Of a stretch of 40,629 bases of DNA, positions 1 through 40,629 are shown piece by piece; the stretch's first letter is position 1, and each line of letters opens with the position of its first letter. Position numbers and translations under genes: made by a program. Under the pieces are notes generated by a model. The model was given only the letters and a program-made list of their open reading frames with translations. It searched no databases and was not told the origin of the DNA. Origin of the DNA: Nitrospirota bacterium (lineage in GTDB: Bacteria; Nitrospirota; JACRHL01); the NCBI GenBank assembly GCA_029858285.1, contig JAOUFN010000002.1, positions 141,896-182,524 of the forward strand, in the 5' to 3' direction.

Positions 1-627
1 CGACAGGTTCGAGGGAGCGTCGGCGGGTTTCGGTTTTTCCACCAGGTCCATCACCCGGTGCAACCCGTCGCGCACCTTTTCCGGGGTAATCACCCCGTAG
101 TTGACCACCTCCTCCGGCGCAACCGCCTGCAGGCCGATCACCGATGTGCCGAATTCCTCGTACACGCGCAACATCTGCGCCAGGGCCGAGGTCGGATGGT
201 GAATGATGTCGTCGGCCAGCAGCACTGCGAACGGCTCATCCCCCACCAGGGAACGGGCACAGCCCACGGCGTGCCCCAGGCCCAGCGCCTGGGGCTGGCG
301 GATATAGGCGAAATTGGCCATGTCGGAGATGGCGCGCACCGCCTCGAAGGCCTTGTCGTGCCCCTTGTCCTGGAGCAGCATCTCCAATTCGAAGGAGACG
401 TCGAAATGGTCCTCGATGGCGCGCTTGCCGCGACCCGTGACGATGATAATGTCGGTGATGCCACAGGCGACGGCCTCCTCCACCACATACTGGATGAGGG
501 GCTTGTCCACCAGCGGCAGCATCTCTTTGGGGCTGGCCTTGGTGGCGGGCAGAAAACGGGTGCCCATCCCGGCGGCGGGCAACACCGCCTTGCGAATCGG
601 CCTGAATGCCGTGGACTTGAGTGCCAT
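1..627 (-). CDS. galU: UTP-glucose-1-phosphate uridylyltransferase (partial, 3' end outside window)
   Basis: Makes UDP-glucose from UTP and glucose 1-phosphate, a precursor for lipopolysaccharide and exopolysaccharide; cytosolic. The first 209 codons are present; the family is usually about 290 residues, so roughly the last quarter lies beyond base 1. The nucleotidyltransferase signature is clear at residues 15-40 (LPAAGMGTRFLPATKASPKE, with the G-x-G-T-R loop and the following Pro-Lys), followed by LVDKPLIQYVVEEA. The ATG at 627 is preferred over an in-frame ATG at 636 because an AGGA motif lies about 9 bases before 627 but abuts 636. It is the last visible gene of a minus-strand run after coaE, separated from it by 114 bases that contain a GC hairpin, so it may have its own promoter. 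Identification is confident. Confidence 0.95.
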   Translation of the reverse strand, partial: MALKSTAFRPIRKAVLPAAGMGTRFLPATKASPKEMLPLVDKPLIQYVVEEAVACGITDIIIVTGRGKRAIEDHFDVSFELEMLLQDKGHDKAFEAVRAISDMANFAYIRQPQALGLGHAVGCARSLVGDEPFAVLLADDIIHHPTSALAQMLRVYEEFGTSVIGLQAVAPEEVVNYGVITPEKVRDGLHRVMDLVEKPKPADAPSNLS

Positions 628-701
628 TGGTTCCATCCTGTATGCCCCGGCGAAAAGTTGCCTTCTCCCGACGGCGGGCGGCGGGCGTTGCCGCGCGCGG
701 C

Positions 702-740
702 CCGGCGGGGCTGCATCCCCAGTGTAACAGACCCCGCCGG
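702..740 (-). terminator. GC hairpin just after coaE
   Basis: Perfect 9-bp inverted repeat, CCGGCGGGG at 702-710 and CCCCGCCGG at 732-740, with a 21-base loop. It begins two bases after the coaE stop codon and precedes galU. There is no T-run, so it is not a canonical intrinsic terminator; it may slow transcription or protect the 3' end of the upstream message. Confidence 0.4.
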
Positions 741-741
741 A

Positions 742-1377
742 CTATCTGCCGATCTGGCCACCAAAGTTGCCACCGGCGGCACGGCGAAATTCGTCCATCA
801 ATTCCCCCACCCGCGCCTTCAGGCGCGGGTGGGGGAGGGTACCATTCAGTACGTGGTGCGCATAGGGCAATTTCTCCGCCAGAGGCATCTGGGAGCGGAT
901 GCGCGCCAGGGCGTCGGCGGAGGACATACCGTCGCGGGTGGCCAGCCGCGCGACCTGAGTGGCCTCATCGGCGGCCACCACCAGCACCCGATCCACCTCC
1001 TTGTGGGCTCCGGCCTCAATCAGAACCGGCGCGTCGTAGACCACCACCGCCCCCGGTTCGGCGCCCAGGATGGTGGTTACGGTGTGCAGGAACAGGGCGC
1101 GGATGCGCGGATGGAGGATGGCCTCCAGCCGGTGACGGGCAGCGGCGTCGGAGAACACCAGTCGGCCCATGCGCGGTCGGTCCAGTTCTCCCCCCGGGGC
1201 AAGAAATTCGGGGCCGAAGGCGACCGCAATCTCCTCCAGCGCCGGGCTGCCGGGGCTCACCACCTGCCGCGCCAGGGTGTCGGCCGCGATCACCCGCGCC
1301 CCCAGTTCCCCCAGCAGTCCGGCCACGGTGCTCTTGCCCGCGCCGATACCACCGGTCAACCCGACCCTCAAACCCAC
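742..1377 (-). CDS. coaE: dephospho-CoA kinase
   Basis: Last step of coenzyme A synthesis: phosphorylates the 3'-OH of dephospho-CoA with ATP; cytosolic. The 211-residue protein opens with the P-loop GLTGGIGAGKST (residues 5-16) and contains the family's DTLAR segment (about residues 33-37), VVYDAPVLIEAG (CoA-binding and lid region), and RLATRDGMSSADALARIRSQM. Length is typical. The start is GTG at 1377; the upstream ktrA-like gene stops four bases before it, which suggests translational coupling, and an AAGAGG motif lies about 10 bases upstream. In many proteobacteria coaE sits elsewhere (near pilD or dnaQ), so its place between K+ uptake and galU is a local arrangement without obvious functional meaning. 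Confidence 0.95.
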   Translation of the reverse strand: MGLRVGLTGGIGAGKSTVAGLLGELGARVIAADTLARQVVSPGSPALEEIAVAFGPEFLAPGGELDRPRMGRLVFSDAAARHRLEAILHPRIRALFLHTVTTILGAEPGAVVVYDAPVLIEAGAHKEVDRVLVVAADEATQVARLATRDGMSSADALARIRSQMPLAEKLPYAHHVLNGTLPHPRLKARVGELMDEFRRAAGGNFGGQIGR

Positions 1378-1381
1378 CGGC

Positions 1382-2077
1382 TCAGGCCTCTTCCTGCAAG
1401 CGTTTGAGATCCGTTTCGTGGCCGATCACCAGCAGCACGTCACCGTCGCGCAGCAGGTCGTCGGGGGCGGGCTGGAAGTTGACCTCCTCCTGTCCCCCCG
1501 GCTGCTGTCCGGTAATCGGGTCCGGGGCGCGCTTGATGGCCACCACGTTAACGTCGTAGCGAGAGCGGATCATGGTCTCGCGCAGCAGCATGCCGCCGTA
1601 CCGGGACGGCAGGGGCATTTCCACCAGGGCAAACCCCTTGGCCAGTTCCAGGTGTTCGAGCTGGTTGGGAATGGCCAGTCCGTGGGCCAGGCGCACCGCC
1701 GCCTCGCGTTCCGGATACACCACCCGCGCCACGCCGAGCTTTTCCAGCACCTTTCCCTGCTTGACGGTCACCGCCTTGGCGATGACCTCGGGCACGCCCA
1801 TGTCCATCAGCGTCATCACGATCAGGATGCTGGCCTCGATGCCTTCGCCAATGCTGACCACCGCCACGTCCACGTTCTCGATGCCCACTGCGCGCAGGGC
1901 GCGCTCGTCGGTGGCGTCGCACTGCACCGCGTGGGTAACGCGGTCGCTCATCTGGTCCACCTTGTCGCCATCGTTGTCGATGGCCAGCACCTCAAGGCCC
2001 TGTTCCACCAGGGTCTCGGCCACTGCGGCCCCGAACCGGCCCAGGCCGATCACCGCAAATGTGCGCGTCTGTCGCAT
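1382..2077 (-). CDS. TrkA/KtrA-type potassium uptake regulatory subunit (RCK protein)
   Basis: Cytosolic gating ring protein of a Trk/Ktr potassium transporter; binds nucleotide and controls the membrane subunit. The 231-residue protein has a single RCK unit: an N-terminal Rossmann domain with GLGRFG (residues 12-17) and the acidic residue after the second strand (LAIDNDGDKV), then a C-terminal RCK_C domain from about residue 140 (MPLPSRYGGMLLRETMIRSRYDVNVVAIKR) ending in DGDVLLVIGHETDLKRLQEE. One RCK unit of about 220 residues fits KtrA/KtrC rather than the tandem, about 450-residue TrkA of E. coli. Start ATG 2077 has a good GGGAG ribosome site 7 bases upstream. The ktrB-like gene precedes it by 85 bases, so the two form a complete Ktr system. 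Confidence 0.9.
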   Translation of the reverse strand: MRQTRTFAVIGLGRFGAAVAETLVEQGLEVLAIDNDGDKVDQMSDRVTHAVQCDATDERALRAVGIENVDVAVVSIGEGIEASILIVMTLMDMGVPEVIAKAVTVKQGKVLEKLGVARVVYPEREAAVRLAHGLAIPNQLEHLELAKGFALVEMPLPSRYGGMLLRETMIRSRYDVNVVAIKRAPDPITGQQPGGQEEVNFQPAPDDLLRDGDVLLVIGHETDLKRLQEEA

Positions 2078-2162
2078 GAAAATCTCCCGGTTACCGGGCC
2101 GTCCGCAGCCAGCCCGGCGAAAGCATAGCAGAGCACCGCTCCTGCCGCCGACACCGCCGTCA

Positions 2163-3575
2163 TCAGCCGATCAGCACGCGTTCGGTGGGCAGGCGGTAGC
2201 GCTGCTGATACTCGCTGGTCAGCACGGCGATGCCGATGGTAAGCGGTCCCAGTCGGCCCAGAAACATGCACAGGGTGATCAGCAGCTTGCCGCCGGGGCC
2301 GAACCCGGCGCACAAACTGCGCCCCGCGCCGTCGCCGAACGACAGGCCCACGGTGCCCACGGCGGAGGCCACCTCGAACATCACCGGCATCAGTTTGCCG
2401 TGCTCCATGATCAGCGCCATCCAGGTGGCGATGATGGTCAGGAACAGGGCGGCGGTGCCCAGAAAAAAACTTTTCTGCACGGTGGATGCCGACAGGGTGC
2501 GATGAAACACCACCGCCTGCTCGCGCCCGCGCAGGGTGGCCCACAGGCTGGCCAGGATCACGCCGATGGTGGTCACCTTGATGCCCCCGGCGCAGGAGCC
2601 GGAGCCGCCCCCGATCAGCATCAGCAGAATCAGCAGAAACACGCTGGGCGGCATCAGTTGCGCCATGTCCATGGTGGCAAGTCCTGCCGTGCGCGAAGAC
2701 CACGACTGGAACAGGGCCTCGCCAAAAAGATGCGACTTTGTGGTGGCGGCAAATACCGGGCTGTTCATCTCCATGCCGAACAGGGCCAGGGCGCCGAACA
2801 AGCCCAGCCCCACGGTGATGATGAGCGTCAACCGGGTGTGTACCGTCAGGCGATGAACCTCGCCACGCAGCCATTGGGAGAGATCGGCCAGCACCAGGTA
2901 GCCAAGGCCGCCGACAACCACCGCCACCCCGGTGGGCACCAGCACATATGGATCGTCCCGATACTGCATCAGGCTGTCGGAAAACAGGGCGAAACCGGCG
3001 TTGTTGAACGCCGATACGGCGTGGAATACGCCAAACCAGAGCGCCCGCCCGGCGGGCATGTCCACCATGAAGCGCAGCGCCAGCACCACCGCCACCACCC
3101 CCTCGGTGACCAGGGTCACCTTGACCGTAAGGGTGGCAAAGCGCAGCAGCCCCTCCATGGTCGGCGAGGCCATGGCCTCCTTGAGCAGCAGGCGGTTCCG
3201 GAGTCCCATGCGCCGCCCCAGCACCACCGCCACGAAAGTGGCGGCGGTCATATATCCCAGCCCCCCGGCCTGCATCAGCAGCAGCAATACAACGTGGCCG
3301 AAGCTGGTCATCTCCCGGGGGGTGTCCAGCACATTGAGACCGGTCACGCACACCGCGCTGGTAGCGGTGAACAGAGCGTTGACAAAGCCCATGGAGTGAC
3401 CGCTGGTGGCGGCCTCCGGCAGCATCAAAAGCAGGGTGCCAAACAGGATCACACTGCCCGCGCCACCCACCAGCAAATGCGCGGGCGAAGCCCGCCACTG
3501 GCGAATCCGGCGCCACACGGAAGGGGCCGCAGACGCTTGCGGGACGCGACGGAACGGGTTGCGGGGGATGCTCAT
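2163..3575 (-). CDS. TrkH/KtrB-type potassium transporter membrane subunit
   Basis: Inner-membrane K+ (often Na+-coupled) translocating subunit. The 470-residue protein shows the four pore-loop repeats of the SKT superfamily in order: TATSAVCVTGLN (about residue 70-81), AVSAFNNAGF, SRTAGLATMDMA and ASAVGTVGLSFG; the selectivity-filter glycine is present in each. Hydrophobic helices flank each loop, and the basic N-terminus (about the first 30 residues) should be cytosolic. Size fits KtrB (about 450) and TrkH (about 480). Start ATG 3575 lies 10 bases after the kelch gene stop and lacks a clear Shine-Dalgarno, so it may be translated by coupling. It works with the RCK protein encoded next. Confidence 0.92.
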   Translation of the reverse strand: MSIPRNPFRRVPQASAAPSVWRRIRQWRASPAHLLVGGAGSVILFGTLLLMLPEAATSGHSMGFVNALFTATSAVCVTGLNVLDTPREMTSFGHVVLLLLMQAGGLGYMTAATFVAVVLGRRMGLRNRLLLKEAMASPTMEGLLRFATLTVKVTLVTEGVVAVVLALRFMVDMPAGRALWFGVFHAVSAFNNAGFALFSDSLMQYRDDPYVLVPTGVAVVVGGLGYLVLADLSQWLRGEVHRLTVHTRLTLIITVGLGLFGALALFGMEMNSPVFAATTKSHLFGEALFQSWSSRTAGLATMDMAQLMPPSVFLLILLMLIGGGSGSCAGGIKVTTIGVILASLWATLRGREQAVVFHRTLSASTVQKSFFLGTAALFLTIIATWMALIMEHGKLMPVMFEVASAVGTVGLSFGDGAGRSLCAGFGPGGKLLITLCMFLGRLGPLTIGIAVLTSEYQQRYRLPTERVLIG

Positions 3576-3585
3576 GGGAGGCGGA

Positions 3586-4962
3586 CTACGGGCGCTCCGG
3601 AAAATACCGCTCGGCGGCGGGGACGGCGCTGCCCGCCCCCCATTTGCTCAGCCCCCCCGCCACCACCACGGTGCCACCGGGGATGGCCGTGGCGGTGTGG
3701 CCGAAGCGCGCAAAGGCCAGATCGCCGGGGCTGGCGCGAAACTCTCCGGTGAGCGGGTCATACAGTTCGGTCAACACCGTCGCGGTATAGGTCATGGAAC
3801 CGGGCACCGTCTCCACCAGCCCGCCGGTCACCAGCACCTCCCCGGAACCCAGCAATGTGGCGCTGTGGTACACGCGGGGGGTGGGGGTGTGCCCCAGAAG
3901 ATCGGTCACCGCGGTGCAGGCGGTCACCGTGCACACCTCGGCCACCGGTGTGTCCGCCAGCAGGCTGCTGGGGCCAATCCCGCCGACGATCAATACTTCG
4001 GTACCGCTTTTGAGCGCCGTGGCGGTGTGCATGGTGCGCGCCCACCATAGCGCCCCTCCCGCCTTTACCTTCGGGGAAGCCGGTACGGACACGTCCACAA
4101 TCTCCACGCTGCTCAGGAAGGCCCCCGTCCCATCCCACCCCCCGGCCACCAGAATTTTGCCACCGGTCAACGCCGTGGCGGTGTGACCGTAACGGGGGGT
4201 GTTCAGGGCCACGACGGTGTCCACCACCAGTGCCGCAATGTTTCCCGTGCCTGCGGTCGGACTGTAGCGGCGGATGTCGCCCCGCACCGTGCCCGCGCCC
4301 GCGCCGTCGCGGCCTCCGATCAGGAACAGGTCGCCCCCCACCGCCACCAGGGCCGCGCCGTGCAGGTCCACAGGGGTTGGACCGGCGTCCACGATCTCCA
4401 CCGGGGCCAGGGCGCTGCGCACACCGGCGGGGTACATTTCACCGCCACCGGTGAACAACAACGTGCCCGCCATATCCAGCCACGGCAGGGGGATGGGGGC
4501 AGTCGGTGGCGGGCTGTACCCCACGCCGGTGAGTTGCCCCCCGGCGATCACCACCTCGTCCGCCCCGCTGGCGGCCGTGCCGGGCACCACCGCCAGCGTT
4601 GGCAGAATGCGGCCGACGTTGACGGCGCCAACGGACGATCCCGCCAGACTGGTCTCCGGTTCGAAGCTGAAAAAATCCCAACGCAAGCGCTCCGCGTACT
4701 GCGTGAGGAAGAGGGGGCCACCGACCGCATCCTGTCCGCCCACCAGCAGGACATCGCCGTTGGAGAGCGCCGCAGCGGCGTGGAAGGCACGGCCCAGACC
4801 GCCATTGACCTGGCTGCCCAATGTCCGAAAGGTGCCCGGCGTCACTGCGATGTTGCTGGTAGCGCAGGCGGCCACCAACGCCGCCACCAGCGCCGCCGCT
4901 GACAGGGCAAGACGGACGGCAAAGGCGCGGCGGCGGACCGCACGCGGCGGATGAACGGACAT
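3586..4962 (-). CDS. kelch-repeat lipoprotein of unknown role
   Basis: A 458-residue predicted lipoprotein: twin basic patch (RAVRRRAF), hydrophobic stretch and lipobox V-A-A-C with Cys33 as the likely acylated residue. The mature part is a series of about seven kelch-like blades, each with a hydrophobic strand followed by Gly-Gly: VLLVGGQDAVGG, VVIAGGQLTGVG, LFLIGGRDGAG, ILVAGGWDGTG, VLIVGGIGPSS, VLVTGGLVETV and VVVAGGLSKWG, with HTATAL-type segments between them. This predicts a beta-propeller anchored to a membrane, probably binding protein or polysaccharide; no catalytic motif is visible. The ATG at 4962 is preferred over an in-frame TTG at 4968 because AGGAGG is 9 bases from the ATG. It is the first gene of the run into ktrB-ktrA-coaE, but no functional link to K+ uptake is evident. 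Confidence 0.75.
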   Translation of the reverse strand: MSVHPPRAVRRRAFAVRLALSAAALVAALVAACATSNIAVTPGTFRTLGSQVNGGLGRAFHAAAALSNGDVLLVGGQDAVGGPLFLTQYAERLRWDFFSFEPETSLAGSSVGAVNVGRILPTLAVVPGTAASGADEVVIAGGQLTGVGYSPPPTAPIPLPWLDMAGTLLFTGGGEMYPAGVRSALAPVEIVDAGPTPVDLHGAALVAVGGDLFLIGGRDGAGAGTVRGDIRRYSPTAGTGNIAALVVDTVVALNTPRYGHTATALTGGKILVAGGWDGTGAFLSSVEIVDVSVPASPKVKAGGALWWARTMHTATALKSGTEVLIVGGIGPSSLLADTPVAEVCTVTACTAVTDLLGHTPTPRVYHSATLLGSGEVLVTGGLVETVPGSMTYTATVLTELYDPLTGEFRASPGDLAFARFGHTATAIPGGTVVVAGGLSKWGAGSAVPAAERYFPERP

Positions 4963-5010
4963 GCGCAAACCCCTCCTGACACTCCCCCGACAGTTCCCCG
5001 CAGCCTATCA

Positions 5011-5039
5011 GTTATTGCCGGAATACCCCTTCCTGTCAA
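5011..5039 (-). promoter_or_regulatory. putative sigma70-type promoter of the kelch-ktr operon
   Basis: Minus strand: consensus -35 TTGACA (5034-5039), 17-base spacer, -10 AATAAC (5011-5016, four of six). The start would be about 40 bases before the ATG at 4962, with a strong AGGAGG ribosome site between. A nearby TAACTG could act as an alternative -10 with 19-base spacing. Confidence 0.5.
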
Positions 5040-5085
5040 ATGGGGGGGGATGCTCCGGCCCCCCCGCCCGCCCCCCCACCCTCGA

Positions 5086-5123
5086 AAATAAAAAGGCCCC
5101 GGAGGGGTCGCCTCCGGGGCCTT
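5086..5123 (-). terminator. intrinsic terminator of the porin-like gene
   Basis: Perfect 13-bp stem (5093-5105 with 5111-5123) and 5-base loop, followed in the minus direction by a T-rich tract (TTTTTATTT, 5086-5094). It lies 31 bases after the stop of the porin-like gene and before the kelch promoter, so it insulates the two transcription units. This is the most canonical rho-independent terminator in the window. Confidence 0.93.
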
Positions 5124-5153
5124 CACGTTCCAGGGCCTCGCGGTAACGAGTCC

Positions 5154-6209
5154 TTAGAAGCTGTGCACCATCTGCACCGTCACGTCTTCACCGTGGGTGG
5201 TGACACCCGAGCCATCCACGACTATGTTGGTGTAGTCCACGCGGATCACGCAACTGTCGGTCGAGCGCAGGTTGAGCGACGCGGAGTGCAGGCTCATGTC
5301 CGGCTGGCCGGCACCCTCGTTGGTCCAGGCCTGGTAGCGGTAACCCACGTTCACCTTGTCCATCACGTCATAGCCAAGGGTCAGGCCGTAGCCACTGTCG
5401 AAGTTGTTGCTGCCGGTGGCCGGATCACCCACCAGGTACTCTGCCGCAACATTGGCCATACCCAGGTCGGCCGTGACGTTGACGTCGATCTGATTGCCCA
5501 CCGCATTCTTGATGCCACCCGTGGTGCCGTTGTCGGTCTGGTAACCGGCGGTCACGGCCATGGTCTCGCTGGGCGCGAAGCTGGCCACCACGAAGTAGTC
5601 ATTGGCGCGGTCAAACGCACCCGTGACATCCGAACGGGCGTTGGTATAACCCGCCTTCACACTCACCTGATCCGTGGGAGCCACGGTCACCATGGCGCCG
5701 CCCACGTTGGACGGAACCGTGTGCTGCAACGCACCCTGGTAGGCGAAGTTCACGTCGGTGGCGTCCTGCCCTTCCATCCCGAACGGCGTGTTGAACAGAC
5801 CTGCGGTGAGGCTGATCATGTCATTCAGCGGCATGCTGACATTGGCCTGCTCCACGGTGACCTGGGAGAACACCGGTTCGCCGTTGAACGCGCCCACAGC
5901 AACGTCGGTGTTGCCAGTCTCGGTGGGGCCGTTGGGGTTCAGGGCGTTGAGCAGATCCAGGTCGATGCGCACGGTGGCGTCATCCGCCTTGTGGATCACG
6001 TCCACCTCGGCGTTGAGGCTGAACTGTCCCGCCTGCGGGGCCGAAAAACCCTGCAACAGCGAGGCGGTGGCCGCCAGACCTTCGACATCCATCAGCGCGT
6101 GATAGCGGATGTCCGCAAACCCGGACACGTCTGCGGCCACGGCGGTACCCACGGTACCCAGACCCATGAACGCTGCAGCGGCAACCGCCGCCATAATTGA
6201 CTTCTTCAT
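5154..6209 (-). CDS. porin-like outer-membrane beta-barrel protein
   Basis: A 351-residue exported protein. The signal peptide is MKKSIMAAVAAAAFMGLGTV followed by GTAVAA, with cleavage likely after AVAA (about residue 26). The mature part alternates polar and hydrophobic residues in many short strands (for example SVKAGYTNARS, MAVTAGYQTD, KVNVGYRYQAW) and ends VTVQMVHSF; a C-terminal Phe is the outer-membrane assembly signal of beta-barrels. GLFNTPFGMEGQDATD resembles the constriction or turn region of putative porins with a PFG motif. Substrate cannot be inferred. ATG 6209 is chosen because the signal peptide begins there and GGAGGACAGG lies directly upstream; an open frame continues 39 codons further but is not exported-like. 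It has its own promoter, a roughly 190-base leader and a terminator, so it is probably a monocistronic, highly expressed gene. Confidence 0.82.
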   Translation of the reverse strand: MKKSIMAAVAAAAFMGLGTVGTAVAADVSGFADIRYHALMDVEGLAATASLLQGFSAPQAGQFSLNAEVDVIHKADDATVRIDLDLLNALNPNGPTETGNTDVAVGAFNGEPVFSQVTVEQANVSMPLNDMISLTAGLFNTPFGMEGQDATDVNFAYQGALQHTVPSNVGGAMVTVAPTDQVSVKAGYTNARSDVTGAFDRANDYFVVASFAPSETMAVTAGYQTDNGTTGGIKNAVGNQIDVNVTADLGMANVAAEYLVGDPATGSNNFDSGYGLTLGYDVMDKVNVGYRYQAWTNEGAGQPDMSLHSASLNLRSTDSCVIRVDYTNIVVDGSGVTTHGEDVTVQMVHSF

Positions 6210-6398
6210 CCCTGTCCTCCTTTTCAAATCGCAAGGACGTTGTTCCGTCCCAAAGGCGAAATGCCCTCTTCCCATTGGCGCGGTCGAAAGCCCGCCGGCG
6301 TGTATGGGCACGCATCGGCGATTCACCGCGCCGCCCCCCGGAAACTACCGGAGGGCAACCCTTCAGGCGCGCCGCAAGCCCACGCGGCGCCCCTATGG
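6210..6398 (-). other. long structured leader of the porin-like mRNA
   Basis: About 190 untranslated bases between the predicted promoter and the ATG at 6209. On the minus strand it holds several GC-rich self-complementary stretches, including a GGCGCCGC / GCGGCGCGCC pair early in the leader and GGACG-GAACAA-CGTCC close to the gene, ahead of the GGAGGACAGG ribosome site. I recognised no known riboswitch consensus. It could be a target for small RNAs or a stability element, as in other porin leaders; that is inference. Confidence 0.4.
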
Positions 6399-6405
6399 AA
6401 GCCAG

Positions 6406-6434
6406 ACTGTATCGACGCTTACCAAGGCTGTCAA
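6406..6434 (-). promoter_or_regulatory. strong sigma70-type promoter of the porin-like gene
   Basis: Minus strand: perfect -35 TTGACA (6429-6434), ideal 17-base spacer, -10 TACAGT (6406-6411, four of six). Transcription should start near 6399, giving the long leader described separately. Confidence 0.72.
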
Positions 6435-6439
6435 TAGCA

Positions 6440-6743
6440 TCCATCACAGGAAATACGCCAAAAAGCGTTTCGGAATCCGAAGGTTAAGCACGTGTGGGCG
6501 ACCTCACCCCTCGATCCGGGTGTTTTCGATCCGCCGCGAAGTTTTTTCGAGAATCGCGATTTTTTTGTTGAAAATCCGCTAGTTGCACCGTACCCTCCAC
6601 ATCGGTCGCGCCCCCCCCGAAAAATGCCCAAAAAAAGGGGGTGCATTTGGCAGGGTCTTGCTGTATATTTTCGGGCTTTTCCAAAGGTGCCGGGCGTGCT
6701 CCGGTGTTTTTTCTCAACCTCTGGCTGGGGTGAGGGTTTCACC
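6440..6743. other. intergenic region upstream of speD
   Basis: About 300 bases without a gene between the divergent porin-like gene and speD. Bases 6536-6600 are unusually AT-rich for this window (runs of T at 6541-6547 and 6560-6568). A TATATT at 6662-6667 preceded by TG could be the -10 of speD, but no good -35 stands 16-18 bases before it (a TTGGCA is only 11 bases upstream). A G-rich GGGGTGAGGG lies just before speD and can serve as its ribosome site. Nothing coding was seen. Confidence 0.4.
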
Positions 6744-7142
6744 ATGCTGACATCTACCGTTTCCGTCCCCGAAGTAAAAACTTTTGGGGTCGTTTCGGGA
6801 ACCCATGTGATCGCAGACCTGTACGGTTGTCCCAGGTCCGCCATCATGACCGACGCGGGTTTGCTGGAACGAACGTGCGTGGAGTACGTTCGGGACGCTG
6901 GGTTGCTGGACGTGGGCATCCTGTTCCACGCCTTCCCCGGTGAAGGCGGCGTGACCGGTACCGTGATCCTGGCTGAATCGCACCTGTGCCTGCACACCTG
7001 GCCGGAACACGGCTACGTGTCGCTGGACGTCTATGTGTGCAACTACACCTCGGACAACTCCGAAAAAGCCCGCGGCGTCGCCAACCGGCTGATCGAGTTG
7101 TTCGCCGCCCAGGAGGCCCGCGTCCGCGAGGTCACCCGGTGA
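6744..7142 (+). CDS. speD: S-adenosylmethionine decarboxylase proenzyme
   Basis: Decarboxylates S-adenosylmethionine to the aminopropyl donor used for spermidine. The 132-residue protein is the short prokaryotic (class 1b, SpeH-type) form, a self-processing pyruvoyl enzyme. The processing site is LAESH: cleavage between Glu78 and Ser79 turns Ser79 into pyruvate. The following LHTWPEHGYVSLDVYVC carries the conserved His84 and Cys99 used in processing and catalysis. Also typical are GTHVIADLYGC and FHAFPGEGGVTGTV. ATG 6744 is chosen because the family N-terminus starts close to there and a GGGGTGAGGG ribosome site precedes it; the open frame further upstream is not conserved-looking. Its stop overlaps the GTG start of speE (GTGA), so the two enzymes of spermidine synthesis are translationally coupled. 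Confidence 0.95.
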   Translation: MLTSTVSVPEVKTFGVVSGTHVIADLYGCPRSAIMTDAGLLERTCVEYVRDAGLLDVGILFHAFPGEGGVTGTVILAESHLCLHTWPEHGYVSLDVYVCNYTSDNSEKARGVANRLIELFAAQEARVREVTR

Positions 7143-8152
7143 CCGGCGGGCCACAGCCCGGCCAGCCGAAGCGCGGCAAGGACGAACAGTTCCTGATCGA
7201 GTCGCTGACCCCGAATTTCGGTCACTTCATTCGCGTCTCCGAGCTCCTGTACGAGGGGCAGACCGAATTCCAGAAGATCGAGCTGTTCGATTCGCCCCAG
7301 TTCGGCAAGGCGTTGCGCCTCGACAACGTGTTCCAGACCTCGGCGGGAGATGAATATTTCTACCACGAGATGATGGTGCACCCGGCGCTCATCACCCATC
7401 CCAACCCGGAGCGCGTGCTGATCATCGGCGCGGGCGACGGCGGCATGGCCGAGGAGGCCCTCAAGCACAACACCGTGCGCGAGGTGGTGATGGTGGAAAT
7501 CGACGGTCAGGTGGTGGATTTCTCCAAAAAATACCTGGGGGACATCCACCGCGGGGCCTTCGACGATCCGCGCATGCAACTGGTGATCGGCGACGGCTAC
7601 CAATGGGTGATGGAGGCGGCGGAACGCGGCGAGCATTTTGACGCCGTGATCCTCGACCTCACCGACCCCATCGGCCCCAGCCGCCCGCTGTACACGGTGG
7701 AGTATTACGCGGCCATCGCGCGCCTCATCGGGCACACCGGCATTCACGTGCAACACCTGGAAAACCCGGTCACCCGCAAAGAGTTGTTCGCCCAGTTGGT
7801 GGCCAACGTGCGCGCCGTGTATCACCACGTGCATCCGTTGCTGCAATATGTGCCGCTGTACGGCACCCTGTGGTCGTTTTGCAACGCCAGCCAGACGCTG
7901 GACCCGCGCGGCATGTCGCCGGTGCAGGTGGAATCGCGCATCCGCGCACGCGGACTGACGGATCTACAGGTCTACAACGGCGACACCCACCGTGCCGCCT
8001 ACGCCCTGCCCAACTTCGTGCGCACCCTGATGGACAGCGACGCACAGCCGATTCATCTGAATCAGATCGAGCGTTTCGACGCCATCACTGCCGTCTCCGA
8101 ATCCACCGACCACCTGCGCATTATTGTGGGGGGGGACTCCCCCCAGCGGTAG
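7139..8152 (+). CDS. speE: polyamine aminopropyltransferase (spermidine synthase)
   Basis: Transfers the aminopropyl group from decarboxylated SAM to putrescine, giving spermidine; cytosolic. The 337-residue protein has an N-terminal beta domain (FGHFIRVSELLYEGQTEFQKIELFD), the nucleotide-binding GAGDGG (residues 97-102), VEIDGQVVDFSKKYL, and the catalytic segment ILDLTDP with Asp173 and Asp176. The GTG at 7139 overlaps the speD stop. Length is slightly above the usual 280-310. The last codons are unusual: they run through a G8-A-C-T-C6 palindrome that encodes GGDSPQR and the TAG stop, matching the end of hscA in the same frame (see findings). Downstream, 205 bases separate it from the convergent hemL. 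No arginine or ornithine decarboxylase gene lies in the window. Confidence 0.95.
   Translation: MTGGPQPGQPKRGKDEQFLIESLTPNFGHFIRVSELLYEGQTEFQKIELFDSPQFGKALRLDNVFQTSAGDEYFYHEMMVHPALITHPNPERVLIIGAGDGGMAEEALKHNTVREVVMVEIDGQVVDFSKKYLGDIHRGAFDDPRMQLVIGDGYQWVMEAAERGEHFDAVILDLTDPIGPSRPLYTVEYYAAIARLIGHTGIHVQHLENPVTRKELFAQLVANVRAVYHHVHPLLQYVPLYGTLWSFCNASQTLDPRGMSPVQVESRIRARGLTDLQVYNGDTHRAAYALPNFVRTLMDSDAQPIHLNQIERFDAITAVSESTDHLRIIVGGDSPQR
8129..8151 (+). repeat. G7-A-C-T-C6 palindromic element, copy at speE end
   Basis: GGGGGGGACTCCCCCC followed by AGCGGTA. It differs at two of 23 positions from the copies at 40314-40336 and 40352-40374 (judged against GCGGTA there). It lies inside the last codons of speE and supplies the TAG stop. 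Confidence 0.7.
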
Positions 8153-8357
8153 CCAAGGCGGTTGCAGGGTTGTGGCCCTCTGACGGGCCTCCACGCCCGG
8201 AGCACGCGGGGGGTCTCTCTGTTCCCCAAGTCACGCCGGGGGCGGACAAGACGGGCAACTGTCCGTCTTCCCCCCTGTTTTCCCGCCGTCCCGCAGGAAT
8301 ATTGTGCTGTCCGCCCTGCGGCTCTGCCTGCGGATGGTCACATGCCGACGACCGCCG
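8153..8357. other. convergent gap between speE and hemL
   Basis: 205 bases between two genes that end toward each other. On the plus strand AAGACGG and CCGTCTT around 8248-8270 form a 7-bp stem with an 8-base loop, followed by C- and T-rich sequence ending CTGTTTT; this may terminate speD-speE transcription. No coding signal was seen. Confidence 0.4.
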
Positions 8358-9653
8358 TTAATGCCCGGGGGGGCTCCCCCCCAGAACCTCGGCGGCGGCC
8401 TGCACGGTGCGGTCAATGTCCTCGTCGGTGTGGGCCAGGGAGATGAATCCGGCCTCGAACTGGGACGGCGCCAGATAGATGCCCCGGTCCAGCATGGCAT
8501 GGAAATATCTGGCAAACAGCTTGGTGTCGCTCTGCACCGCATCGGCGTAGTTGCGCACCGCGCCTTTGCGGAAGTACATGCAGCTCATGGAACCCTGGCG
8601 GTCCAGCCACACCGCTGTGTGGGCATTGGTGGCCGCCCCCTTGAGTCCCGCCGCCAGCCGATTGCCAAGTTTTTCCAGCCGCTCGTACACGCCGGGGCGC
8701 TGAAGCTCGGTGAGGGTGGCGATCCCCGCCGTCATCGCCAATGGGTTGCCGGACAAGGTACCCGCCTGATAGACCGGCCCCAAGGGGGCGATTTTTTCCA
8801 TGATATCGCGGCGCCCGCCGTAGGCGCCCACCGGTAGGCCGCCGCCGATCACCTTGCCCAGGGTGGTCAGGTCCGGGGTGATCCCGCACAGCGATTGGTA
8901 GCCGCCGTAGGCGACCCGGAAGCCGGTCATCACCTCGTCGAAAATCAGCACGATGCCGTGCCCGCTGCACAACTCCCGCAGCCCCTCGAGGAAACCGGTG
9001 GCGGGTTTGACCAGCCCCATGTTGCCCGCCACTGGCTCGACAATGATGGCGGCGAGGCTGTCGCCGTGCTGGCGCACCAATTCACGCACCGCGTCCAGAT
9101 CGTTGTAGGCGCAGGTGAGTGTATTGCGGGCAATGTCCGACGGCACCCCGGCGCTGTCCGGCACCCCCAGCGTGGCAGCGCCGGAGCCCGCCTTCACCAG
9201 CAGGGAATCGCCGTGGCCGTGGTAACAGCCGTCGAACTTGAGGATCAGGTCGCGCCCGGTAAAGCCGCGGGCCAGGCGCAGAGCGCTCATGGTCGCTTCG
9301 GTACCGGAACTGACAAAGCGCACCATCTCCACCGAGGGTACCGCGTCGATGACCATCTCGCCCAAAATGATTTCCAGCTCGGTGGGGGCACCAAAGCTGG
9401 TGCCGTTGCCCAGGGCTTCGGCCAGGGCGCGGCGCACCGGTTCGGCGTTGTGGCCGAGGATCATCGGCCCCCAGGAGCCGACGTAATCGATATATTCGTT
9501 GCCGTCGGCGTCGAACACCCGGGCGCCGTCGGCGCGGGCGATGAAGGGAGGAGTCCCGCCCACGCCCCGGAAGGCGCGCACCGGGCTGTCGACGCCACCG
9601 GGCAGCACACGGGCGGCGCGCTTGAACAGGGATTGGGACTGGGAACGGTTCAT
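8358..9653 (-). CDS. hemL: glutamate-1-semialdehyde 2,1-aminomutase
   Basis: PLP enzyme that converts glutamate-1-semialdehyde to 5-aminolevulinate, the first committed tetrapyrrole precursor in the C5 pathway; cytosolic. It has 431 residues, normal for the family. The N-terminus shows ALPGGV-type [14 protein letters not shown], then [16 protein letters not shown] (PLP phosphate site), [10 protein letters not shown] (Asp239 contacts the PLP ring) and [18 protein letters not shown] with Lys267 as the Schiff-base lysine. ATG 9653 starts the conserved protein; the frame stays open far upstream but that part is not HemL. The C-terminus ends GGSPPGH, encoded by a G7-A-G-C7 palindrome like those at the ends of speE and hscA. 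Its promoter faces away from the divergent dehydrogenase/cob set; tetrapyrrole supply for the cobalamin genes next door is a plausible but unproven link. Confidence 0.96.
8361..8382 (-). repeat. G7-A-G-C7 palindrome at hemL end (variant copy)
   Basis: Minus strand: GGGGGGGAGCCCCCCC followed by GGGCATTAA. It encodes GGSPPGH and the TAA stop of hemL. It is related to, but more diverged than, the copies at the ends of speE and hscA. The flanking GACCGCC (about 8349-8356) is also found beside the hscA copy. Confidence 0.55.
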
Positions 9654-9736
9654 GGACGGCTCCGGAAAACTCGGGAAATGCCGGACATAGCCATAAAAAA
9701 TGGCCCGATAGCGCGGCAGGTCGGGGCGAGGGGCGG

Positions 9737-9766
9737 AATGTAGCGGCAGGCGACCAGCGCTGTCAA
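9737..9766 (-). promoter_or_regulatory. hemL promoter
   Basis: Minus strand: perfect -35 TTGACA (9761-9766), 18-base spacer, -10 TACATT (9737-9742). It gives a leader of about 75 bases before hemL. Confidence 0.65.
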
Positions 9767-9786
9767 GAATGCCCCGGGGTGTGCCC

Positions 9787-9815
9787 TTGCGCGCCCCCGA
9801 CACCCCCCGTATAGT
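9787..9815 (+). promoter_or_regulatory. promoter of the dehydrogenase-usp-cobJ-cobO set
   Basis: Plus strand: TTGCGC (9787-9792), 17-base spacer, TATAGT (9810-9815, five of six). It is back to back with the hemL promoter, leaving only about 20 bases between the two -35 elements. The predicted start is about 33 bases before the ATG at 9855. Confidence 0.5.
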
Positions 9816-9854
9816 GTGTGCCCGCACCCCGCAAAAAAGGCCGCCCGCGAGTTT

Positions 9855-10640
9855 ATGTCCGATACTCCGCCCCATCCCCCCCCAGCCAACGACCGCCCCG
9901 CAGCCGACCGACCGCTGGAGGGCCGTGTGGTGCTGGTCACCGGCGCCACCGGCGCCATTGGCGGGGCGATTGCCCGCACCCTTGCGGAGGCGGGCGCGAA
10001 CGTGGCGGTGGCGTCGCGCACCCTGCACCTTTCCGAGACGCTGGTGCGCACCCTGGAGCGCGACTTCCCCGGCAGCCGCTGCCTGCCCATCGAACTCGAT
10101 GTCACCAAGCCCCCTTCGGTCCGCAACATGGCCGAAAAGCTGCTCAAGCGTTACCATCGAATTGACATCGTGGTGAACGCGGCGGGGGTGATGCACATGG
10201 ACCAGGTACTGGATGCTCCGGTGGAGAATTTCACGGAAACCCTGGCCACCAACGTGGGCGGGCCGTTTCTGGTGGTCTCCGCCCTGGTGGAGGAGATGAT
10301 CCAGCGCCGCTCCGGCCTGATCCTCAATCTGGCGGGCGTTGCGGGGCTCAAGGGGGCGCCGTTTCTGGCCGCCTACTGCGCCTCCAAGGCGGCGCTGGTG
10401 TCCCTCACCCAGTCCTGGGCCGAGGAACTGGACGACTGCGGGGTGAGCGTCTACGCCCTGTGCCCGGACCTGGTGGATTCCCCCATGGTGCGCGGCCTGT
10501 TGAACGTGGACGGCGTTCCCCTGCTGGCGCCACAGGCCGTGGCGGAACGGGTGCTGGTCCTGGCCACCGGTGCGGAACGACCCGAAAACGGCGCCATCCT
10601 CACCCTGCCCGGCCCCGGCACCCTCCCGGCCCCGGCCTGA
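9855..10640 (+). CDS. short-chain dehydrogenase/reductase family protein lacking the catalytic Ser
   Basis: A 261-residue Rossmann-fold protein of the classical SDR family (FabG-like). Visible are the cofactor loop TGATGAIG (residues 29-36), NAAG (108-111), the structural or catalytic Asn134 (ATNVGG), and YCASK with Tyr174 and Lys178. The catalytic Ser expected 13 residues before Tyr (as in FabG Ser138/Tyr151) is Gly161 in NLAGVAG. The arginine at SRTLHL (about residue 55) suggests NADPH preference. The N-terminal 20 residues are Pro-rich and probably disordered. ATG 9855 is the best start, though its ribosome site is weak; a GTG at 9816 is an alternative. First gene of a plus-strand run with usp and cobJ-cobO. 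Substrate unknown; activity may be reduced or non-standard. Confidence 0.85.
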
Positions 10641-10671
10641 AGGATTTTTTTTGCAGCCAAGGAGCCCCGGA

Positions 10672-11124
10672 ATGAAATTTGAACGTATCCTCTTCCCCAC
10701 CGATTTTTCCGACCACGCCGCCCACGCCCAGGGTTTTGCCCTGGACCTGGCCCGCCAGTACAAGGCGGAGTTGCACATCATCCATGTGGTGCAACTGTTC
10801 TCCTATGTGGTGGACTTCGGCATGGACACCACCGTGCAGTACGAAGCGGTGCACCACACGCTGCAAAAAATGATGGACGAACTGGCCGCCTCCCTGTCCG
10901 GCGAGCCGATGCCGGTGCGTGCCGAACTGGTGCAGGGCAACGCGGTGGCAGAGATCATTCGCATCGCCCGTGAGGACCGCAGTGACCTGATCGTCCTCGG
11001 CACCCACGGCCGCAGTGCCCTGGAACACGCCCTGCTGGGCAGCGTGGCCGAAAAGGTGGTGCGCAAGGCACCGTGCCCGGTGCTCACCGTGCGCATGCCC
11101 GGCCACACCTTCAAAATGCCCTAG
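10672..11124 (+). CDS. universal stress protein (UspA family, ATP-binding type)
   Basis: A 150-residue single-domain UspA protein, cytosolic, usually dimeric and induced in starvation or respiratory stress. It begins [12 protein letters not shown] with the ATP-contacting Asp11 and carries the full nucleotide motif G-x2-G-x9-G-S in [15 protein letters not shown] (Gly110, Gly113, Gly123, Ser124), so it should bind ATP, unlike true UspA. Start ATG 10672 has an excellent AAGGAG 8 bases upstream. It lies 31 bases after the dehydrogenase and 17 before cobJ, so the genes are probably co-transcribed. No direct role in cobalamin synthesis is implied. Confidence 0.93.
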
Positions 11125-11141
11125 GACACAGACCCATCATC

Positions 11142-12008
11142 ATGACCATTCCCCCGACCCCACCCGGCGGCGCCGACGCCGTCCCTTCTCCGGGCCGCAT
11201 CCTGCTGGTAGGCTTCGGCCCCGGCCATCTGGACCACCTCACCGGGCGTGCCCATCAGGCCATCGCCGAGGCCCAGGTGGTGATCGGCTATTCCACCTAC
11301 ATCGACCTGGTCGCCCCCCTGCTGGCGGGCAAGGAAGTGATCGAAAAGGGCATGACCGAGGAACTGGACCGCTGTGAGCTGGCCCTGGAGCGCGCCCGTT
11401 CCGGTCAGGTGGTGGCCCTCGTCTCCAGCGGCGACGCCGGGGTCTACGGCATGGCCGGGCCGACCTTCGAAGTGCTGCGCGAGGCGGGCTGGAAGCCGGG
11501 CTGCGGGGTGGAGGTGGAGGTGATCCCCGGTGTCACCGCCCTGTCCGCCTGCGCCGCCCGTGTGGGGGCGCCCCTCACCCACGACTTTTGCGCCATCTCC
11601 CTGTCCGACCTGCTCACCCCCTGGGAGGTGATCGAACGCCGCCTGGAAGCCGCCGCGTCGGCGGATTTCGTGGTCGCCCTGTACAACCCCAAAAGTGGCC
11701 GCCGCACCCGGCAGATCGTGCGCGCCCAGGAGATCCTGCTCGGTCACCGCCAGCCCGACACCCCGGTGGCGCTGGTGAAGAGCGCCTACCGCGAGCGCGA
11801 GGACATTGTCCTCACCACCCTGGCGGAGATGCTGGAGCACCCCATCGGCATGCTCACCACGGTGCTGGTGGGTAACTCCGCCACCTTCACCTTCGAGGGG
11901 TTGATGGTCACCCCCCGCGGCTACACCAACAAATACGATCTGGGCAGCGGCACGGTGCGCGCGGGCGAGACCCCGGGCCGCTCCCTGTCCTCCGGGCTGG
12001 GCGCCTGA
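11142..12008 (+). CDS. cobJ: precorrin-3B C17-methyltransferase
   Basis: SAM-dependent ring-contracting methylation of precorrin-3B in cobalamin (vitamin B12) synthesis; cytosolic. The 288-residue protein belongs to the tetrapyrrole methylase fold: RILLVGFGPGHLDHLTGRA near the N-terminus, VVIGYSTYIDLV, the SAM loop VALVSSGDAGVYGMAG, EVIPGVTALSACAARVGAPLTHDFCAISLSD and VALYNPKSGRRTRQI are all characteristic of CobJ/CbiH. The C-terminal tail after TPRGYTNKY is extra. ATG 11142 matches the family start. cobO follows 5 bases later. Only these two cob genes are present, so the rest of the pathway must be elsewhere; hemL, which feeds the same pathway, is nearby on the other strand. Confidence 0.93.
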   Translation: MTIPPTPPGGADAVPSPGRILLVGFGPGHLDHLTGRAHQAIAEAQVVIGYSTYIDLVAPLLAGKEVIEKGMTEELDRCELALERARSGQVVALVSSGDAGVYGMAGPTFEVLREAGWKPGCGVEVEVIPGVTALSACAARVGAPLTHDFCAISLSDLLTPWEVIERRLEAAASADFVVALYNPKSGRRTRQIVRAQEILLGHRQPDTPVALVKSAYREREDIVLTTLAEMLEHPIGMLTTVLVGNSATFTFEGLMVTPRGYTNKYDLGSGTVRAGETPGRSLSSGLGA

Positions 12009-12013
12009 GCGCA

Positions 12014-12637
12014 ATGGCCGCAGAGCCAGAGCCGAAGCCGGAGTTGGATGCGGCGATCGGCGACGGGGACGCCGAAAAATCCGCCCCCACCACGCCTCCC
12101 CCCAAAGCCACCCGCCGCAAGGACGGGCTGATCGTCCTGCACACCGGCAACGGCAAGGGCAAAACCACCGCCGCACTGGGGTTGGCCCTGCGCGCCCTTG
12201 GCCACGGCATGGACGTGTGCATGATCCAGTTCATCAAGGGCAAATGGAGCTGCGGCGAGCACGAGGCTGCCAAAGTGTTCGGCGAGCGCTTCGAGATTCA
12301 CCCCGTGGGCGACGGCTTTACCTGGGACACCAAAAACCGCGCCCAGGACATCGCCCGCGTGCGTGAAGGGTGGGAACTGGCCATGGACAAAGTGCGCAGC
12401 GGCCGCTTCCGCATGCTGATCCTGGACGAGATCAACTATGTGCTCTCCTACGGCTACATGGAGGCGCGCGAGGTGCTGGAGTTCCTGGCCACAAAGCCCG
12501 CCAGCCTGCACGTGGTGCTGACCGGCCGCAACCCGCCGCCGGAACTGCTGGAAGCCGCCGATCTGGTGACCGAAATGGTCAAGGTCAAACACCCCTACGA
12601 GGCGGGCATCAAGGCTCAGAAGGGCATCGAATTCTGA
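12014..12637 (+). CDS. cobO: corrinoid adenosyltransferase (BtuR/CobO type)
   Basis: Transfers the adenosyl group of ATP to Co(I) of cobyrinic acid diamide or cobalamin. The 207-residue protein has a disordered, Pro/Glu-rich first 35 residues, then the CobA-type P-loop HTGNGKGKTT (core GNGKGKTT at 45-52), VCMIQFIKGKWSCGEHEA, FTWDTKNRAQD, the Walker-B-like LILDEINYVLSYGY, and VVLTGRNPPPELLEAADLVTEM. The C-terminus KHPYEAGIKAQKGIEF is the family hallmark. Five bases separate it from cobJ. A short GCCC/GGGC hairpin followed by GGATTTTT lies just after its stop. Confidence 0.95.
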   Translation: MAAEPEPKPELDAAIGDGDAEKSAPTTPPPKATRRKDGLIVLHTGNGKGKTTAALGLALRALGHGMDVCMIQFIKGKWSCGEHEAAKVFGERFEIHPVGDGFTWDTKNRAQDIARVREGWELAMDKVRSGRFRMLILDEINYVLSYGYMEAREVLEFLATKPASLHVVLTGRNPPPELLEAADLVTEMVKVKHPYEAGIKAQKGIEF

Positions 12638-12647
12638 CCGGATTGCA

Positions 12648-12667
12648 GCCCCCCGGGGCGGATTTTT
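12648..12667 (+). terminator. weak intrinsic terminator after cobO
   Basis: Short GCCC-CCCG-GGGC type stem at 12648-12659, then GGATTTTT (12660-12667), beginning 11 bases after the cobO stop. The stem is only 4-5 bp, so read-through into the next gene is likely. The remaining 230 bases up to 12900 show no gene or recognisable RNA. Confidence 0.45.
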
Positions 12668-12900
12668 CGGGCCTCGCGCCGGGGCCGACGGTCAATTTCC
12701 TTGGACAATTTTCCCCTCTGCGGGTAATCATATGGAATGGAACCGCCATCTCCGGGGGGCACAGCCGGGGCGGCGGAAGAGTGCTTCGCGGCGATGGGGG
12801 CCGTGCGGGCAGGGACTCGAATGCGGGCCCGTGGCGCAGGACCGGTGTAACCAATCACGACGGAGCATGGAACAGGCCGCCCCGGCGGCCCCCCTTGGCA

Positions 12901-14028
12901 ATGAGCACACAGGACCTCGACAAGATCAAGAAGGCCCTGAGCCGGACCGGCCACATCTTCGAACACCAGATCGGCAAGCTGTTCGAGGACAAGGGGTGGA
13001 TGATCATCCCCAACAAGTTCTATGTGGACAAGGACGAGGAGAAGGGCAAGGAGATCGACCTGGTGGCGTACCGCATCTCCGAGGTACGCGAACAAACCGC
13101 CTACATCACGGTGGTGGTGATCGAGGCCAAGAAGAGCGAGCGCAACCGCTGGGTGTTCTTCACCAAGGGCGGGTATCAGGGCGACATCAACATGCACACC
13201 GCCCCCCTCTACTACCACAACGAGATCGAGGAAGTGAGCCGTTACCTGAGCCCCGGCAGCCTGCTGGCCGGCATGGGCGAGCGAGAGGAGCTCGACCTGT
13301 TCCAGTTCCCGCGCAAGGCCTATACCTTTTCCGAAGTCACCGAGGAACACCGTACCGCCCAGTCCTCGGCCTTTTTCCGGGTGATCGCCAGCAACACGGT
13401 GTACAACGCCATCTTCGGGGCCATGAAGGCGCAATCGTCGGAACTGGATTTTTACCGCAACCGCAAGATCGCCCGCGACGAAAAGCGGTTTTACCTGGTA
13501 TTTCCCCTGGTGGTGTTCGACGGCGGCATCCTGGAAGCGCAGATCGCCGAAAACGGCGATGTGGACCTCACCGAAACCGACGAAATCCAGTACGTCAACC
13601 GTTACCGGTCACCTGCCTACGACAGTTTCTACTCGGTCAACATCATCCACCAGAGCGCGCTTGCCCGCTACATCGACATTTACACCAAAATTCACGACGG
13701 CACCCTGTCCCAGGTAAAAAAGATGATCGGCCGCTTCTACGACAACCTCGATCTGGACAGCTTCGAGGTGCTGTGGGACCGCGTCATCGCGCGACTGCAT
13801 CAGGACCCCCAGTTTGCCCCGTTCAACCCCGGCAACCTGATCCCGCACCACTTCAACCGCGACAAGGCGATTCTCGAGATCTACGTGGACGACACCACCC
13901 TGTACAAGGCCCTCACCACCCGGCCGATGTACGATTTTACCGAAGCCATGGCCAAGATCCTCACCGAGGTTTGTGGCCGCGACATCCGCCCCCAGTTCAA
14001 GAACCACTCAAAAATTCTGAATCCGTAA
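12901..14028 (+). CDS. uncharacterised PD-(D/E)XK nuclease-like protein
   Basis: A 375-residue soluble protein I cannot name. The N-terminal third looks like a PD-(D/E)XK nuclease core: a helix with Glu21 (GHIFEHQIGKLFEDKGW), then KGKEIDLVAYR with Asp53, a strand VVVIEAKKSE with Glu75-x-Lys77, in the expected order and spacing. The remainder is a mixed alpha/beta region with many aromatic and charged residues (LDFYRNRKIARDEKRFYLVFPLVVFDGG, SPAYDSFYSVNIIHQ) and no recognised domain. ATG 12901 has no clear ribosome site; TTG 12895 is an in-frame alternative. The 263-base gap before it and weak terminator suggest a separate unit from cobO. It is convergent with the apbE-like gene and overlaps its 3' end by 32 bases. 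It could be a stand-alone restriction or defence nuclease or a DNA-repair protein; that is inference. Confidence 0.7.
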   Translation: MSTQDLDKIKKALSRTGHIFEHQIGKLFEDKGWMIIPNKFYVDKDEEKGKEIDLVAYRISEVREQTAYITVVVIEAKKSERNRWVFFTKGGYQGDINMHTAPLYYHNEIEEVSRYLSPGSLLAGMGEREELDLFQFPRKAYTFSEVTEEHRTAQSSAFFRVIASNTVYNAIFGAMKAQSSELDFYRNRKIARDEKRFYLVFPLVVFDGGILEAQIAENGDVDLTETDEIQYVNRYRSPAYDSFYSVNIIHQSALARYIDIYTKIHDGTLSQVKKMIGRFYDNLDLDSFEVLWDRVIARLHQDPQFAPFNPGNLIPHHFNRDKAILEIYVDDTTLYKALTTRPMYDFTEAMAKILTEVCGRDIRPQFKNHSKILNP

Positions 14029-15046
14029 CCCGCCGCCCCGGCCAGCCCCGGCTGGCAATCACCCGCCCCGCCTGATCCACGAACAGCGCCGACACTCCGG
14101 GAAGGGACTCCGCCAGGGGGACGCCCGCATCCGGGCCGATCACGAACAGGGCGGTGGCCAGGCCGTCGGCGGTGGCACCATCCGGAGCGCGTACAGTAAC
14201 GCTGCGCACCCCTTTCGATGGCCACAGGGTGCGCGGATCGAGTATGTGATGGTAGCGCACGCCATCAATCTCGAAAAAGCGCTCATAATCGCCGCTGGTG
14301 GAAACCGCGCCATCGGTCATCTCCAGTGTGTCCAGGGGCTGGGCGTCCGGGCCGTCACCCCGTGGCGGTCGCACCCCGATGTGCCACGGGGCGCCGTCCG
14401 GGCGATGCCCAAACGCCCGCACGTCTCCGGCCACGGCCACAATGCCCGCCCGGATGCCCCGCGCCCGCAGCAGGGCGGTTACCCGGTCAGCGGTGTAACC
14501 CTTGGCAATGGCCCCGAAGCCGATGGACATGCCCGGATGCACCAGTTCCACGCTGTCCGCCGTCACTCGCACGTTGGCGGGATCGGTGAGGTGCCGCAGC
14601 ACCGCCAACTGGGCTTCGGTCGGTACTCTGGGGGTCTGCGGGATGCCCCACAGTTTCACCGCCGGTTCCACCAGCGGGTTGAAGGCCCCGCCACTGATCC
14701 GCACCATGTCCAGGGAGCGCCGGGTCAGGTCCACAAACACCTCCGGCACCGTCGCCGGCCCCTTTCCCGCCTGCCGGTTGACCCGTGCCAGATCGCTGTC
14801 CTGCCGGTAGTTGGAAAACACCGCATCCATGTGCGCCACTTCGGCAAACCCGGCCTCCAGCGCCCGGTAACCTTCGGCGTCGGTGGGCGCCACCACGGTG
14901 ATTGCCACCGTGGTGCCCATATGGGGCTCCTCGCGGTGTACCATGTGGGGGGACGGGCGGCTGCACGCCGCCCCCAGCAGGACGGCAGACAAACAGGCAA
15001 CACGCGGAAAGGTGGAACACCACATGCGTGAGACATTCGTGACCAT
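13997..15046 (-). CDS. ApbE-family FAD:protein FMN transferase, putative lipoprotein
   Basis: Flavinylates target proteins (such as NqrB, NqrC and RnfG) on Thr or Ser with FMN from FAD, on the outer face of the inner membrane. The protein has up to 349 residues: a short signal sequence ending LLGAAC (Cys28, a loose lipobox), HMGTTVAITVVAP, SFNP-like GGAFNPLVEPAVKLWG, SIGFGAIAKGYTADRV, the flavin and metal region AVAGDVRAFG, DGAVSTSGDYERFFEIDGVRYHHILDPRTLWP and ATADGLATALFVIG. These cover the family core. Start is uncertain: ATG 15046 or ATG 15025, neither with a clear ribosome site; both overlap the start of the divergent ogt gene. A TATACT at 15055-15060 on the minus strand may be its -10. 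No target flavoprotein gene lies in the window. Confidence 0.9.
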   Translation of the reverse strand: MVTNVSRMWCSTFPRVACLSAVLLGAACSRPSPHMVHREEPHMGTTVAITVVAPTDAEGYRALEAGFAEVAHMDAVFSNYRQDSDLARVNRQAGKGPATVPEVFVDLTRRSLDMVRISGGAFNPLVEPAVKLWGIPQTPRVPTEAQLAVLRHLTDPANVRVTADSVELVHPGMSIGFGAIAKGYTADRVTALLRARGIRAGIVAVAGDVRAFGHRPDGAPWHIGVRPPRGDGPDAQPLDTLEMTDGAVSTSGDYERFFEIDGVRYHHILDPRTLWPSKGVRSVTVRAPDGATADGLATALFVIGPDAGVPLAESLPGVSALFVDQAGRVIASRGWPGRRVTDSEFLSGS

Positions 15047-15572
15047 GGGTGCCAGTATACCGGTGATCCCCCTCCCGCCGGGGGTCTCCTGGACCTATGT
15101 GATCTCCCCCCTCGGCCCCGTCGGTCTGGCCGCCACCCCCAAAGGGGTGTGCCGGGTGGAACTGGGCGCCGCACCACGCTGGGCCGAGACCGAATTGCCC
15201 GCAGCAACCCATGTGTTTCCCCACGCCTTCCCCGGCGGCAAGGCCATCGTGGCCTGGCTGAGCGGCCTCCCGGCGGATTTGCTGAAAGTGCCCCTGGACG
15301 TGACCGGCACCGATTTCCAGATGGCGGTGTGGGACGCGGCGCGCCGCATCCCCTCCGGCGTCACTCGTACTTACGGCGACATTGCCCACGCCCTTGGCAA
15401 GCCGGGCGCGGCGCGCGCCGTGGGTCAGGCCCTGGGCGGCAATCCTGTGCCCCTGCTCATCCCCTGCCACCGGGTGGTGGCCTCCGGCGGCAAGCCGGGC
15501 GGCTTCACCGGCGGCATTGAATACAAGCTGCAACTGCTGGAGCTGGAACGTAAATTTCAGGGGACCGCGTGA
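15045..15572 (+). CDS. ogt: methylated-DNA--protein-cysteine methyltransferase
   Basis: Suicide repair protein that takes the alkyl group from O6-alkylguanine onto its own Cys. The 175-residue protein has a short N-terminal domain and the C-terminal DNA-binding/active domain starting TDFQMAVWDAARRIPSGVTRTYGDIAHALGKPGAARAVGQALGGNPVPLLIPCHRVVASGG; Cys141 in PCHR is the acceptor and RAVGQAL carries the Arg finger. Length fits Ogt. ATG 15045 is used; ATG 15024 is an alternative. Both lie within the 5' end of the divergent apbE-like gene, so the promoter must be inside that gene. It ends GTGA, overlapping the next gene by four bases. Confidence 0.94.
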   Translation: MGASIPVIPLPPGVSWTYVISPLGPVGLAATPKGVCRVELGAAPRWAETELPAATHVFPHAFPGGKAIVAWLSGLPADLLKVPLDVTGTDFQMAVWDAARRIPSGVTRTYGDIAHALGKPGAARAVGQALGGNPVPLLIPCHRVVASGGKPGGFTGGIEYKLQLLELERKFQGTA

Positions 15573-16321
15573 ATCTGGTCTCTCCCCTGCGTGGCCCGGC
15601 CGCCCTGTGGCGCGCCGTGGAACTGTTCCGGGCCCGCCGCCGCCTGCTGCTGATGCTGTTTCTGGCGCCATGGACCATTTCGGCAGTGATCTTTCTGGGC
15701 AGTTGGTCGTTGCTCACCAAGTGGCTTACCGCCCGTGTGGACCTTTATCTGGAGCGCTTCGTGGGTGCCTGGTGGGACCCGATCCTGACCGGCTTCGGCA
15801 CCTTTGTGGCGGTATTGGTGGCAGGCGCCCTGGCCTATCTGGTCACGGTAATCGGCGCCACGCTGGTGTCGGCGCCGTTCCACGACCGCCTGTCGGCGGC
15901 CACCGAGACCGCTGTCCGGTTGCAGAAAGGCAACGCCGGTGGACCCGAGACCCTGCAGACCGGCTCCATGGGGCTGCTGAAGTCCCTGCGCGAGGGGGCC
16001 AAAACCGCCGTGGTGCTGCTGGCGGTGGAAATCGCCCTTTTACCCCTGCAATTCTTCGTGGGTGTGGGGCACCTGATCTTCATCTTTGCCACCGCCTTCG
16101 TGCTGACCCTGGGACTGCTGGACGTGCCCCTGGCGCGGCACGAACTGACGCTGGGACAAAAGGCGGCCTTCGTCGCCCGCAACGCCGGAGCCATTTTCGG
16201 CCTCTCCCTGGCGGTGCTGGTGATCGCCTTTCTGCCGCTGGTAAACCTGCTGGCCATCCCCCTGATCGTCATGGCCACCACCCTGCTGGTGGTGGACAGC
16301 GAAATTTCCCCCCGGCGCTAG
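15569..16321 (+). CDS. CysZ/EI24-family integral membrane protein
   Basis: A 250-residue inner-membrane protein with hydrophobic segments near residues 27-48, 68-100, 143-160, 165-185 and 208-245, in the pattern of the EI24 domain. Motifs such as SAPFHDRLSAATE after the second helix and GLLDVPLARHELTLGQKAAFVARNAGAIFGLSLAVLVIAFLPLVNLLAIPLIVMATTLLVV are typical of CysZ homologues, some of which take up sulfate. Whether this one carries sulfate is not shown; no cysteine synthesis genes are adjacent. GTG 15569 overlaps the ogt stop (GTGA), so ogt and this gene are coupled. The hairpin interrupted by the insertion sequence begins 26 bases downstream. Confidence 0.82.
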   Translation: MNLVSPLRGPAALWRAVELFRARRRLLLMLFLAPWTISAVIFLGSWSLLTKWLTARVDLYLERFVGAWWDPILTGFGTFVAVLVAGALAYLVTVIGATLVSAPFHDRLSAATETAVRLQKGNAGGPETLQTGSMGLLKSLREGAKTAVVLLAVEIALLPLQFFVGVGHLIFIFATAFVLTLGLLDVPLARHELTLGQKAAFVARNAGAIFGLSLAVLVIAFLPLVNLLAIPLIVMATTLLVVDSEISPRR

Positions 16322-16417
16322 CCGACCCGGACGCCGCCACAGCCGCGGTAATCCCCCCGAAAAACAGTGGTCGCCAGAAGTAGAATTTTCTCATTATGGT
16401 TTGAGAGGAGATTCTGC

Positions 16418-16684
16418 ATGAAGACATCACGATTCACCGACAGCCAGATCATGGCGATTCTGCGGCAGGCGGAGGCGGGCACGCCAGTGCCAGATCTGTG
16501 CCGGGAGCACGGCATGAGCAGCGCGACCTTCTATAAGTGGCGATCCAAGTTTGGCGGCATGGACGCATCGCTGATGGCCCGGATGAAGGAGCTGGAGGCG
16601 GAAAACAAACGCCTCAAAAAGATGTACGCGGAAGAGCGGCTCAAGGCTGAGATCGTTTCGGAGGCCATGGCAAAAAAGTGGTAA
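16418..16684 (+). CDS. IS3-family transposase orfA
   Basis: An 88-residue DNA-binding half of the transposase. It begins KTSRFTDSQIMAILRQAEAG and contains a helix-turn-helix (VPDLCREHGMSSATFYKWRSKFGG) followed by a leucine-zipper-like coiled coil (MARMKELEAENKRLKKMYAEERLKAEIV), standard for OrfA. ATG 16418 has a GAGAGGAG ribosome site. Near its end an in-frame A_AAA_AAG heptamer (16672-16678) allows a -1 shift into orfB. Confidence 0.95.
   Translation: MKTSRFTDSQIMAILRQAEAGTPVPDLCREHGMSSATFYKWRSKFGGMDASLMARMKELEAENKRLKKMYAEERLKAEIVSEAMAKKW
16672..16678 (+). promoter_or_regulatory. programmed -1 frameshift site between orfA and orfB
   Basis: A_AAA_AAG in the orfA reading frame (third base of GCA, then AAA, AAG), two codons before the orfA stop. 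Slipping back one base leads directly into the orfB frame at GTG 16678 and gives the OrfAB fusion transposase, as known for IS3-family elements. Confidence 0.85.
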
Positions 16685-17508
16685 GGCCGTCTCATCGACG
16701 TGAGATGGCCAAAACAGCGGTGGCCAAGGGTCCGGTCAGCATTCGGACCGCTTGTGCGGCATTCGTCATCAGTGAAACCTGCTATCGATACCAGGCCAAA
16801 CTGTCCGACGAAAACGCCGAGGTGGCCGACTGGCTGGTCCGACTGACCCACAATCAACGCAACTGGGGATTCGGCCTGTGCTTTCTGTATCTGCGCAACG
16901 TGAAGGGCTATGGCTGGAACCATAAGCGGGCGTACCGGATCTACCGGGATCTGGAACTGAACCTGCGGATCAAGCCGAAGAAGCGCCTGGTACGGGCAAA
17001 GCCGGAGCCGCTACAGGTGCCGGAAGCGATCAACCAGGCTTGGTCCATGGATTTCATGCACGACCAATTGGCCGATGGACGGAGTTACCGACTGTTCAAC
17101 GTGCTGGACGACTACAACCGGGAGGGTTTAACCATCGAGGCGGATCACTCGCTACCATCGGCACGGGTCATTCGTGCCCTGGAGCAGGTCATTGAGTGGC
17201 GGGGAAGGCCAGCATCAATCCGCTGTGACAACGGACCCGAATATATCAGCGGTGCGTTGACCACCTGGGCCAAGCAGATGGGCATCGACATCCAGTACAT
17301 CCAGCCGGGCAAGCCACAGCAGAATGCCTATGTGGAGCGCTACAACCGCACGGTCCGGTACGACTGGCTGAACCAGTACCTGTTCGACTCGATCGCCGAG
17401 GTTCAGGAGTACGCCACCCGCTGGCTATGGACCTACAACCACGAGATGCCTAACATGGCCTTGGGCGGTATCACGCCCAGACAGAAGCTGGCCCTAGTGG
17501 ACCATTAA
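16678..17508 (+). CDS. IS3-family transposase orfB (catalytic DDE half)
   Basis: A 276-residue frame counted from GTG 16678; it is normally made as the C-terminal part of OrfAB. The rve integrase core is intact: first Asp in WSMDFMHDQL, second in IRCDNGPEY, Glu in QQNAYVERYNRTVR, with the K/R residues that follow. An HTH_21-like region (HNQRNWGFGLCFLYLRNVKGYGWNHKRAYRIYRDLELNLRI) precedes it. No stop or frameshift disrupts it. The independent start at 16678 may not be used; an internal ATG at 16705 is possible. Confidence 0.95.
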   Translation: MVRPSHRREMAKTAVAKGPVSIRTACAAFVISETCYRYQAKLSDENAEVADWLVRLTHNQRNWGFGLCFLYLRNVKGYGWNHKRAYRIYRDLELNLRIKPKKRLVRAKPEPLQVPEAINQAWSMDFMHDQLADGRSYRLFNVLDDYNREGLTIEADHSLPSARVIRALEQVIEWRGRPASIRCDNGPEYISGALTTWAKQMGIDIQYIQPGKPQQNAYVERYNRTVRYDWLNQYLFDSIAEVQEYATRWLWTYNHEMPNMALGGITPRQKLALVDH

Positions 17509-17571
17509 CCGTTCTACTTCTGGCCCCCGCTAAAAATGGGGGGATTACCCCGCCATGGACAAACCGGAAAG

Positions 17572-18453
17572 ATGACCGAGGCACCGACCACCACCCCCGG
17601 CCCATCCAAGATCAAACGCCGCAACCCCTGGCTGGCGGCACTCCTCGCCGCCTCCTGGATCGGCATGGGCCATCTTTACAGCGGCAGACCGCGCGCGGCC
17701 ATCGCCCTGGTGGTGATCCCCGATTTGATCCTGCCGGGACTGCTGGTGGTGTGGATGCTGCTGAACGGGCCGCCGGTCCCCGCCCTCTCCCTGTATCTCG
17801 GCCTGTGGGGCGTGGTGTGGCTAGGGCAGACCGTGTGGGCGGTGCGCATCGCCAGACAGGCGGGAGATGGCTACCCCCTGCAACGCTGCAACCGGCTGGT
17901 GGTGTACGCCGGTTTCGTGCTGCTGACCACGCTGGCGAACGTCGGAATCGGGGAGGCGCAACGCCTGGTGTTCCAGACCCACTCCATCCCCGGCGATTCG
18001 ATGTCGCCCACACTGGAAGCCGGAGAGCGCGTGCTGGTCACCATCCGGGCCACCCGCGACCGGGCCCCGCAGCGCGGCGACATCGTTGTCTTTGCCTATC
18101 CGGGAGAGCCGCATCGCCTCCTCGTCAAGCGGGTCATTGGCCTGCCCGGCGACCACATTGAGATCGTCGACAAGAGCGTCTACCTGAATGGCAAGCCGAC
18201 CACCGTTCCCCTCGCATGGCACTCGGACCCCACCACCTACCCGGCGGGTGCCAACCCCCGGGACAACATGAGCGGGATCACGGTGCCCAGGGGCCACTAT
18301 TTTGTGCTGGGGGACAACCGGGACCAGTCCCTGGACAGCCGCTTCTTCGGCTTCGTCCCGCAGACGGACATGCAGGGCCGGGCGCGGCTGATCTTCTGGT
18401 CGTTCAGTGATTGGGAAGTTCGCTGGGAGCGGATGGGCGTGGCCTTGCGGTAA
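17572..18453 (+). CDS. lepB: signal peptidase I with N-terminal multi-helix extension
   Basis: Cleaves signal peptides from exported proteins at the outer face of the inner membrane. The 293-residue protein has the S26 core: IPGDSMSPTL with nucleophile Ser143, the LVKRVIGLPGD box with general base Lys186, and VLGDNRDQSLDSRFFGFVP. Unusually, residues 20-125 contain about four hydrophobic segments (LAALLAASWIGMGHLYSG, AAIALVVIPDLILPGLLVVW, LSLYLGLWGVVWL, VVYAGFVLLTTLANVGI), more than the two helices of E. coli LepB; the first resembles a TM2-type hairpin (GMGHLYSGR). ATG 17572 is just after the insertion sequence and the hairpin arm, with only a weak GGAAAG ribosome site, so expression may now depend on sequence within or before the element. 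It converges with hscA. Confidence 0.9.
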   Translation: MTEAPTTTPGPSKIKRRNPWLAALLAASWIGMGHLYSGRPRAAIALVVIPDLILPGLLVVWMLLNGPPVPALSLYLGLWGVVWLGQTVWAVRIARQAGDGYPLQRCNRLVVYAGFVLLTTLANVGIGEAQRLVFQTHSIPGDSMSPTLEAGERVLVTIRATRDRAPQRGDIVVFAYPGEPHRLLVKRVIGLPGDHIEIVDKSVYLNGKPTTVPLAWHSDPTTYPAGANPRDNMSGITVPRGHYFVLGDNRDQSLDSRFFGFVPQTDMQGRARLIFWSFSDWEVRWERMGVALR

Positions 18454-18509
18454 AGGGTGCGGCCCTACCCACAGCGGCATTCGCCCGGAACACCCGATGA
18501 CCGCCACCT

Positions 18510-20312
18510 CTATCGCCGGGGGGCGTCCCCCCCTTGCACAGCGTCGCTGAACATCAGGTCCGCAAGGCGCTGGGTGGCCTCGTCCAGATCTTGCTTGGCG
18601 GCCTTCAGGCTGCTCAGGTCGTCCGCGTCGATAGCGGCGCGCACCCGGTTCCAGGCGCTGTCGATGGCCTTGCGCTCGCCGGCTTCCAGACGATCGCCAT
18701 AGCGTTCCAGGGCCTTCTGTGTGGCGCGCAGCATTTCGTCGGCGGATATCTGGGCCTCTACCAACTGGCGCTTGAGGATGTCCGCCTGGGCGTGGGCCAC
18801 CGACTCCCGCACCATCTGTTCCACCTCGGCGTCCGACACGTCGGCCACCGCCTTCACCTGCACATTGAGTTCGTGCCCGGTGTTGACGTCTCGCGCCAGC
18901 ACCTTGAGGATGCCGTCGGTGTCGATGGTGAACTGCACCCCCACCCGGTGGCTGCCCGCCGGGGCCGGGGCCACCGGCAGGGAGAACCGCCCCAGTGTCC
19001 AGTTGTCGGAAGCCATTTCGCGCTCCCCCTGCAACACATGGATGTTGACGGCGGTCTGGTTGTCCACGGCGGTGGTGAACAACTCCCCGGCCTTGGTGGG
19101 GATGGTAGTGTTGCGGGGGATGATAACGTTCATCAAGCCGCCAAAGGTCTCGATGCCCAGGGACAGGGGGGTGACGTCCAGCAGCAGGGTGTCGGTGATG
19201 CCGCCCTGCAGGATGCTGGCCTGAATCGCCGCCCCCAGGGCGACGGCCTCATCCGGGTTGACGGACTGGTCCGGGGTACGGCCGAACACGCTCTCCACCA
19301 ATCCCCGCACCAGGGGGATGCGGGTGGACCCCCCTACCAGAATCACCGTGTCCACCTGCGCCGCCTTCAAATGGGCGTCGTGCAGGGCCTGCAGGCAGGC
19401 GGAGCGGGTTTCGTCCAGACGGGCCGCAATCAGGCTCTCGAAGGTGGCGCGGGTGAGGCGGGCGGAAAGGCTGAAATCACCCTTCAAAAATGGAATATTG
19501 ATGTCGGTTTCAGTGCGATCAGAAAGCTCGATCTTGGCCTTTTCGGCGGCTTCCTTGAGGCGCGCCGACGCCACCAGATCCCCGGCCAGGTCGGCGGTGC
19601 CACACTGGGCCAGAAGCCAGTTCATCACTGCGCGGTCAAAGTCGTCGCCCCCCAGCCGGGTGTTGCCGGTGGTGGACAGCACCTTGAACACCTTGTCGCG
19701 GATTTCGACGATGGAGATATCAAAGGTCCCCCCCCCCAGGTCGTAGACCGCCACCGTGGCGTTTTCCACCCGGTCCAGACCATAGGCCAGACAGGCGGCG
19801 GTGGGCTCGTTGACGATGCGCTCCACGGTGAGCCCGGCCAGTTCCCCGGCGGCTTTGGTGGCGGCGCGCTGGGCATCGTTGAAATAGGCGGGAACGGTGA
19901 TGACGGCGCGGGTCACCTCCTGCTCCAGATAGCCTTCGGCGTCGGCCTTGAGCTTGGCCAACACCCGGGCCGAGACCTCCTCGGGCCGCCAGGCATTGCC
20001 CCCGGCCACCACCTTGGCGGCCTGATCGCCACGCCCGATCACCGCGTAGGTGCGGGGCATTTCGTCCCCGGCGATCTCCTTGCCCCGTCGGCCCATGAAG
20101 CGCTTGACCGAGGTGACCGTGTCCGCCGGATGCAGGGCCGCCTGACGCAGTGCAGCCACCCCCACCAGAGGCTTTTCGGGATCGTTGTACCCCACCACCG
20201 ACGGCGTCAGACGCAACCCACCGGCGTCCGGGATCACCACCGGCAGGCCCATGTCGATTACCGCCACCACGCTGTTGGTGGTGCCCAGGTCAATGCCAAC
20301 AATCTTGCTCAT
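18510..20312 (-). CDS. hscA: Fe-S cluster assembly chaperone HscA (Hsp70 family)
   Basis: Hsp70-type ATPase that, with HscB, helps release Fe-S clusters from the IscU scaffold. The 600-residue protein has the nucleotide-binding domain (GIDLGTTNSVVAV at 6-18; PAYFNDAQRAATKAAGELAGL; VYDLGGGTFDISIVEI; ILVGGSTRIPLVR) and a substrate-binding domain from about residue 380 (LLLDVTPLSLGIETFGG). HscA rather than DnaK is chosen because hscB and iscA lie directly upstream and because it is about 40 residues shorter than DnaK and lacks the EEVD-like acidic tail. The C-terminus GGDAPRR and TAG stop are encoded by a G7-A-C-G-C6 palindrome. ATG 20312 has AGGCCGGA upstream. Third gene of the iscA-hscB-hscA unit; no ferredoxin gene follows. 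Confidence 0.93.
   Translation of the reverse strand: MSKIVGIDLGTTNSVVAVIDMGLPVVIPDAGGLRLTPSVVGYNDPEKPLVGVAALRQAALHPADTVTSVKRFMGRRGKEIAGDEMPRTYAVIGRGDQAAKVVAGGNAWRPEEVSARVLAKLKADAEGYLEQEVTRAVITVPAYFNDAQRAATKAAGELAGLTVERIVNEPTAACLAYGLDRVENATVAVYDLGGGTFDISIVEIRDKVFKVLSTTGNTRLGGDDFDRAVMNWLLAQCGTADLAGDLVASARLKEAAEKAKIELSDRTETDINIPFLKGDFSLSARLTRATFESLIAARLDETRSACLQALHDAHLKAAQVDTVILVGGSTRIPLVRGLVESVFGRTPDQSVNPDEAVALGAAIQASILQGGITDTLLLDVTPLSLGIETFGGLMNVIIPRNTTIPTKAGELFTTAVDNQTAVNIHVLQGEREMASDNWTLGRFSLPVAPAPAGSHRVGVQFTIDTDGILKVLARDVNTGHELNVQVKAVADVSDAEVEQMVRESVAHAQADILKRQLVEAQISADEMLRATQKALERYGDRLEAGERKAIDSAWNRVRAAIDADDLSSLKAAKQDLDEATQRLADLMFSDAVQGGDAPRR
18511..18533 (-). repeat. G7-A-C-G-C6 palindromic element, copy at hscA end
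   Basis: Minus strand: GGGGGGGACGCCCCCC followed by GGCGATA. It agrees at 22 of 23 positions with the tandem copies near 40.3 kb. It encodes the last residues and the stop of hscA. Nearby, 18472-18484 (CAGCGGCATTCGC) matches the spacer part of the 38-bp repeat at 40292 in 12 of 13 bases. Confidence 0.72.
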
Positions 20313-20368
20313 TCCGGCCTAAAATCCCGTTCACCCGCACAAAATACCCCGCGCCGGGGGCGGGTGTC

Positions 20369-21070
20369 TCACATTTCCAGTTTCAGTTCCTTGTCGTCCA
20401 GCGAGCCGCGCAGGCGGCCCATGTAGGACAGCACGTCGGCCAGGCGGCTGAGCCGCTCCAGAATGCGGGGCCGCTCGGCGGAGTCATCCCAGGCGGCATC
20501 CAGTTGGGTGATTTCCTGCTCCACCCTGGCCACCGTTTCATTCCCCCGCTGGCGCAGGGCGTTGATGCGCTCGCGCAACTCCCGGCGTCCGCTGTCGGAC
20601 ATGGATAGGGCCGCCTCAATACGGCTGGCGGCGGGCTTGCGCTGTTTGAGATAGGCATCCGCCTCGCCCATCAAGTCGTGGACCTCGAAGAACAGTTCCA
20701 TCATCTCCGGCGGCACTTGCTTGGCCTCGGCGGGTTCCTGATCGGTAACCTTGCCCACCAGGTAGCGCACGCGCTCCTTGGTGTCGGCCAGGATGCGGTA
20801 ACCGTGGTTCAGTTCCGCCGAGATGGACAGCACCTTGAGGCGCAGGTCGCTCCCCTCGGCGGTGTGGCGGTCCGGGTGCAGCTTGCGGCTCAATTCCAGA
20901 AAGCGCTGGTCGAGCAATTCCCGGTCCAGAGCCGGGCGCGGCTCCAGATCGAACAACTGGAAAAAATCCACTTCGTCGTGGTCGATGGGCAGGATGGTGT
21001 GACAACCGCCGCAAAAATCCCCTTTTTCCAGGGAGCCGCAGCCCAGACACTTGACCTTGATTTCATTCAT
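20369..21070 (-). CDS. hscB: Fe-S cluster co-chaperone HscB with N-terminal zinc-finger-like motif
   Basis: J-domain co-chaperone that delivers IscU to HscA. The 233-residue protein is longer than E. coli HscB (about 170). Residues 8-23 hold C-x2-C-x8-C-x2-C (CLGCGSLEKGDFCGGC), an arrangement like the N-terminal metal-binding domain of mitochondrial HSC20. The J domain follows (DFFQLFDLEPRPALDRELLDQRFLELSRKLHPDRH) with the HPD motif at 65-67, then the C-terminal three-helix domain (PPEMMELFFEVHDLMGEADAYLKQ). ATG 21070 is supported by AGGAGAG about 13 bases upstream and by the position of the Cys cluster; the open frame upstream of it is not conserved-looking. It sits 34 bases after iscA and 56 before hscA. 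Confidence 0.92.
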   Translation of the reverse strand: MNEIKVKCLGCGSLEKGDFCGGCHTILPIDHDEVDFFQLFDLEPRPALDRELLDQRFLELSRKLHPDRHTAEGSDLRLKVLSISAELNHGYRILADTKERVRYLVGKVTDQEPAEAKQVPPEMMELFFEVHDLMGEADAYLKQRKPAASRIEAALSMSDSGRRELRERINALRQRGNETVARVEQEITQLDAAWDDSAERPRILERLSRLADVLSYMGRLRGSLDDKELKLEM

Positions 21071-21104
21071 GCGGGATTTTTCTCTCCTTCCGGCGCCACG
21101 CGCA

Positions 21105-21446
21105 TCAGCCGGAGAACGATTCGCCGCAGGAGCAGGCCTGCCCGGCCTGGGGGTTTTTGACCACAAAGCCTTCCTTCATCATGGAACGCTCGTAGACCAG
21201 AGCGGAACCGGCAATAAACACCGCGCTCTTGGGGTCCACCACCACGGTGACGTCGTCCTGTCGCACCACCTGATCGTCCGCAGCGGGCTTTTCCGCCACC
21301 GAAAAGATGTATTGCAGGCCGGAGCAGCCGCCCCCCACGATGCCGATGCGGAAGGCATAGCCCTCCTTGCCCTGGCGCTTGAACAGCGCCTTGATGGCCT
21401 GGGACGCAGTGGGGTCGATGGTCAAAAACGTGGTCTCGGTGGTCAC
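21105..21446 (-). CDS. iscA: A-type Fe-S carrier (IscA/HesB family)
   Basis: Carries or delivers Fe-S clusters to apo-enzymes. The 113-residue protein has the three conserved cysteines: Cys41 in GGGCSGLQY and Cys105/Cys107 in ACSCGESF. GTG 21446 is chosen over an upstream ATG because GGGAGG lies about 10 bases before it and the family begins near there. First gene of the iscA-hscB-hscA unit; the position in an isc cluster suggests IscA, though ErpA cannot be excluded. An IscR-like palindrome overlaps its promoter. iscS and iscU are not in the window. Confidence 0.9.
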   Translation of the reverse strand: MTTETTFLTIDPTASQAIKALFKRQGKEGYAFRIGIVGGGCSGLQYIFSVAEKPAADDQVVRQDDVTVVVDPKSAVFIAGSALVYERSMMKEGFVVKNPQAGQACSCGESFSG

Positions 21447-21519
21447 GCGGGTGATCCTCCCAAAAGTGTGCCGCAAACACGCCCCCGGACCGGCCCGGAG
21501 ACAGCGCCTCGCCTAATGG

Positions 21520-21534
21520 CGACCAAAATGGTCG
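21520..21534 (-). promoter_or_regulatory. IscR-like palindromic operator candidate
   Basis: CGACC-AAAAT-GGTCG, a 5-bp inverted repeat around an AT-rich 5-base centre. On the minus strand the extended form TATACCGACC-ATTTT-GGTCGCCAT resembles a type 1 IscR site (GACT-R-WWW-Y-AGTC core) with C/G in place of T/A at the inner pair and imperfect outer triplets. It lies at the expected transcription start of the iscA promoter, a position suited to repression. Confidence 0.4.
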
Positions 21535-21539
21535 GTATA

Positions 21540-21568
21540 AGCATAACCCGGCCCCGGGGGTCGGTCAA
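21540..21568 (-). promoter_or_regulatory. promoter of iscA-hscB-hscA
   Basis: Minus strand: -35 TTGACC (21563-21568, five of six), 17-base spacer, -10 TATGCT (21540-21545, four of six). The predicted start is about 85 bases before the GTG of iscA. Confidence 0.55.
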
Positions 21569-21642
21569 TTCTTTGGGTGCGGGAAGCGGGGCAGGGGATG
21601 CAAAGCCAGTCGCCGGCGGCCAAAAGCCCACCCCGGAAAACT

Positions 21643-21981
21643 TCACCCCGGCGGCCAGTTCATGGCCCGCCCCCCCAGCACGTGCACATGCAGGTGGAAC
21701 ACCGTCTGCCCCGCCTGGGCGCCGGTGTTGATGACGGTGCGGAAGCTGGACAGCCCCTTGTCGGCAGCCACCTGGCTGGCCACCCGGATCAGATGTCCCA
21801 TGAGCGCCTCGCGCCCGGCGTCGATGCCGCGCTGGTCCGCCAGATGTTCGCGGGGGATGACCAGAAAATGGCTGGGAGCCTGGGGCTGAATGTCCTCGAA
21901 CGCCAGAACGGTATCGTCCTGGTACAGCGGCTTGGCGGGAATCGCCCCGCTGACGATCTTGCAGAACAGGCAGTCGGACAT
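21643..21981 (-). CDS. HIT-family purine nucleoside phosphoramidase (HinT-like)
   Basis: Histidine-triad hydrolase acting on purine nucleoside phosphoramidates such as AMP-lysine; cytosolic homodimer. The 112-residue protein shows CLFCKIVSGAIPAKPLYQDD at the N-terminus (two Cys of a CxxC pair), PQAPSHFLVIPREH, INTGAQAGQTVFHLHVHVLGG with the triad His96, His98 and His100. Good GGGGAGG ribosome site before ATG 21981. It is the last gene of the his run, 21 bases after hisIE; a HIT gene at the end of a his cluster is common in proteobacteria. Confidence 0.93.
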   Translation of the reverse strand: MSDCLFCKIVSGAIPAKPLYQDDTVLAFEDIQPQAPSHFLVIPREHLADQRGIDAGREALMGHLIRVASQVAADKGLSSFRTVINTGAQAGQTVFHLHVHVLGGRAMNWPPG

Positions 21982-22002
21982 GTGTGGCCTCCCCGGTTTC
22001 CC

Positions 22003-22686
22003 CTATTTGGATTTGCGCGCGGCTTTTTCGGCAATCCCGGACATGCCGAAGCGGCGCGCCAGTTCCGCGGAAACATCCTGCGGCGTCACCCCACCGTTGG
22101 CCAGCGCCACCAGCAGGTGAAACACCAGGTCGGCGGCCTCACCGGTCAACTCCGACGGCGTGCCGCCCTTGGCCGCCAGCAGTACCTCTCCGGCCTCCTC
22201 CGCCACCTTCTTGAGGATGGTATCGGTGCCCTTGGCGAACAGTTTGGCCACGTAGGATGACTCCGGGTCGGCCGCCGCCCGGCGCTCCAGAATCACCCGG
22301 TAGACCTGCTCCAGCACTGGCCCCAGGCCGGGGCTTTCCGGCGCGTCGCGCAGACCGCCCGCGCCGTCCGCCAGATTGAAAAAACAGGTGGGGCTGTCGG
22401 TATGGCAGGCCGGACCGGTCTGCTCCACCTTCACCACCAGGGTGTCACCGTCGCAGTCGAGGCGCAGTTCCCGCACCCGTTGATGGTGGCCGGAAGTCTC
22501 GCCCTTCTTCCACAGCGCCTTGCGGGAGCGGGACCAGAAGTGGGTATAGCCGCTGGACAGGGTCAGCCGCAGACTTTCGGCATTCATCCACGCCAGCATC
22601 AGCACGCGGCCGTCGGCGGCGTCCTGCACCACGGCGGGCACCAGCCCGTCGGCGTTCCATCGGACCGCCTTCTCCAGGGCGCTCAC
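22003..22686 (-). CDS. hisIE: bifunctional PR-AMP cyclohydrolase / PR-ATP pyrophosphatase
   Basis: Catalyses steps two and three of histidine synthesis. The 227-residue protein is a fusion: HisI domain (about 1-115) with [39 protein letters not shown] and the metal residues in [20 protein letters not shown]; HisE domain (about 120-215) with [32 protein letters not shown] and [21 protein letters not shown] 22686 overlaps the hisF stop by four bases. In many beta- and alphaproteobacteria the two are separate, so the fusion is a useful lineage marker. Confidence 0.95.
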
Positions 22687-23453
22687 AGGCGCACCCGCAC
22701 GCCGCGCTCGGCCAAAAACGCCTTGGCCTGGCCGATGGTATAGGTGCCGAAATGGAAAATGGAGGCCGCCAACACCGCATCGGCGCACCCCTCCACCAAC
22801 CCGTCATGGAGGTGCGCCAGTTCCCCCACGCCGCCAGAGGCGATCAGCGGGATGGTGAGCACCCCGGAGGCGGCGCGGTTGAGGGCATTGTCATAGCCGG
22901 TTTTTTGACCGTCCTGATCCATGCTGGTGAGCAGGATTTCCCCGGCCCCGAGCTCCTCCATGCGCTGTACCCACTGGATAACGTCAATGCCCCGGGCCTT
23001 GCGGCCGCCGTGGGTGTACACCTCCCACCCGGCGGCGGCATCGTCGGGGTTTCTGCGCCGGGCATCCACCGCCACCACGATGCACTGGCTGCCGAAGGCG
23101 CGGGACGCCTCCGCCACGAATTCCGGCCGCTCCACCGCGGCGGTGTTGATACCCACCTTGTCGGCCCCCGCCTGCAGCAAGCGGCGGATGTCCTCCACGG
23201 AGCGCACGCCACCCCCCACGGTCAGGGGAATGAACACCTGTTCGGCGGTCTGCCGCACCACCTCCAGCATGGTGTCGCGCCCCTCGTGGCTGGCGGTGAT
23301 GTCGAGGAACGTCACCTCGTCGGCCCCGGCCGCGTCGTAGGCGGCGGCGATCTGCACCGGGTCGCCGGCGTCCACCAGATTGACGAACGACACCCCTTTG
23401 ACCACGCGGCCGTCCTTCACGTCCAGACACGGGATGATGCGGCGCGCCAGCAC
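22683..23453 (-). CDS. hisF: imidazole glycerol phosphate synthase cyclase subunit
   Basis: TIM-barrel half of IGP synthase; uses ammonia from HisH to make imidazole glycerol phosphate and AICAR. The 256-residue protein has both half-barrel Asp: [16 protein letters not shown] (Asp11) and [13 protein letters not shown], plus the phosphate loops [22 protein letters not shown] and [14 protein letters not shown] 23453 is four bases after the hisA stop with GGAGGG upstream. It forms a heterodimer with HisH, encoded two genes upstream. Confidence 0.97.
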
Positions 23454-23457
23454 GACT

Positions 23458-24192
23458 TCAGCCCTCCCCCGCTGCCAGTTTCAGGGCCGCAGCCAGATCC
23501 AGGGTGCCCTCGTAGATGGCGCGCCCGGTGATGACACCGGTCACGCCGTCGGCCTGCACCGCCAGCAGTTCCCGCACGTGCTCCAGGGTGGACACACCGC
23601 CCGAGGCAATCACCGGGATGCCGCAGCGCCGCGCCACCTCGCGGGTCGCCGCCACGTTGGTGCCGGTCTGCATGCCGTCGCGACCGATGTCGGTGTAGAT
23701 AATGGCGGCGGCGCCCCGCGCAGCCATATCGGCGGCCAGTTCGGCGGCGTCCACGCCGGTCACCTCGGCCCACCCCTGCACCGCCACCCTGCCGTCCGCC
23801 GCATCGATGCCAACCACGATGCGGCCGGGGAATTCGGTGGCGGCCTCGCTCACCAGCTGCGGATTTTTCACCGCCGCGCTGCCCAGAATCACCCGGCCGA
23901 TGCCCGCGTTCAGGTAGGCGCGCACCCGCTGCATGTCGCGGATGCCGCCCCCGACCTCCACCTGCATGTCCACGGCGCCCAGGATGGCGATGATCGCCTC
24001 AAGGTTTTTCGGCTCCCCGGCGAACGCCCCGTCCAGATCCACCACATGCAGCCAACGGGCGCCGAACCCGGCCCAGCGCCGGGCCTGCGTCACCGGGTCG
24101 CTGTCGTAAACGGTGGCGTCCTGCATCCGCCCCTGCTTGAGGCGCACGCACTGGCCATCCTTCAAATCAATGGCCGGAATCACGTCGAACAC
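23458..24192 (-). CDS. hisA: ProFAR isomerase
   Basis: Isomerises ProFAR to PRFAR in histidine synthesis; TIM barrel related to HisF. The 244-residue protein has the catalytic Asp in [15 protein letters not shown] (Asp9) and the second in [12 protein letters not shown], with phosphate loops [23 protein letters not shown] and [15 protein letters not shown] 24192 is preceded by a perfect GGGAGG; only three bases separate it from the hisH stop. Confidence 0.97.
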
Positions 24193-24195
24193 GGG

Positions 24196-24834
24196 TTAAA
24201 CCTCCCACTCGGCGAAGGCGCGCAGCATGGAAAGGCCCGCGGTGTCGCTCTTTTCCGGATGAAACTGGGTGGCCACCACATTGTCCTTCCACACCGAAGC
24301 GGCAAACAGCACGCCGTACTGGCTGGTGGCGGCCACCACCGACAGGTCGTCCGGCACCGCATGGTAGGAGTGGACAAAGTAGCACCACTCTCCCTCGCCG
24401 ATATGGCGGAACAGAGGTGATTGCCGGGTCACATGCAAACGGTTCCATCCCATGTGGGGCACCTTCAGGCGGGTGTTGCCCTCGGTCATCCCGGCGGGAA
24501 ACGCCACCACGCGGCCAGGGATCACATCCAACCCCTTGTGGATGCCGAACTCCGCCCCCTCGGTGAACAGCAGTTGCATGCCCACGCAGATGCCCAGAAA
24601 CGGCCTGCCGCTCGCCACCACCTGCTGAATGGGGCCGATCAGGCCGTACCCCTCCAGGTTGGCCATGCAGTCGGCAAACGCCCCCACCCCCGGCAGCACC
24701 ACATGGGTGGCGTTGCCGATCACCCGGGCATCCCGGGTCACGATGGCGTCGTAACCGACCTTCGAAAAACCCTTCTGGACGGAACGCAGGTTGCCCCGGC
24801 CGTAGTCGATGATGGCAATGCGCGGCGCGGACAT
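24196..24834 (-). CDS. hisH: imidazole glycerol phosphate synthase glutaminase subunit
   Basis: Class I glutaminase that supplies ammonia to HisF. The 212-residue protein contains the oxyanion region LPGVGAFADCMANL, the nucleophile loop GICVGMQLLF (Cys of GxCxGMQ), and the His-x-Glu pair in ATQFHPEKSDTAGL. Length is normal. It lies seven bases after hisB. Confidence 0.97.
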   Translation of the reverse strand: MSAPRIAIIDYGRGNLRSVQKGFSKVGYDAIVTRDARVIGNATHVVLPGVGAFADCMANLEGYGLIGPIQQVVASGRPFLGICVGMQLLFTEGAEFGIHKGLDVIPGRVVAFPAGMTEGNTRLKVPHMGWNRLHVTRQSPLFRHIGEGEWCYFVHSYHAVPDDLSVVAATSQYGVLFAASVWKDNVVATQFHPEKSDTAGLSMLRAFAEWEV

Positions 24835-24841
24835 TGGAACC

Positions 24842-25450
24842 CTATAGACTCCCTTTGGTGGAGGGCACGTCGTCGCGGCGGGAGTCCTTGCGGGTGGCCT
24901 CGTCCAGCGCGCGCCCGAAGGCTTTGAAAATGCCCTCGAGAATGTGGTGGGTGTTCTCGCCGTAGGGCACTACCACGTGCAGGTTCATTTTGGCCGCCGA
25001 CGCCAGGGTCTCGAAAAAGTGCTTGAAGATAGCGCCGTTCATGTCCCCCACCCGGTAGCCGTGGGGGAATTCCGCCTGCCAGATGAAATGGGCGCGCCCC
25101 GACAGGTCCACGGTGACATCCGCCAGCGCCTCGTCCATGGGCACGCGGGCGTGGCCAAAACGCAGCACCCCGCGCTTGTCCCCCAGCGCCTCGGTGAGGG
25201 CCTGCCCGAACACAATGGCCACATCCTCTACGGTGTGGTGCTCGTCGATCTGCAGATCACCCTGCGCCGCCACGTCCAGATCGAACAGGCCGTGTTTGCG
25301 CACATGGTCCAGCATGTGGTCGAAAAACGGCAGGCCGGTGTGGCTCTTGCCCTTGCCGGAACCGTCCAGCCCCAGGCTCAGGGTGATGTCCGTCTCCTTG
25401 GTGGCGCGTTGGACGGTGGCGCTGCGGGTTTGCGGGCGGCTGGCACTCAC
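24842..25450 (-). CDS. hisB: imidazoleglycerol-phosphate dehydratase
   Basis: Dehydrates imidazole glycerol phosphate to imidazole acetol phosphate. The 202-residue protein is the monofunctional form (no histidinol-phosphatase domain). Both metal motifs are visible: HTGLPFFDHMLDHVRKHG and DEHHTVEDVAIVFGQAL in the first half, and HHILEGIFKAFGRALDEA in the second. GTG 25450 has an AAGGAG 7 bases upstream. The 86-base gap before it, where hisC stands in many proteobacteria, holds only hairpins. Confidence 0.96.
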   Translation of the reverse strand: MSASRPQTRSATVQRATKETDITLSLGLDGSGKGKSHTGLPFFDHMLDHVRKHGLFDLDVAAQGDLQIDEHHTVEDVAIVFGQALTEALGDKRGVLRFGHARVPMDEALADVTVDLSGRAHFIWQAEFPHGYRVGDMNGAIFKHFFETLASAAKMNLHVVVPYGENTHHILEGIFKAFGRALDEATRKDSRRDDVPSTKGSL

Positions 25451-25496
25451 GGTGGGTCTCCTTGTGGCTCCCGACGGCACGGCTCCGATGGAATGT

Positions 25497-25560
25497 CTCC
25501 GGAAGAGCTTCTCCGGAGGAACCTTCCACCCGAGGGTCACCCCGGGGGCAGTTCCCCGGG
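25497..25560 (-). other. two hairpins between hisD and hisB
   Basis: First, CTCCGGA (25497-25503) with TCCGGAG (25512-25518), 7-bp stem and 8-base loop. Second, CCCGGGG (25541-25547) with CCCCGGG (25554-25560), 7-bp stem and 6-base loop, overlapping the last codons of hisD. No T-run follows either, so they are more likely to stabilise or process the message, or lower read-through, than to terminate it. Confidence 0.5.
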
Positions 25561-26850
25561 CGGGGTTTGCAGACGAACGGTGACCGAATGACTGTGGGCG
25601 GTCAACCCCTCCACGTCCGACAGTGTCTTGCAGGTGTCGGCGACATCCAGAAACGCCTGCCTCCCATAGCGGATCACGCTGGTCTTCTTGATAAAGTCGT
25701 CCACGTTGAGGGGCGACGAAAAGCGCGCCGTACCGCCAGTGGGCAACACATGGTCCGGGCCCGCCACATAGTCGCCGATGGCCTCCGGGGTGTAATGACC
25801 GAGGAAAACCGCGCCCGCGTTGTGGATGGCGGGCAACAACGCCTCCGGGTCGGCCACCGCCAGCTCCAGATGCTCCGGAGCCACGCGGTTGGCCACCTGC
25901 ACGGCCTCCTCCAGGGAGGCGGTGATGATGATGGTGCCGAAGCGCTTGATCGACTGTTTGGCAATACGCACTCGGGGCAACACCTTGAGCTGTGCCGCCA
26001 CCTGTTTTTCCACCGCCTTGGCCAAATCCTCCGAGGGGGTCACCAGAATGGCGCTGGCCAGTTCGTCGTGCTCCGCCTGGGACAGCAGGTCGGCCGCGAC
26101 GAACGCCGGGTGGGCGGAGTCGTCGGCAATCACCAGAATCTCGCTGGGACCGGCGATCATGTCGATGTTCACCTGGCCAAACACCATTTTCTTGGCGGTG
26201 GCCACATAGATATTGCCGGGCCCCACGATGGTGTCCACCCGCGGCACGCTGGCGGTACCCCATGCCAGGGCGGCCACCGCCTGGGCGCCGCCGATGCGGA
26301 ACCCTACATCCACACCGGCCAGATCGGCGGCCACCAGAATGTGCGGATTGACCTCCCCGCCGGGGGTGGGGCTGACCATCACCACCCGTTCCACACCCGC
26401 CACTTTGGCCGGAATCGCGTTCATCAGCACCGTGGAGGGATAGGCCGCCTTGCCACCGGGGACGTAAATCCCCGCCGCCGCCAGCGGGCGGATGATCTGC
26501 CCCAGACTGATGCCGGACCCGGCCTCATAGCGGTACCCCTGGCGCACCTGCCGCTGGTGAAAGGAGCGGATGCGTTCGGCGGCGTAGCGCAGTGCCTCCA
26601 CCACCCTGGGGTCGGCGGCGCGGTAAGCTTTTTCGTAGTCGTCACGGCTGAACGCCATGCGCTCCGGGGTGAGGGTCACCCGGTCGAAGCGGGTGGTGTA
26701 TTCGCACACTGCCGCGTCGCCCCGCTGGCGCACCGCGTCGAGGATCTCCCGCACCGTGCTGGCCACCCCCAGGTCGTCGGCATCACCCCGCGCCGCCAGC
26801 AGCGCCAGTTGCGCGTCACATTTTGCCGTTCCCGCGTGCACCACCCGCAT
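25537..26850 (-). CDS. hisD: histidinol dehydrogenase
   Basis: Zn-dependent two-step oxidation of histidinol to histidine. The 437-residue protein has the family signature region with PGGKAAYPSTVLMNAIPAKVAGV, NIYVATAKKMVFGQVNIDMIAGPSE and LLSQAEHDELASAILVT (active-site Glu/His area), then APEHLELAVADPEALL and FLGHYTPEAIGDYVAGPDHVLPTGG. The C-terminus LQTPPGELPPG is an unusual Pro/Gly tail encoded by a GC palindrome. ATG 26850 has AAAGGGA upstream and is two bases from the hisG stop. Confidence 0.97.
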   Translation of the reverse strand: MRVVHAGTAKCDAQLALLAARGDADDLGVASTVREILDAVRQRGDAAVCEYTTRFDRVTLTPERMAFSRDDYEKAYRAADPRVVEALRYAAERIRSFHQRQVRQGYRYEAGSGISLGQIIRPLAAAGIYVPGGKAAYPSTVLMNAIPAKVAGVERVVMVSPTPGGEVNPHILVAADLAGVDVGFRIGGAQAVAALAWGTASVPRVDTIVGPGNIYVATAKKMVFGQVNIDMIAGPSEILVIADDSAHPAFVAADLLSQAEHDELASAILVTPSEDLAKAVEKQVAAQLKVLPRVRIAKQSIKRFGTIIITASLEEAVQVANRVAPEHLELAVADPEALLPAIHNAGAVFLGHYTPEAIGDYVAGPDHVLPTGGTARFSSPLNVDDFIKKTSVIRYGRQAFLDVADTCKTLSDVEGLTAHSHSVTVRLQTPPGELPPG

Positions 26851-26852
26851 GC

Positions 26853-27509
26853 TCAGCGTCCCTTTCCGCTCTTGAGCGCCGCCTGCGCCGCCTGCTGCAA
26901 CGCCTCCAGCAGGGGAGCAAGGCGGGCGTGCTTGACCTTCATGCTGGCGCGATTGACCACCAGCCGGGCGGTGGACTCCCAGATGGTTTCCAGTTCCACC
27001 AGGCCATTTTCCTTAAGGGTGCGACCGGTGGAAACCAGGTCCACGATGCAGTCCGCCATGCCCACCAGCGGCGCCAGCTCCATGGAGCCGTACAGCTTGA
27101 TGATCTCCACCGTCACCCCCTTGGACAGGAAGTGGGCCTCGGCCACGGCGGGATACTTGGTGGCCACCCGCAGGCGGGTGCCGGGGCGGTCGTCCAGACT
27201 GAAGCCCTGACGCGTGGCCACCGCCATGCGGCAGTACCCCACCCCCAGATCCACCGGTTCATAAAGCGCATCCGGGTATTCGGCCAGCACGTCGCGTCCC
27301 GCCACGCCAAGGTCGGCACCGCCGTGCTCCACATAAGCGGGCACGTCCGCAGCGCGCACCACCAGAAAGCGGTCGCCGTCCGGATTTTCGAACAGCAGCC
27401 GTCGTCCGGGGTCGTCCAGCCCCTCGTGGTACAGCCCCACCGCCCGGAACAGGGGCAGGGTTTCCTCCAGCAGCTTGCCCTTGGAAAGGGCGATGGTGAT
27501 CGCAGTCAT
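26853..27509 (-). CDS. hisG: ATP phosphoribosyltransferase, short form
   Basis: First step of histidine synthesis: ATP plus PRPP to PR-ATP. The 218-residue protein is the short HisG, which lacks the C-terminal regulatory ACT-like domain and normally requires HisZ for activity and feedback by histidine. Visible are ITIALSKGKLLEETLPLF, EHGGADLGVAGRDVL, the PRPP loop DCIVDLVSTGRTLKENGLVE. ATG 27509 follows the murA stop by 28 bases. No hisZ lies in the window. Confidence 0.95.
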   Translation of the reverse strand: MTAITIALSKGKLLEETLPLFRAVGLYHEGLDDPGRRLLFENPDGDRFLVVRAADVPAYVEHGGADLGVAGRDVLAEYPDALYEPVDLGVGYCRMAVATRQGFSLDDRPGTRLRVATKYPAVAEAHFLSKGVTVEIIKLYGSMELAPLVGMADCIVDLVSTGRTLKENGLVELETIWESTARLVVNRASMKVKHARLAPLLEALQQAAQAALKSGKGR

Positions 27510-27537
27510 GATGTGGCCCTTGCGGCTTCCTTTCCGG

Positions 27538-28797
27538 TCAGCCGCGCATGGTGGCGCGGGATACTTCCGCCCCCAGTACGCCCAGTTTGTGCTCCAGCCG
27601 TTCGTAGCCACGGTCCAGGTGGTAGATGCGACGCACCAGGGTCTCGCCGTCCGCCACCAGTCCGGCCAGCACCAGTCCGGCGGAGGCGCGCAGATCGGTG
27701 GCCATGACCTCGGCGCTGGACAGCTTTTCTACCCCGGTGACCACGGCGTTTTGACCCTCGAGGCGAATGTTGGCGCCCATGCGGGCGTACTCCGCCACGT
27801 GGGTAAAACGGCTCTCGAAAACGGTTTCCGACACGATGCCCATTCCGTCCGCCACACTCATCAATGCCATGAACTGGGCCTGCAGGTCGGTGGGAAAGCC
27901 GGGATGCGGCTGGGTACGGATGCTCACCGCGTGCAACCGCCGCTCCACCCGGGTGCGGATGGTGGTGGCGGTCACCTCCACGGATGCCCCTGCCTCGCGC
28001 AATTTCTGGATCAGCGCCTCAAGATGCGCCGGCCGCGTCCCGGTGACGGTCACGTCCCCGCCGGTGATGGCCCCGGCCAGCATCAGCGTGCCCACTTCAA
28101 TACGGTCCGGAATCATAGCATGGCGGGCGCCGGACAGGTCGCGGACCCCCTCCACCACCACCCGGCCGCTGCCGGCACCGTCGATGCGCGCCCCCATTTT
28201 CACCAGAAAATCGCAGACATCCTTCACCTCGGGCTCGCAGGCGGCGTTTTCCAGAATGGTCACGCCGTCCGCCAGCGCTGCGGCCATGATCAGGTTCATG
28301 GTGCCGGTGACGGTGGGGAAATCCAGGTACAGCCGGGCCCCTTTCAGGCGGCTGGCTTTGGCATGTACATAGCCGTGCTGGATGGAGATCTCCGCCCCCA
28401 TGCGCGCCAGCCCCTCCAGGTGCAGGTTGATGGGGCGTGCGCCGATGGCGCAGCCGCCGGGCAGGGACACCCGCGCCTCCCCGGTGCGGGCCAGCAACGG
28501 CCCCAACACCAGAATCGACGCGCGCATGGTCTTCACCAGGTCGTAGGGTGCCTCGCACGCGGTCAGGGTGCGCGCCTGGGCGGTGACCACGCCGCCCTGC
28601 ACCTGCACATCCACCCCCAGCGCCTGGAGCAGTTGCACCATGGTGCGCACGTCCGCCAGATTCGGCACCCGCTCAATCGTGCAGGGGTCCGCGGTAAGCA
28701 GGGTGGCGGCGAGCAGCGGCAGCGCGGCGTTCTTGGCGCCGTCGGCGGGAATTTCACCGGCCAGTCGGGTGCCCCCCTTGATGCGGAATGCTTCCAT
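27538..28797 (-). CDS. murA: UDP-N-acetylglucosamine 1-carboxyvinyltransferase
   Basis: First committed step of peptidoglycan synthesis: transfers enolpyruvate from PEP to UDP-GlcNAc; cytosolic; the fosfomycin target. The 419-residue protein contains the substrate Lys22 ([10 protein letters not shown]), active-site Cys116 in [12 protein letters not shown] (Cys rather than the Asp of resistant forms), and the paired inside-out barrel repeats. ATG 28797 has GGAGGA 8 bases upstream. Its place between prmC and hisG matches the gene order of many proteobacteria. Confidence 0.97.
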
Positions 28798-28801
28798 GTG
28801 T

Positions 28802-29704
28802 TCAGTCCTCCCTGTCGGGGCCCGTGGCCACGACCATGCGCTCACGGCCGCCCAGGTCGGACTCCACCGCAACCGTGCGGAACCCGGCGCGGCGGGCGAT
28901 GTCCGCCACCGCCTGCCCCTGGGTCCAGCCAATTTCCACCACCACAATACCGCCAGGCAACAGGTGCCGGGGCGCCCCGGCAAAGATGCGGCGGTAAAAC
29001 TCCAGACCGTCTTCCCCTCCCAGCAGTGCCCGGCGCGGCTCGAAGTCGCGCACCTCGGGCGCGGCCAATTGCCACTCCTCCGGCGTCAGGTAGGGGGGGT
29101 TGGAGACGATCAGATGAAACCGCTCCCCGGTTTGCAACGGTGCGTACAGATCCCCTTCCAGCAACCGCACCCGCCCGGCGACTCCGGCGGTCGCAGCATT
29201 TTGCCTTGCTACCGCCAGTGCCTCGCCGCAAACATCCACCCCGGTCACCCGGGCCGTGGGCCATTCGGCCACAATCGACAGGGCCATGCAACCGCTGCCA
29301 GCGCCCAGATCAAGCACCTGCGGCCGGGTGATTCCCCGCCCCCGCAGATCGCCCAGCGCCCTCAGGGCCCGTTCCACCACCTCCTCGGTCTCCCCCCGCG
29401 GGATCAGGGTGGCGGGAGTGACGCAAAGCTCCAGGGTACGGAACGGCTGATCCCCCAGGATGTATTGCAGCGGCTCACGGGCCGCACGCCGTGCGATCAT
29501 GGCCTCGAAGGCTGCCTGCCCGGCCGCCGCCAGGGGGCGTTCCGGATCGGTCAGCAGGGCCAGACGCCCCACGCCCAGCACCCGCGCCAGAAGACGCTCG
29601 GCATCATGACGCGGCTCTTCGACGCCGACTGCCGCCAGCCGCGCCACGGCCTCGCTCAGCGCCGCGCCCGCACGGACCGGGGTTTCCATGGAGAGGCCGC
29701 CCAC
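28802..29704 (-). CDS. prmC: release factor glutamine methyltransferase
   Basis: Methylates the Gln of the GGQ motif in RF1 and RF2. The protein has 300 residues from GTG 29704 or 295 from ATG 29689. The N-terminal helical domain ends [33 protein letters not shown]; the SAM motif is [15 protein letters not shown] and the catalytic motif NPPY sits in [14 protein letters not shown]. The GTG has a GGAG 11 bases upstream and lies five bases after the prfA stop. It is directly downstream of its substrate's gene. Confidence 0.95.
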
Positions 29705-29709
29705 CGTTT

Positions 29710-30810
29710 TTATAACTCCCCGAGGAGCGCAGCCTGATCGTGGGCGATCAGGGCATCGACGATTTCGTCGAAGCCGTGTCCGTCCATGATCTGGTCCAGC
29801 TTGTGCAAAGTCAGCCCGATGCGGTGATCGGTCACCCGGTTCTGGGGATAATTGTAGGTGCGGATCTTTTCACTGCGCTCGCCGCTGCCCACCATGTCGC
29901 GGCGCTGCTCGGAACGCTCGGCGGCCAGCCGCTCCTCCTGCGCCTTGACCATGCGCGAACGCAGCATGGACATGGCCCGATCCTTGTTCTTGTGCTGGGA
30001 GCGCTCGTCCTGGCACTGCACCACGATACCGGTGGGGTTATGGGTGATGCGCACGGCGGAACTGGTCTTGTTGACGTGCTGCCCCCCGGACCCGGAGGCG
30101 CGGTAATAGTCGATCCTCAAGTCGGCGGGGTTGATGTCCACATCGGCCTCGCGCACCTCGGGCAGTACCGCCACGGTGCAGGTGGAGGTGTGGATGCGCC
30201 CCTGCGCCTCGGTGGCGGGAACCCGCTGCACCCGGTGTACCCCGGCCTCGTACTTGAGGCGGGCGTAGACGCCCCGGCCGGTCACCTGCACCACCATCTC
30301 GCGAAAGCCGCCTTTTTCGGAATCGGAGGAAGTCACCTCCTCCATGCGCCAGCCACGCGCTTCCGCGTAACGGGTGTAGGCGCGCAACAGGTCACCGGCG
30401 AAAATGGCGGCCTCGTCGCCCCCGGCGCCGGCACGAATTTCCAGAAACACGTTGGCGTTGTCGTGCGGATCGCGCGGCACCAGCAGCCGCTTCAGGCCCT
30501 CGGCGGCCTCGGCCTCTTTTTCCGCCAGATCGCGGCACTCGGCATCGGCCAGATCACGCATCTCGGGATCGTCCGACTCGCACATCTCGGCGGTGTCGGA
30601 GAGCTGGCGCAGGATTTTTTCGTAGGCGGCGAAAGCCTCTGCCACCTCCTCGACCTCGGCCGCCTCCTGGGCGCACTCCCGGTAGCGGGCCGCGTCGGCA
30701 GCGATCACCGGATCGGCAAGGCGGTCGGTAAGCTCCCGGTGCTTCTCGGCAATGCCCAGGAGTTTTTCCCTAAGGCTGTCCGAGAGGCTGCCGTTGGCAC
30801 CGGCGGTCAC
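29710..30810 (-). CDS. prfA: peptide chain release factor 1
   Basis: Recognises UAA and UAG stop codons and triggers peptidyl-tRNA hydrolysis. The 366-residue protein has the RF1-type tripeptide Pro-Ala-Thr at 198-200 (RF2 would have Ser-Pro-Phe) and GGQ at 242-244 in [21 protein letters not shown] 30810 has AGGTG upstream. It follows rpmE by 27 bases and precedes prmC, which modifies it. Confidence 0.97.
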
Positions 30811-30837
30811 CGGGTCACCTGCAGCAAGGGGGTGGGG

Positions 30838-31038
30838 CTATTTCTGCGCGTAACGCTTTTTGAAGCGCTCCACCCGGCCCTCGGTATCCAGCATTTTCTG
30901 GGTACCGGTGAAGAACGGATGGCACTCGGAGCAGATTTCCACCGAGATCTTGTCCATGGTGGAGCGAGTGTTGAATTCGTTGCCACAGGCGCAGTGCACC
31001 TTGGTGTCGTGATAGTCCGGGTGAATGCCTTCCTTCAT
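30838..31038 (-). CDS. rpmE: 50S ribosomal protein L31, zinc-binding form
   Basis: A 66-residue large-subunit protein near the central protuberance. It begins [22 protein letters not shown] and carries four Cys (16, 18, 36, 39) in CAC and CSEC, the zinc-containing (C+) type; bacteria often replace it with a Cys-free paralogue under zinc limitation. GGAGAT lies about 10 bases before ATG 31038. It opens the long run to hinT. Confidence 0.96.
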
Positions 31039-31114
31039 GGCGCGCGCGATCTCCAAACAAAAAAAGCCGCCGGGGCGTGCCGAAACCAGCCTCAGCCTAC
31101 CTCGGGAATCGGAC

Positions 31115-31123
31115 ATTCTAACA
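31115..31123 (-). promoter_or_regulatory. extended -10 promoter of the rpmE-to-hinT run
   Basis: Minus strand: TGT-TAGAAT (31115-31123), an extended -10 (TGn plus five of six). No good -35 is visible, which such promoters can tolerate. The start would be near 31108, about 70 bases before rpmE. A T-run lies in the leader at 31059-31065. Confidence 0.5.
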
Positions 31124-31185
31124 CTGTAACCGCTAAAAAACCAGCTTTCCCGCACACAGCGCCCCCTCGCGCGCGCCCCCAGGTG

Positions 31186-31920
31186 TCAGGCCCGCTCCAG
31201 ATGAAAATCGGCGCCATCGAAACGCAGATAGGTGAAGTGCCGAATCCAGTCCCCCAGGTTGACGTAAAAGCGCGGTCGCCTCCCCTCGACAGCTTCCTCC
31301 TGCTCGAAGACAGGGTGGTGGCAGTGCCCCAGAACCACGCCATCGAACCCCTCCATCCATTGCCCCCGGGCGTATTCGGAAAACAGGGGCGGCAGGTGGG
31401 CCGCATAGCTGGCGGTGTAGCGTTTATTCTCGGCAAAGCGCCGGGCGATGGACAGCACCCCCTCCGGCGGCACCGTGCGGGACAACATTTTCATCGGCAG
31501 GGAGCGCAACGCGGCGCGCAGAAACCGGTAACCCCGGTCGCTCGGATCCACCAGGTCGCCATGGGCCAGCAGCAGCCTCCGCCCCCCCAGGGTGACCACC
31601 GCCTGATCCGGGTGCACCGTGGCCCCCAGACGGTGGGCAAAGAAACGCCCCAGGTCCAGGTCGTGGTTGCCCTCCACAAAGTGCAGGCGGGTGCCGGTTG
31701 CGCTCAGTTGTTGCAGGGATTCCACCACCGGCCGATAGCGCTCGGGGACGGACGCAAACCCCATCCAGAAGGCAAAGAAATCGCCCAGGATGAACAGCTC
31801 GGGCAACCCCCCGGGAAGGTCCGCAAGACCCCCCAGAAATGCCAGCATGCGCTGGTAGTTGGCGTCCCCCGGCTGCGACAGGTGGGCGTCGGAAATAAAT
31901 ATCGCTTGGGCGGGGAGCAT
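31186..31920 (-). CDS. lpxH: UDP-2,3-diacylglucosamine diphosphatase
   Basis: Fourth step of lipid A synthesis: hydrolyses UDP-2,3-diacylglucosamine to lipid X and UMP at the inner face of the inner membrane. The 244-residue metallophosphoesterase shows ISDAHLS (11-13), GDFFAFWMG (46-54, the LpxH version of GDxxD with an aromatic patch), GNHD (84-87), LAHGD, and VLGHCHHP. Middle insert KMLSRTVPPEGVLSIARRFAENKRY is the lid. ATG 31920 starts the conserved protein; the ribosome site is weak. It lies 133 bases after rho. Confidence 0.87.
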   Translation of the reverse strand: MLPAQAIFISDAHLSQPGDANYQRMLAFLGGLADLPGGLPELFILGDFFAFWMGFASVPERYRPVVESLQQLSATGTRLHFVEGNHDLDLGRFFAHRLGATVHPDQAVVTLGGRRLLLAHGDLVDPSDRGYRFLRAALRSLPMKMLSRTVPPEGVLSIARRFAENKRYTASYAAHLPPLFSEYARGQWMEGFDGVVLGHCHHPVFEQEEAVEGRRPRFYVNLGDWIRHFTYLRFDGADFHLERA

Positions 31921-32053
31921 GGAGGTCAGTTGTGGGTTCCGCGCTGGTGGTTCACAGGTCTGCCTCTGGCCGCCCGCCCGACAGCCCGGCGACCCCGGCC
32001 CGCGCATGGCCACATGCCGTGGTTGCGCCGCTTTCGCCCGCCGGGCTTCCCGG

Positions 32054-33385
32054 CTAGCGGTTCATGGTGTCGAGGAAGTCGCGGTTGCTCTTGGTGCGCA
32101 TCAGCTTGTCGAGCAGGAACTCCATGTTTTCCACGGTGTCCTTGGGAGACAGCACCTTGCGCAGGATCCACAGCTTGTTGAGGTCCTCCTCGGGGATGAG
32201 CAGCTCTTCCTTGCGGGTGCCGGACATGGCGATGTCGATGGCCGGGAACACGCGCTTGTCGGCCAGGCGTCGCTCCAGGTGGACTTCCATGTTGCCGGTA
32301 CCCTTGAACTCCTCGAAAATCACCTCGTCCATGCGGCTGCCGGTGTCGATGAGCGCGGTGGCCATGATGGTCAGGCTGCCGCCGTTTTCGATGTTGCGGG
32401 CCGAGCCGAAAAAGCGCTTGGGGCGCTGCAGGGCGTTGGAGTCCAGACCACCGGAGAGGATTTTTCCGGAAGACGGCATCACCGCGTTGTAGGCGCGCGC
32501 CAGACGGGTGATGGAGTCCAGCAAAATAGCCACATCGCGGCCGTGCTCCACCAGACGCTTGGCCTTTTCCAGCACCATTTCCGCCACCTGCACATGGCGC
32601 TCGGCGGGTTCGTCGAAGGTGGAGCTCATGACCTCGGCATTCACCTGGCGCTGCATGTCGGTGACTTCCTCGGGCCGCTCGTCGATCAGCAGCACGATCA
32701 GGTAGACCTCCGGGTGATTGGTGAGGATGCCCTTGGCGATATTCTGCAAAAACACCGTCTTGCCGGTACGGGGCGGCGCCACGATCAGGCCGCGCTGGCC
32801 CTTGCCGATGGGGGTCACCAGATCGAGCACCCGGGTGCAGTATTCCTTGGGGTGATACTCGGTCTTCAGCCGCTCCTCGGGGTAAAGGGGCGTGAGGTTG
32901 TCGAACAGAACCTTGCGCTGCGCCTTTTCCGGGGCGTCGAAGTTGATCTCCGACACCTTCAGCAGGGCGAAGTAGCGCTCCCCTTCCTTGGGCTGGCGGA
33001 TCTGGCCCGAAACCGTATCGCCGGTGCGCAGGTTGAAGCGGCGGATCTGGCTGGGGGAGACATAGATGTCGTCCGGCCCGGCCAGATAGTTGTAGTCCGG
33101 GGAACGCAGGAAGCCAAAACCGTCCTGCAGGGTTTCGAGCACCCCGGCGCCGAAGATCTGGCCACCGGAGGCGGTGTGGGCCTGCAGGATGGCGAAGATC
33201 AGGTCCTGCTTGCGCATGCCGCCGATGTTGGTGATGCCGAGCTTGTCGGCGAACTCGGTCAGCGCCTCCATGCCGAAGCGCTTGATCTCGGTGAGGTTGA
33301 GCGATTCGGCACCGGGCGCAGTCGCGGCGGAGGCGTCGGTCAATGCCTCGGCGTCGGTATCGGTAATCTGGTCAGTGTCTGCCAT
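32054..33385 (-). CDS. rho: transcription termination factor Rho
   Basis: Hexameric RNA helicase that terminates transcription. The 443-residue protein has the RNA-binding domain ([45 protein letters not shown]), P-loop [17 protein letters not shown], Walker [16 protein letters not shown], and the Q/R-loop region. It is about 25 residues longer than E. coli Rho; the extra is an acidic, Ala/Thr-rich N-terminus (first 30 residues). AAAGG stands about 10 bases before ATG 33385. It has its own promoter and a leader of about 330 bases, in keeping with autoregulation known for rho. Confidence 0.97.
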
Positions 33386-33892
33386 GGGATGGGCCTTTGT
33401 GGGTGTGGAGTCCGCCTGGGCGTTGACGTGCGGCCGAGTTCACCGCAATCGGGTGGGAGGACAAGGGCCTGCGGCACGGCGCGGCGGACCCTGGGGGGGC
33501 CGGAACCCCTGTCGGGGGTTCCTGTCCGGTGATGTTGCCTGTCCCCGGTGGACCAACCGGCCGGCCCTTGGCCTGCCAGGGGACCGGCGCTGCGGCCGGT
33601 CTGCATGTAACCGGGAAAAAGCGGAACAGGCTGGGGGCTTGCGCTCCGGTCCATCGCCTTTTCGGGCGCCACCGGCGTCTCGCCGCAGCAAACGGCCGCG
33701 GGACTGTCTACGCATGCGCCCCTGAGTGTAATGAGGCCACCCGCCGCCTGTCAAGAACCGCCGGGCGGGACAACCCCTGCGGGTTACCCCCCGCTGGCAA
33801 CTTCCCGCCGGGCGGGTTGCTGGACAACGCCACCCACCCGGGGCCGGACCGCCACCGTTGCAACGGCCGACGGCGCCCGATGCGGAGGAGGC
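33386..33892 (-). other. rho leader and atpF-rho intergenic region
   Basis: 507 bases without a gene. From the predicted promoter at 33725-33754 a leader of about 330 bases runs to rho. In it, GGAACCCC and GGGGTTCC (about 33502-33522) form an 8-bp stem with a short loop, and the whole leader is C/G-rich, suitable for Rho loading. Between the promoter and atpF two copies of CCGCCGGGCGGG (about 33759-33770 and 33806-33817) can each fold on themselves or pair with each other; no T-run follows, so atpF may rely on Rho-type termination. No coding signal was found. Confidence 0.5.
33725..33754 (-). promoter_or_regulatory. rho promoter
   Basis: Minus strand: perfect -35 TTGACA (33749-33754), 18-base spacer, -10 TACACT (33725-33730, four of six). 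Confidence 0.65.
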
Positions 33893-34399
33893 CTAACGGC
33901 GGTAGTGGCTTTGCAGCTCGGCCAGCGACTCGTCCACCAGCCGCAACTGGGCGGCTTCGTCCAGGTTGGCGGACACAAACTTGCCGGCGGCCGTCACCGC
34001 CAGATCGGCGGCCAGCTTGCGCAGGTCGGCCACCGCCTGGGTGCGTTCCTGGGCCATGGCGCGCTGGGCATCTGCAAGGATGCGCGCGGCCTCGTCCTGC
34101 ATGCGCTTCTCGTTCTCGCCAAGCAGGGCAGCGGCCTTTTCCTGGGCCCGGGCAATGATCTCGTCGGCGGCTGATTTGGCGGCCTTCAGATTGGCCTCCA
34201 GGTCCGCCTTGATGCGGTCCGCCTCCCGGCGCGCCTTCTCGGCGCCGTCCAGATCGTCCTGAATGCGCTGGCGACGGTTCTCCAGTTGCCCCAGGATGCC
34301 CGGCAGCGCCATGCGCCACAGCAGCACCAGAAGCACCAGGAACGAGACCGCCGACCAGAACATGGTCGGCTGCATAAATTGGAAATCAAACTGTGGCAT
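33893..34399 (-). CDS. atpF: ATP synthase F0 subunit b
   Basis: Peripheral stalk of the F-type ATP synthase. The 168-residue protein has one N-terminal membrane helix (PTMFWSAVSFLVLLVLLWRMALPGIL) and a long charged coiled coil (about residues 35-140) ending LRLVDESLAELQSHYRR. GGAGA precedes ATG 34399. It is the last gene of an F0-only set; the delta subunit and F1 genes that usually follow are absent, and only one b gene is present here although some split operons carry b and b'. Confidence 0.94.
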   Translation of the reverse strand: MPQFDFQFMQPTMFWSAVSFLVLLVLLWRMALPGILGQLENRRQRIQDDLDGAEKARREADRIKADLEANLKAAKSAADEIIARAQEKAAALLGENEKRMQDEAARILADAQRAMAQERTQAVADLRKLAADLAVTAAGKFVSANLDEAAQLRLVDESLAELQSHYRR

Positions 34400-34429
34400 G
34401 GGTGTCTCCGCTACGGACCGGTTGGTCCC

Positions 34430-34660
34430 TTAACCGGCCTTGCCCATGAGGATGAACGCGATCACCAGCGCGTACAGCGCCACCGCCTCGGTGAGGGCGA
34501 AGCCGATCCACAGGTACTTGCTGACCCGCGCTTCGGCGCCTGGCTGGCGGGCGACCGACTCGATCATCTTGCCAAACACATAGCCGATGCCCACACCGGA
34601 ACCGGCCACACCTGCGGCGGCCATACCCATACCAATCAGAGCTGCTGCACTGGAATCCAC
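34430..34660 (-). CDS. atpE: ATP synthase F0 subunit c
   Basis: Rotor ring proteolipid. The 76-residue hairpin has helix 1 with a Gly-rich stretch (AAGVAGSGVGIGYVFGK), the polar loop ESVARQPGAEARVSK contacting F1, and helix 2 with the ion-binding Glu in FALTEAVALYALVIAF. The residue after Glu is Ala and the Na+-type Gln/Ser ligands are not seen, so H+ coupling is likely. GTG 34660 has GGAGG 8-10 bases upstream. Confidence 0.96.
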   Translation of the reverse strand: MDSSAAALIGMGMAAAGVAGSGVGIGYVFGKMIESVARQPGAEARVSKYLWIGFALTEAVALYALVIAFILMGKAG

Positions 34661-34742
34661 TTTCCTGCCTCCTTCACATCCGCCGTTCCCGGCGTGACTC
34701 CAAAAAATTCAACCCAAAAAATCCACTTTGAACACCGGAACG

Positions 34743-35585
34743 TCAGTGCGCCGGGTGCTCCGCATCCGCCAGATACACGCAACTGAGCATGACGAAGATA
34801 TACGCCTGAATGAAGGCGATGAACAGTTCCAGGAAACTGATCAGCACCGAGAATGTAAAAGGCAACCACGCGGCCCACACCGGGATGGTCACCACCAGGC
34901 CGAACATGACGGCAAGGATGGTGTGGCCCGCAGTGAGGTTGGCGAACAGACGTACCGCCAGGGATACCGGGCGCGCCAGCTGGCTGAGGATTTCGATGGG
35001 AATCATCAGCGGGACGAGCCACCCCGGGGTGCCACCGGGCACCAGAATCTTCAGAAATCCGAAGCCGTGCTTGTAGAAACCCACCACCAGGCTCATGCCG
35101 TAGACCAGAATGGCCAGCAATGCGGTGACGAACAGTTGGCTGGTGACGGTGAACGAGCCGGGGATCATGCCCAGCAGGTTGCAGAACAGCACGAAACAGA
35201 ACAGGGCGATCATGAACGGAACGTACTTTTTGCCCTCCTCGCCCATGGCATCCACGGCGATGGACTGCACGAATTCCACCACGATTTCCACCAGGTTCTG
35301 CACCATGCCGGGCACCAGTTGGCCACTGCGCGAGGCCACGGTAAACAGGGCCAGCACCACCCCCACCACGATCCACATCCACACCACGCCCTGGCTGATC
35401 GATATGTCCAGCCCACCCAGGTTCAGGTTAACGATGTTGTGCAGTTCGAAGTGGTGAAGGGGATTGCCCATGCCACCGGCATGCCCGGCAGCACCTGCGG
35501 CGTGTTCCGCCACGGCGTCCGGGACGAGAGCCATTGCATGTCCGGTCATGTCGACTGCCTGATCGGCGGTAGCGGATTCGTTCAC
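34743..35585 (-). CDS. atpB: ATP synthase F0 subunit a
   Basis: Stator channel subunit. The 280-residue protein has about five to six membrane helices; the essential Arg is in LARPVSLAVRLFANLTAGHTIL. The N-terminus before HFELHNIVNLNLGGLDISIS is Ala/Gly/His-rich and unusual (about 45 residues). GTG 35585 has an AGGCAG ribosome-like site. Downstream 82 bases to atpE. Confidence 0.96.
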   Translation of the reverse strand: MNESATADQAVDMTGHAMALVPDAVAEHAAGAAGHAGGMGNPLHHFELHNIVNLNLGGLDISISQGVVWMWIVVGVVLALFTVASRSGQLVPGMVQNLVEIVVEFVQSIAVDAMGEEGKKYVPFMIALFCFVLFCNLLGMIPGSFTVTSQLFVTALLAILVYGMSLVVGFYKHGFGFLKILVPGGTPGWLVPLMIPIEILSQLARPVSLAVRLFANLTAGHTILAVMFGLVVTIPVWAAWLPFTFSVLISFLELFIAFIQAYIFVMLSCVYLADAEHPAH

Positions 35586-35624
35586 TGTTTCTGCCTGCCC
35601 TGCCTGCCTTCTGCTGCCCTGCGG

Positions 35625-35894
35625 CTAACCCCGATCGTCGTCGCCGCCTGAATCCTTCCCCGTCTCGCCGCCCGCTCCGGTCTTCCCTCCGGCCCCGGCC
35701 CCGGTTTCGATCCGGGCCGCCAGCCGCATCACGTTGCGGATGCCGGCGGCGGTGCCGAGGACAAATCCCAGTAGCAGCAGCCACGGAGTAGTGCCAAACC
35801 TGCGGTCCCCCCAATACCCCAGTCCGGCACCCATGAAAGTGGCCACCACCAGTTCGGTGCCAATACGCACCGCCAGGCTCAGCCCCCCCTGCAT
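35625..35894 (-). CDS. AtpZ/AtpI-type accessory protein of ATP synthase
   Basis: An 89-residue membrane protein with two hydrophobic helices (LVVATFMGAGLGYWGDRRFG and TPWLLLLGFVLGTAAGIRNVMRL), the pattern of the short AtpZ/AtpI family linked to c-ring assembly or Mg2+ uptake. The C-terminal 25 residues are a Gly/Asp-rich low-complexity tail. First gene of the F0 set, 39 bases before atpB. Confidence 0.85.
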   Translation of the reverse strand: MQGGLSLAVRIGTELVVATFMGAGLGYWGDRRFGTTPWLLLLGFVLGTAAGIRNVMRLAARIETGAGAGGKTGAGGETGKDSGGDDDRG

Positions 35895-35970
35895 CTCTGC
35901 CCCCGTTTTCGAGCCCGGCTTCGCGATGATGGTACTCGTAACAAAACGTGGCGCGAACGGAAAGGCGCAA

Positions 35971-36000
35971 GTTATACCGTCCCCACCCCGCCTGTGTCAA
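35971..36000 (-). promoter_or_regulatory. promoter of the F0 ATP synthase operon
   Basis: Minus strand: perfect -35 TTGACA (35995-36000), 18-base spacer, -10 TATAAC (35971-35976, five of six). One of the best promoters in the window. Leader of about 70 bases before the AtpZ-like gene. Confidence 0.75.
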
Positions 36001-36011
36001 CCGGCGACGGC

Positions 36012-36040
36012 TTTACATCCACCACCGTGGACGGGATAAT
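36012..36040 (+). promoter_or_regulatory. gltX promoter
   Basis: Plus strand: -35 TTTACA (36012-36017, five of six), ideal 17-base spacer, -10 GATAAT (36035-36040, five of six). It is divergent from the F0 promoter with only 11 bases between the two -35 elements. Confidence 0.72.
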
Positions 36041-36099
36041 TCCGCAGCCCCCGGCGGGGCCCCGTGAAAAAAACCCCCGACCCCAAAGGCCAGGCCACC

Positions 36100-37527
36100 A
36101 TGTCCGAGGTTCGCGTCCGTTTTGCCCCCAGCCCCACCGGCTTTTTGCACGTGGGTGGGGTCCGCACCGCCCTGTTCAACTGGCTGTTCGCCCGCCACCA
36201 CAAGGGCGTTTTCATTCTGCGCATCGAGGACACCGACCGGGAGCGCTCCACCCCCGAGGCCATCGAGTTGATCCTCGATGGCATGCGCTGGCTGGGGCTG
36301 GACTGGGACGAAGGGCCGTTCTACCAGACCGAACGCCTGGACCTGTACCGCGCCGGGGTAGAAAAGCTGCTGGCCACCGGCCATGCCTACCGCTGCTACT
36401 GCACCCAGGAGGAGCTGGAGGCCCGCCGCGAGCAGGCCATGACGGAAAAGCGCCCCCCCATGTACAACCGCGCCTGCCGCCCCCGGGCGGGGCAGGTGCA
36501 GCGGGACATGGGGGACCACCCCCACACCATCCGCTTCGCCGCGCCCACCACCGGACAGACCGTGGTGGACGACCTGATCCGCGGCAGGATCGTATTCGAG
36601 AACAGCCAGTTGGATGACCTCATCATCGCCCGTTCCGACGGCACCCCCACCTACAATTTCTGCGTGGTGATGGACGATGCGGAGATGGGCATCACCCACG
36701 TGATTCGCGGTGACGACCATTTGAACAACACCCCCCGGCAGGCGGTGATGTACGCCGCCCTCGGCCATGAACTGCCGCGCTTCGCCCACCTGCCGATGAT
36801 TCTGGGGCCGGACAAGAAAAAACTCTCCAAGCGCGACGGCGCCGCTTCGGTCACCGATTACCGGGACGAGGGGTTGTTGCCCTCGGCGATGATCAATTAC
36901 CTGGCGCGCCTCGGTTGGTCCCACGGCGACCAGGAGGTGTTCACGGTGGACGAACTGATCGAAAAGTTCGGTCTGGACGCAGTGGGCAAGAGCGCGGCGG
37001 TGTTCGACCGGGAAAAGCTCTACTGGATCAACGGCCAGCACATGAAAGCCGCCGATGCGCTGCCGGTGATGGCCACTGCGGAGGCGCGGCTGGCCGGCGG
37101 CGGCATTGCCATCGACGCCGGGATCACCGACGCCTGGCGCCGTCACCTGTACGGGGCGTGCGTGGAGCGCTGCCGCACGGTGGCGGAACTGGCGGCCATG
37201 ATCGCGCCGTTCTACACGGAATCGGTCGAGATCGACGCGGAGGGCACCGCCAAGGCGTTCAAGGGAGAACCGGATCTGGTGCTGGAACAGGTGGCCGACA
37301 AGCTGGCCACGCTGGAGCCGTTCAACGCCGCCAGCGTGGAGGCGGCCTTCGCCGACCTGCTGGCGTCCACCGGCCTCGGGCTGGGCAAACTGGCCAGCCC
37401 GGTACGCGCCGCGGTCACCGGCCGCGCCGTGTCCCCCGGCATCTACGACGTGCTGGCGCTGGTAGGCCGCGAACGGGCCCTCAGGCGCATCGCCGACGCC
37501 CGCGAATGGCTCAAGGCGCGGGGCTGA
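36100..37527 (+). CDS. gltX: glutamyl-tRNA synthetase
   Basis: Charges tRNA-Glu (and possibly tRNA-Gln). The 475-residue class I enzyme has the HIGH-type motif [11 protein letters not shown] (10-20), [10 protein letters not shown], the zinc site Cys99-x-Cys101-x24-Cys126 with Tyr122, and KLSKR (241-245) in [18 protein letters not shown] 36100 has an AGG 8 bases upstream; a GTG at 36064 in the same frame would add 12 residues not typical of the family. Glu-tRNA is also the substrate from which the HemL pathway begins. Confidence 0.96.
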
Positions 37528-37612
37528 CGCCGACGGTCCAACCCACGACCGACAAAACAGTCGGGGCAAAACGCTCAGGGCAAAACCCTCAGGAAGACAC
37601 CCGAAAGGGCAC

Positions 37613-38440
37613 TCAGGGCGCGCTAATCAGATCCAGCGCCGAAGCCGCCACGGAAAATCCGGACGCCTTGGCATGACCGCCGCCGCCGAATCTCTTGGCG
37701 ACTTCGGACACGTCGATGCCACCGTCCCGGGAGCGCAGGGAGTAATAGCGCTTGCCGTCCGCCTCGTACCAGGCCGCGCCGAAGGGACGCCCCTCGGCCA
37801 GTTGGCCCGCCACCTCGGATTGCAAAATGGGGGTGTTGGCGCACCGCACCTTGTGGCCGTCCAGCACAATCTCGGCGGCGGAGGCGACCAGCAAATCCAC
37901 CACCCCCTGCTGATAGCGCAGAATGGCGTCCCCCTCTGCGGCCAGGGTTTCGCGCCAGCGCGCCCAGTCGTCCGCCCACTGGGACCAGCGCTCGAACCGG
38001 AACGGGTGCCCGCGCAGGGCGCAGGTGATCTCCCGCGAGCGCGCCAGCTCCCAGCGCCACAGATCCTTGTCCTGCACATAGGCCAGCAGTTCCGGCACCG
38101 GGGTGCCAGGGTGAAAGTGGTTCCAGGCCAGCACCGCGCCGGAGCGGTCCATGTCGAAGGTACAGAAATCCAGGCCGGCCAGGTTCTCCTGGGCGGTTTT
38201 GTGGTGGTCCACCACCTCCAGGGCGGCGGCCTCCCCGGCCATCCGCAGCAGCACGTCGCGGGTGTAGGAAAAATCCAGGATGAACACCGACTTCCCGGTC
38301 ACGTCCGGGGGCGGGTTGCCGTGGGTTACCGCCCGATATTCGGCCTTCTCGCCAAAGCGGCGCCAGGCCGCCCAGGCGGCACCGAAGCCGTCGATACAGT
38401 CGTCGTGATAGAGGATCAGGGTGTCGGGAACGGTGGGCAC
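37613..38440 (-). CDS. DHH/DHHA1-family phosphoesterase
   Basis: A 275-residue protein of the DHH superfamily (RecJ, NrnA, NrnB relatives). Motif I is [19 protein letters not shown], the [10 protein letters not shown] segment gives motif II, motif III is the DHH signature VVDHHKTA (78-80), and the C-terminal DHHA1 domain ends with [12 protein letters not shown]. Likely degrades short oligoribonucleotides or a cyclic dinucleotide product; the exact substrate is not visible. GTG 38440 is chosen because conserved sequence begins there and AGGA lies upstream. An open frame continues to 38722 but is not conserved-looking. Its 3' end faces gltX across 85 bases, and its start faces prfC. Confidence 0.85.
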
Positions 38441-38650
38441 GGCATACTCGTCCTGCTGGGTTCGGTCTGCTGGGGCCGGAAACCAGGACCAGAGACCGGT
38501 GCCGGAGACCGGCGAAGCGGCTATAATACACCCCACAAGAGAAACGGGCCACGCCGGGAACCACGAATAACACCCGGCACGGCTACACGGACAGCCGTTG
38601 CGGAGACAGTCCCGCACATCAACGCCCCCGAACCTGCGGATCGCACCCGA

Positions 38651-40249
38651 ATGACACACCCCACGCCGCAACGGATCGCGGCCGAGGTGGCTAAGAGGCG
38701 CACGTTTGCCATTATTAGCCATCCGGACGCCGGTAAAACTACGCTAACCGAGAAACTGCTCCTGGCAGGCGGCGCCATTCAACTCGCTGGCGAGGTCAAG
38801 GCACGAAAATCCCTGCGCCACGCCCGCTCCGACTGGATGCGCGTGGAACAGGAACGCGGCATCTCCGTCACCAGCTCGGTCATGCGCTTCGAATACGCCG
38901 ACCGCACCGTCAACCTGCTCGATACCCCCGGCCACGAGGATTTTTCGGAAGACACCTACCGCACCCTCACCGCCGTCGACAGCGTGATGATGGTCATCGA
39001 CGTGGCCAAGGGCGTCGAGGAACGCACCGACAAGCTGATGCAGGTGTGCCGCATGCGCAACACCCCGGTGCTGACCTTCATCAACAAGCTGGACCGCGAA
39101 GGCAAGGAACCCCTGGACCTGCTCGAGGAAATCGAACAGCGCCTGGGCATCCGCTGCGCCCCCCTGCTGTGGCCGGTGGGCACCGGGCAGCGTTTTCAGG
39201 GCGCCTACGGCCTGCACTCCGGCATCCTGCACCGCTGGCTGCGCACCCCCGACGGACGCAAACAGGAAGACGTGAAAATCGCCCTGGACGATCCGCGTCT
39301 GGCAGGACTGGTGGGGGCCGACGAAGCCAGACTGCTGCGCGACGAGGCCGAACTGGTCACCGGCGCCGCCGATCCGTTTGACGTGGAAGCCTATCTGGCA
39401 GGCCGCCAGACCCCGGTGTTCTGGGGCAGCGCGGTGCAGAACTTCGGCGTGCGCGAACTGCTTTCGGCATTCGTGGAATTCGCCCCGCCCCCGGGCCCGC
39501 GTCAGGCCGTGGAACGCTCCGTGACCCCCACCGAACCGGCGTTCTCCGGCTTCGTGTTTAAAATTCAGGCCAACATGGACAAGGCCCACCGCGACCGCAT
39601 CGCCTTTGTGCGCATCTGCTCCGGCCGCTACCAACACGGCATGAAGGTACGCCACCACCGCCTGGGACGCGACATGGCCATCAACAACGCCACCGTGTTC
39701 CTGGCCCAGGCGCGAGAGTCGGTGGACGAGGCGTGGCCCGGAGACATCGTCGGCATCTACAACCACGGAACCGTTAAAATCGGCGACACATTTTCGGAAA
39801 AAGAACCCCTCAAATTCACCGGCATCCCGCACTTCGCCCCCGACCTGTTCCGCCGCTTCATCCTGCTCAACCCCATGAAAGGCAAAGCCCTGACCAAGGG
39901 ACTGTCGCAACTGGCCGAAGAAGGCGCGGTGCAACTGTTCGTGCCCCAGGCCGGAGGCGGCTACATCCTGGGGGCCGTGGGACAACTGCAGTTCGACGTG
40001 ATCCTGTCACGCCTCAAGGACGAATACGGCGTGGAAGGACAGTTCGAAGCCGTCAGCTACAGCACCGCCCGCTGGGTGGAAGCAGCCGACTCCAAAGCCA
40101 TGGAGGCGTTCAAAACCAAAGCCAGGAACAACCTGGCGGAAGACGGCGAAGGCAAACTGACCTATCTGGCAGACAGCATCTGGTCCCTGCGCCGGGTGGA
40201 AGAAGCCAACCCCGAAATCCGCTTCCTCACCACCCAGGAACTCGCCTAG
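38651..40249 (+). CDS. prfC: peptide chain release factor 3
   Basis: GTPase that recycles RF1/RF2 from the ribosome. The 532-residue protein has G1 [16 protein letters not shown], the RF3-type insert [13 protein letters not shown], switch [12 protein letters not shown]3 [19 protein letters not shown]4 [10 protein letters not shown], and RF3 C-terminal region ([36 protein letters not shown]). Length normal (E. coli 529). ATG 38651 opens the conserved part. Together with prfA and prmC the window holds three genes of translation termination, though in different units. Confidence 0.97.
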
Positions 40250-40292
40250 GGGGGGGCCGGGGAGCCCCGGTGGGCAGCGGGCACGGCCCGCA

Positions 40293-40390
40293 GCGGTATT
40301 CGCGTAAAACCCAGGGGGGGACGCCCCCCGGCGGCATTCACGTAAAACCCAGGGGGGGACGCCCCCCGGCGGTATTCGCGTAAAACCCCC
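40293..40390 (+). repeat. 38-bp tandem repeat with G7-A-C-G-C6 palindrome, about 2.6 copies
   Basis: Units start at 40293, 40331 and 40369. Each has a spacer GCGG[T/C]ATTC[G/A]CGTAAAACCC and a palindrome GGGGGGGACGCCCCCC. Units one and two differ at two positions; the third is cut off after the spacer. The same palindrome with flanking GCG(A/G)TA occurs at the ends of hscA and speE. Confidence 0.85.
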
Positions 40391-40560
40391 GTCACGGCCC
40401 CGTCCATCGCGAAACAGACCGCGCCTTTTCCTCGGTTTTTGTCCCCCTGCCAGTGTCACCGTTCGACGACAAACTATACGTGACGGCTATTCCAGCCGGT
40501 CTCACGCGGGACAAATCCGATCAGTCACTTTCCGCATCACGTGCCGTGCGCACAGCACCT

Positions 40561-40589
40561 CCCTTTCCTCCCCGTTGGGGGGGAAAGGG
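40561..40589. repeat. 13-bp hairpin, C-rich/G-rich arms
   Basis: CCCTTTCCTCCCC (40561-40573), loop GTT, GGGGGGGAAAGGG (40577-40589). All 13 pairs form, with one T-G wobble. It lies in intergenic sequence near the window end and may be an interspersed repeat or a terminator of the next unit. Confidence 0.55.
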
Positions 40590-40629
40590 CTGGGGATAGG
40601 GGGGGCCGGAATCGACGTGGGAGGCAACC

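Follow-up and report, generated by a model that had tools for sequence, protein, structure and literature searches.

Several unrelated genes of this genome end in the same piece of DNA, a dispersed, mosaic, REP-like repeat that has settled 3' of genes and that has very probably been captured as the C-terminus and stop codon of about ten of them. The window from which this emerged is a stretch of 40,629 nt (C16:141896-182524) of a 2.56 Mb genome that is assembled into 57 contigs and has a GC content of 66%. The copies are dispersed over the genome, lie at gene ends in a preferred orientation, retain a hairpin that is under constraint, and supply both tail and stop in about ten genes. These captures involve speE, hscA, gpsA, nagZ, a HAD hydrolase gene and queG for the main family of the repeat, and hemL, a pmbA/tldD-like gene and yoaA for a second, related family (family II); a sensor kinase gene (C27:45190) and the gene for MazG are candidates that have been tested less.

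Two of the captures lie in the window on opposite strands. The 3' end of speE (8129-8152, + strand) reads GGG GGG GAC TCC CCC CAG CGG TAG and closes the protein as ...IIVGGDSPQR; the captured head spans 8128-8152 and consists of a palindrome (8128-8144), AGCGG and the TAG stop (8150-8152), encoding GGDSPQR-stop. The end of hscA (head at 18510-18534, - strand) reads GGG GGG GAC GCC CCC CGG CGA TAG, with the palindrome at 18518-18533, followed by GGCGA and the stop TAG at 18510-18512, so that the protein ends ...AVQGGDAPRR. The first-pass annotation had described these tails as one element in one frame with one stop, and the sequence confirms this for both genes. In relatives from two other genera, SpeE terminates just ahead of the position of the element head, and HscA carries a 9-residue end that differs from GGDAPRR. 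The HscA homologues that a scan of named genomes yielded were all remote, with about 50% identity. An insertion sequence with an integrase-core (rve/rve_3) transposase gene lies at 16705-17508 (+ strand), near a gene for signal peptidase and about 1 kb away from where hscA ends.

The end of hemL had been read as a variant of the same palindrome. The tail GGSPPGH-stop is present (protein ...LGGSPPGH), but its palindrome, GGGGGGGAGCCCCCCC, belongs to the sister family II, which is also found at the pmbA/tldD-like gene and yoaA. This element occupies 8283-8382 (- strand), with the palindrome at 8367-8382 and the stop TAA (8358-8360) within the element, and its body extends into the intergenic region (GGCATGTGACCATCCGCAGGC); the family II stretch has 12 additional matches in the genome, and HemL of relatives has another end. 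Behind prfC the repeat stands outside the reading frame, in an array at 40250-40431 (+ strand) that starts right after the TAG stop (40247-40249). It comprises the heads CCGGGGAGCCCCGG and GCGGGCACGGCCCGC, then the tandem palindrome that the annotation had reported there, found as two copies of GGGGGGGACGCCCCCC (40314-40329 and 40352-40367), and then the body AGCGGTATTCGCGTAAAACCC, with matches to the covariance model described below at 40274-40341 and 40350-40431. At the 3' end of rho (31997-32056, - strand), a gene assigned via its Pfam Rho domains, the stop TAG (32054-32056) is directly followed by the hairpin GCCGGGAAGCCCGGC (32054-32040) and a family II-like body (CACGGCATGTGGCCATGCGCGGGCC). 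Rho is the terminator factor, and its own gene closes with CTAG before such a hairpin.

The palindrome had been proposed to be a dispersed short element that settled at gene ends and was captured into reading frames. Dispersal, location and capture all stand, the exact core GGGGGGACNCCCCC occurring 29 times in the genome as compared with 0 for a reversed-pattern control; the palindrome, however, is only one part, the head, of a mosaic unit that extends further. Genome-wide, a palindrome scan that allowed two mismatches gave no excess over the control, indicating that the exact core carries the signal. With the prfC array as a BLAST query, 65 places in the genome were recovered. The unit consists of a head hairpin of about N6-ACG-N6 and, after it, a conserved body of 60 nt that begins with (A/G)GCGGTATTCGCGTAAAACCC and continues with TTCATCGCGAA; some copies add a GC stem and a T-run. 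Heads vary in sequence (GGGGGG-ACG-CCCCCC, GCGGGC-ACG-GCCCGC, GGGGGC-ACG-GCCCCC and GCAGGC-ACG-GCCTGC) and keep their pairing despite these changes: 90.6% of cells pair, 28 cells are changed on both sides, none of 500 shuffles reached a covariation as high, and both the number of paired cells and the covariation score clearly exceed those of every slid control. A covariance model built from 30 copies identified at least 93 copies in 70 arrays in the genome, a lower bound given that 150 candidates were scored, and had no match in three relatives that belong to other genera within the same family. The arrays are mosaic and tandem, with, for example, tandem units of 61 bp and of about 100 bp. Neither the window nor any of three array-rich stretches gave a match to Rfam at gathering score. 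Additionally, two longer repeated spacers follow arrays, often at contig ends; these start with GTGTCACCGTTCGACGACAAAC (18 places) or TTGCGTTGCCCTTGCGGGGGGCGG (10 places) and are found at C16:182348 (position 40453 of the window), at C16:63526 and at 16 other places in the examined stretches.

The enrichment at 3' ends that had been suggested from the window holds in the genome-wide check. Using a purpose-built codon-usage gene caller on about 370 kb of stretches around the elements, none of the 93 copies was found within a called gene, and the head faces the stop of a gene in 50 of the 61 arrays whose head-side neighbor is known (p=5e-7). Among the 46 gaps with both neighbors known, 23 are convergent, 21 co-directional and only 2 divergent. 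Furthermore, the majority of arrays begin immediately after the stop codon, mostly CTAG.

Comparison with orthologues in two of the relatives (G001 and G003), which were located by chimeric C-terminal queries, separates genes with an array behind the stop from those with the stop inside the element. In the former, the protein end differs by no more than two residues from that of the G003 orthologue in 22 of 24 genes. In the latter, the 5-10 terminal residues are unalignable to those of relatives in nine genes (SpeE, HemL, HscA, GpsA, NagZ, the HAD hydrolase, QueG, YoaA and the PmbA/TldD-like protein). The consequences for protein length differ among them: an extension beyond the length seen in relatives is found in SpeE, HemL, GpsA, YoaA, the HAD hydrolase and the PmbA/TldD-like protein, in HscA and NagZ a native end of like length has been swapped for the element tail, and QueG (L197:4938-6146 = C4:48437-49645, - strand) stops 26-29 residues short of the C-terminus of its relatives, the element providing GGRPPKALA-stop. 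The earlier statement that the tails are foreign to SpeE, HscA and HemL is thus supported by relatives from two other genera that are without them.

The capture is further illustrated by a common frame. Five unrelated genes (speE, hscA, gpsA, nagZ and the HAD hydrolase gene) share one frame and one stop position, and end in GGxxP(Q/R)R-stop or a close variant. At this position the body of free copies has the codon TAT in 74 of 87 cases and a stop in a single one, whereas the five captured copies have TAG, TAG, TGA, TAA and TAA. The contrast between 5/5 captured and 1/87 free copies (p=1e-7; 3/3 and p=3e-5 for the model matches alone) is inflated, partly by definition, since the captured set was picked for having its stop in the element. 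Not one captured copy reads on through the TAT. This replacement of TAT by a stop fits real translation of the tails, probably combined with selection for an early stop.

Could these similarities have arisen without a captured repeat? In a genome with 66% GC, chance runs of G and C might let three genes end alike, and the two-mismatch patterns are indeed as frequent as in the control, with GGGGGN2-5CCCCC in only moderate excess (158 vs 91 in the control). Nevertheless, this reading has practically no probability left and is already refuted by the conservation of the downstream body and by the model search (93 matches vs 0 in relatives), next to the 29 exact cores against 0 and the single stop position in five unrelated genes. 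That the tails are native C-termini whose DNA has converged is hardly credible either: the HscA and NagZ of relatives also end in 7-9 poorly conserved residues, which accounts for the unchanged length of these two proteins, but the terminal residues of relatives are unrelated in sequence, six proteins are lengthened and QueG is shortened, and the DNA of the tails is that of the repeat. Errors of assembly or base calling in G-runs could likewise produce false reading frames, given that the speE and hscA heads hold runs of 7-8 G whose lengths come from the assembly and that several contigs end in the repeat. We consider this very unlikely, as the heads of NagZ, gpsA and the HAD hydrolase, of the GGGCACGGCCCGC, GGGCACGACCCGC and GGGCGCAGCCCGC kind, have no single long run of G opposite C and still lead to a matching frame and end position.

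A more serious competitor, albeit an improbable one, is that the palindromes are ordinary intrinsic terminators overlapping gene ends by chance. The canonical unit folds into the head hairpin and a 9-bp GC stem followed by U5-C-U2, and a T-run ends 32 of 92 copies. However, about two thirds of the copies are without a T-run, the stem of the putative terminator has 0 pairs changed on both sides, the captured speE and hscA copies consist of the head alone, with 3' regions that fold no better than shuffles, and the repeat sequence itself is dispersed, unlike that of terminators. Folding of whole regions was also not above shuffles. A conserved terminator was therefore rejected as a general feature of the repeat, its stem being without compensatory change; a terminator role, though not a conserved one, may apply to those copies, one third of the total, that carry a T-run.

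The captured repeat that we favor resembles several known systems. Like REPs and BIMEs (GTAG- and CGTC-tagged REPs, PMC3733652; RAYT-REPs, PMC2817692), it consists of short GC-rich hairpins that occur in many copies and as mosaic arrays, and that mostly lie where neighboring genes are unidirectional or convergent, near the 3' end of the upstream gene. In contrast to these, it has a conserved 60-nt body after a variable head and has no copy inside genes away from the 3' end. The tags of the GTAG and CGTC REPs are absent as well, the base before TAG being mostly C and CGTC being confined to the middle of the head. A Y1/RAYT transposase (PF01797) was absent from this genome, as represented by its 57 contigs, and from the three relatives, whereas control genomes were positive. 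Rickettsia palindromic elements (RPEs) are palindromic repeats that are translated within unrelated proteins; they sit inside reading frames, whereas here gene ends alone are affected.

Capture as such is a known type of event. GTAG REPs, most of which lie near 3' ends, often give flanking ORFs their TAG stop (Di Nocera et al., 2013; PMC3733652). In enterobacteria, RU-1 is similarly fused to the 3' end of genes that have lost their normal stop, which is replaced by a new one arising by point mutation inside the repeat (Delihas, 2007; PMC2759123); RU-1 differs from the present repeat in its sequence, its length of 127 bp, the small number of cases and the lack of a tie to the stop codon position. 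Likewise, Coxiella QMITE1 and QMITE2 reach into the C-terminal codons of several genes, nagZ among them, and in one strain they lengthen EnhC (PMC5896051). QMITEs possess terminal inverted repeats together with target duplications, neither of which was observed here: the unit begins with the G/C head and ends with ...CTTTTTCTTCCG, and on inspection neither matching ends nor a duplication could be made out, nor an empty site. The annotation had set the repeat apart from the known REP-type elements between genes; the type of event is not new. The novelty lies in the family as such, in a conserved body that is combined with exchangeable heads, in how many captures have taken place in parallel and in the precision relative to the stop codon in two genera.

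The sequence statistics show that copies and arrays settle 3' of genes with the head towards the stop, very often directly behind (C)TAG. In about ten genes the original stop was lost, whether through an insertion at the stop or ahead of it or through a deletion afterwards, so that the ribosome would read into the head and the element provides the last 3-10 residues and the stop, as the differing ends of relatives show. In the commonest frame, the TAT of the element appears to have become TAA, TAG or TGA, closing the frame, plausibly under selection for a prompt stop. Spread was probably by copying of the REP or MITE type, by an enzyme that is now lost or goes unrecognized, in addition to tandem and mosaic growth of arrays. 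Persistence is probably due to a hairpin just behind the stop being tolerated, or slightly advantageous as a structure of the mRNA 3' end. E. coli REPs within 15 nt of the stop codon lower translation (reported in PMC12306157), and an effect of that kind is conceivable here for a hairpin that follows the stop immediately. About ten parallel cases of a repeat turned protein end, with relatives that lack the tails and a recurrent point mutation that closes the frame, represent a clean natural series of how non-coding repeats turn into coding sequence.

The junctions between genes and heads also show a marked bias in stop codon identity. The stops at 41 head junctions are TAG in 29, TAA in 9 and TGA in 3 cases, as compared with 63, 54 and 137 among 254 other genes of the same stretches. 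TAG is accordingly overrepresented (71% vs 25%, p=2e-8), a conservative contrast because the background of 254 still includes speE, hscA and rho; CTAG, which makes up 21 of the 29 TAG junctions, is found at 21/41 vs 21/254 (p=4e-10), and TGA is rare before the hairpin (7% vs 54%, p=5e-9). A scan for perfect stems at stop codons gave a modest excess (11/41 vs 12/270), and only a modest one because many heads are imperfect. Two simple explanations of the bias were considered and found unsupported. An element carrying its own TAG finds no support in arrays away from genes, which are without TAG save for one CTAG at C30:90768, and insertion at pre-existing TAG stops finds none in the repeat-free G001 orthologues of TAG genes, 8 of 18 of which end in TAG vs a background of 18 of 41. 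Thus, neither a TAG-bearing element nor a prior TAG target is demonstrated.

A divergent form of the repeat occurs in G003, with 20 related heads vs 0 in the control; no related heads were found in G001 and G002. Seven arrays of G003 start 0-3 nt after a stop codon, TAG or TAA, and in one more the stop is inside the head. Moreover, three of these arrays stand behind orthologues of genes that bear the repeat here, namely rho, the gene at C56:26492 and the gene at C40:76424; the G003 rho was recognized by its matching end ...FLDNMNR and also has the head hairpin at its stop. In two genera, and in part at orthologous genes, heads stand 0-3 nt behind (C)TAG and hardly ever behind TGA, which raises the possibility that the stop codon as such determines placement, although we regard this as doubtful. 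If it were so, stop codons would be the target of a transposition system, or selection would couple a hairpin behind the stop to stops read by RF1. The tight link between 3' hairpin and stop identity in two genera may have effects on termination, on the decay of mRNA or on insertion targeting. An unrelated repeat is present in G001, which starts with CAGGCTGTTGAAAA directly after CTAG and lies mostly at gene ends (L289:1761, L281:2729 and L291).
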